Source: Planctomycetota bacterium (lineage in GTDB: Bacteria; Planctomycetota; MHYJ01; JACPRB01). From it: a stretch of DNA of 36,922 nt. Position numbers and translations under genes: made by a program. Shown one piece after another: positions 1 to 36,922 of this stretch (the first letter of the stretch is position 1; every line of letters begins with the position of its first letter). The stretch is from positions 1-36,922 of the forward strand of contig DATLZA010000191.1 in assembly GCA_035574235.1 (NCBI GenBank). The letters are read 5' to 3'. Below the pieces are notes generated by a model that searched no databases, was not told the origin of the DNA, and saw nothing but the letters and a program-made list of their open reading frames with translations.

Positions 1-1071
1 CTCCTCCGGGCGCGGCTTTTCCGGCCGCATCAGGAGCGCCGCGACGCCCGCCGCGGCGACCAGCGCCGCCGCCACCCCGACCGCCGTTCCCGCCCGAACC
101 TTCTTGCGCGGGACCGCCGCCGGAGCCGCCGCCCCCGCCCGCCCGGTGACCGGCTCCCCGCGCAGAAACCGTCCCAGGTCGTCCGCCAACTCCCCGGCGG
201 ACGCGTACCCTCCGCTCAAGGCGCAGCGCACCACGCGATCGAGCTCCGCCGGAACGTCCGCCGCGCGGGCCGCGGGGGAAAGCTCGTCTCCCGCCGGCGG
301 CACGCCCACGAGCTGCTCGTAGAGAATCGCCCCGAGCGCCCGGACATCCCCCCCGCCCGCCGCGTAGCGACGCGCCCGCGCCGAAGGCGGCACGGCCCGC
401 GCGGATTCGAAACCGACGACCGCCACGGAGTCGTCCTTGCGCACGAGGATCCGGGCGGGGGTAAGCGCGCCGTGCGGGCGCTCCCGTACCTGCTCCGCCG
501 CGCGCCGGATCGCGTCGGCGGCGCGCCGCGCCGTCAGCCGCCGCCCTTCGAGCGACTCTCCCTCTTCGAAGCGCGAGACGACGTAGGCGTGCCCCTCCAC
601 GCGCGGCAGCTCCGCCGCCGCGGAGACCTCCGGGCGGAACACCTTGACGGCCACTTCGCGCCCCTCGGCGTCGCGCGCGCGATAGACCACCCCGCGCTCC
701 CGGCGCACGAGTTCCCAGCGGAGCGTGCAGCCGCCGAACGCCCGGGGCACCGGCAGCCCCTCGTACGCGACCCGCGAACCCCGCTCTTCGAGGGACGCGA
801 GGAAGCGCTCCCATTCCGCGACGGTCAGCTGCTCTTCCTCGCGCAGAAGCCCCCCGAGCGCTTCGAGCGACGCGCGATCGGCCGCCGGATCGGGAAGCGA
901 CGCGTCCCGGGCCAGCGCCTCGCGCTCGCCGGGATCCAGCCGCAACGCCTCCCCCAGGGAGACGGGATGGGAAAGACGGTGGCGGAGCGCCTTGCGCACC
1001 GCCTTGAGATCGACCCGCCCGCGCCGGAGGGCGCGCCAGAGAAGAAGGATTTCGTCGCGCGGGACCGCCAT
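1..1071 (-). CDS. Membrane-anchored Ser/Thr pseudokinase (3' end beyond window)
   Basis: The frame is open from an ATG at 1071 to the left edge (357 codons, C-terminus missing). An N-terminal helical stretch of about 110 residues precedes a shrunken protein-kinase fold. The ATP-binding VAVK lysine is present (Lys143), but the segment that should hold helix C and its Glu is almost absent. The catalytic HRDLKPEN loop reads HGALTPAR (His200; Asp replaced by Ala202), and DFG reads GFE (220-222). A hydrophobic segment at about 328-347 is a likely membrane anchor, with an unseen C-terminal domain beyond it. The family normally phosphorylates Ser/Thr; this copy has lost the catalytic and metal-binding Asp, so a scaffolding or sensing role is inferred. 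It follows hutU by 40 bases and has its own TATAAT box at 1086-1091. Confidence 0.7.
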   Translation of the reverse strand, partial: MAVPRDEILLLWRALRRGRVDLKAVRKALRHRLSHPVSLGEALRLDPGEREALARDASLPDPAADRASLEALGGLLREEEQLTVAEWERFLASLEERGSRVAYEGLPVPRAFGGCTLRWELVRRERGVVYRARDAEGREVAVKVFRPEVSAAAELPRVEGHAYVVSRFEEGESLEGRRLTARRAADAIRRAAEQVRERPHGALTPARILVRKDDSVAVVGFESARAVPPSARARRYAAGGGDVRALGAILYEQLVGVPPAGDELSPAARAADVPAELDRVVRCALSGGYASAGELADDLGRFLRGEPVTGRAGAAAPAAVPRKKVRAGTAVGVAAALVAAAGVAALLMRPEKPRPEE

Positions 1072-1085
1072 GAGCTGTTTGCCTT

Positions 1086-1091
1086 ATTATA
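1086..1091 (-). promoter_or_regulatory. TATAAT -10 box for the pseudokinase
   Basis: A perfect TATAAT in the 40-base gap after hutU, 14 bases before the pseudokinase ATG, implies a leader of only about 7-8 bases. I see no convincing -35 (TGAACC at 17-base spacing). It suggests the gene can be transcribed apart from hutHU. Confidence 0.55.
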
Positions 1092-1111
1092 CGGCCGGCG
1101 GGACGGACGGT

Positions 1112-2791
1112 TCATTTCATCCGATCGAGCCCCTTCCGGCGCGCGAAGGCCCGGGCCTCCGCGTAGCCCGCGTCCGCGTGCCGAAGCACCCCGAGCGCGG
1201 GATCGTTCGTCAGCACCGTCTCCAGCTTCTGGGCGGCCCGCGGCGTCCCGTCCGCGCACACCACGATTCCCGCGTGGATCGAGTTTCCGATCCCGACCCC
1301 GCCCCCGTGATGGACCGCCACCCACGTGGCGCCGCCCGCGGCGCCCAGAAGCCCGTTGAGCACCGGCCAATCGGCGATCGCATCCGATCCGTCCTTCATC
1401 CCTTCGGTCTCCCGGAAGGGCGAGGCCACGCTCCCCGCGTCGAGATGATCGCGGCCGATGACCACGGGGGCCCGAAGGACGCCGCGGCGCACCATCCGGT
1501 TCAGGAGTGCCCCGAACTCCGCGCGCTCCCCGTAGCCCAGCCAGCAGATCCGGGCCGGCAGCCCCTGGAACCGCACGCGGCGGCGCGCCAGGGGAATCCA
1601 GCGCGCCAGCACCGGATCCTTCGGGAAAAGCTTCAGGATCGCGCGATCGGTTTCCTCGATGTCCCGGGGATCGCCCGAGAGCGCCACCCAGCGGAAGGGA
1701 CCCCGGCCCTCGCAGAACATCGGACGCAGATAGGCCGGAACGAACCCGGGATAATCGAACGCGTTCTCCACGCCCGCCCGCCGCGCCTGGCCGCGGAGGT
1801 TGTTGCCGTAATCGAAGACCACCGCTCCCCGTTCCCGAAACGCCAGAAGCGCCCGGCAGTGCGCGGCCATCGATTCGAGCGACCGCCGCACGTACTCCTC
1901 GGGACGCGCGCGGCGAAGCTCCTGAGCGTCCGCGAGGGACAGACCCGCGGGGACATACCCCCCGAGCGCGTCGTGGGCGCTCGTCTGGTCGGTCGCCAGG
2001 TCGGGAACGAGGCCCCGCTCGAGAATCCGCGGCAGCACTTCCGCACAGTTTCCCTCCAGCCCAACGCTCAGGGCCTCCCGCCGCTCCCGCGCCCGCAGCA
2101 CCCATTCGAGCGCCTCGTCGAGGGACGTCGCCCGGCGGTCCAGGTACCCCTGCTCGATCCGCCGGTCGATCTTCCGGCCGTCCACCTCGATGCCGAGGAA
2201 CGCCCCGCCGCCGAGCACGGCCGCCAGCGGTTGCGCGCCGCCCATCCCTCCCAGCCCGCCCGAAAGCACCCACCGGCCGGTCAGGTCCGAATTCCAGTGC
2301 GTCCGAGCCGCCGCCATGAACGTCTCGAACGTTCCCTGCAGAATCCCCTGGCTTCCGATGTAAATCCACGAACCGGCCGTCATCTGGCCGTACATGGTCA
2401 GACCCAGCGCCTCGAGGCGCCGGAACTCGTCCCACGTGGCCCAGGCGGGAACCAGAAGCGAGTTGGCGATCAGAACCCGCGGAGCCATCGGGTGCGTGGA
2501 AAGAATCCCCACGGGCTTTCCCGACTGAACGAGCAGCGTCTCGTCGTCCCGGAGCTTCCGGAGCGCGCGCAGGATCGCGCGGAAGCAGGCCCAATCGCGC
2601 GCCGCCTTTCCCGTGCCGCCGTACACGATCAGATTCCGCCAGTCCTCGGCCACCTCGGGGTCGAGGTTGTTCTGGATCATCCGGTACGGGGCTTCGGTCT
2701 GCCAGGACCGGCAGTGGAGGGTGCGGCCCCGAGGGGCCCGCACCGGCTTGAGGCCGGGCGCCGTCGGCGAAGGACGTTCCACGCTCCTCAT
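1112..2791 (-). CDS. hutU: Urocanate hydratase
   Basis: This is 559 residues, the normal length for the family. It converts urocanate to 4-imidazolone-5-propionate in the cytosol, the second step of histidine degradation, using tightly bound NAD+. Family signatures visible include a glycine-rich GGMGGAQP stretch, DYGNNLRG, and near the C-terminus [14 protein letters not shown]. The ATG at 2791 lies 4 bases after the hutH stop, so translation is probably coupled; a longer reading into hutH is possible but would overlap it heavily. No Shine-Dalgarno is evident, which fits coupling. The function is clear from sequence. Confidence 0.96.
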
Positions 2792-2795
2792 GATT

Positions 2796-4325
2796 TTACA
2801 CGAGCGGCCCCGCCGCGCGCTCGGCCGCCTCGAGCACGGCCTCCGGCAGGCCGCTTTCGGGGGAGGTGACGCTCCCGATTTCCGGCAGCAGGTACCGGTC
2901 GCGCTCGAGGTGCGGGATCTCGCGCCTGAGCCTCCGGTGGGCCGCTTCGACGCCCCGGCCGGGACGCAGCGGACGGAGGAAATCGAGTCCCTGGGCGGCG
3001 CAAAGAAGCTCCATCCCGACCACCTTGCGGGCGTTGTCCAGGACGCGCCGGAGCCGCCGGACCGCCAGGGGCGCCATCGGGACATGGTCTTCCTTCGAGG
3101 CGCCGGTCGGGATCGAATGGACGCTGGCCGGAGCCGCGTCCGCGCGGCACTCGGCGGCCACGGCCGCGGCGGCGACCTGAACCATCATGTACCCCGAATG
3201 GAGGCCGCCCTCCCGCACGAGGAACGGCGGAAGCTCGCTCAGGTCCGGATTCGTCATCCGATCGATCCGCCGCTCGGAAATGTTGGCCACGGAGACGAGC
3301 GCCGCGGAGAGAGCGTCGGCCGCCTGGGCCAGCGCCTGCCCGTGAAACGCGCCCCCCGAGAGGATCTCGCCGTTCTCGAAGACGAGCGGGTTGTCGGTGA
3401 CCGAGTTGGCCTCCCGGACAAGGATGTCCCGCGCGGCCGTCCACGCGTCGCGGGCGGCCCCGTGAACCTGCGGAATGCAGCGCAGCGAGTAGGCGTCCTG
3501 AACCTTGCGGCAGTGGCGGTGAGATTCCAGGACCTCGCTGGCCTCCAGGAGCGCCCGGAAATTGCGCGCCACGGCGAGCTGGCCGGGATGGGGCCGGTGG
3601 CGATGAAACCGCGCGTCGAAGGGCTTGAGGCTCCCCTTGAGCGCCTCCAGGCTCATGGCCCCCGCCAGGTCCGCCAGCTTGAGGAGCGTTTCGGCGTCGG
3701 CGACCGCGCGCGCCAGAAGCGCCGCCGTGAAGGACGTCCCGTTGATCAGGGCGAGGGCCTCTTTGGCCCGGAACCGGTACGGGCGCAGCCCCGCGCGGCG
3801 CAGGGCCTCCCGGGCGCTCCTCCGGCGCGCGCCCGCCCAGACCTCGCCGCGACCGGACATGACGCATCCCAGCTGAGCCAGCGGCGCCAGATCCCCGCTG
3901 GCCCCCACGGAGCCCTGCTCGAGGATCACGGGCCGGATCCCGCGGTTGTACATCTCGACGAGAAACCGCGGAAGTTCCGGAGTCACCCCCGAATAGCCCA
4001 GCAGAAGCGCGTTCGCCCGCAACGCCAGAAGAATCCCCGTCTCCCGGACGGGCGATCCCAGCCCGCAGGCGTGCGAAAGCAGGAGATTCTCCTGGAGCTC
4101 CTCCAGGCGCTCGGGCCGAACGCGCGTCTCAGCCAGGCGGCCGAAGCCCGTGTTGACGCCGTAGACGGTCCGCTCTTCGCGCAGCGCCCGTTCGACGATC
4201 CCGCGCGAACGCCGGACGCGCCGGAGGGCGGACGGAGACGCCCGCAGCCGCGCGCCCTCCCGCGCCAGGACGCGCAGGTCGTCGTACGTCAGGCTCTGTC
4301 CGTCCAGGACGATCGTCCGCAGCAC
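2796..4325 (-). CDS. hutH: Histidine ammonia-lyase
   Basis: This is 509 residues from a GTG at 4325. It removes ammonia from L-histidine to give trans-urocanate, opening histidine degradation. The self-cyclising Ala142-Ser143-Gly144 triad that forms the MIO cofactor sits in [14 protein letters not shown]. Other family motifs are YGVNTGFG (catalytic Tyr loop), LINGTSF and [14 protein letters not shown]. The GTG start is 10 bases downstream of the DUF2582 stop; upstream in-frame sequence would run through that gene. It is paired with hutU. hutI and hutG are not in this window, while ftcD at 15411-16298 supplies the last step. Confidence 0.96.
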
Positions 4326-4335
4326 GGGTCGGCCG

Positions 4336-4578
4336 TCACGCGATGCCGTTCTGGCGGCGGTAGGCCTCCGCCTCCGCCCGGGTGAGGCGGACGTACAGGG
4401 CGCGCCCTTCCCTCTCGAACTCGATTTTCTGTTCGCGGGCCAGCCAGCCCACGGCCTGCTGAACGAGCGCGCCGTCGCGGTCCACAAGCTTCGGCAGCGT
4501 CGTCAGCGCCACGCGGCCCCGGGCGCCCAAGGTCTTCCAGACGGTTCCGGCCGTCTCCCCGATGGCGTGCAGGTGCAT
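4336..4578 (-). CDS. DUF2582-type winged-helix protein
   Basis: This is 80 residues from the ATG at 4578, which has a GGGGGAT Shine-Dalgarno spaced exactly as at dnaN (GGGGGATCTCATG). An upstream in-frame ATG at 4593 would add five residues; it lies 8 bases after a weak TAGATA box (4602-4607), so a leaderless alternative cannot be excluded. The sequence IGETAGTVWKTL, then QQAVGWLAREQKIEF and a short C-terminal strand, matches the small winged helix-turn-helix family DUF2582. It may be a DNA-binding regulator; its position first in the hut operon suggests, but does not prove, control of hutHU. Confidence 0.72.
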   Translation of the reverse strand: MHLHAIGETAGTVWKTLGARGRVALTTLPKLVDRDGALVQQAVGWLAREQKIEFEREGRALYVRLTRAEAEAYRRQNGIA

Positions 4579-4682
4579 GAGATCCCCCGTCATCTCGCGG
4601 CTATCTAAACCGATCCCCCGCGGGCGGTCAAGCGCGGTCCGATCCGGCCGGAACCGGGGGATCGCCGCGGGACTCGCGTCTT

Positions 4683-4691
4683 TGCTATACT
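4683..4691 (+). promoter_or_regulatory. Extended -10 promoter (TGCTATACT) for archease-rtcB
   Basis: TGC followed by TATACT ends 6 bases before the archease GTG, so the transcript should begin at or next to the start codon (leaderless). There is no -35-like hexamer at the usual spacing; the TGn extension could compensate. The identical nine bases occur before the Wza-like gene, and TGCTATAAT occurs before rlmN. Confidence 0.65.
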
Positions 4692-4697
4692 CAGGCC

Positions 4698-5096
4698 GTG
4701 CCCTACGAGCTGATCGACCACACGGGGGACACGGGCGTGGAGGTTCGAGCTCCGACGCTCGAGGCGCTTTTCGCCGAAACCGCGGCGGCGATGTTCGCGA
4801 TCCTCGCCGAAGCCCCGGACCCGCGGCCGACGGCGAGCGACACGTTCGACGTCCGCCCGGAAGATCCGGCGGAGGCGCTGCACGCCTTTCTCTCCGAGCT
4901 CCTTTACCGCTTCTCGGCCGAGCGGCGAATGTACGTCACCTTCCTCCCCAGGCCGGGCGCGGTCGAGGCCGGATGGGAACCCTACGACCCCGCCCGCCAT
5001 CCCCTGCGGACGGAAATCAAGGCCGTCACGTATCACCAGCTCGAGGCCGCTCCGACGAACGGCGGCTGGAGGGCGCGCGTCATCTTCGACCTGTGA
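4698..5096 (+). CDS. Archease (RtcB-activating protein)
   Basis: This is 132 residues from a GTG, the usual archease length. Archease accelerates metal- and GTP-dependent activation of the RNA ligase RtcB. The N-terminal DHTGDTGVEV motif carries the conserved acidic residues; the C-terminal part (IKAVTYHQLE and a closing RVIFDL strand) is also typical. The stop is followed after 12 bases by rtcB, so the pair is one operon and the partner gene confirms the call. The start is dictated by the promoter 6 bases upstream. Confidence 0.93.
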   Translation: MPYELIDHTGDTGVEVRAPTLEALFAETAAAMFAILAEAPDPRPTASDTFDVRPEDPAEALHAFLSELLYRFSAERRMYVTFLPRPGAVEAGWEPYDPARHPLRTEIKAVTYHQLEAAPTNGGWRARVIFDL

Positions 5097-5108
5097 GGCG
5101 GAGGCCCC

Positions 5109-6539
5109 ATGAGCGACCTCGTTCCCATCGCGCCGTACCTCTTCGAGATTCCCAAGACCGGCGGCATGCGGGTGCCGGGCCGGGTGTACGCGACGCGGGA
5201 GCTTCTGGAGACCCAGAAGTCCGACGACGCCATCCAGCAGGTCCGCAACGTGGCCCACCTGCCCGGGATCGTCGGCTACTCCCTGGCGATGCCCGACTTC
5301 CACTGGGGATACGGTTTTCCCATCGGAGGCGTGGCCGCCTTCGACGCCGAGGAGGGCGTGATCTCCCCGGGGGGCGTGGGGTATGACGTGAACTGCGGCG
5401 TCCGCCTCGTCCGGACGGGCCTCCTCCGGGAGGACGTCCAGCCCAGGCTCCGGGATCTTGTGCGGGCGGTCTTCCGCGCCATCCCGGCCGGCGTGGGAAG
5501 CGAAGGAGCCATCCCGGTCCCCGGCAAGGAGGACCAGATCGCGCTTGTGACGCAGGGGGCCCGCTGGGCGGTCGAGCGCGGCTACGGGACGCCGGACGAC
5601 CTCGAGCACATCGAGGACGGGGGCCGATACGCCGGAGCGGATCCGTCCTGCGTGAGCGAGCGGGCCTTCGCCCGCGGGATGCCGCAGGTGGGGACCCTCG
5701 GCAGCGGCAACCACTTCCTCGAAATCCAGGTCGTCGACGAGATCTACCGGCCCGACGTCGCGGCCCGCTTCGGCCTGCGCCTGGGGACGGTCTGCTTCTC
5801 CATCCACTCCGGCTCCCGCGGCTTCGGCTACCAGGTGTGCGAGGACTCCCTGCGCACGATGGTTCAGGCCGCCCGGAAGTACGGAATCGAGCTGCCCGAC
5901 CGGCAGCTCTGCTGCGCGCCGCTCAAGAGCGACGAGGCCCGCCGGTATCTCGGGGCCATGGCGTGCGCGGCCAACTACGCCTGGGTCAACCGCCAGGTCA
6001 TGACCGCCCTGACGCGGCGGGCCTTCGCGCGGACCCTGGGAATTTCCGAAGAATCGCTCGACGCGCGGCTCATTTACGACGTCTGCCACAACATCGCCAA
6101 GTTCGAGGACCACGGCGGACGGCGTGTCTGCGTCCATCGCAAGGGCGCCACCCGGGCCTTCCCGCCCGGGCACCCCGCGCTCCCCGAAGCCTACCGCGAC
6201 CTGGGGCAGCCGGTGTTCATCCCCGGCGACATGGGCCGCGCGAGCTTTCTCCTCATCGGGCTCGAAGGCTCGATGCGGGAGACGTTCGGCTCCACCTGCC
6301 ACGGGGCCGGCCGCGCCCATTCGCGCACCGAAATGAAGCGCCGCACCGCCGGGCGCGACCTCTTCCGGGAGCTCGAGGAGGAACGGGGGGTCATCGTCAT
6401 GGCCCACGGGCGCGACTCCGTGGCGGAGGAGATGCCCGAGGCCTACAAGGACGCTTCGCTCGTCGTGGACGTGATGGAGCGGGCCGGCGTGAGCCGGAAG
6501 GTGGCCCGCCTGAGGCCCATCGGCTGCGTGAAAGGGTAG
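5109..6539 (+). CDS. rtcB: RNA-splicing ligase RtcB
   Basis: This is 476 residues. RtcB joins RNA ends carrying 2',3'-cyclic phosphate or 3'-phosphate to 5'-hydroxyl ends through a GMP-histidine intermediate, with Mn2+ and GTP, in RNA repair or tRNA splicing. Visible motifs are GYDVNCGVRLV (metal-binding Cys), GSGNHFLE, FSIHSGSRGFG and HGAGRAHSR near the C-terminus, which carries the guanylylated His. A strong GGCGGAGG Shine-Dalgarno precedes the ATG, unlike the leaderless first gene archease. No Rtc transcriptional regulator or RtcA cyclase is seen beside it. Confidence 0.96.
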   Translation: MSDLVPIAPYLFEIPKTGGMRVPGRVYATRELLETQKSDDAIQQVRNVAHLPGIVGYSLAMPDFHWGYGFPIGGVAAFDAEEGVISPGGVGYDVNCGVRLVRTGLLREDVQPRLRDLVRAVFRAIPAGVGSEGAIPVPGKEDQIALVTQGARWAVERGYGTPDDLEHIEDGGRYAGADPSCVSERAFARGMPQVGTLGSGNHFLEIQVVDEIYRPDVAARFGLRLGTVCFSIHSGSRGFGYQVCEDSLRTMVQAARKYGIELPDRQLCCAPLKSDEARRYLGAMACAANYAWVNRQVMTALTRRAFARTLGISEESLDARLIYDVCHNIAKFEDHGGRRVCVHRKGATRAFPPGHPALPEAYRDLGQPVFIPGDMGRASFLLIGLEGSMRETFGSTCHGAGRAHSRTEMKRRTAGRDLFRELEEERGVIVMAHGRDSVAEEMPEAYKDASLVVDVMERAGVSRKVARLRPIGCVKG

Positions 6540-6560
6540 CCCGGCGGACCCCGGGTGTGG

Positions 6561-6566
6561 AATAAT
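6561..6566 (+). promoter_or_regulatory. Possible extended -10 (TGGAATAAT) for the DUF502 gene
   Basis: AATAAT preceded by TGG lies 27 bases before the ATG. The predicted leader of about 20 bases contains the CGGAGG ribosome-binding site. One base off the -10 consensus; moderate support. Confidence 0.4.
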
Positions 6567-6593
6567 GGACGTGTCCGCGTTCGACGGAGGCGT

Positions 6594-7334
6594 ATGAAGA
6601 AGTTTTTCGCGCGCGGTCTGGTGGCGCTCCTTCCCCTGGTGCTGACGGGGTTCGTCCTCTACCTCGTCTTCGATTTCCTCTACGGCAGCGTCGGCGTGCC
6701 GATCGGAAACGCCCTCAAGTGGGGCGCCCGCCGGTTCATGGGATGGACCCCCGAGGGGGAAACGACCGCCTGGTTTTTCGCCTGGGGCGCTCCGTTCCTC
6801 GGGTTCGCCTTCGCGATCGTCCTCACGTTCGTCATGGGCTTCTTCGCGGCGACCTTCGTGGGGCGCCGGCTCTACCACGTGTTCGACGCCGCCCTCAAAC
6901 GCCTCCCCGTCGTCCGCGTCATCTACCCGTACGCCAAGCAGTTCACGGACTTCTTCTTCTCCCCCGAGAAAAAGGTGGACTTCAAACACGCCGTGGCCAT
7001 TCCCTTCCCCACCTACGGCGTTTACTCGATCGGCTTCGTGACGGGAGAGGGCATGCGGTCCCTCGACGAAGCGACCCGGAAGCATCTCCTGTGCGTCTAC
7101 GTGCCCACGTCCCCCACGCCGTTCACCGGCTACGTCTGCTACGTCCCGCGGGAGGACGTCATTCCGCTTCCGGTCTCCGTCGAGGAGGCCATGCGGATCG
7201 TGATCACCATGGGCGTCGTCCACCCGGCCCACCAGGCCGTTTCCTCTCCTTCCCCGGCCGCTCCCGGGACACACGCGGCGCTGCCGGAGCCTCTGGAGCG
7301 CGCGCTCACGCGCGACCCCGCCAAGCCCGCGTAG
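6594..7334 (+). CDS. DUF502 family inner-membrane protein
   Basis: This is 246 residues from the ATG at 6594, chosen for its CGGAGG ribosome-binding site; in-frame GTGs upstream lack one. Two N-terminal transmembrane segments (about 8-28 and 65-90) flank a short periplasmic or exposed loop. A soluble domain follows with the family signature LPVVRVIYPYAKQFTDFF and the core VAIPFPTYGVYSIGFVTGE. The function of DUF502 is not established. The last 40 residues are Ala/Pro-rich and probably disordered. A perfect 7-bp hairpin follows the stop. Confidence 0.85.
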   Translation: MKKFFARGLVALLPLVLTGFVLYLVFDFLYGSVGVPIGNALKWGARRFMGWTPEGETTAWFFAWGAPFLGFAFAIVLTFVMGFFAATFVGRRLYHVFDAALKRLPVVRVIYPYAKQFTDFFFSPEKKVDFKHAVAIPFPTYGVYSIGFVTGEGMRSLDEATRKHLLCVYVPTSPTPFTGYVCYVPREDVIPLPVSVEEAMRIVITMGVVHPAHQAVSSPSPAAPGTHAALPEPLERALTRDPAKPA

Positions 7335-7341
7335 GGTTCGT

Positions 7342-7358
7342 TTCGGCGTAACGCCGAA
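7342..7358 (+). other. Perfect 7-bp hairpin after the DUF502 gene
   Basis: TTCGGCG-TAA-CGCCGAA begins 8 bases after the DUF502 stop. It has no following T-tract, so it is not a classical intrinsic terminator; it could stabilise the mRNA 3' end or assist Rho-dependent termination. Confidence 0.4.
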
Positions 7359-7439
7359 GAGGTCGCGCGCGTCTTATTGGGCCGCCCGGCCGGACCGAGC
7401 GGGCGTCCGGCGCCCTGTCCGCGTCCAGAGGGGGACTTC

Positions 7440-9428
7440 ATGAACCTCCACGTCCTCGTGGTGGACACCGACGCGGACTTTGCGCGCCTCCTGGGACAAG
7501 CCCTGGGCGGGCGCGTGCCGAGCCTCGTCGCCCGGACGGCCTGCCGCGCCGACGAAGCCCTCGACCTGCTGGCCCGCGGGGAGTTCCACGCCGCCATCTG
7601 CTCGGCCGATCTTCCGGATCTCGACGCGGCGGTGTTCCTCGAGCGCCTCCGGGTCCTTCCCTCCGCTCCCTCGGTGCTTTTCCTCCTGCCCCGATGGGAT
7701 CCGGACCTGGCGGCCCGCGTGCGCGCCCTGGGCGCCCGCGGCGTCCTCGAGAAACCCCGCAACCCGGACGAACTCCTGGACGCGCTCTGCGGCGCTCTTT
7801 GCGGGGAACCCGCCGTCCCCCGCGCGGCCGACTTCTTCCGGCGTCTCGTCGAGAACGTCCCGGACGTTCTTTACTGCCTTCGCCTGCGCCCCCGGCCGGT
7901 CTGCGAATACGTCAGCCCCGCCGTCGCCGCGCTCACCGGATACGCCCCCGGCGAGTACTACGCCGACGCCGAGCTGGCGTTCAACGTGGTGCACCCGGCG
8001 GACCGCCCGCAGCTCCAGGAGATCCTGGCGCGCGAGGAGCCGCCGGCCGCTCCGGTCGTGCTCCGCTGGCGCGGGAAGGACGGACGGACGCGGTGGGTCG
8101 AGCAGCGCTTCTCGGCGCTGCGCGGTTCGGCGGGAGACGTGGAAGCCTGGGAAGGGATCGCGCGGGACGTCACCGAACGGCATCGGGTGGAGACCTGCCA
8201 GGCGGCGGTCTACCAGGCCACGGGACTGCTGTCCGAAGCCTCCGCCCTCGAGGAGGCGGCCCCGCGCCTGTTGGAGGTGCTGGGGACGTGTCTGGACTGG
8301 TCGGCGGGTGCGCTCTGGATGCCTCCTCCCGAAGGGGGTCGCGCCGCCCTGGTCCGGTTCTGGCCGGACCTCCCCGAGCAGTTCGTCCGCCTGCGGGAAG
8401 CCGCCCGGAAGGGCGTGCCCGAGGAGCCGGCCGGCGCGGACCCCGAATGGATCCCGGATCTCCGGACCCGGCCCCAGTTTCCCTGCGCCGCCGCGGCGGC
8501 CGAGGAGGGTCTCCGATCGGCGGTGCGCGCGGTCGTCCCCGTGGGCCCGAAAGCCGGCGGCGCCCTGGTCTTCTTCGCGCGGGACCCGCAGGAGCCTCCC
8601 GACGAGGGACTGCTTCGCCTCCTCGGGTCCCTCGGCCGTCAGATCGGGCTGTTCGTCCTGCGCCGCCGGGCGGAAGAGGAGCTCCAGCGCCTCAATCAGA
8701 CCCTCGAGCGGCGCGTCCGGGAACGGACCCGCGAGCTGGAGGAAGCGCTCGAGGACGTGAGCACCTTCGCCTACACGGTGGCCCACGACCTGCGGGCGCC
8801 GCTGCGCGCCATGGCGGGCTTCAGCCAGGCGCTCCTGGAGGACTACGCGGCCGGCCTGGATCCGGCCGGCCAGGATTGCGCCCGCCGCATCGCCGAGGCG
8901 AGCCGGCGCATGGACGACCTCATCCAGGACCTCCTGAGCTACGTCCGCATCACCCAGGCGGATCTTACGGCGCGGCCCGAGCGCTTCGAGGAGGCGGTCG
9001 ACGGCGCGCTGGCGGATCTGGCCGACGAGATCGCGCGGCGGCGGGCCGACGTCGCCGTCGAGCGCCCCCTGGGCTCGGTCCTGGCGCACGGGCGCACGCT
9101 CCGGCTCGTGCTCGCGCAGATTCTCTCCAACGCGCTCAAGTTTGTGGCGCCGGGGACGGTCCCCCGGATCCGCGTGCGCGCCGAGCCCCGAGGGGACTTC
9201 GTCCGCCTCTGGGTGGAAGACAACGGCATCGGCATCCCCCCCGAGTATCACGGCCGCATCTTCGGCGTCTTCGAGCGGCTCCACCGGCTGGAGGAATACC
9301 CGGGCACGGGCATCGGGCTGGCCCTCGTGCGAAAGGCGGTCGAACGCATGCAGGGCCGCTGCGGCGTGGAGTCGCGGCCGGACGCCGGCAGCCGGTTCTG
9401 GATCGAGCTTCCCGCCGCGCCCCTCTGA
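7440..9428 (+). CDS. Hybrid sensor histidine kinase (degenerate receiver-PAS-GAF-HisKA-HATPase)
   Basis: This is 662 residues from an ATG with an AGAGGGGGA ribosome-binding site. Domains in order: receiver-like (1-120), PAS (about 135-265), GAF-like (about 270-410), a coiled coil, HisKA with the phospho-accepting His449 in AHDLRAPL, and HATPase_c with N box (QILSNALKF), G1 (VEDNGIGIP) and G2 (GTGIGLAL). No transmembrane segment is present, so it is cytoplasmic. In the receiver the residue four before the conserved Pro59 is Ser55, not the usual phospho-Asp, though Asp57 is close; the conserved Lys of the LEKP motif remains. No response regulator gene is adjacent. The kinase call is secure; the stimulus is unknown. 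Confidence 0.93.
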   Translation: MNLHVLVVDTDADFARLLGQALGGRVPSLVARTACRADEALDLLARGEFHAAICSADLPDLDAAVFLERLRVLPSAPSVLFLLPRWDPDLAARVRALGARGVLEKPRNPDELLDALCGALCGEPAVPRAADFFRRLVENVPDVLYCLRLRPRPVCEYVSPAVAALTGYAPGEYYADAELAFNVVHPADRPQLQEILAREEPPAAPVVLRWRGKDGRTRWVEQRFSALRGSAGDVEAWEGIARDVTERHRVETCQAAVYQATGLLSEASALEEAAPRLLEVLGTCLDWSAGALWMPPPEGGRAALVRFWPDLPEQFVRLREAARKGVPEEPAGADPEWIPDLRTRPQFPCAAAAAEEGLRSAVRAVVPVGPKAGGALVFFARDPQEPPDEGLLRLLGSLGRQIGLFVLRRRAEEELQRLNQTLERRVRERTRELEEALEDVSTFAYTVAHDLRAPLRAMAGFSQALLEDYAAGLDPAGQDCARRIAEASRRMDDLIQDLLSYVRITQADLTARPERFEEAVDGALADLADEIARRRADVAVERPLGSVLAHGRTLRLVLAQILSNALKFVAPGTVPRIRVRAEPRGDFVRLWVEDNGIGIPPEYHGRIFGVFERLHRLEEYPGTGIGLALVRKAVERMQGRCGVESRPDAGSRFWIELPAAPL

Positions 9429-9439
9429 GGCCCGGCGCG

Positions 9440-10420
9440 CTACGACGCCGCCGGCGGCGCGCTCGGCGCCTCCGCCGCGGGCCGGTGCTCGTGTTCGCAG
9501 CGCAGCGCTTCCGTCTCTCCGACCTCGAACTGGAACGTCGCGTGATTGATCTCGTAGCGCTCGTCGAGCAGCCGGCGGAGGCGCCGCGAAAGCTCCTCGG
9601 TCCGGGAAACCGGGGCGTCTTCCGCCAGCCGCACGTGCGCCGTCAGCGCGTACATGCGCGACGTGATCGTCCAGACGTGCAGGTCGTGGACGTCGAGCAC
9701 CCCGGGAACCTCGCGCATCGCGCGCCGGATCTCCTCGAGCTCCATATGGTGCGGAACCGACTCCAGCAGGATCCGGAAGGAGGACTTCAGCAGCGACAGG
9801 CACCACGCCACGATGAGGCCGCTGATGAGGACCGCGATCAGGGGATCGGCCGCCCTCCACCCCAGAAAGTGCACCGCGCCCGCCGCCGCCAGGACCCCCA
9901 CGGAGGTGGCCGAATCGGCCAGCATGTGGAGGAAAGCGCCCCGCACGTTGAGATCGTGGCGCGAGTGCCGGTGCAGGATCGCCGCGCAGGCCACGTTGAC
10001 CGCCAGGCCGAGCGCCCCCACGACAAGCGTCCCCAGGGCGTCGATCTCCACCGGCCGCCGGAGCCGGTCGATCGCCTTGTAGATCATGTAGCCGGCCGCC
10101 GGCAGGAGACTGATCCCGTTCAGGAGGCTGGCCAGGATCTCGATGCGCCAGTACCGGTACGTCTTGTCCGGCGGGGCCGGCCGCAGCGCGATGAGGATCG
10201 CCGTGTAGGACAGGGCCACCGCCAGGAAGTGGCTGAGCATGTGGACGGCGTCGCCGAGAAGCGCGAGCGACCCCGTCAGGAACGCGCCGGCGAACTCGGC
10301 GGCCATGGTGCCGCCCGTCAGCACCATGACCCAAAAGAGCCGCGCGCGCTCCCCGCCCCGGACGGAGCGGTGGAACACCCCGCTCTCCGAGAGCTTGGGA
10401 TGGTGGTGGAGCTCGGGCAT
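9440..10420 (-). CDS. CDF-family divalent cation exporter (CzcD/ZitB-like)
   Basis: This is 326 residues from the ATG at 10420. Members are inner-membrane proton antiporters exporting Zn2+ or related metals. Six predicted transmembrane helices include the metal-site motifs GDAVHMLSH in helix 2 and HMLADSATS in helix 5, and a histidine patch (HRHSRHD) marks the cytosolic loop. The C-terminal cytoplasmic domain contains VHDLHVWTI, typical of CzcD-like proteins. The N-terminal HHH and C-terminal HEH tails may bind metal. It is convergent with the histidine kinase, 11 bases apart. A TAGGAT box lies 11 bases before the start. Metal specificity cannot be read from sequence. Confidence 0.92.
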   Translation of the reverse strand: MPELHHHPKLSESGVFHRSVRGGERARLFWVMVLTGGTMAAEFAGAFLTGSLALLGDAVHMLSHFLAVALSYTAILIALRPAPPDKTYRYWRIEILASLLNGISLLPAAGYMIYKAIDRLRRPVEIDALGTLVVGALGLAVNVACAAILHRHSRHDLNVRGAFLHMLADSATSVGVLAAAGAVHFLGWRAADPLIAVLISGLIVAWCLSLLKSSFRILLESVPHHMELEEIRRAMREVPGVLDVHDLHVWTITSRMYALTAHVRLAEDAPVSRTEELSRRLRRLLDERYEINHATFQFEVGETEALRCEHEHRPAAEAPSAPPAAS

Positions 10421-10431
10421 CCTGCCGGGGT

Positions 10432-10437
10432 ATCCTA
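10432..10437 (-). promoter_or_regulatory. Possible -10 (TGG-TAGGAT) for the CDF exporter
   Basis: TAGGAT preceded by TGG lies 11 bases before the ATG at 10420, giving a predicted leader of about 4-5 bases. It matches the -10 consensus at four of six positions. Confidence 0.35.
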
Positions 10438-10518
10438 CCACACCCGCGACGGCGCCCGCAACGGCGGGTCGCCCTCTACCGTTGCGGCCCTCGCCGCCTC
10501 CTGATACCATGGCCCGCC

Positions 10519-10544
10519 GGAACACCCGGCCGCGGCGCGTCGTG
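10519..10544 (+). promoter_or_regulatory. Possible ECF-type autoregulatory promoter (GGAAC-N17-CGTG)
   Basis: GGAAC at 10519-10523 and CGTG at 10541-10544 resemble the -35/-10 pair recognised by many ECF sigma factors (GGAAC with CGT-like -10). It lies immediately upstream of the ECF sigma gene, and initiation would fall at or near the ATG at 10551. The spacing and the last -10 base are approximate, so this remains a candidate. Confidence 0.33.
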
Positions 10545-10550
10545 TAAGAA

Positions 10551-11165
10551 ATGGATCGCAGGGACGAACTGGCCTCGCTGCCCGATCACGAAATCATGGC
10601 GCGGCTCAAGGGCGCGCCGGAGGACCTCGTCATGGAAGGCTTCGAGATCCTGGTCGCCCGCCACAAGAACGCCATCGTCTCGTTCCTCTACCGGTACGTC
10701 GGGGATTTCCGGACCGCCGAGGACCTGGCCCAGGAAACCTTCCTGCGCGTCTTCCGGAAGATCGGGGACTACAACAACAGCGCCCGGTTTTCCACGTGGC
10801 TCTACACGATCGCCTCGAACCTCGCCAAGGACGAATTCAAGCGCCGCGCGCGCCATCCGGCCCGCTCCCTCGACGGCGCGGGCGCCCGGAACGACACGAC
10901 GCGCCCCGTCCCCGAAGTGCGCGCCGACACCACCGAGTCCGTCCCCGACGTGCGGCTCCAGCACGACGAGGCCCGGCAGGCGGTCCGCCGCGCTCTGGAG
11001 CTTCTGGAAGAACAGGACCGCGAGATCCTCCTCCTCAAGGACGTCCAGGGCCTCTCCTACGAGGAGATCGCGCACGTCCTGAACGTTCCCCTGGGGACCG
11101 TCAAGTCGCGCCTCTCCCGCGCCCGCCTGGCGTTCAAGGAAGTCTGGAAGAAGATAGGAGCCTGA
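10551..11165 (+). CDS. ECF-family RNA polymerase sigma factor
   Basis: This is 204 residues. Region 2 (about 32-100) contains YRYVGDFRTAEDLAQETFLRV and the promoter-melting RFSTWLYTIASNLAKD. A charged linker follows, then region 4 (about 143-195) with LEEQDREILLLKDVQGLSYEEIA and the helix-turn-helix VPLGTVKSRLSRAR. There is no region 3, as expected for ECF factors. Two bases separate its stop from the next gene, and the third gene encodes a zinc-finger anti-sigma-type membrane protein, its probable controller. No clear ribosome-binding site precedes the ATG; a GGAAC/CGTG motif upstream could place the transcript start at the codon. Confidence 0.94.
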   Translation: MDRRDELASLPDHEIMARLKGAPEDLVMEGFEILVARHKNAIVSFLYRYVGDFRTAEDLAQETFLRVFRKIGDYNNSARFSTWLYTIASNLAKDEFKRRARHPARSLDGAGARNDTTRPVPEVRADTTESVPDVRLQHDEARQAVRRALELLEEQDREILLLKDVQGLSYEEIAHVLNVPLGTVKSRLSRARLAFKEVWKKIGA

Positions 11166-11167
11166 CC

Positions 11168-11530
11168 ATGAACACATCCTCGGCCGGCTGGTTCTGCTTC
11201 GTCCTCCTGCTCGGAATCGTCGCCGGATTCGCCGCCCGAAGCGGCGAGGCCCAGTCCATCGACAACAAGTCCACCCGCTATCTCGCCGGGGTGGTCACCT
11301 ACGGCCAGTCCACCGACGCGTTCGTCCTCTTCGACACCCAGACCAACCGCCTCGTCGCCTACACGATCGGCGGAAACAAGCGGCTGGAACTCATGGCCGT
11401 GCGCGAGATCAGCTGGGACCTCAAGATGGTCTCCTGGGGCAAACAGGAGCCCACGGTCCAGGAGGTCAAGGACGCCTTCGAACGGGCCGAAAAGGAGAAG
11501 CTCGAAAAGCACGCCCCCGAGAAGAAATGA
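11168..11530 (+). CDS. Small exported protein of unknown function in the sigma operon
   Basis: This is 120 residues. A hydrophobic N-terminal segment (about 6-24) followed by a small-residue stretch at ARSGEAQS looks like a signal peptide cleaved near residue 30. The mature part has a short beta-rich core (YLAGVVTYG, AFVLFDTQTNRLVAYTI) and a Lys/Glu-rich helical tail. I do not recognise the family. It starts 2 bases after the sigma stop and its TGA overlaps the next ATG (ATGA), so it is translationally tied to both. It may be a periplasmic signal or target of the system; that is inference. Confidence 0.75.
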   Translation: MNTSSAGWFCFVLLLGIVAGFAARSGEAQSIDNKSTRYLAGVVTYGQSTDAFVLFDTQTNRLVAYTIGGNKRLELMAVREISWDLKMVSWGKQEPTVQEVKDAFERAEKEKLEKHAPEKK

Positions 11531-14052
11531 ACTGCTCGACGACCCAGCAGCTCTTCTCCGACTACGCCGACGGCGGGCTGCGCCCCGAGGAACGCCGGCT
11601 GCTCGAGGAGCATCTGGCCGCGTGCGGGTCCTGCTCGCGCGAGTTCCGCTATTTCACGGAGTCCCTCCAGGCGCTTCGGGACCTTCCGGCGGTCGAGACC
11701 ACGCGCTTCTTCCTCCCGAACGTCAAGGCCGCCGCGGCCGCGCACCTGCGCGAGAGCGCGGCCGTGCCGGCCGCCGCGGAAACGGGCGCCGTGACCGTCC
11801 TGACGCCCCGGGCGGAGCCTCCGGCGCCCCGCCGCGGGAGGCTGGCGGTTCTTTTCCTCGCCGGCTGCGCTCTGGGGGCGTTCGCCCTCGGATTCGTCCT
11901 CGGCGGGCGCGGGCGCATCCGCGAACTCGAGCAGCGCCTCCGCAGCCTCGAGGCCGCACGCGCCCGCGCGTCCGAAACCCCGCCGCCCGCCGCCCCGGAA
12001 CCGTCCCGCGTCCCCGATCCGGAGACGCTTCTGGCCGAACACGGCCTGGTCCGGGTGGACGGCCAATGGATCCCCAGAACGTATCAGGAAGCCTTCGAAA
12101 AAGGCCGCGTCGTCCTGGGCGGCCGCGTCGTCACCCGCGAGGAAGCGGCCCGTCTTCTCGGGGCGGAGCGGCCCCCGGAACCCGCGCCCGCCCCGGAACG
12201 CCCCGAAAAGCCCGTCCCCAGCGCCGAGGAGATCCTCGCCCGCGCGGGCTACCGCAAGGTCAACGACGTCTACGTGCCGGAGGCGTGGCTGACCCGCTGG
12301 GGCGAGGGACTCGTGCAGGTCGGCGTCAACGAGTGGAAAAATCCCGCGGAGTTCAAGGAGGAGCTCGTCCGGGAACACAACCTCGTCGAGGTCCGCGGCA
12401 AGCTCATGACCCGCGAGCAGGCGGAGGCGCTCCAGGCGCAGCAGCTCGTGCGGATGCCCGACGCCGCCACCGCCGTCAACGAAGTCACCCGCGCCCTCGA
12501 GGGGCTCCAGATCGGCCCTCCCATGCACTACCGGAGCATCACCGTTTACCCGCTCCTGCGCGCCGACCCGCCGCCCCCCCTGGCCGCCGTGCCGCTGCAC
12601 GCCGCCGTGGCCTCCGGCCGCCTGGAGCTCCAGGAGGACCGCCTCTTCGCCCTCCAGGCGCGCAACGATCTCGAGACGGACGTCCTCTTCCTCGCCGGCG
12701 ACGTCCTCACCGGCGGCCGCTGCGCGCGCGTGGTGACGGAAGACACGATCGTCCCCCGCGGCCAGACGGGGCGCGTGCCCGTCTTCTGCGTGGAGCCCGG
12801 CGCCTGGCGCGCGGCCGACCGCTTCGCCCGCGAATCGGGCCACTACGTCGCCCCGCCCTCCGTGCGCCGCGCGCTCGTCCGCGAACAGGGCCAGGGCGGC
12901 CTCTGGGCGCTCCTGGCACGACGCCTCGACCGCGGCCGCGCAGGCCTTGTGGACCTTTTCCGCAAGCATGCGGACGCCGTCGCCGACATCCGCGCCTACT
13001 TCACCGTCCTGCCCGACCGGGAGCCCGCCGCCGTCGGCGCCGCCGTCGCTCTGGGAACGGGCCTGGAATTCGTGGAGGTCTTCCACGATCCGGCCCTCTT
13101 CGCCGCCTGTTTCGACCGGCTCGTCCTCGGCGCGGCGCTGGAGGTTCTCGAGCGCCCCGCGGAGACGCCCGCCCGACCGACCCCCGCCCCCCCCAATTCC
13201 GTCCAGGGCGTCAAGCAGTTCCTCGAAAGCGCCTTTTTCTGGACCTACGAGGCGCGCGAGGAAGGGTACGCGATCCGGCGGGACGAGGCGTGGGCCGGCC
13301 GGGCCCGCCTGGCTCCGGACGGCCTGGCGCACGCCCTCTTCTTTACCTCCGGCCCCGCGGAGATCGATCGCCGCGCGTCCTACGCCGTCCCCAAGGAAAA
13401 GATCGCCCGCGCCCTGATCGAGTTCGAAACCCGCCTGAAGACCCTGGGCCCCGTCCGCCGGGCCTCGGCGCTCCGCGAGATGGCCACCCTCTCCGCCCCC
13501 GAGGTCACCGCCGCTCTGGTGCGCCACCTCAACGAGCCCGACCCGCTGGTGCGCCGAACGGTGATTCAGGAGCTCGGAGCCTCCGGAGATACCCGCGCCA
13601 CGGAACCGCTGCTTCAGCTTCTGGCGCTCAGCCGGGGAGATCCTCTTCTGTTCGCCGAAACGGTCCGCGCCCTGGCCCGCCTGGGGGACGAGCGCGCCGT
13701 GGACCCGCTGCTCCAGCAGCTCGACGCCGGCCCGCCCGAGAACGCCCGGCTGATCGTGCAGTGCCTGCCCGACCTTCTCCTGCAGGTACGCTCCCGCGAC
13801 CCCCTCGCGCGCGCGATCAGCCGGCTCCTGGTGATCTACGAGGCCGCCGAAGGGGTTCTGCGCGGCGAGGCCGTCCCCGATCCGGTCGCCCGGAACGCAC
13901 GCCCCGCGGAGGCTCAGGCACTGGCCGAGGCGGCCCGCGCCGCCCTCGGCCAGGTGGTGGGCCTCGAGTTCGCCACGGCCGGCGGCGCCCGCAAGTGGTG
14001 GAACGACCGCGACAGCCGCGAACGGTTCCTGAAGGAGCGCACATCCCGGTAG
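11527..14052 (+). CDS. Membrane anti-sigma factor fused to DUF6569 (ARPP-1-like) and HEAT repeats
   Basis: This is 841 residues. The N-terminus is a zinc-finger anti-sigma domain (Cys3, then H29xxxC33xxC36 in HLAACGSC). Then come a linker, one transmembrane helix (about 106-128), and a coiled coil with a Pro-rich stretch. Two related short modules follow (GLVRVDGQWIP, GYRKVNDVYVP), then a DUF6569/ARPP-1-like domain (about 325-430) with the characteristic VYPLL, LFLAGDVLTGGR and VPVFCVEPGAW. The C-terminus (about 630-760) has HEAT-like repeats (ALVRHLNEPDPLVRRTV) and ends in KWWNDRDSRERF. The cytosolic finger would hold the upstream ECF sigma factor while the large periplasmic part senses a signal. 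The domain calls come from motif recognition; ATGA overlap supports the operon. Confidence 0.85.
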   Translation: MNCSTTQQLFSDYADGGLRPEERRLLEEHLAACGSCSREFRYFTESLQALRDLPAVETTRFFLPNVKAAAAAHLRESAAVPAAAETGAVTVLTPRAEPPAPRRGRLAVLFLAGCALGAFALGFVLGGRGRIRELEQRLRSLEAARARASETPPPAAPEPSRVPDPETLLAEHGLVRVDGQWIPRTYQEAFEKGRVVLGGRVVTREEAARLLGAERPPEPAPAPERPEKPVPSAEEILARAGYRKVNDVYVPEAWLTRWGEGLVQVGVNEWKNPAEFKEELVREHNLVEVRGKLMTREQAEALQAQQLVRMPDAATAVNEVTRALEGLQIGPPMHYRSITVYPLLRADPPPPLAAVPLHAAVASGRLELQEDRLFALQARNDLETDVLFLAGDVLTGGRCARVVTEDTIVPRGQTGRVPVFCVEPGAWRAADRFARESGHYVAPPSVRRALVREQGQGGLWALLARRLDRGRAGLVDLFRKHADAVADIRAYFTVLPDREPAAVGAAVALGTGLEFVEVFHDPALFAACFDRLVLGAALEVLERPAETPARPTPAPPNSVQGVKQFLESAFFWTYEAREEGYAIRRDEAWAGRARLAPDGLAHALFFTSGPAEIDRRASYAVPKEKIARALIEFETRLKTLGPVRRASALREMATLSAPEVTAALVRHLNEPDPLVRRTVIQELGASGDTRATEPLLQLLALSRGDPLLFAETVRALARLGDERAVDPLLQQLDAGPPENARLIVQCLPDLLLQVRSRDPLARAISRLLVIYEAAEGVLRGEAVPDPVARNARPAEAQALAEAARAALGQVVGLEFATAGGARKWWNDRDSRERFLKERTSR

Positions 14053-14104
14053 GGTTTCCTCCCTTTCCGTCCCCCCTTCACCGCCTCCCCCCTTGGGCCC
14101 GGCC

Positions 14105-14120
14105 TGGCATGACGTTTGCT
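14105..14120 (+). promoter_or_regulatory. Sigma-54 -24/-12 promoter for the rhodanese gene
   Basis: TGGCATG-ACGT-TTGCT fits the sigma-54 consensus TGGCAYR-N4-TTGCW; the invariant GG (14106-14107) and GC (14118-14119) are 12 bases apart. It lies in the 80-base gap after the anti-sigma fusion gene. Predicted initiation near 14131 is 2 bases before the ATG at 14133, so the transcript would be essentially leaderless. Confidence 0.7.
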
Positions 14121-14132
14121 TCTCCTCCTGCC

Positions 14133-14678
14133 ATGTGCGAGACGCCCAAAAGCCCCTCCCCGCTGCCGGCCCCTCAAAGCCGTCGATGGCTCCCCCCCAC
14201 GGGCCTCGAGGTCGAATCCCTCCGGCAACACGTCGCCACAGGCACAATCGTTGTCCTGGATGTCCGGGACGAAGCGTCCTTCCGGCGCGGCCATATCCCG
14301 AACGCCCTGCACGCTCCCGATTCGAGCCCCGGCCGCCTCGCCGTCGAAGCGACGCGCCACCCGCGGGTGGCGCTGGTGTGCGACACGGGCAAGATGAGCG
14401 CCCTCATCGCCCGAACGCTTAAGGTCGCCGGAACCGCCGATCCGTGCTACCTCGTGGGAGGTCTCCGCGCCTGGGCCGCCGCGGGCCTGGACCTCACGCA
14501 GATCGCGGAGGACGGCCGGAAACATCGGCGGTCCCCGGAGACGCGTCTTGAGCGAACGACGCGGAGGATCCGGCCCGTGGCCGGCTCTCTCAATCGCCGC
14601 GTCCTTTTCGCCTCGCTGGCCGGCTCGGCGGCGGTTCTCGGCATGGCCCTTCTGTGGGCGCTGGCGGGTCGAACCTGA
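14133..14678 (+). CDS. Membrane-anchored rhodanese-domain protein
   Basis: This is 181 residues. A single rhodanese domain (about 25-130) has VVLDVRDEASFRRGHIPNA and the active-site loop CDTGKMS, with the catalytic Cys in the CxxGxxS arrangement of sulfurtransferases. A basic linker leads to a C-terminal hydrophobic helix (about 157-178), suggesting a tail anchor with the domain on the cytosolic side. An in-frame ATG at 14109 lies inside the sigma-54 element, so the ATG at 14133 is preferred. It follows the DUF6569-containing gene; ARPP-1 domains are named for association with rhodanese-like proteins, which makes the pairing notable. The substrate is unknown. Confidence 0.85.
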   Translation: MCETPKSPSPLPAPQSRRWLPPTGLEVESLRQHVATGTIVVLDVRDEASFRRGHIPNALHAPDSSPGRLAVEATRHPRVALVCDTGKMSALIARTLKVAGTADPCYLVGGLRAWAAAGLDLTQIAEDGRKHRRSPETRLERTTRRIRPVAGSLNRRVLFASLAGSAAVLGMALLWALAGRT

Positions 14679-14691
14679 TCGATGCGGATCC

Positions 14692-15414
14692 TCAGGCCGG
14701 ACCCGCGAGGACCGGAAGAACCTCCCCCGCGCGTCCCTCGAGGAACACGGTGGCCTCCTCGCTCAGCGGCGTCCGCTCCACGTTCACCTCGATCACCGCG
14801 GCGCCCCGCGCGAGCGCCCGGAGGCCCATCGAGCCGGCGGGCTGCACGGCGCCGGACGTCCCCGCCACGATCAGGACATCGCAGGCGTCCACCGCCCGGA
14901 ACGCCCGGCTCAGAAGCTCGAAAGGAAGCGGTTCCCCGAACCACACGACGTCCGGCCGCAGCAGACCTTCGCAGGCGCAGCGGGGCGGAATCGCCGGGAG
15001 CGGCACGCGCCGATCCTCGCGGACCTCGCCGCAGGAACAGCACCGCGTGCGCCAGAGACATCCGTGGATCTCGAGGACGCGCCGCGAACCCGCCCGCGTG
15101 TGGAGCCCGTCCACATTCTGGGTGATGAGCGTGAAACCCGGCCGCCGCGCCTCCAGAGCCGCAAGCGCCTCGTGCGCCGCGTTCGGCCGGGCGGCCGCGA
15201 CGGCCCGCCGGCGGGCCTCGTACCACTCCCAGACCCGCTTCGGGTCGCGCGCGAAAGCCTCGGGCGTGGCCAGATCCTCCGGACGGCGGCCCTTCCAGAG
15301 GCCCTCCGCCCCGCGGAAGGTCGCCAGGCCCGACTCGGCCGACACCCCCGCTCCCGTCAGGGCCGCCACCGAGCGCGCTCCGGCCAGAAGCCTGCGCGCC
15401 TCCTCGAGGCTCAT
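14692..15414 (-). CDS. cobB: NAD-dependent protein deacylase (sirtuin)
   Basis: This is 240 residues. Sirtuins remove acetyl or longer acyl groups from lysines, consuming NAD+. NAD-binding TGAGVSAESGLATFRG, TQNVDGLH and catalytic His in EIHGCLW are present. The zinc module has CCSC and CAC cysteines before LLRPDVVWFGE, slightly compressed compared with the usual CxxC pair. GTSGAVQPAG and EVNVERTPLS complete the fold. Its ATG overlaps the ftcD stop by four bases (ATGA), so the two are co-translated; the functional reason for the pairing is not obvious. Confidence 0.94.
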   Translation of the reverse strand: MSLEEARRLLAGARSVAALTGAGVSAESGLATFRGAEGLWKGRRPEDLATPEAFARDPKRVWEWYEARRRAVAAARPNAAHEALAALEARRPGFTLITQNVDGLHTRAGSRRVLEIHGCLWRTRCCSCGEVREDRRVPLPAIPPRCACEGLLRPDVVWFGEPLPFELLSRAFRAVDACDVLIVAGTSGAVQPAGSMGLRALARGAAVIEVNVERTPLSEEATVFLEGRAGEVLPVLAGPA

Positions 15415-16298
15415 GCCAGACGGTTCTCCAGCACCTGCCGCGGATGGAATCCCACGAGCCGGATCGTCCGTTCGGGGTCCGGCGGGAGCGCCTCCCGCGG
15501 CACCAGGCCCACGATCTCGCTCCCCCGCACCCCCGCCCCCAGGCGCGCCGCCTCCGCCTCCACCGCCCGGAAGGCCTCGGCCAGACCGGTGCGCGTGTAG
15601 TCGCAGACGTTCATCGACACCTGCGCGCAGCGGCGTTCGGCCAGATAAAGCCCCAGGGCCTTCAGGGCCGGAAGTCCGCCGTCCCGCTCCCGCACCTTCC
15701 GGGCGATCGCTCGGGCGACGGCCACGTCCTCCGTGTCCAGGTCCACGTTGAACGCGATCAGCGGCCGGCGCGCCCCGACCGCCACGCATCCCGCCGTGGG
15801 ATGAATGCGCGGCGGGCCGAAATCGGGCGCGCGGTCCGGATCCCGGCCGATCAGCTCCCGCAGGCCTTCGAACTGGGGTTTGCGGACGTCGGCCAGATTG
15901 CGCCGGTCGGGACGCGTGGCGGCGGCCTCGTAGAGAAAAACGGGCACCCCCAGCTCCTCCCCGATCCGCCGCCCGACGCGGCGCGCCAGATCCACCGCGA
16001 CCTCCATGGGGGTTCCGCCGAGCGGCACGAAGGGAAGGACGTCGATCGCCCCCATCCGCGGATGCTGACCCCGGTGGGCGTTGAGATCGATCCGGGCCAC
16101 CGCCTCCCGCGCCGCGGCGAAGGCCGCCTCCGCCAGAGGCTCCGGCGGACCCGCCAGCGTCAGCACGCTCCGGTGATGATCCGCGTCCATTTCGAGATCG
16201 AGCACCTGCACTTCGGGGCGCCGCGCGGCCTGGGCGATCGCGGCGCACACGTCCGCCCGCCGCCCTTCGCTGAAATTGGGAACCGCTTCCAGAAGCAT
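15411..16298 (-). CDS. ftcD: Glutamate formimidoyltransferase
   Basis: This is 295 residues from the ATG at 16298. It transfers the formimino group of formiminoglutamate to tetrahydrofolate, releasing glutamate, the last step of one histidine degradation route. Family motifs are AVPNFSEGR at the N-terminus and NAHRGQHPRMGAIDVLPFVPL with the active-site His. It lacks the C-terminal cyclodeaminase domain of the bifunctional animal enzyme. I prefer the ATG at 16298 over the one at 16307 because TATAAT (16306-16311) overlaps the latter and sits exactly 7 bases before the former, as at rlmN. hutHU lie far upstream on the same strand. Confidence 0.93.
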   Translation of the reverse strand: MLLEAVPNFSEGRRADVCAAIAQAARRPEVQVLDLEMDADHHRSVLTLAGPPEPLAEAAFAAAREAVARIDLNAHRGQHPRMGAIDVLPFVPLGGTPMEVAVDLARRVGRRIGEELGVPVFLYEAAATRPDRRNLADVRKPQFEGLRELIGRDPDRAPDFGPPRIHPTAGCVAVGARRPLIAFNVDLDTEDVAVARAIARKVRERDGGLPALKALGLYLAERRCAQVSMNVCDYTRTGLAEAFRAVEAEAARLGAGVRGSEIVGLVPREALPPDPERTIRLVGFHPRQVLENRLA

Positions 16299-16305
16299 GG
16301 ACGCC

Positions 16306-16311
16306 ATTATA
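16306..16311 (-). promoter_or_regulatory. TATAAT -10 box for ftcD-cobB (leaderless)
   Basis: Perfect TATAAT followed by 7 bases and ATG (16298). The alternative ATG at 16307 would overlap the box itself. No recognisable -35. Confidence 0.65.
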
Positions 16312-16368
16312 CGGGAAGTCCGCGCGCCCGCCGCGCGCGACTTCTCCTTGGTCCTTTCCGCCCTTTTG

Positions 16369-16377
16369 TGTTTAAAT
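16369..16377 (+). promoter_or_regulatory. Possible extended -10 (TGTTTAAAT) for the AsmA-like gene
   Basis: TGT followed by TTAAAT lies 10 bases before the ATG in the divergent gap with ftcD. It is one of the few AT-rich spots here. Leader predicted to be only a few bases; no Shine-Dalgarno is seen. Confidence 0.4.
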
Positions 16378-16387
16378 CCGGATCCCG

Positions 16388-18997
16388 ATGAAATCCGCGC
16401 GCCGCGCCGCGATCGCCACGGCCGCCTTCCTCGCCGTCCTGGCGGCCGCGCAGTTCGTCGCCTCCTTGACCGGCGAGGGTCTGGAGCGCCGGGTCCGCGA
16501 GGAACTCCGCCGCGCGCTCGGCGAGGCGTTCGACGTCGAACGCGTGCGGGCGTCGCTCGGCGAGCGGACGATCGTCCTGGAAGGGGTGCGGTGGCGCGCG
16601 CGGGATCCCGGCCTTCCCCCCCAGGAAATCGGACGCGTGGAGCTGCGGTTCAAGCGCGCCCTGGGCGGACCGCTCGACCGCGTCCTTCTGGAGAACGTTC
16701 TCCTGCGGGCGGACGACCGCTGGGCGGCGGAGCTCCGGCGCGAAGGTCCGCGCCGCTCGATCCGGGAGATCTTCCCCGACCCCGGCGATCTTCCCCGGGT
16801 CGAATGCCGCGGGGGCCGCGTGGAGTTCTCCTGGCCCGGCGTCTTCGCCGACGGCGCTCCGCAGGCGTTCGAGATCGGCGAGCTCTGGCTGGCTCCGTCG
16901 TCGGGCTACCGGGTCTTCTTCGGCGGGCGGATCGCGCACCCGATGTGGTCCCGCTGGGCGCTCCGGGGCGAGGCGGATCTCGACGGAGGCGCCTGGCGGG
17001 CGCGGGCCGAATCGGACGGATTCCGAATCGACCCGTCCATGCGGGACGCGCTGGGTCCCGAGCCCCGGGCGGTCTACGACAAGTACCTTCCGGGCGGACC
17101 CTGCGACCTCCTCGTGGCGCTCGCCGGGGCGCCCGGCAAGCCCCTGGAGTTTGCGACCACCCTGCGGGCGCGCGGGATGACGCTCCGGTACGCGCCCTTC
17201 CCCTACGCCGCGGAGGACCTGCGCGGCGAGATCGATTTCTTCCTCGACGGCTTCCGCATCAAGCACATGACCGGGCGGCACGGGGACTGCGTCATCCGGT
17301 TCGACGGGCGCGCGGGCGGATATCCCGCGGACTCGGACTACGCGTTCCGGATCGAGATCGACGGCATGCCGCTGGACGGCGATCTTTACGCGGCGCTGGA
17401 TCCGGATGGAAAACGCGCGTGGGACCGCTTCCGGCCGTCCGGACGGGTGGACGCCCGGGGGCGGGTGCTCCGGGAGCGCGGGCCGGACCGGCCGGCGCGC
17501 ATCCCGCTGGACCTGCGGATCCGCGAGGGCGCCTTCCGGTTCGAGGGATTCCCCTACGAAGTCCGCGGACTGTCGGGCGAAATCGGCTTCGAGGGAAAGG
17601 ACGTGGAGATCCGCCGCCTGAGCACCCGCGCGGACGGACTCGAGGCCGAGTTCGCCGGCACGATCCGCAACCTCACGGGGGACGCGGAGGTGGATCTCCG
17701 GATCGAGGCGCGCGGCCTGGCCCTCGACGGGCGTCTCCGGGAGGCGCTGGGGGAGGAGGCGCGGGCGGCGTGGGACCTGTTCTCGCCGTCCGGGAAGGTC
17801 GACCTCCGGTGCGTCCTGCGCAAGGCGGCCGGCGGGCCGCTCGTCCCCGAGATCCGGGCCCGGGCCCGCGGCAACGCGGTGACCTACCGGGAGATTCCGC
17901 TTCCCGTGACCGACGTGGAGGGGGAGATCGAGCTGGGAGCGGAAGGCGCCGTGCGGTTGCGCCACCTGAGCGGGCGGACGCACGGCGCCGCCGTCGCGGT
18001 CCACGGGGAGGCGGGGCCGGAGGGCGTGTCGCTCGCCCTGGACGCGGTGGGGCTGCCCCTCCGGGACGAGGTCATCGCGGCGCTTCCGGCGCCGACCCGG
18101 GATCTGCTGCGCCGGTTCGCCCTGAGCGGCACGGTCAGCTTCAAGTCCGACCTCTCGCTGGCCCGCGCCGGGCCCCGCAAGTTCACGCTCGATCTGAAGC
18201 TCTCCAAGGGCTCCGTGGACACGACGCCCCGGATCGAGGACCTCGACGGACACGTGGCGCTCGTGGGGTTCCTGGAGGACCGGCTGCGGGTGCGCGGCCC
18301 GCTGAGCTTTTCGAGCGCGCGCATCCTGGGCAAGCGCCTGACGGACGTGGCGGCGACCCTCAACGTCAACGGCCCCGTCCTGACGTTCGAAAACATCAAG
18401 GCGACGGCCTACGGAGGGCTCGTGGCCGGGACTTCCCTCGTGGTGGACACGCAGAAAGGCGAGTTCGCCGGCGATCTTTTCACCGTGGACCGCCTGGACA
18501 TCGCCGAGTACGCCCGGGACACGGAATCCTTCGCGCGCAAGCAGCTGGCCGGAAAGGCGTCGCTGGAGCTGCGCGGCCTGCGGGGCCGGGCGGGGGACGC
18601 CGGGACCGTGACGGGGTCGGGACGCCTGACGGTCCGGGACGCCTTCCTCTGGGAGATTCCCCTCTTCGCGAGCGTTTTCACCCTCAATCCGCAGGACATC
18701 TTCAAGTCCCGGAACCGCTTCGACGCGGGCGTGGTCGAATTCGAGATCCGCAACCGCAAGTTCGACGTCAAGCACCTGGCGTTCACCAGCGAGACGGTGA
18801 GCCTGGTCGGGCAGGGGCGGATCAACTTCGACGGCGATCTCCACCTCAAGATGAAACCGAAGGCGGGGCCGCTCCTCGGGATCGACATCTTCCCGGTCCG
18901 CGTGGTCCAGGAAATCCTGGGCCTTGTGACGAGCCCTCTCCTGGGGGTGGAGGTGACGGGCACGTTCGACGACCCCAAGGTGAGCGTGGGGCCCTGA
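16388..18997 (+). CDS. AsmA-like repeat protein (putative periplasmic lipid-transfer or assembly protein)
   Basis: This is 869 residues. An N-terminal hydrophobic helix (about 7-27) anchors a long beta-rich periplasmic body. The C-terminal part, with FDAGVVEFEIRNRKFDVKHL and LVGQGRINFDGDLHLKM, is typical of AsmA/DUF3971-type proteins, which in other bacteria move lipids or aid envelope assembly. Four recurring units begin near residues 211, 329, 442 and 555, each with a pattern like G-x-x-L-(D/R)-x-x-x-x-x-AL followed by W/Y-x-x-F/Y and (S/G)G, giving a period of 113-118 residues. Single gene, divergent from ftcD. The precise cargo is unknown. Confidence 0.8.
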   Translation: MKSARRAAIATAAFLAVLAAAQFVASLTGEGLERRVREELRRALGEAFDVERVRASLGERTIVLEGVRWRARDPGLPPQEIGRVELRFKRALGGPLDRVLLENVLLRADDRWAAELRREGPRRSIREIFPDPGDLPRVECRGGRVEFSWPGVFADGAPQAFEIGELWLAPSSGYRVFFGGRIAHPMWSRWALRGEADLDGGAWRARAESDGFRIDPSMRDALGPEPRAVYDKYLPGGPCDLLVALAGAPGKPLEFATTLRARGMTLRYAPFPYAAEDLRGEIDFFLDGFRIKHMTGRHGDCVIRFDGRAGGYPADSDYAFRIEIDGMPLDGDLYAALDPDGKRAWDRFRPSGRVDARGRVLRERGPDRPARIPLDLRIREGAFRFEGFPYEVRGLSGEIGFEGKDVEIRRLSTRADGLEAEFAGTIRNLTGDAEVDLRIEARGLALDGRLREALGEEARAAWDLFSPSGKVDLRCVLRKAAGGPLVPEIRARARGNAVTYREIPLPVTDVEGEIELGAEGAVRLRHLSGRTHGAAVAVHGEAGPEGVSLALDAVGLPLRDEVIAALPAPTRDLLRRFALSGTVSFKSDLSLARAGPRKFTLDLKLSKGSVDTTPRIEDLDGHVALVGFLEDRLRVRGPLSFSSARILGKRLTDVAATLNVNGPVLTFENIKATAYGGLVAGTSLVVDTQKGEFAGDLFTVDRLDIAEYARDTESFARKQLAGKASLELRGLRGRAGDAGTVTGSGRLTVRDAFLWEIPLFASVFTLNPQDIFKSRNRFDAGVVEFEIRNRKFDVKHLAFTSETVSLVGQGRINFDGDLHLKMKPKAGPLLGIDIFPVRVVQEILGLVTSPLLGVEVTGTFDDPKVSVGP

Positions 18998-19012
18998 CGC
19001 GCGGGACCGCGA

Positions 19013-19045
19013 ATCGGCTCAAGATTTCCGGTTCCCCGAGCCGAT
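19013..19045 (+). repeat. 8-bp inverted repeat in the leader of the ParB-like gene
   Basis: ATCGGCTC (19013-19020) and GAGCCGAT (19038-19045) are perfect inverted copies with a 17-base loop, ending 29 bases before the ParB-like ATG. It may be an operator or a weak hairpin. It does not resemble a parS site. Confidence 0.45.
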
Positions 19046-19074
19046 AAGAGACGAGGAGAGAGGAGGAATAGGAG

Positions 19075-19926
19075 ATGGGGGAACCGCGCCACGTCTGCTC
19101 TCACTGCGGCGGCAACGGTCTCTGGCGGTCGATCCTCGAGGGGCTCAAGCGGGTCTTCTTCTGGAAGCGCCGGGAGGACCGGCTGCTCTACATTCCGGTG
19201 GACCGCATCGACCTGAATCCCTTCCAGCCGCGGGAGTACGTCCTGGACGAGCCGCTGGACTCCCTGCGCAAGTCGATCGAAAAGTACGGGGTGATCGTGC
19301 CCATCATCGTCAACCGACAGGGGCGGCGGTACACGCTCGTGGCCGGCCAGCGGCGCCTGCGGGCCGCGCGGGAGCTCGGGTTCCGCTACGTCCCGGCGAT
19401 CGTCCGGTCGCTCAACCCGCGGCAGATGATGGAGGTGAGCTACCTCGAGAACCTGCACCGCGAGGATCTCTCCAAAATCGACGTCGTTCAGATGTTCGAC
19501 CGGATCCACCGCAAGTACCCGCGGATCGCCGAAACGGATCTCGCCGAAGCGATGGGGCTGCGGGTGGAGGACCTGCGCCGCGCCCGGAGCCTTCTGGAGC
19601 TTCCGATCCCGGCGCTGGAGGCCCTGAGGGCGGGCATGATCACGGAGGAGCACGCCCGGATCGTCGCCGAGATCGAGGATCCGGACACGCAGCTCGAAGT
19701 GATCGAAATGATCTTCAACGAGAAGATGAGCGCCGAGGACGCCCGGGCGTTCGTGGACCGGGTCCTGCGGAAGGAGCCGGCCTACGTGACCTTCGACCAG
19801 GCGGCTCACTTCCACGCCCCGAGCTGCCCCTTCGCGCAGCTCATCCCCGAGGACCGCAAGATGAAGTTCTACTCGAAGAAGGAAGTGGCCGGGCGCGGCA
19901 AGATCCCCTGCATGCAGTGCCTCTGA
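19075..19926 (+). CDS. ParB-like protein with N- and C-terminal zinc-binding motifs
   Basis: This is 283 residues, starting at an ATG behind an excellent AGGAGG ribosome-binding site. The ParB/Srx-type domain contains LNPFQPRE, AGQRRLRAARELG and ENLHREDLSKI, followed by a ParB-like helix-turn-helix region. In canonical ParB these bind CTP and parS DNA. Unusually, a CxxC pair (Cys8, Cys11) precedes it, and the last 40 residues form a probable metal site FHAPSC...IPCMQC (His247, Cys251, Cys279, Cys282), like the small zinc modules of Ada. No parA is nearby, so this is unlikely to be the main chromosome-partition ParB; DNA-binding regulation is an alternative. Confidence 0.82.
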   Translation: MGEPRHVCSHCGGNGLWRSILEGLKRVFFWKRREDRLLYIPVDRIDLNPFQPREYVLDEPLDSLRKSIEKYGVIVPIIVNRQGRRYTLVAGQRRLRAARELGFRYVPAIVRSLNPRQMMEVSYLENLHREDLSKIDVVQMFDRIHRKYPRIAETDLAEAMGLRVEDLRRARSLLELPIPALEALRAGMITEEHARIVAEIEDPDTQLEVIEMIFNEKMSAEDARAFVDRVLRKEPAYVTFDQAAHFHAPSCPFAQLIPEDRKMKFYSKKEVAGRGKIPCMQCL

Positions 19927-19944
19927 GCGCCCCGGGGGCCGTTC

Positions 19945-19953
19945 TGCTATAAT
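19945..19953 (+). promoter_or_regulatory. Extended -10 promoter (TGCTATAAT) for rlmN-plsY-gpsA
   Basis: TGC plus perfect TATAAT, followed by 7 bases and the rlmN GTG, in the 34-base gap after the ParB-like gene. It predicts a leaderless rlmN message. No -35 hexamer at normal spacing. Confidence 0.7.
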
Positions 19954-19960
19954 CCGGCGC

Positions 19961-21013
19961 GTGGACACCCTGACGGAGCTGACCCTTTCGGAGCTCGAGG
20001 AGCGCCTGGCCGCCCTCGGCGTGGAGAAGTGGCGCGCCCGGCCGATCCTCCAGTGGCTCTACCGCCGCCGCGCGTCCGGCTTCGAGGCCATGACGGATCT
20101 TTCTCTCGAGCTCCGGGCGGAGCTGCCCCGTCACTTCCGCCTCACCCGCACCGAGGTGCGCGACGCCCGCGTCAGCCCGGACGGAACGACCAAGCTCCTC
20201 GTCGGCCTCGAGGACGGCGACGTCATCGAAACGGTGCTCATTCCCGAGGGGGACCGGCGCACCGTCTGCATCTCCACGCAGGTCGGATGCCCCGTCCGCT
20301 GCGTCTTCTGCGCCAGCGGACTTCAGGGGCTCAAGCGAAACCTCACGGCCGGCGAAATCGTCGAACAGGTGCTCCACGCGCAGCGGCGGCTCGGCGCGGA
20401 CGAACGCCTGACCAACGTCGTCGTCATGGGCATCGGAGAGCCGCTCCTCAACTTCGAGCCGCTCGTCAAGGCGCTCCGGATCCTCAAGGCCTCCTGGGGC
20501 ATGGGCATCGGCTACCGGCGGATCACGCTTTCGACCGTGGGGGTCCTGGGGAGGCTTCCGGAGCTGGTTCTGCGGAAGGTGACGCCGAACCTGGCGATCT
20601 CGCTCCACGCGCCCAACGACGCGATCCGCGCCCAGGTCGTCCCCACCCTCCGGAACGTGCGCCTGGCGGAGCTGGTGCGCGCGGGCGTCGAATACCGCCG
20701 CGCCACGGGCAAGGAGGTCACCTTCGAGTACGTCCTGCTCGAGGGGGTCAACGACGACCGCAAGCACGCCCTCGAGCTGGGCAAGAAGCTGCGCGGTTCC
20801 CGCGTGAAGGTGAACGTCATCCCGTTCAACCGGGTGGAGGAGGTCCCCTACCGGGCGCCGGAGCCGGGGCGGGTGGACCGCTTCGTGGAGGCGCTGGGGC
20901 GCTGCGGCGTGCCCGTCACGGTGCGCAAGCGCAAGGGGGACGAAGTGTCGGCCGCCTGCGGGCAGCTCCGGGCCCGCTTCACCGCCCGAAACGCGCCATG
21001 CCCCGCGAACTGA
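19961..21013 (+). CDS. rlmN: Dual-specificity 23S rRNA/tRNA adenine-C2 methyltransferase RlmN
   Basis: This is 350 residues from a GTG. It is a radical-SAM enzyme that methylates C2 of A2503 in 23S rRNA and A37 of some tRNAs. The 4Fe-4S cluster cysteines are C110-x3-C114-x2-C117 (GCPVRCVFC). The two mechanistic cysteines are visible as C103 (TVCIST) and C333 near the C-terminus (SAACGQ). GIGEPLLNF and SLHAPND are typical. Its end overlaps the plsY start by 16 bases. The GTG lies 7 bases after TATAAT and has no Shine-Dalgarno, which fits a leaderless message. Confidence 0.95.
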   Translation: MDTLTELTLSELEERLAALGVEKWRARPILQWLYRRRASGFEAMTDLSLELRAELPRHFRLTRTEVRDARVSPDGTTKLLVGLEDGDVIETVLIPEGDRRTVCISTQVGCPVRCVFCASGLQGLKRNLTAGEIVEQVLHAQRRLGADERLTNVVVMGIGEPLLNFEPLVKALRILKASWGMGIGYRRITLSTVGVLGRLPELVLRKVTPNLAISLHAPNDAIRAQVVPTLRNVRLAELVRAGVEYRRATGKEVTFEYVLLEGVNDDRKHALELGKKLRGSRVKVNVIPFNRVEEVPYRAPEPGRVDRFVEALGRCGVPVTVRKRKGDEVSAACGQLRARFTARNAPCPAN

Positions 21014-21663
21014 TCTATGCGGCCGCGGCGCTCGCCGCGTACCTTCTGGGCGCGGTTCCGGCCGGATACCTCGTGGTGCGCCTGCGGACGGGCCGGGACA
21101 TCCGCACCCTGGGATCCGGCAACATCGGCGCCACGAACGTCGCGCGCACGCTGGGCGCCGCCTGGTTCCTGCCGGTCTTCGCCTTCGACTTCCTCAAGGG
21201 CTTCGCCCCCGTCTTCTGGGCGGCGCCCTGGATCGCCCGCCGGTGGCCCTGCGGGCGCTGCGCGGACCTCGAAACGACGCTGGCGGTGATCCTGGGGCTG
21301 GCGGCGCTGGCGGGCCACCTGTGGCCCGTCTACCTCGAGTTCCGCGGCGGCAAGGGCGTGGCCACGCTGGGGGGCGTGCTGTTCGCGCTTAACGCGCAGG
21401 CGGCGCTTCTGGCCATGGCGGTGTGGGCGGCGGTCTTCGCGCCCTTCCGCTACGTGTCCCTGGCCTCGGTGGCGGCGGCGCTCGCGCTTCCGCTCCTCAA
21501 CCACCTGACGGCGGACTCCGTCCGCGCGCGCTGGGCCACGCCCGGCCTCGTGACGGCCTTCCTGGCGCTGGCGGCGGCGCTGGTCGTGTGGCGGCACCGC
21601 GCCAACCTCAGGCGGCTCCGGGCGGGCACCGAGCCCAAGTTCGGGCGGAGGGCCCCGGCGTGA
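20998..21663 (+). CDS. plsY: Acyl-phosphate:glycerol-3-phosphate acyltransferase PlsY
   Basis: This is 221 residues. It makes lysophosphatidate from acyl-phosphate and glycerol-3-phosphate in the inner membrane, the first committed phospholipid step. It has five or more hydrophobic segments and the conserved loops GSGNIGATNVARTLG, FRGGKGVATLGG and, near the C-terminus, HRANLRRLRAGTEPKFG. The start overlaps rlmN by 16 bases, and the end overlaps gpsA as GTGA. The partner gpsA makes its glycerol-3-phosphate substrate, so the operon forms a metabolic unit. Confidence 0.95.
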   Translation: MPRELIYAAAALAAYLLGAVPAGYLVVRLRTGRDIRTLGSGNIGATNVARTLGAAWFLPVFAFDFLKGFAPVFWAAPWIARRWPCGRCADLETTLAVILGLAALAGHLWPVYLEFRGGKGVATLGGVLFALNAQAALLAMAVWAAVFAPFRYVSLASVAAALALPLLNHLTADSVRARWATPGLVTAFLALAAALVVWRHRANLRRLRAGTEPKFGRRAPA

Positions 21664-22643
21664 CCCGCGTGACGGTGCTCGGGGACGGCGCCTGGGGAAC
21701 GGCGCTGGCCCTGGTTCTTTCCCGGGCGGGGCGGGAAGTGGCGCTCTGGAGCCGGTTCCCCGAATACGCCGAAGAAATGCGCGCCCGGCGGGAAAACGTC
21801 CGGTTCCTGCCGGGGTTCCCCTTCCCGGAGGGGCTCCGGGTCTGCTCCGGCCCGCCGCCCCGGGCCGGGGTCTACGTGGCCGCGGTTCCCACGCAGTTCA
21901 TCCGCGAGACCTTCGCCGAGATCCGCGACGCCCTGGACCGGAAGGCGCTTTTCATCGGCGTGGCCAAGGGGCTGGAGCAGACCACGGGCCGGCGTCCCTC
22001 GGAGGTCCTGGCGGAGGTGCTCGGGCGGGTGCGGAGCGTGGCGCTCGTGGGCCCCAGCCATGCGCCCGAGGTGGCCCGGGGCCTGCCGGCCTCGGTGGTG
22101 GCCGCGGGAGAGCCGCGGGCCGCCCGCGCGGCGCAGGAGCTTTTTTCCGGAGACACGCTCCGGGTCTATACGACGCGGGACCGGATCGGCGCCGAACTCG
22201 GGGGCGCGCTCAAGAACGTGATCGCCCTGGCCGGCGGGATCTGCGAAGGCCTCGGCCTGGGCCATAACGCAAAGGCGGCGCTTCTGACGCGCGGCATCGT
22301 CGAAATGGCGCGCCTGGGGGTCAGGCTCGGAGCGCGGCGCGAAACGTTTTTCGGGCTCTCCGGGATCGGAGACCTCATCACGACGACCACCTTCCCCGCG
22401 GGGCGCAACCTCTCCGTGGGCCGGGCGATCGGAGAGGGGAAACCCCTGTCCGAGATCCTCGGATCGATGCGCTCCGTGGCCGAAGGAGTCTGGACGGCGA
22501 AGGCGGCCTGGGCCCTGGCGCGCCGCCATCGCGTGGAGATGCCCATCACGGAGCAGGTGCACGCCATTCTCTTCGAGGGCAAGCCGCCGCGGGAGGCGCT
22601 GCGGGATCTCATGCGCCGGGGCCCGCGGGCCGAGCGCGACTGA
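21660..22643 (+). CDS. gpsA: Glycerol-3-phosphate dehydrogenase [NAD(P)+]
   Basis: This is 327 residues from a GTG overlapping the plsY stop. It reduces dihydroxyacetone phosphate to sn-glycerol-3-phosphate for phospholipid synthesis. The Rossmann motif GDGAWGTA lies at the N-terminus. VAKGLE and GPSHAPEVARG follow, and the catalytic Lys185 is in GALKNVIALAGG. GLSGIGDLITT and the C-terminal SVAEGVWTA are family landmarks. It is convergent with the LacI-HTH gene, 10 bases apart. Confidence 0.95.
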   Translation: MTRVTVLGDGAWGTALALVLSRAGREVALWSRFPEYAEEMRARRENVRFLPGFPFPEGLRVCSGPPPRAGVYVAAVPTQFIRETFAEIRDALDRKALFIGVAKGLEQTTGRRPSEVLAEVLGRVRSVALVGPSHAPEVARGLPASVVAAGEPRAARAAQELFSGDTLRVYTTRDRIGAELGGALKNVIALAGGICEGLGLGHNAKAALLTRGIVEMARLGVRLGARRETFFGLSGIGDLITTTTFPAGRNLSVGRAIGEGKPLSEILGSMRSVAEGVWTAKAAWALARRHRVEMPITEQVHAILFEGKPPREALRDLMRRGPRAERD

Positions 22644-22653
22644 CGGGCACCCC

Positions 22654-23010
22654 TCAGGATCGCTCCGCGCCGAACTCCTCGCGGAAGACGCGCCGGTGCA
22701 CGCGGTCCACGAGATCGAGGCACTCCCGAAGGTAGGCCACGATCTCCTCGCGCCCCCAGCGCGGGTGGGCCTGGATGCGCTCGAGAACCTCCTCGAACGT
22801 CTCCTTGCGGTACTGCATGCGCTTGCCGATCTTGAGCTTGCGGAAGTCGTAGCCCATCCGCCGCGCGGTCTTGAAGATCCGGTCCTGGTCCGCCTTGGGA
22901 ACGGAGATCCCCGGGGCTTCGCGCAGAACGTCGCGCACGAGGTCCTCGGAAAGCCCCAGCTCCTGCGCGACCTGGCGGAGGGTCACGGAGCGCTTCTTGT
23001 CGGTCGCCAC
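22654..23010 (-). CDS. Small LacI-type helix-turn-helix protein lacking a ligand domain
   Basis: This is 118 residues from a GTG. Residues 8-57 look like the LacI DNA-binding head (VTLRQVAQELGLSEDLVRDVL ... ARRMGYDF), but the usual periplasmic-binding-protein-like sensor domain of about 270 residues is absent. Instead there is a charged helical tail of about 60 residues (RKETFEEVLERIQAHP, then REEIVAYLRECLDLVDRVHR). It is probably a small DNA-binding protein; a target is unknown. Its -10 box overlaps the dcd stop codon, so it can be transcribed separately from dcd. Confidence 0.72.
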   Translation of the reverse strand: MATDKKRSVTLRQVAQELGLSEDLVRDVLREAPGISVPKADQDRIFKTARRMGYDFRKLKIGKRMQYRKETFEEVLERIQAHPRWGREEIVAYLRECLDLVDRVHRRVFREEFGAERS

Positions 23011-23018
23011 GGCGCGAT

Positions 23019-23024
23019 TTTATA
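23019..23024 (-). promoter_or_regulatory. TATAAA -10 box overlapping the dcd stop codon
   Basis: TATAAA(AT) lies 8 bases before the GTG of the LacI-HTH gene. The dcd TAA stop (23020-23022) is inside it. The geometry again implies a leaderless transcript. Confidence 0.55.
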
Positions 23025-23574
23025 GCCTCGGCAGCGTGACATCCAACTGTTTCTGGTACTTCCCCTTCTTGTCGGCGTAGCTCACCTGGCAGACCTCGTC
23101 GCTTTCGAAAAAGAGCACCTGCGCGATGCCCTCGTTGGCGTAGATGCGGGCCGGAAGGGGCGTGGTGTTGGAAATTTCGAGCGTGGCCGTGCCCTCCCAC
23201 TCGGGCTCGAACGGGGTCACGTTCACGATGATCCCGCAGCGCGCGTAGGTCGACTTCCCCAGGCAGATGGTAATCACGTTTCTCGGAATCCGGAAGTACT
23301 CGACCGTCCGGGCCAGGGCGAAGGAATTGGGGGGGATCACGATGGACGGCGCCTTGATGTCCACGAACGACTTCGGGTTGAAGTCCTTGGGATCCACGAC
23401 CGTCGTGAAGATGTCCGTGAAGAGCTTGAACTCGTCGGCCACGCGGATGTCGTAGCCGTAGCTGGACAGCCCGTAGGAGATCACGCCGTGACGGACCTGC
23501 TTCTCCTCAAAGGGCTCGATCATCTTCTTTTCGAGCGCCATCCGCCGGATCCATTGGTCCGACTTGACCGCCAT
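23020..23574 (-). CDS. dcd: dCTP deaminase
   Basis: This is 184 residues from the ATG at 23574 with a GGAGAGG ribosome-binding site. It deaminates dCTP to dUTP (or, in bifunctional forms, to dUMP) for thymidylate synthesis. [48 protein letters not shown] and the catalytic glutamate region [12 protein letters not shown] are all present. The length and C-terminus (KYQKQ) agree with the family. It lies 11 bases after the PHA-type gene and is part of the gyrB-to-dcd run. Confidence 0.95.
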
Positions 23575-23585
23575 ACCCTCTCCTC

Positions 23586-23879
23586 TCAAAGCTTCGCCAG
23601 CTCGGAAAACTTCGCGTCGAATTTTTCCTCGATCGCCTTCTGGGGAATCGGAAGCCACGGGGGAATTTCCGCCTCCATCGTCCAGCGGGCCGCCTCGACC
23701 ACGAGTTCCACCCGCACGCCGAATCCCGAGAGGCGCGCCACGTCCGCCTCCCCCCGCCGCTCCCACGTCTGGCTCATCCCCGAGGCGGCGCCCCCCAGGA
23801 GGCGGTCGAACTGCTCTCGGACCCCCGCCAGGAACCGCCCCCGGTCGCGGAAGGTCCCTTCCCTGCGGAACTGTCCCAT
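23586..23879 (-). CDS. Putative polyhydroxyalkanoate-system family protein
   Basis: This is 97 residues. The pattern resembles the PHA_gran_rgn family: a helical N-terminal region, then WERRG, a G-F-G turn, a beta strand ([18 protein letters not shown]) and a C-terminal [12 protein letters not shown] helix. These proteins are found beside PHA genes in some bacteria, but no PHA genes are here and the function is not established. Its ATG overlaps the stop of the zinc-ribbon gene (TGATG), so the two are translationally coupled. Confidence 0.55.
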
Positions 23880-24091
23880 CAGGCCCCTTCCCACTGAAAA
23901 AACGTGCCCATCCGGACGGACACGACCCGAAGCTCGGTCCCGCAGCGGGGACATGCGATCCGCTCGGGCGGTTCGCCGAGATCGATGATCCCCACCCGCT
24001 CCAGGCGGCGGACCTCCGCCATGGGCAGGAGCCCCCCGGTGCGGAACTTCGCCCCGCAGCGCGGGCAGGCGTTCTTGGACGTGCGGCTCAC
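23879..24091 (-). CDS. Small double zinc-ribbon protein
   Basis: This is 70 residues from a GTG behind GGGGAGG. Two CPRCG knuckles (residues 9-13 and about 48-52) can each supply half of one zinc ribbon, or two sites with unseen partners. Function unknown; such proteins often bind nucleic acid or act as adapters. It starts 21 bases after gyrB and overlaps the PHA-type gene. Confidence 0.72.
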
Positions 24092-24112
24092 CCTCCCCGG
24101 CCCCCTGTCGCC

Positions 24113-26990
<2,878 letters not shown>

Positions 26991-27017
26991 CCCACTCTCT
27001 CTCGTCTTTGAAATTGA

Positions 27018-27023
27018 ATTATA
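27018..27023 (-). promoter_or_regulatory. TATAAT -10 box for the DUF721 gene
   Basis: CCGGTATAAT, 27 bases before the ATG at 26990, the same context and distance as at dnaN. The leader is purine-rich (GAGAGAGAGTGGG) and can serve as a ribosome-binding site. Confidence 0.6.
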
Positions 27024-27063
27024 CCGGAATCGCCTCTCCGAAACCAGCCTCCCGGGGGTGGCT

Positions 27064-28182
27064 TTACAGATTGATGGCCAGAGGCATCAGGACGTAGACG
27101 TAGTCCTTGCCCGCCCGGAAGACGCCGGCGGAGCTTCGGTCCTTGAGGTGAAGCTCCACCGTCTCGTCCGTCACCACCTTGAGGTAATCGGCCACGTAGT
27201 CGGGATTGAACACGATCTCCACGTCGTCGTCCTTGTACTCGGCGGGGATCTCGACCCGGGCTTCGCCCACGTCCTGAGCCCGCGTGAAGAGCGTCAGGCG
27301 TCCCTTCGAAAGAGCGAACTTGACCGCCCGGGCCTTGTCGGTCGTCATGAGCGCCGACTTTCGGACCGCGGAAAGAAGCGTTTCCCGGGACACGGCGAGC
27401 TTCTTGTCCGTGTTGGACGGCACCACGGCTTCGTAGTCCGGAAAATGGCCCTCGATGAGGCGCGAGAAGATCATGGCCCGGCGGGTACGGAACCGGATCT
27501 GGGTTTCCTCGACGTTCAAGGCGACGTGGTCGTCCTCCTCCGTCAGGACGCGGTCGAGGAGGTTCATGGTCTTGGTGGGGACGATCACGCGGATGTCCTT
27601 CTGCCCGTCCGCCTTGCCGGAGGAGCGGCTCTTGATGTAGGCCAGGCGCTTCCCGTCGCTGGCCACCATCCGCACCTCCTTGCCCTTGACCTCGAAGAGC
27701 TGGCCGGTGAGGGCGTAGCGGACGACCTCGGTGGACACGGCGAACTGGGTCTTGCGGATCATGGTCCCCAGATCCTCCGTGGGGACGCGCACCGCGTGGC
27801 GATCGTCGAAGACCGGAACGGTGGGGAAATCGGCCGGATCCAGGCCCACCACCTTGAACGAGGCGTCCGGCAGCCGGACATGGGCGAGATTGCCGTCGGA
27901 CTCGATCGAGACGTCCTCGGAGCCCGCCTCTCGGAGAATCCCGGCCATGCGGGCGGCGGGAAGGACCAGGGTGCCCTCCTCGCGGACGTCGGCGCCGGAG
28001 ACGGCGTACTTGAGCCCGAACTCGAGGTCGGTGCAGGCCAGCTCCAGGACGCCGCCCGACTTGTCGCGGGAGGCGGCCAGACGGACGCTCGTAATCGCGG
28101 GAATCGTGGTGCGCTGGGGCACCACGCGCTCGGCGACCGCGAACGCCTCGGCGAGCTGTCCGCGCGGGCACTTGACCTTCAT
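27064..28182 (-). CDS. dnaN: DNA polymerase III beta subunit (sliding clamp)
   Basis: This is 372 residues, the normal clamp length. The ring-shaped dimer tethers DNA polymerase III to DNA. The N-terminus MKVKCPRGQLAEAFAVAERVVPQR, the LLVDRV-like central DRVLTEEDDHVAL region, HFPDYEAVVPS, and the C-terminal VYVLMPL are family hallmarks. Starts at ATG 28182 with GGGGGAT ribosome-binding site. dnaA and recF are not adjacent: the upstream gene is an Rsm22-type methyltransferase and the downstream one DUF721. Confidence 0.95.
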   Translation of the reverse strand: MKVKCPRGQLAEAFAVAERVVPQRTTIPAITSVRLAASRDKSGGVLELACTDLEFGLKYAVSGADVREEGTLVLPAARMAGILREAGSEDVSIESDGNLAHVRLPDASFKVVGLDPADFPTVPVFDDRHAVRVPTEDLGTMIRKTQFAVSTEVVRYALTGQLFEVKGKEVRMVASDGKRLAYIKSRSSGKADGQKDIRVIVPTKTMNLLDRVLTEEDDHVALNVEETQIRFRTRRAMIFSRLIEGHFPDYEAVVPSNTDKKLAVSRETLLSAVRKSALMTTDKARAVKFALSKGRLTLFTRAQDVGEARVEIPAEYKDDDVEIVFNPDYVADYLKVVTDETVELHLKDRSSAGVFRAGKDYVYVLMPLAINL

Positions 28183-28209
28183 GAGATCCCCCTTCGTGCG
28201 ACGGGGCGC

Positions 28210-28215
28210 ATTATA
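28210..28215 (-). promoter_or_regulatory. TATAAT -10 box for dnaN
   Basis: CCGGTATAAT in the 28-base gap after the Rsm22-type gene, 27 bases before the dnaN ATG, leaving a short leader with the GGGGGAT ribosome-binding site. The box reaches into the last codons of the upstream gene. Confidence 0.6.
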
Positions 28216-29272
28216 CCGGAGGCGGAGGTTCAGTAAAGGAAGACGCGCCGGGGCGGACGGCCCGGACGGGGCCTTCGGGGCGCGCGGCGGTTCCGGCCGT
28301 TTCGAGGCGCAGGAGGTCGCCCCGCCGGGCGTGGAAGAAATCGCGCGTCTCGGGCCCGCGGCGGCGCGCGAGAACCTCGACGCGGCACAGCGGGCTTCCG
28401 GGGGCGCACGTCCAGGCCCAGGCCTTTCCTTTTTCGCGGTGCAGATTGGAGACGACGCGCCGGCAGGGGCGGCCGGCCGCGTCGGCGAGGGTGCGGCCGC
28501 GGCGCGTGAGGACGGCGTACGCGTACTTGAGCGACTCTTTGGAAAGGCCCGTGCGCCGGTCCACTTCCGCGATCCACGACGGACGCGCCCAGGGGACGTC
28601 CATGTGGCACCAGAGGTCCGGATGCTCGAGCATCGGACACGGCGCCTCGCCCAGGCACGGCGCGGCGATGCGGAACCCCTCGGCCGCGCGCCGGTCGCGC
28701 CATTCCATGAGGCGCCGCGCGGCGCCGCGGAGCGCGGGCTCGACGACGACGAGGTACCCGTCCTCGGCTACGAGCGTTTCGAGCCGCGCGTCGGTTTCGG
28801 AAAGGACATGGGCGGCCAGGACGAGGTCGAAAGGACCGGGCGGCGGCTCGTGGGCGCGGCGCGGGGAGGCCCCGAGCGCGCGGGCGAAGAACTCCGCGTC
28901 GTCGAGGGCTTCGTCGACGACGTCGACGAGCCAGAGCTCGGAGACGGGACGTCCGGAGGCCAGCAGGGCGATCGTCGCGGTTCCCGGGCCGCAGCCGAAG
29001 TCGAGGACGCGCAGCGGCCTGCCCGGCGGCGCGTAGGCGTCCATTTCGCGGAGGACGCGGAGGATTTTTTCCGCGTTGGCGGGGAGGTAGTAGTGGACGT
29101 AGGCGCGGCGGAGGCGGCGGGAGGCCAGGTAGCCGCGCCGCAGGGGGACGCGGCCGTTGAACATGGCGGAAAGCTCCAGGACTCCGCGGGCGGTTTCGGC
29201 CACGGAGCCCCCGCGTTCCCGGCGGTAGCGGGCCAGGAGCTGTTCGATCCGGGTCTGAAGCGAGGCGTCCAT
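28211..29272 (-). CDS. Rsm22-type ribosomal small-subunit methyltransferase
   Basis: This is 353 residues. The SAM-binding motif I reads VLDFGCGPGTA, with an acidic VDVVDEALDDAEFF strand and DLVLAAHVLSE. A Cys-containing block, APCPMLEHPDLWCHMDVP, matches the Rsm22 family, relatives of which are mitochondrial or bacterial rRNA-associated methyltransferase-like proteins. The Cys cluster may bind a metal or an Fe-S cluster. Starts 2 bases after the upstream unknown gene's stop, without a ribosome-binding site, so coupled translation is likely. Methyl acceptor unproven. Confidence 0.83.
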   Translation of the reverse strand: MDASLQTRIEQLLARYRRERGGSVAETARGVLELSAMFNGRVPLRRGYLASRRLRRAYVHYYLPANAEKILRVLREMDAYAPPGRPLRVLDFGCGPGTATIALLASGRPVSELWLVDVVDEALDDAEFFARALGASPRRAHEPPPGPFDLVLAAHVLSETDARLETLVAEDGYLVVVEPALRGAARRLMEWRDRRAAEGFRIAAPCLGEAPCPMLEHPDLWCHMDVPWARPSWIAEVDRRTGLSKESLKYAYAVLTRRGRTLADAAGRPCRRVVSNLHREKGKAWAWTCAPGSPLCRVEVLARRRGPETRDFFHARRGDLLRLETAGTAARPEGPVRAVRPGASSFTEPPPPV

Positions 29273-29274
29273 CG

Positions 29275-29826
29275 TCAGGGGTTGCGGCGGGGACCGGGGA
29301 GCGCGTCGTAGAGGGCGCCGGGGCCGTCGGAGGTCCAGCGGCCGTCGGCGTAGCGGAACGTTTCCACGTACCGGCCCGAGAGGCCGGACGGATAGCGGAA
29401 GGAAATCAGGCACCGGCCGACGAGGCGGTCGCCCTCGCGGGCGGCGGAGAACTCGTAGCGCAGCCCCTCCTTGACGGTGACGCGTTCGCGGAAGCGGTCG
29501 GCCAGGCGCTGTCCGAGCCGGCGCAGGATGTCGGCTTCGGAGGCGCGGATCTCGGCTTCGAGTTCCTTGAAGAGGTCGCGCGAAAACGTCCACCGGCCGT
29601 CGCGGAAGGCGAACTCGGCGTACACGACGCGGCCGTCGGCCAGGGCGATGTCGGCGACGGGGCCGAAGAGGCGGAGCTCGGCGACGGGCCCCAGGCCGCG
29701 GGCGTATTCCTGGGCGGCGCGGAGGAGCAGATCGTCGCGGCCGGGGCGCAGGGCGAAGACCGCGGCGGCGACGCCGGCGATCAGGAGGGCGAGGACCGCG
29801 GCGGGGAGGTTTTGCTTGAATGCCAC
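29275..29826 (-). CDS. Membrane-anchored or exported protein of unknown function
   Basis: This is 183 residues from a GTG at 29826. The N-terminus has a hydrophobic stretch (about 8-25) preceded by a Lys, a signal-anchor. The rest alternates short beta strands (VAELRLFGPVADIALADGRVVYAEF) and an amphipathic helix, ending in a beta-rich block. I do not recognise the family. An upstream ATG at 29877 would overlap the tRNA boundary and the TATAAT box (29834-29839), which sits exactly 7 bases before the GTG, so the shorter start is chosen. Co-transcribed with the Rsm22-type gene. Confidence 0.7.
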   Translation of the reverse strand: MAFKQNLPAAVLALLIAGVAAAVFALRPGRDDLLLRAAQEYARGLGPVAELRLFGPVADIALADGRVVYAEFAFRDGRWTFSRDLFKELEAEIRASEADILRRLGQRLADRFRERVTVKEGLRYEFSAAREGDRLVGRCLISFRYPSGLSGRYVETFRYADGRWTSDGPGALYDALPGPRRNP

Positions 29827-29833
29827 TTCGCGG

Positions 29834-29839
29834 ATTATA
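29834..29839 (-). promoter_or_regulatory. TATAAT -10 box for the unknown exported protein (leaderless)
   Basis: TATAAT-N7-GTG, the same geometry as rlmN and ftcD. The AT-rich block 29834-29844 is shared with the divergent tRNA gene, and on the other strand offers TATATT at 29837-29842. Confidence 0.65.
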
Positions 29840-29842
29840 TTA
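29837..29842 (+). promoter_or_regulatory. Possible -10 (TATATT) for tRNA-Gly
   Basis: TATATT lies 35 bases before the tRNA 5' end on the plus strand, overlapping the opposing TATAAT. Initiation would give a 5' leader of roughly 28 bases for RNase P removal. No clear -35. Confidence 0.35.
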
Positions 29843-29877
29843 ATACGGAAGTTCGGCGGCCAGAACCGCCTCCGCAA

Positions 29878-29952
29878 GCGGGCGTAATTCAGTGGTAGAA
29901 TGCCACCTTCCCAAGGTGGACGTCGCCGGTTCGAATCCGGTCGCCCGCTCCA
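29878..29952 (+). tRNA. tRNA-Gly (anticodon CCC)
   Basis: A 75-base gene with an acceptor stem GCGGGCG/CGCCCGC, an anticodon stem CCACC/GGTGG around the loop TTCCCAA (anticodon CCC, 29910-29912), a T loop TTCGAAT with stem GCCGG/CCGGT, and an encoded 3' CCA. It reads GGG codons, which are common in this GC-rich DNA. It lies between the unknown exported protein gene (divergent) and the DUF2075 gene. Confidence 0.95.
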
Positions 29953-30065
29953 GCCTTGGGCGGCCCGCCTTGGACACCCAGGTCATCCCGCGTCCGCGAT
30001 CTTGGCCGGATGACTCAACCGCCTCTCCCTTCCCGGAAAGACCTTTCCAGCGCGCCGGCACGGGA

Positions 30066-30071
30066 TATCCT
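30066..30071 (+). promoter_or_regulatory. Possible -10 (TATCCT) for the nuclease-helicase gene
   Basis: TATCCT is followed by 7 bases and the ATG at 30079, matching the leaderless geometry, though the box is only four of six to TATAAT. The intervening TGAAGGG is too close to the ATG to be an ideal ribosome-binding site. Confidence 0.4.
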
Positions 30072-30078
30072 TGAAGGG

Positions 30079-31896
30079 ATGCCGGAAGCGCCGTGCGCCT
30101 GGGCGGGAAGCGTGGAGGAATTTCTTGAGGTCTCCGAGGAGGAGATCCTCCGCCGGCTCACCCGTTTTACGCGCGAGACGGGGGCTCCGCAGCTTTTCGC
30201 CTGGGACCGGAGCGTGGGCGTTCTCCGGAGAGAGCTCGACCGCTGCCTGCCCGACGCGGCTGGATTTGGAGTGGTCCTCGAGTTCGAGCTCCCCCGCAGC
30301 GGTGGCCGTCGGCCGGACCTGATTCTTCTGGAGAACGGCATCGTCGTGGTCATCGAGTTCAAGAACCGAGTTCGGGCGGAACCCGCGGACATTGACCAGG
30401 TTCTGGGCTACGTGCGCAACCTCGCCGAGTACCATGCCGGCTGCCGCGATCGAGCCGTCGTGCCGGTTCTCGTGCCGGTGGGAATGACGGGAGGAGGCTA
30501 CGAGGATCGCGGGGTTCTCGTGCTTCCTCCCGAAGGTCTCGGAGCGTGGCTGCGCGACTTGGCCCGCCGGGGCGCCGGCCGGCGCGCCGACCCCGCGGAG
30601 TGGATCGCCGCTCCCTACGAGCCTTTGCCGGGTTTGGTGGAGGCGTCCCGTCTCCTTTTCGAGCGGCAACCGTTGCCCCGCCTCCGCAGGGCCGAATCCG
30701 CCGGAATTCCCGAAGTCGTCAGCTTCCTCGAGGAGTCCCTTCGGCGCGCGATCGAAGAACGGCGCCGGAAGCTCGTCTTTCTGACGGGCGTTCCCGGATC
30801 GGGAAAGACACTCGTCGGCCTTCAGCTGGCGCACTCGCGCGCGCTCGGCGTCCCGGCCCTCTTCCTTTCCGGAAACGGTCCTCTCGTGCAGGTCCTTCAG
30901 TATGCCCTGAAGTCGAACGTGTTCGTGCGGGACATGCGTTCGTATGTGCGCGAAGAGATTCACTCGGACAGGAGGACGCTGCGCGAGCGGGTCGTCGTCT
31001 TCGACGAGGCCCAGCGGGCGTGGGATCGCGACCGGGTGCTCGTCAAACATCAGGGTGCTCTGGCGGCCTCCGAGCCCGAGCTTCTGGTTCGGGCGGCATC
31101 CCGTGTCGAGGGCGGCTTCGGGCTGGTGGCCCTGGTTGGAGAGGGGCAGGAGATCCATATAGGAGAGGAAGGAGGGCTCGGCCTGTGGGTCGATGCGCTC
31201 CGAATGGCGGGCGGGTGGGACATTCTCGGACCGACCCACTTCGCGGCGGCCTTCAAGGCCGCGGGACTGCCGTACCGGGGCTTCGAGCGCCTGAACCTGA
31301 CGAAGTCGTTGCGGTCGCACCGCGCTTCGGATATGGCGCTCTGGGCCGGTCTTCTCTTGGAAGGACGGCTCGATCAGGCCCGCCATGTGACGGATCATCT
31401 GCGGGCGCAGGGGTTCCCTCTATACGTGTCTCGGAACCTCGAGCTCCTGCGGGAGTACGCCCACGCCCGTTTCTCGGACGATCCCACGCGGCGCTACGGG
31501 CTTCTGGCGTCCTCCAAATTCCGCACGCTTGAGCGCTGGGGCGTTCGCGGGGTCCGGCATCCGTATTGGTACTACGGCGAATGGTTCGAGGCTCCGGCGT
31601 CAGACCCGCGCTCATGCTGCGGACTGGAACTGGCTGTTTCGGAATTCGGCTGCCAGGGCTTGGAGCTGGACTTTCCGATCGTCTGCTGGGGACCAGACCT
31701 TCGGTGGAACGGGCAAGCTTGGGAGGCAACGGTGGGGAGAAGCCGGGCCCGGGACCCCCGCCGTCTGCGCCTGAACGCCTATCGGGTGCTGCTGACCCGC
31801 GGGCGGGAAGGGTTGGGGGTGTTCGTGCCCCCCGACGACCTCATGGAATCCACGTGGCAAGCCCTGCGTCAAGCCGGATTCGAGCTTCTAGGATAG
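30079..31896 (+). CDS. PD-(D/E)xK nuclease fused to a DUF2075-type superfamily 1 helicase
   Basis: This is 605 residues. The N-terminus has the nuclease signature Pro79-Asp80 (RRPDLILL) followed by Glu93-x-Lys95 (VIEFKNR). The second half is an SF1-like ATPase: Walker A GVPGSGKT (Lys243), Walker B VVFDEAQ (Asp309-Glu310), motif III-like LVALVGEGQEI, motif V-like FGCQGLELDF and motif VI-like RVLLTRGREG. DUF2075 proteins are uncharacterised helicase-like enzymes, often with nuclease domains and often in phage-defence neighbourhoods. It follows a tRNA gene, a common site for inserted DNA, and its codons look less GC-biased than its neighbours'. A role in defence or repair is inference. Confidence 0.85.
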   Translation: MPEAPCAWAGSVEEFLEVSEEEILRRLTRFTRETGAPQLFAWDRSVGVLRRELDRCLPDAAGFGVVLEFELPRSGGRRPDLILLENGIVVVIEFKNRVRAEPADIDQVLGYVRNLAEYHAGCRDRAVVPVLVPVGMTGGGYEDRGVLVLPPEGLGAWLRDLARRGAGRRADPAEWIAAPYEPLPGLVEASRLLFERQPLPRLRRAESAGIPEVVSFLEESLRRAIEERRRKLVFLTGVPGSGKTLVGLQLAHSRALGVPALFLSGNGPLVQVLQYALKSNVFVRDMRSYVREEIHSDRRTLRERVVVFDEAQRAWDRDRVLVKHQGALAASEPELLVRAASRVEGGFGLVALVGEGQEIHIGEEGGLGLWVDALRMAGGWDILGPTHFAAAFKAAGLPYRGFERLNLTKSLRSHRASDMALWAGLLLEGRLDQARHVTDHLRAQGFPLYVSRNLELLREYAHARFSDDPTRRYGLLASSKFRTLERWGVRGVRHPYWYYGEWFEAPASDPRSCCGLELAVSEFGCQGLELDFPIVCWGPDLRWNGQAWEATVGRSRARDPRRLRLNAYRVLLTRGREGLGVFVPPDDLMESTWQALRQAGFELLG

Positions 31897-32068
31897 GGCA
31901 TGCGGGTTCCCTCGTCGGGGAAAGAGCCCGCCTTCTCTAGGCGCGCCAACGTCCATGCAGCACAGCCAGGCCTATGAGCACGACCGCCTCCTTGGCTCAG
32001 CGGAAGAAATCCGGAGATCCGCCTGACTCGCCGGCATGCGCCAGAATGCGCCCTCCGCGGTGGGAGCG
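31897..32068. other. 172-base gene-free stretch
   Basis: Between two convergent genes. I see no ORF, hairpin with T-tract or repeat of the tRNA 3' end in it. Confidence 0.5.
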
Positions 32069-33007
32069 CTAGAAAATCCCTCGCTCGGGGACCCAAACCA
32101 CATCTCCCGGCTCCAGCTCCAGGTCCTGCTCCACCGCCCCGTTCACGACCGCCTCGAGATCCACCGCGCGCGCCGCCGACCCGCCCTCGGGACGCTGCCG
32201 GAGCACCTGCACCCGCCCGATCGCCGCAAACTTCGTCCAGCTTCCCGCCTGGCTCACCGCCATCGACACGGTCACTCTCGTGTTCGGCGGCAACTCCAGC
32301 GCCCCCGGACGGTTCACCTGACCCAGGACGTACGCCACCCGCGCCGCCGACGGGATCACCACGAGATCGTCCGGCGCCAGCTCCGGGTCCGCCTCCACCG
32401 CCCCCGCCGCCACGCGCCGCTCCAGCTCCGCGAGCGAGAACCGCACGCTCTCATGCCCCCCGCCCTCCTTGCGCCTCACGAGCTGCACGCGCTCCTTCAA
32501 CGCCCGGTCCGTCAGCCCCCCCGCCGCCGCGACGAGCTTCAGAACCGTCAAACGCTGTCCCGGCCGAAGCGGATACGCCGACGGCTGAGCCACCGCCCCC
32601 AGCACGTACACCGAACGGGGCGCATAGTCCACGACCGTCGCCAGCACCTCCGCGCGCCGCACGAACCGCTCCTCCAGCCGTGCCTTGATCTCCGCCTGCA
32701 CCTCCGCCGGCGACCGCCCCGCCGCCTTCACCGCGCCGATCAGGGGATACGAGAACTCCCCGTTCTCCGGAATCCGCACCTCGAGATCCAAATCCTTGTG
32801 ACGAAACACCACGATCCGAAGCAGATCCCCCGGAATAAGCTTAAATGGACCCGGCGGGGAAAGCCGCGGCAGCTCCGCCGAACCCGCCTCCGCCCCACCC
32901 CCCGCCGGAGCGGACATCCCCACCCCGGAAGGCCCCGGCGACCCGGACGAACACCCCAGAACGCCGATGACCGCCCACATCACCGCAATCCGACGCATGC
33001 CACCCAT
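32069..33007 (-). CDS. Polysaccharide export outer-membrane lipoprotein (Wza-like)
   Basis: This is 312 residues from ATG 33007 (309 if ATG 32998 is used). The N-terminus is a lipoprotein signal ending in VLGC. A poly-export domain (FKLIPGDLLRIVVFRHKDLD) is followed by SLBB-type modules (VYVLGAVAQPSAYPL; VAYVLGQVNRPGALEL), each with a DLV/DVVW closing strand. Such proteins form the outer-membrane channel for capsule or exopolysaccharide. It is divergent from the WecA/MraY-like gene, with TGCTATACT promoter 9 bases before the start. The C-terminal outer-membrane helix of Wza is short or absent. Confidence 0.88.
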   Translation of the reverse strand: MGGMRRIAVMWAVIGVLGCSSGSPGPSGVGMSAPAGGGAEAGSAELPRLSPPGPFKLIPGDLLRIVVFRHKDLDLEVRIPENGEFSYPLIGAVKAAGRSPAEVQAEIKARLEERFVRRAEVLATVVDYAPRSVYVLGAVAQPSAYPLRPGQRLTVLKLVAAAGGLTDRALKERVQLVRRKEGGGHESVRFSLAELERRVAAGAVEADPELAPDDLVVIPSAARVAYVLGQVNRPGALELPPNTRVTVSMAVSQAGSWTKFAAIGRVQVLRQRPEGGSAARAVDLEAVVNGAVEQDLELEPGDVVWVPERGIF

Positions 33008-33016
33008 AACGCAAGG

Positions 33017-33025
33017 AGTATAGCA
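33017..33025 (-). promoter_or_regulatory. Extended -10 promoter (TGCTATACT) for the Wza-like gene
   Basis: The same nine bases as before the archease gene, here 9 bases before ATG 33007. No -35 seen. Confidence 0.6.
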
Positions 33026-33069
33026 TCCCCAACTCTCCTCCCGTTCGCCCCTCTCTCTTTGTACCCCTT

Positions 33070-33086
33070 CCGAACAATCTTGTCGG
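33070..33086. promoter_or_regulatory. Imperfect palindrome in the divergent exporter/transferase promoter region
   Basis: CCGAACAA-TC-TTGTCGG is a near-perfect inverted repeat (one extra A in the left arm), centred about 64 bases before the predicted sigma-54 start. It could be a binding site for a regulator of either divergent gene. Confidence 0.35.
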
Positions 33087-33115
33087 ACGCCGCCGATTCC
33101 CTCCCCGCGCCGGCA

Positions 33116-33130
33116 TGGCACGAGGATTGC
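33116..33130 (+). promoter_or_regulatory. Sigma-54 -24/-12 promoter for the WecA/MraY-like gene
   Basis: TGGCACG-AGGA-TTGC matches the sigma-54 consensus at every core position, with GG (33117-33118) and GC (33129-33130) 12 bases apart. Predicted initiation near 33142 leaves a 24-base leader with GAGG 8 bases before ATG 33166. Confidence 0.75.
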
Positions 33131-33165
33131 GCCCCTCTCTCTCGTTCGGAAGCGAGGCCGTGCCG

Positions 33166-34314
33166 ATGATCGTCACGTACTTCTTCCTGACCTCGTTCCT
33201 GGCCATGGTGGTCTTCACGCCGTGGGCCATCCGCCGGGGCCACCGACATCGAATCCTCGACTTCCCCGGGCCGCGCAAGACTCATTCCGTCCCGACCCCC
33301 GTCACCGGCGGCTGGGCCCTCTTCGCCGCTTTGACCGGCGTCCTCGGCGGCCACCTCCTGGCGGGCTGCCTCCTTCAGGGCAGCCCCCTCCTCGACGCCT
33401 TGCCTGGCGACCTGGGCGAGGCGGCCTCCCAGGCCCCTTCGGCCGCCGCCCGGCTGATTCCGCTCTACGCCGGCGCAACCGTCCTCTTTCTGCTGGGGGC
33501 GCTGGATGACGCCCGCGGACTCTCCGTCCGCACCCGCCTGGCCGTCCAAATCCTCGTCTCCGGCTCGCTCACGACCCTGGGCTTCCACCCGCTTCCTGAA
33601 GCGTTGCCGACCTGGCTTTCGATCCCCTTCTCCATTCTCTGGATCGTCGGAATCACCAATGCGTTCAATCTGATCGACGGGCTCGACGGCCTGGCGGGCG
33701 GCGTCGCGCTGGCCGCCACCGCGTGTCTCTTCGCCCTGGCCTGCCTGGACGGAAGAACGGGCGACGCTCTCCTCCTGGCCGTCCTGGCCGGAATCGAACT
33801 CGGATTCCTCCGCTATAACCGGCGCCCCGCCCGCATCTTCCTCGGAAGCTCCGGAAGTCTCCTCCTGGGCTACCTCCTGGCCGTGGCCGCCGGCCGGACC
33901 GCCGCTTCCTCCTCCGAACCCATGTCCCTCCTGGTTCCCCTGCTCATCCTCGCGGTCCCCATCTACGATACCGCTTCCGTCGTCTTCATCCGCCTCCGCG
34001 AGGGGCGCCCGGTCACCGTCGGCGACCGCAGCCACTTTCACCACCGCCTGCTCAAGATGGGATGGGATCCCGCTCAAACGGTTTCCTTCATCTCCACCGT
34101 CGCGGCCCTGACCGGCCTGGCCGCCGTAGCGCTTTCGCGGCTCGAATCCCCGACCCCCGCCGACTTCGCCTTTGCGGCCTTCGCCGCCGGCCTGCCTTTC
34201 ATGGCCGAGCGCGCCGCCGCCCGAGCCTCCTCCCTGCCGTGGCGGCCCGGATTCCTCACACCCTCCAGGCGCTGGTCTGCGAAACCCCCAGAGACATGGG
34301 AGCGAATCCCGTAA
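33166..34314 (+). CDS. WecA/MraY-family glycosyl-phosphate transferase (divergent active site)
   Basis: This is 382 residues with about ten transmembrane helices. The family transfers a sugar-1-phosphate from a UDP-sugar to polyprenyl phosphate in the inner membrane, starting polysaccharide or cell-wall glycan assembly. Motifs: TPVTGGWALF, LLGALDDARGL (DD pair), TNAFNLIDGLDGLAGG, and DRSHFHHRLL. The third catalytic Asp, in the consensus FLGDxGS, is replaced: the sequence is IFLGSSGS (Ser228). Start at ATG 33166 with a GAGG site; the upstream ATG at 33118 lies in the sigma-54 element. The 3' end overlaps the convergent methyltransferase gene by 59 bases. Confidence 0.88.
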   Translation: MIVTYFFLTSFLAMVVFTPWAIRRGHRHRILDFPGPRKTHSVPTPVTGGWALFAALTGVLGGHLLAGCLLQGSPLLDALPGDLGEAASQAPSAAARLIPLYAGATVLFLLGALDDARGLSVRTRLAVQILVSGSLTTLGFHPLPEALPTWLSIPFSILWIVGITNAFNLIDGLDGLAGGVALAATACLFALACLDGRTGDALLLAVLAGIELGFLRYNRRPARIFLGSSGSLLLGYLLAVAAGRTAASSSEPMSLLVPLLILAVPIYDTASVVFIRLREGRPVTVGDRSHFHHRLLKMGWDPAQTVSFISTVAALTGLAAVALSRLESPTPADFAFAAFAAGLPFMAERAAARASSLPWRPGFLTPSRRWSAKPPETWERIP

Positions 34315-35002
34315 ACCGCAGCGCCGCACAGCCGGACATCAGCCGCGCCGCCGCCCAGTTCTGGGGATGATCCGAATTGTCCAGAACCAGCCAGCCCCCG
34401 GACTTTACCTTGGGCCGCGCCGCCCGCAGCGCCTCCACGCGAAGCGTCACCGCGTTGGCGCAATCGATCAGCGCGAGATCGAACGACGCACCCTCCAAGC
34501 CCTCCAGGAAGTCCACCGCTTTCCGGCCGCCCAGGACGTGAACCGACAGTCCCCCCGATCCCGCCCGTGCGAACCGCTCCCGCTCCGCCGCATACCGCAC
34601 CTCGATCCCCGCCGCCCATTCGGGATCATGCTCCACCGTGGTCACCGTGGCCCCCCGCTCCAGAAACCAGAGCGTCGAGTTGCCGCCCCCAACCTCGAGC
34701 ACCCGATGCCCCGGCCGAATCGTCCGCTCGAGAAACCGAATCGCATCCACCACCAAAAACGGACGCGGACGCTTCAGCAACGGACGCGAACGGGCCTCCC
34801 AGTACGAGGCGACGCACATCGGCAGCGCCAGCACGCTCCTCCAGGACGGCCAACGCCCCTGCAGATCCTGGAAGCGCGTGTGCGCCCGCACCCGCCCTCC
34901 GTCCCACGCCACGGTGTACCGGCCGGTCCACCGGTCCCTCCACGGGCGTTCGTAGTACGTCCGCACAACCGTTCCCGCCGAAGGCGCCGGAGCCCCCGTC
35001 AT
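34256..35002 (-). CDS. Class I SAM-dependent methyltransferase
   Basis: This is 248 residues. Motif I is VLEVGGGNSTLWF, followed by an acidic VEHDPEWA and a catalytic-region LALIDCANA. Its N-terminal 80 residues are family-specific and carry no signal. The acceptor is unknown; in a polysaccharide locus a sugar or lipid carrier is plausible. ATGA overlap with the phosphotransferase-like gene shows coupling. Its 3' end overlaps the convergent transferase gene. Confidence 0.82.
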   Translation of the reverse strand: MTGAPAPSAGTVVRTYYERPWRDRWTGRYTVAWDGGRVRAHTRFQDLQGRWPSWRSVLALPMCVASYWEARSRPLLKRPRPFLVVDAIRFLERTIRPGHRVLEVGGGNSTLWFLERGATVTTVEHDPEWAAGIEVRYAAERERFARAGSGGLSVHVLGGRKAVDFLEGLEGASFDLALIDCANAVTLRVEALRAARPKVKSGGWLVLDNSDHPQNWAAARLMSGCAALRFTGFAPMSLGVSQTSAWRV

Positions 35003-36216
35003 GCCGCCCTCCTGCCGGCTCGCGCCGGCCCCTGTTCCTCCATGTCCTCCAACGCCGCTCCCCAGAACTCCATGAGCCAGGCCGCCTGCGGGTGGAGATC
35101 CGCACGGCCCAGATAAGCCCGCAGGTAATAGGACGCCCGATCGACCAGATAGAGACGGAAGTGAAGCCCGAGATCGACGCCGAACCGGCGCGCCAGATCC
35201 CGCACGCCGTCCTTCTCCTCCATCGCGCCGACGTCGCGAAGAATCGCCCGGGCCGACCGCCGCCGGATCAGAACGCCCGACTGGCAGACAAAGTGAAAAA
35301 GATCGTGCAGAACAGGCGCTTCCCCCGCCAGCTCCCAGTCGTAGACCCCCAGGCGATCCCCCTGCGCGTGCAGATTCCACGGCGTGAAGTCCCCGTGCGC
35401 AAAGGCGAAGGAAACCTCCCGATCCACCGGAAGACTTCGGAACGCCTCCCGCAGCCGGACCGCCAGCCGGGCCGCCGCCCACCCTCCCAGTCCTTCCGGA
35501 ACCTCCGAAAGCGCCTCCACCCGCTCCGCCACGGCGCGATAAAAAGAAGACGCCCCCAGCGCCTGCCGCCGCGCCGACCCCTCGACAAGCGCCGACAGGA
35601 AATCGACGAGGGTCCCGTCCTCAAGCCGTGCGGCGCCCCCTTCTTCCGGGCGCACGCTCGTCAGAAGGAGCGCGCCCGACGAATGCACCCCTTCCGGCGC
35701 CCGCGGCACCTCGAAGCGGGAAGGAAGCAGAACGCGCGCCCGGTCCAGCGCGACCGCCTCCGCCCGGACGAGTTCGCGCGCCCGAATGCCGAGCGGAATC
35801 TTCAGAAAATGGGTCACCCGACCGCCGCGGCCCAGTGCCGCGACCACCTTCTCATCCTGTCCCCGCGTCCCGGTGAAGAACGCCACATGCTCGAACCGCT
35901 CCGGCGCGTCGAGCCACGGGTTCAGAAGATCGATGTCCGAAAAGTCCGCTTCGAACGTCTCCGGAACCGCCAGGCGCCCCAGCCCCCGGCGGAACAGCCA
36001 CCGCACGGCCTGCGCATACAGGCGGCCGCGCAGCGTCGTCGCGTTGTAAAGCGCCAGGAACGCCGGGTGCGACGTGTCGCTGCGGAAAAACCAGCGCACC
36101 GTGCCGTCGGAATTGCGGACGCAGCTGAAGCGGCAGGGCGTTCCGGCGCGACCGCCCCCGCGCCACTCCCGGAGCGAGCGGCAGATCGCCTCGAGCCGGG
36201 AGTCCGGTCCGTTCAT
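34999..36216 (-). CDS. Aminoglycoside-phosphotransferase-fold protein in the polysaccharide locus
   Basis: This is 405 residues. The C-terminal half shows the kinase-like APH signature: AHGDFTPWN (catalytic Asp in HGD, metal-binding Asn) and VYDWELAGEAP (metal-binding Asp), as in choline/ethanolamine- and aminoglycoside-kinase families. The N-terminal 180 residues carry no motif I recognise. Acting on a sugar or lipid alcohol during glycan synthesis is the likely role; antibiotic resistance is unlikely given the context. ATGA overlaps link it to the ligase gene upstream and the methyltransferase downstream. Confidence 0.82.
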   Translation of the reverse strand: MNGPDSRLEAICRSLREWRGGGRAGTPCRFSCVRNSDGTVRWFFRSDTSHPAFLALYNATTLRGRLYAQAVRWLFRRGLGRLAVPETFEADFSDIDLLNPWLDAPERFEHVAFFTGTRGQDEKVVAALGRGGRVTHFLKIPLGIRARELVRAEAVALDRARVLLPSRFEVPRAPEGVHSSGALLLTSVRPEEGGAARLEDGTLVDFLSALVEGSARRQALGASSFYRAVAERVEALSEVPEGLGGWAAARLAVRLREAFRSLPVDREVSFAFAHGDFTPWNLHAQGDRLGVYDWELAGEAPVLHDLFHFVCQSGVLIRRRSARAILRDVGAMEEKDGVRDLARRFGVDLGLHFRLYLVDRASYYLRAYLGRADLHPQAAWLMEFWGAALEDMEEQGPARAGRRAA

Positions 36217-36922
36217 CGCGCATCCTCCCGCACGGTCCCCGCCGGCCCGGTCCACGCAGGCCGATCCTCCAGGGCCAGCAGAATGACGACCATCTGATAG
36301 AGGACCGTCGCGAAGTTCATCGGGCCGAAGATTCCGAACTCCGTCCATGAATTGACCAGAAGCGGCAGCAGAATCGCCCATGCCGACCGCCCGACCGGTT
36401 CCCTCCGCAGACGGAAGGCCGCCGCCAGCGTCAACCCGAGCTGGAGCCCCGCGACGGTCAGCCCCGCCAGCCCCAGGCCGAGCAGCGTCTGGACAAACGT
36501 GTTGTGCGCCATGCTGGCCGCGTACGCCCCCGGGCTCCAGAAATATTCCTGGTACCAGATGCGCTGGAAGCCGAACCCGAGAAGCGGCTCCTCCGGAAAC
36601 GCCTGCCCCAGAAGGTCCGCCCAAAGAGGCAGCCGGCTGGTCAGCGTCGCCAGCTCCCGCGCCTCGCCTCCGCGCACGAACGCGTCCACCGCCGCCGCCC
36701 CTCCGAGGATCCCGAGCGTTCCCGCCGCCGAGGCCACCGCCGCGCGCTGCATCCCGCCCGGCGCCGACACCATCGCGTACACCGCCACCAGCCCGAACGC
36801 CACCCACTCCGACCGCGACCCGGCCAGCGCCAGCCCCGTCAGCATCAACACCCCCGCCCCCGCCGCCGCCCCCACCCCCGCCGCCGACCGAAGGGAAGAC
36901 GCGGTCACGAGAATCTGACCCA
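36213..36922 (-). CDS. O-antigen ligase/polymerase-like membrane protein (N-terminus beyond window)
   Basis: The last 235 residues are present; the frame stays open to the right edge. Several hydrophobic helices, the SRSEWVAF motif on one helix end, and a later HNTFVQTLLGLGLAG fit the Wzy/O-antigen ligase family, which polymerises or transfers undecaprenyl-linked glycans on the periplasmic side. A periplasmic loop (about 95-145 of the fragment) separates the two. Its stop overlaps the next start (ATGA), so it leads a three-gene coupled unit. Confidence 0.85.
   Translation of the reverse strand, partial: GQILVTASSLRSAAGVGAAAGAGVLMLTGLALAGSRSEWVAFGLVAVYAMVSAPGGMQRAAVASAAGTLGILGGAAAVDAFVRGGEARELATLTSRLPLWADLLGQAFPEEPLLGFGFQRIWYQEYFWSPGAYAASMAHNTFVQTLLGLGLAGLTVAGLQLGLTLAAAFRLRREPVGRSAWAILLPLLVNSWTEFGIFGPMNFATVLYQMVVILLALEDRPAWTGPAGTVREDAR

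Follow-up and report, generated by a model that had tools for sequence, protein, structure and literature searches.

A predicted autoregulated ECF sigma/anti-sigma pair with an ARPP-1 and HEAT-repeat ectodomain in Planctomycetota

What an anti-sigma zinc finger does when it is fused, across a membrane helix, to an ARPP-1 domain and HEAT repeats is the question raised by one gene in a 36,922-nt stretch of a Planctomycetota assembly (GCA_035574235.1, contig DATLZA010000191.1; hereafter the window). To our knowledge, many planctomycete ECF sigma factors have no known signals. The initial annotation had suggested that the fusion protein senses a periplasmic state through DUF6569 and releases the ECF factor encoded upstream, and it had tied the ARPP domain to the rhodanese gene downstream. 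We consider it likely that the locus encodes an autoregulated ECF sigma factor together with a class I anti-sigma factor that spans the membrane and senses through its ARPP-1/HEAT ectodomain. The features on which this reading is built are collected in Table 1.

Table 1. Features of the sigma/fusion locus (positions in the window; residues of the fusion protein)
Feature	Positions	Strand	Basis or remark
ECF-type promoter, GGAAC-N14-CGTCGTGTA	10519..10546	+	Ends 4 nt before the sigma ATG
ECF sigma factor, 204 aa	10551..11165	+	Pfam Sigma70_r2 (1e-20) and r4_2 (1e-18)
Small exported or membrane-anchored protein, 120 aa, family unknown	11168..11530	+	Lies between the sigma and fusion genes
Transmembrane anti-sigma factor (predicted) with ARPP-1 and HEAT ectodomain	11527..14052	+	Single ORF, 841 aa
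Zinc-binding anti-sigma domain (zf-HC2)	11533..11634	+	Pfam; C3 and H29-x3-C33-x2-C36 invariant in 5/5
Single transmembrane helix, residues ~108-126	11848..11904	+	Hydropathy; DSSP helix 111-125
Five beta-hairpin/alpha-helix units, residues 163-306	12013..12444	+	AlphaFold2 secondary structure, unit alignment
ARPP-1 domain, residues 319-606, putative active site degenerate	12481..13344	+	Pfam match 327-585, model, alignment
HEAT-type alpha-alpha repeats, residues 623-839	13393..14043	+	Pfam HEAT_2, model, Foldseek
Rhodanese	14109..14678	Same as fusion	Pfam E = 1e-14; starts 57 nt downstream of the fusion

The reading frame, Pfam, and hydropathy bore out the single ORF, the domain order, and the one transmembrane stretch that had been claimed. 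All three profiles named in the initial annotation were searched and matched above their gathering scores: zf-HC2 (PF13490) at residues 3 to 36 (E = 5.9e-11), ARPP-1 (PF20208, which we take to be the former DUF6569) at residues 327 to 585 (E = 1.5e-36; 126.7 bits against a cutoff of 27), and HEAT_2 at residues 645 to 700 (E = 6.8e-12). An AlphaFold2 model of the whole protein, made with five sequences, had a mean pLDDT of 72.6; four helices were predicted at the N-terminus, where the mean pLDDT was about 80 up to residue 40, and residues ~49 to 163, including the transmembrane helix, were poorly modeled. The short modules that had been called duplicated appeared in the model as five hairpin/helix units at residues ~165 to 304, between the transmembrane stretch and ARPP-1, and a second model covering residues 160 to 610 reached a mean pLDDT of 79.5. 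In Foldseek searches, the C-terminal repeats resembled HEAT-type alphaRep structures, and no PDB structure resembled ARPP-1 or the hairpin units (best E = 0.23). A PDB sequence search with the ARPP-1/hairpin part gave no match.

Among 59 relatives searched, full-length orthologues of the fusion were found only in the four other genomes of the same family (loci L039 to L042), but in every one of them, with 50, 41, 37, and 34% identity and PF20208 scores of 108.7 to 136.2 bits. These genomes are Planctomycetota metagenome-assembled genomes (MAGs), three of the four recorded as groundwater. A contig scan gave no match with the single protein as the query and four Planctomycetota MAGs with the alignment as the query. 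The orthologues in all four genomes indicate that the fusion ORF is more than chance, and the zinc ligands of its N-terminal finger (Hx3Cx2C) are invariant in all five family proteins. The sigma gene lies upstream of the fusion at all five loci (orthologues 62 to 73% identical, n = 4), an order whose recurrence in five separate assemblies rules out an artifact of assembly. The neighborhood proposed by the initial annotation, with a sigma gene, a small exported protein gene, the fusion, and a rhodanese gene, was present in the window as described and was conserved in the family in part: the sigma/fusion pair was kept throughout, the exported protein gene was found at four of the five loci (three of the other four; absent in L040), and the rhodanese gene was found at none of the other four. 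Neither of the outcomes that the initial annotation named as refuting its reading occurred: PF20208 matched, and relatives keep the sigma/fusion neighborhood. The small exported protein had no Pfam or NCBIfam match. Profile searches located distant relatives of it in other families of the class, where at L205, L206, L208, and L210 they adjoin a conserved gene (M..YFSFEDVLGEL...) that resembles a small DNA-binding domain; the small protein was therefore probably recruited into the sigma operon, and it may serve as an accessory ligand or modulator.

ARPP was named for its association with ARG/rhodanese-phosphatase, as stated in its description (PMC9503650), and the rhodanese gene, close behind the fusion and on the same strand, could suggest that the unit includes rhodanese as an ARPP-type ADP-ribose/rhodanese conflict system, perhaps together with a sirtuin, since a SIR2-family gene (14692 to 15327, minus strand) adjoins the rhodanese gene and faces it. 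We regard this extension as highly improbable. The four orthologous loci had neither the rhodanese nor the SIR2 gene, the best rhodanese match in the four family genomes was a remote protein encoded elsewhere (34% identity), and no ADP-ribosylglycohydrolase gene was present among the flanking genes scanned around the fusion. The window locus does not qualify as an ARG-centered ARPP conflict system, which calls for ADP-ribosylglycohydrolase and rhodanese-phosphatase partners. The rhodanese link was thus abandoned, and the gene was not counted as part of the sigma/fusion unit.

In a survey confined to a sample of Planctomycetota MAGs, 86 of 294 genomes had ARPP-1, and the regions read comprised 59 with long or divergent frames and 30 reference loci. 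Outside the family, at least 11 loci (L145, L146, L147, L150, L151, L152, L155, L157, L158, L176, and L186) encode zf-HC2/transmembrane/ARPP-1 proteins, with both domains above the Pfam cutoffs and an ECF sigma gene directly upstream. None of these 11 proteins had a HEAT match, HEAT being found only in the window's family. L154, L181, and L185 were borderline in one domain, L185 having an RseA_N match in place of the zinc finger; L199 has a sigma gene and ARPP-1 without a recognizable in-frame finger, and no sigma gene was found at L153. L150, from genome G060 of another family, is like the window in its collinear finger, transmembrane helix, hairpin, and ARPP-1 order (columns 1 to 595 of the family profile, hhalign E = 4.8e-30), in a sigma factor that is 41% identical, and in carrying the same promoter; it differs in lacking HEAT repeats and in having an intact ARPP-1 site. 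In a profile search of 392 genomes of the phylum, full-length collinear matches were confined to the family, G060, and, more weakly, G007 (L145). The orthologues and the further Planctomycetota loci rule out a fusion unique to the window organism. The earlier statement that no system with this order had been described therefore stands for the literature searched, but the finger/transmembrane/ARPP-1 core recurs across Planctomycetota. A single origin of all finger/ARPP-1 fusions was not supported, as the ARPP-1 tree, which has many long branches, needs six label changes, at least two of them forced by well-supported branches.

From the best-scoring hits, 30 ARPP-1 proteins were taken as a reference, and the positions invariant in them include Q399, R401, C421, E423, R426, W427, Q456, and W460 (window numbering). 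Q399 is lost in all five family orthologues (C, C, Y, F, and H), as is R426, and C421 is kept in three and replaced by Asp in two; Q456, W460, and R401 are kept in all five, and the window protein has Cys421, Glu423, Gln456, and Trp460 intact. The ARPP description requires absolutely conserved residues that include a Cys and a Gln (PMC9503650), and the family departs from this at Gln399, Arg426, and, in two proteins, Cys421; which Gln is meant is unspecified there, and Q456 is a second invariant Gln. In a wider alignment, all eight residues were intact in 1 of 19 fusions, namely L150, versus 49 of 71 other proteins (Fisher P = 4e-7), and Gln, Cys, and Arg together were intact in 7 of 19 versus 51 of 71 (P = 0.007), P values that overstate the case, as the aligned proteins share ancestry, the reference proteins were selected by score, and the 71 include L185, probably another anti-sigma fusion. 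Most of the site is retained in several other fusions, and its loss is not a strict mark of fusion: Gln, Cys, and Arg are all present in 7 of the 14 other fusions, and 20 of the 71 nonfusions are degenerate.

Because much of the invariant ARPP-1 site is gone in the window's family, the domain most likely binds a ligand or a protein there instead of catalyzing a reaction, and the ARPP-1/HEAT ectodomain is probably a sensor, not an enzyme. An enzyme could still serve as a sensor if the substrate of ARPP-1 were an extracellular molecule containing sugar and the sensing event were catalysis itself or a covalent intermediate trapped on Cys421. ARPP was described in 2022, within ARG/rhodanese-phosphatase systems, as a protein predicted to work on sugar moieties, perhaps by forming covalent cross-links through its Cys (PMC9503650); the four residues intact in the window protein and the complete site of L150 agree with this, and the residues kept across the family (Gln456, Trp460, and Arg401 in five, Cys421 in three) would allow some activity. 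We nevertheless think continued catalysis unlikely, as Gln399 and Arg426 are lost in every orthologue and Cys421 is Asp in two. The ectodomain might also be mainly an envelope scaffold, in which HEAT and ARPP-1 bind other proteins, with turnover of the entire fusion, and no specific ligand, controlling the sigma factor. HEAT and hairpin repeats are typical protein-binding modules, and active-site decay is compatible with a structural role, but the stable pairing of finger, transmembrane helix, and ARPP-1 with an ECF sigma factor across the phylum suggests that a signal enters through ARPP-1, which makes a purely structural part rather improbable. On a broader scale, we are evenly divided as to whether these pairs form a phylum-wide ECF sigma/anti-sigma class with an ARPP-1 receptor, derived from an enzyme-like ancestor that stayed intact in some pairs (L150) and elsewhere decayed until only sensing was left, with HEAT repeats added in the window's family.

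The sigma gene is preceded by an ECF-type element with the family consensus GGAAC-N13/14-CGTCGTRTA, 4 to 5 nt before the start codon. Exact equivalents (N13 or N14) were found in the window, L039, and L040; the element has one mismatch in L041 and is degenerate in L042 (GGAAC-N13-CGTCGTTACA). This conserved element would be the sigma factor's own promoter, implying autoregulation. In three family members its -10 part ends 4 to 5 nt before the sigma start (10519 to 10553 in the window), which would fit a leaderless transcript. Eight exact matches with exact spacing occur in the five family genomes, three of them the sigma operons. One more belongs to the window's own genome, as its sole other exact match, and on our reading appears to fall inside a coding gene; relaxed patterns, which matched mostly inside coding sequence in that genome, were discarded. 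The remaining four, which are all of the nonsigma exact matches outside coding sequence, stand 27 to 69 nt before genes for signal-peptide proteins. Two of these are lipoproteins, one of them with a CAP domain; another is related to the operon's small exported protein (19 bits to the profile of that protein), and the last belongs to the 3-keto-disaccharide hydrolase family. Small as these numbers are, they suggest a cell-envelope regulon in some relatives.

From the domains, the sigma linkage, the conserved promoter, and the loss of site residues, all read from sequence, we infer how the pair would bind, sense, and release. The N-terminal zinc finger would hold the sigma factor in the cytosol, and a single helix would cross the membrane, so that the hairpin modules, ARPP-1, and HEAT repeats would face the periplasm and perceive an extracytoplasmic signal or partner, ARPP-1 most likely by binding it. 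Release would follow from regulated proteolysis by a site-2 protease, for which the window's genome has candidate M50 genes, or from a conformational change. The freed sigma factor would then transcribe its own operon from the conserved element and, in some relatives, exported-protein genes as well. This is the best explanation because zf-HC2, a transmembrane helix, and exported domains stand beside an ECF sigma gene in five of five family genomes and the pairing recurs at the outside loci; because the zinc ligands are invariant and the promoter is conserved even at the distant L150; and because the promoter matches outside coding sequence lead into signal-peptide genes, the ARPP-1 site has decayed in the family, and M50 genes are at hand. 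Against it, exact promoter matches are few and the other match in the window's own genome appears to fall within a coding gene. The periplasmic ARPP-1 sensor of an ECF factor, as first proposed, is thus retained as the best reading, with conservation in its support.

In kind, the pair is a known type of switch with what appears to be an undescribed class of sensor. It resembles the class I (ASDI) anti-sigma factors RsiW, RseA, and RsiV in its N-terminal Hx3Cx2C domain, its one transmembrane helix, its predicted extracytoplasmic C-terminus, and the neighboring ECF sigma gene, but unlike in the known members, the ectodomain consists of ARPP-1 and HEAT. PF20208 was added to Pfam after release 31.0, so that the survey of class I anti-sigma factors could not have seen an ARPP-1 ectodomain. 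That survey, which used Pfam 31.0, established class I anti-sigma domains with group-specific ectodomains (PMC7406223). RsgI of Clostridium thermocellum, in which outside sensing domains control a cytosolic sigma factor, works in the way proposed for the window fusion, and unlike the fusion it controls SigI, not an ECF factor. The sensor domains of RsgI are carbohydrate-active or carbohydrate-binding modules. They are extracellular, and RseP cleaves within the transmembrane helix, as reported (PMC12203970). With ARPP-1 proteins the fusion shares a homologous domain in which core Gly, Arg, Gln, and Trp positions are kept, and it differs from those described in serving as a putative anti-sigma ectodomain and in the key residues lost in its family; the ARPP description (PMC9503650) places ARPP-1 near genes for ARG/rhodanese-phosphatase, HIRAN, WYL, or deacetylase proteins. 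Our literature search found nothing on DUF6569 or on ARPP-1 as an anti-sigma factor, and no paper joining ARPP-1 to class I anti-sigma domains. Together with the similar pairs across the phylum, the locus points to an undescribed way for planctomycetes to sense the cell envelope or their surroundings. ARPP-1, so far proposed as an ADP-ribose- or sugar-processing enzyme, would be placed in envelope signal perception, and the recurrent ectodomain, the autoregulatory motif, and the graded loss of the site give a handle on what some ECF sigma factors sense.

Some further observations were made along the way. A large group of loci (L165 to L173, L182, L198, and similar ones) encodes transmembrane-anchored ARPP-1 with a degenerate active site and without a recognized anti-sigma domain, several members belonging to one family (f64). 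The window's own genome has a second ARPP-1 (L142, 1904 to 2917), a stand-alone lipoprotein with its site residues intact, and the gene after it carries a cytochrome-c-like heme motif (CVLCH). Divergent to the sigma operon lies a CDF cation-efflux gene with an N-terminal His run (9440 to 10420, minus strand); it is likewise found upstream at all three of the other family loci long enough to tell, and it may share a regulatory region with the operon.
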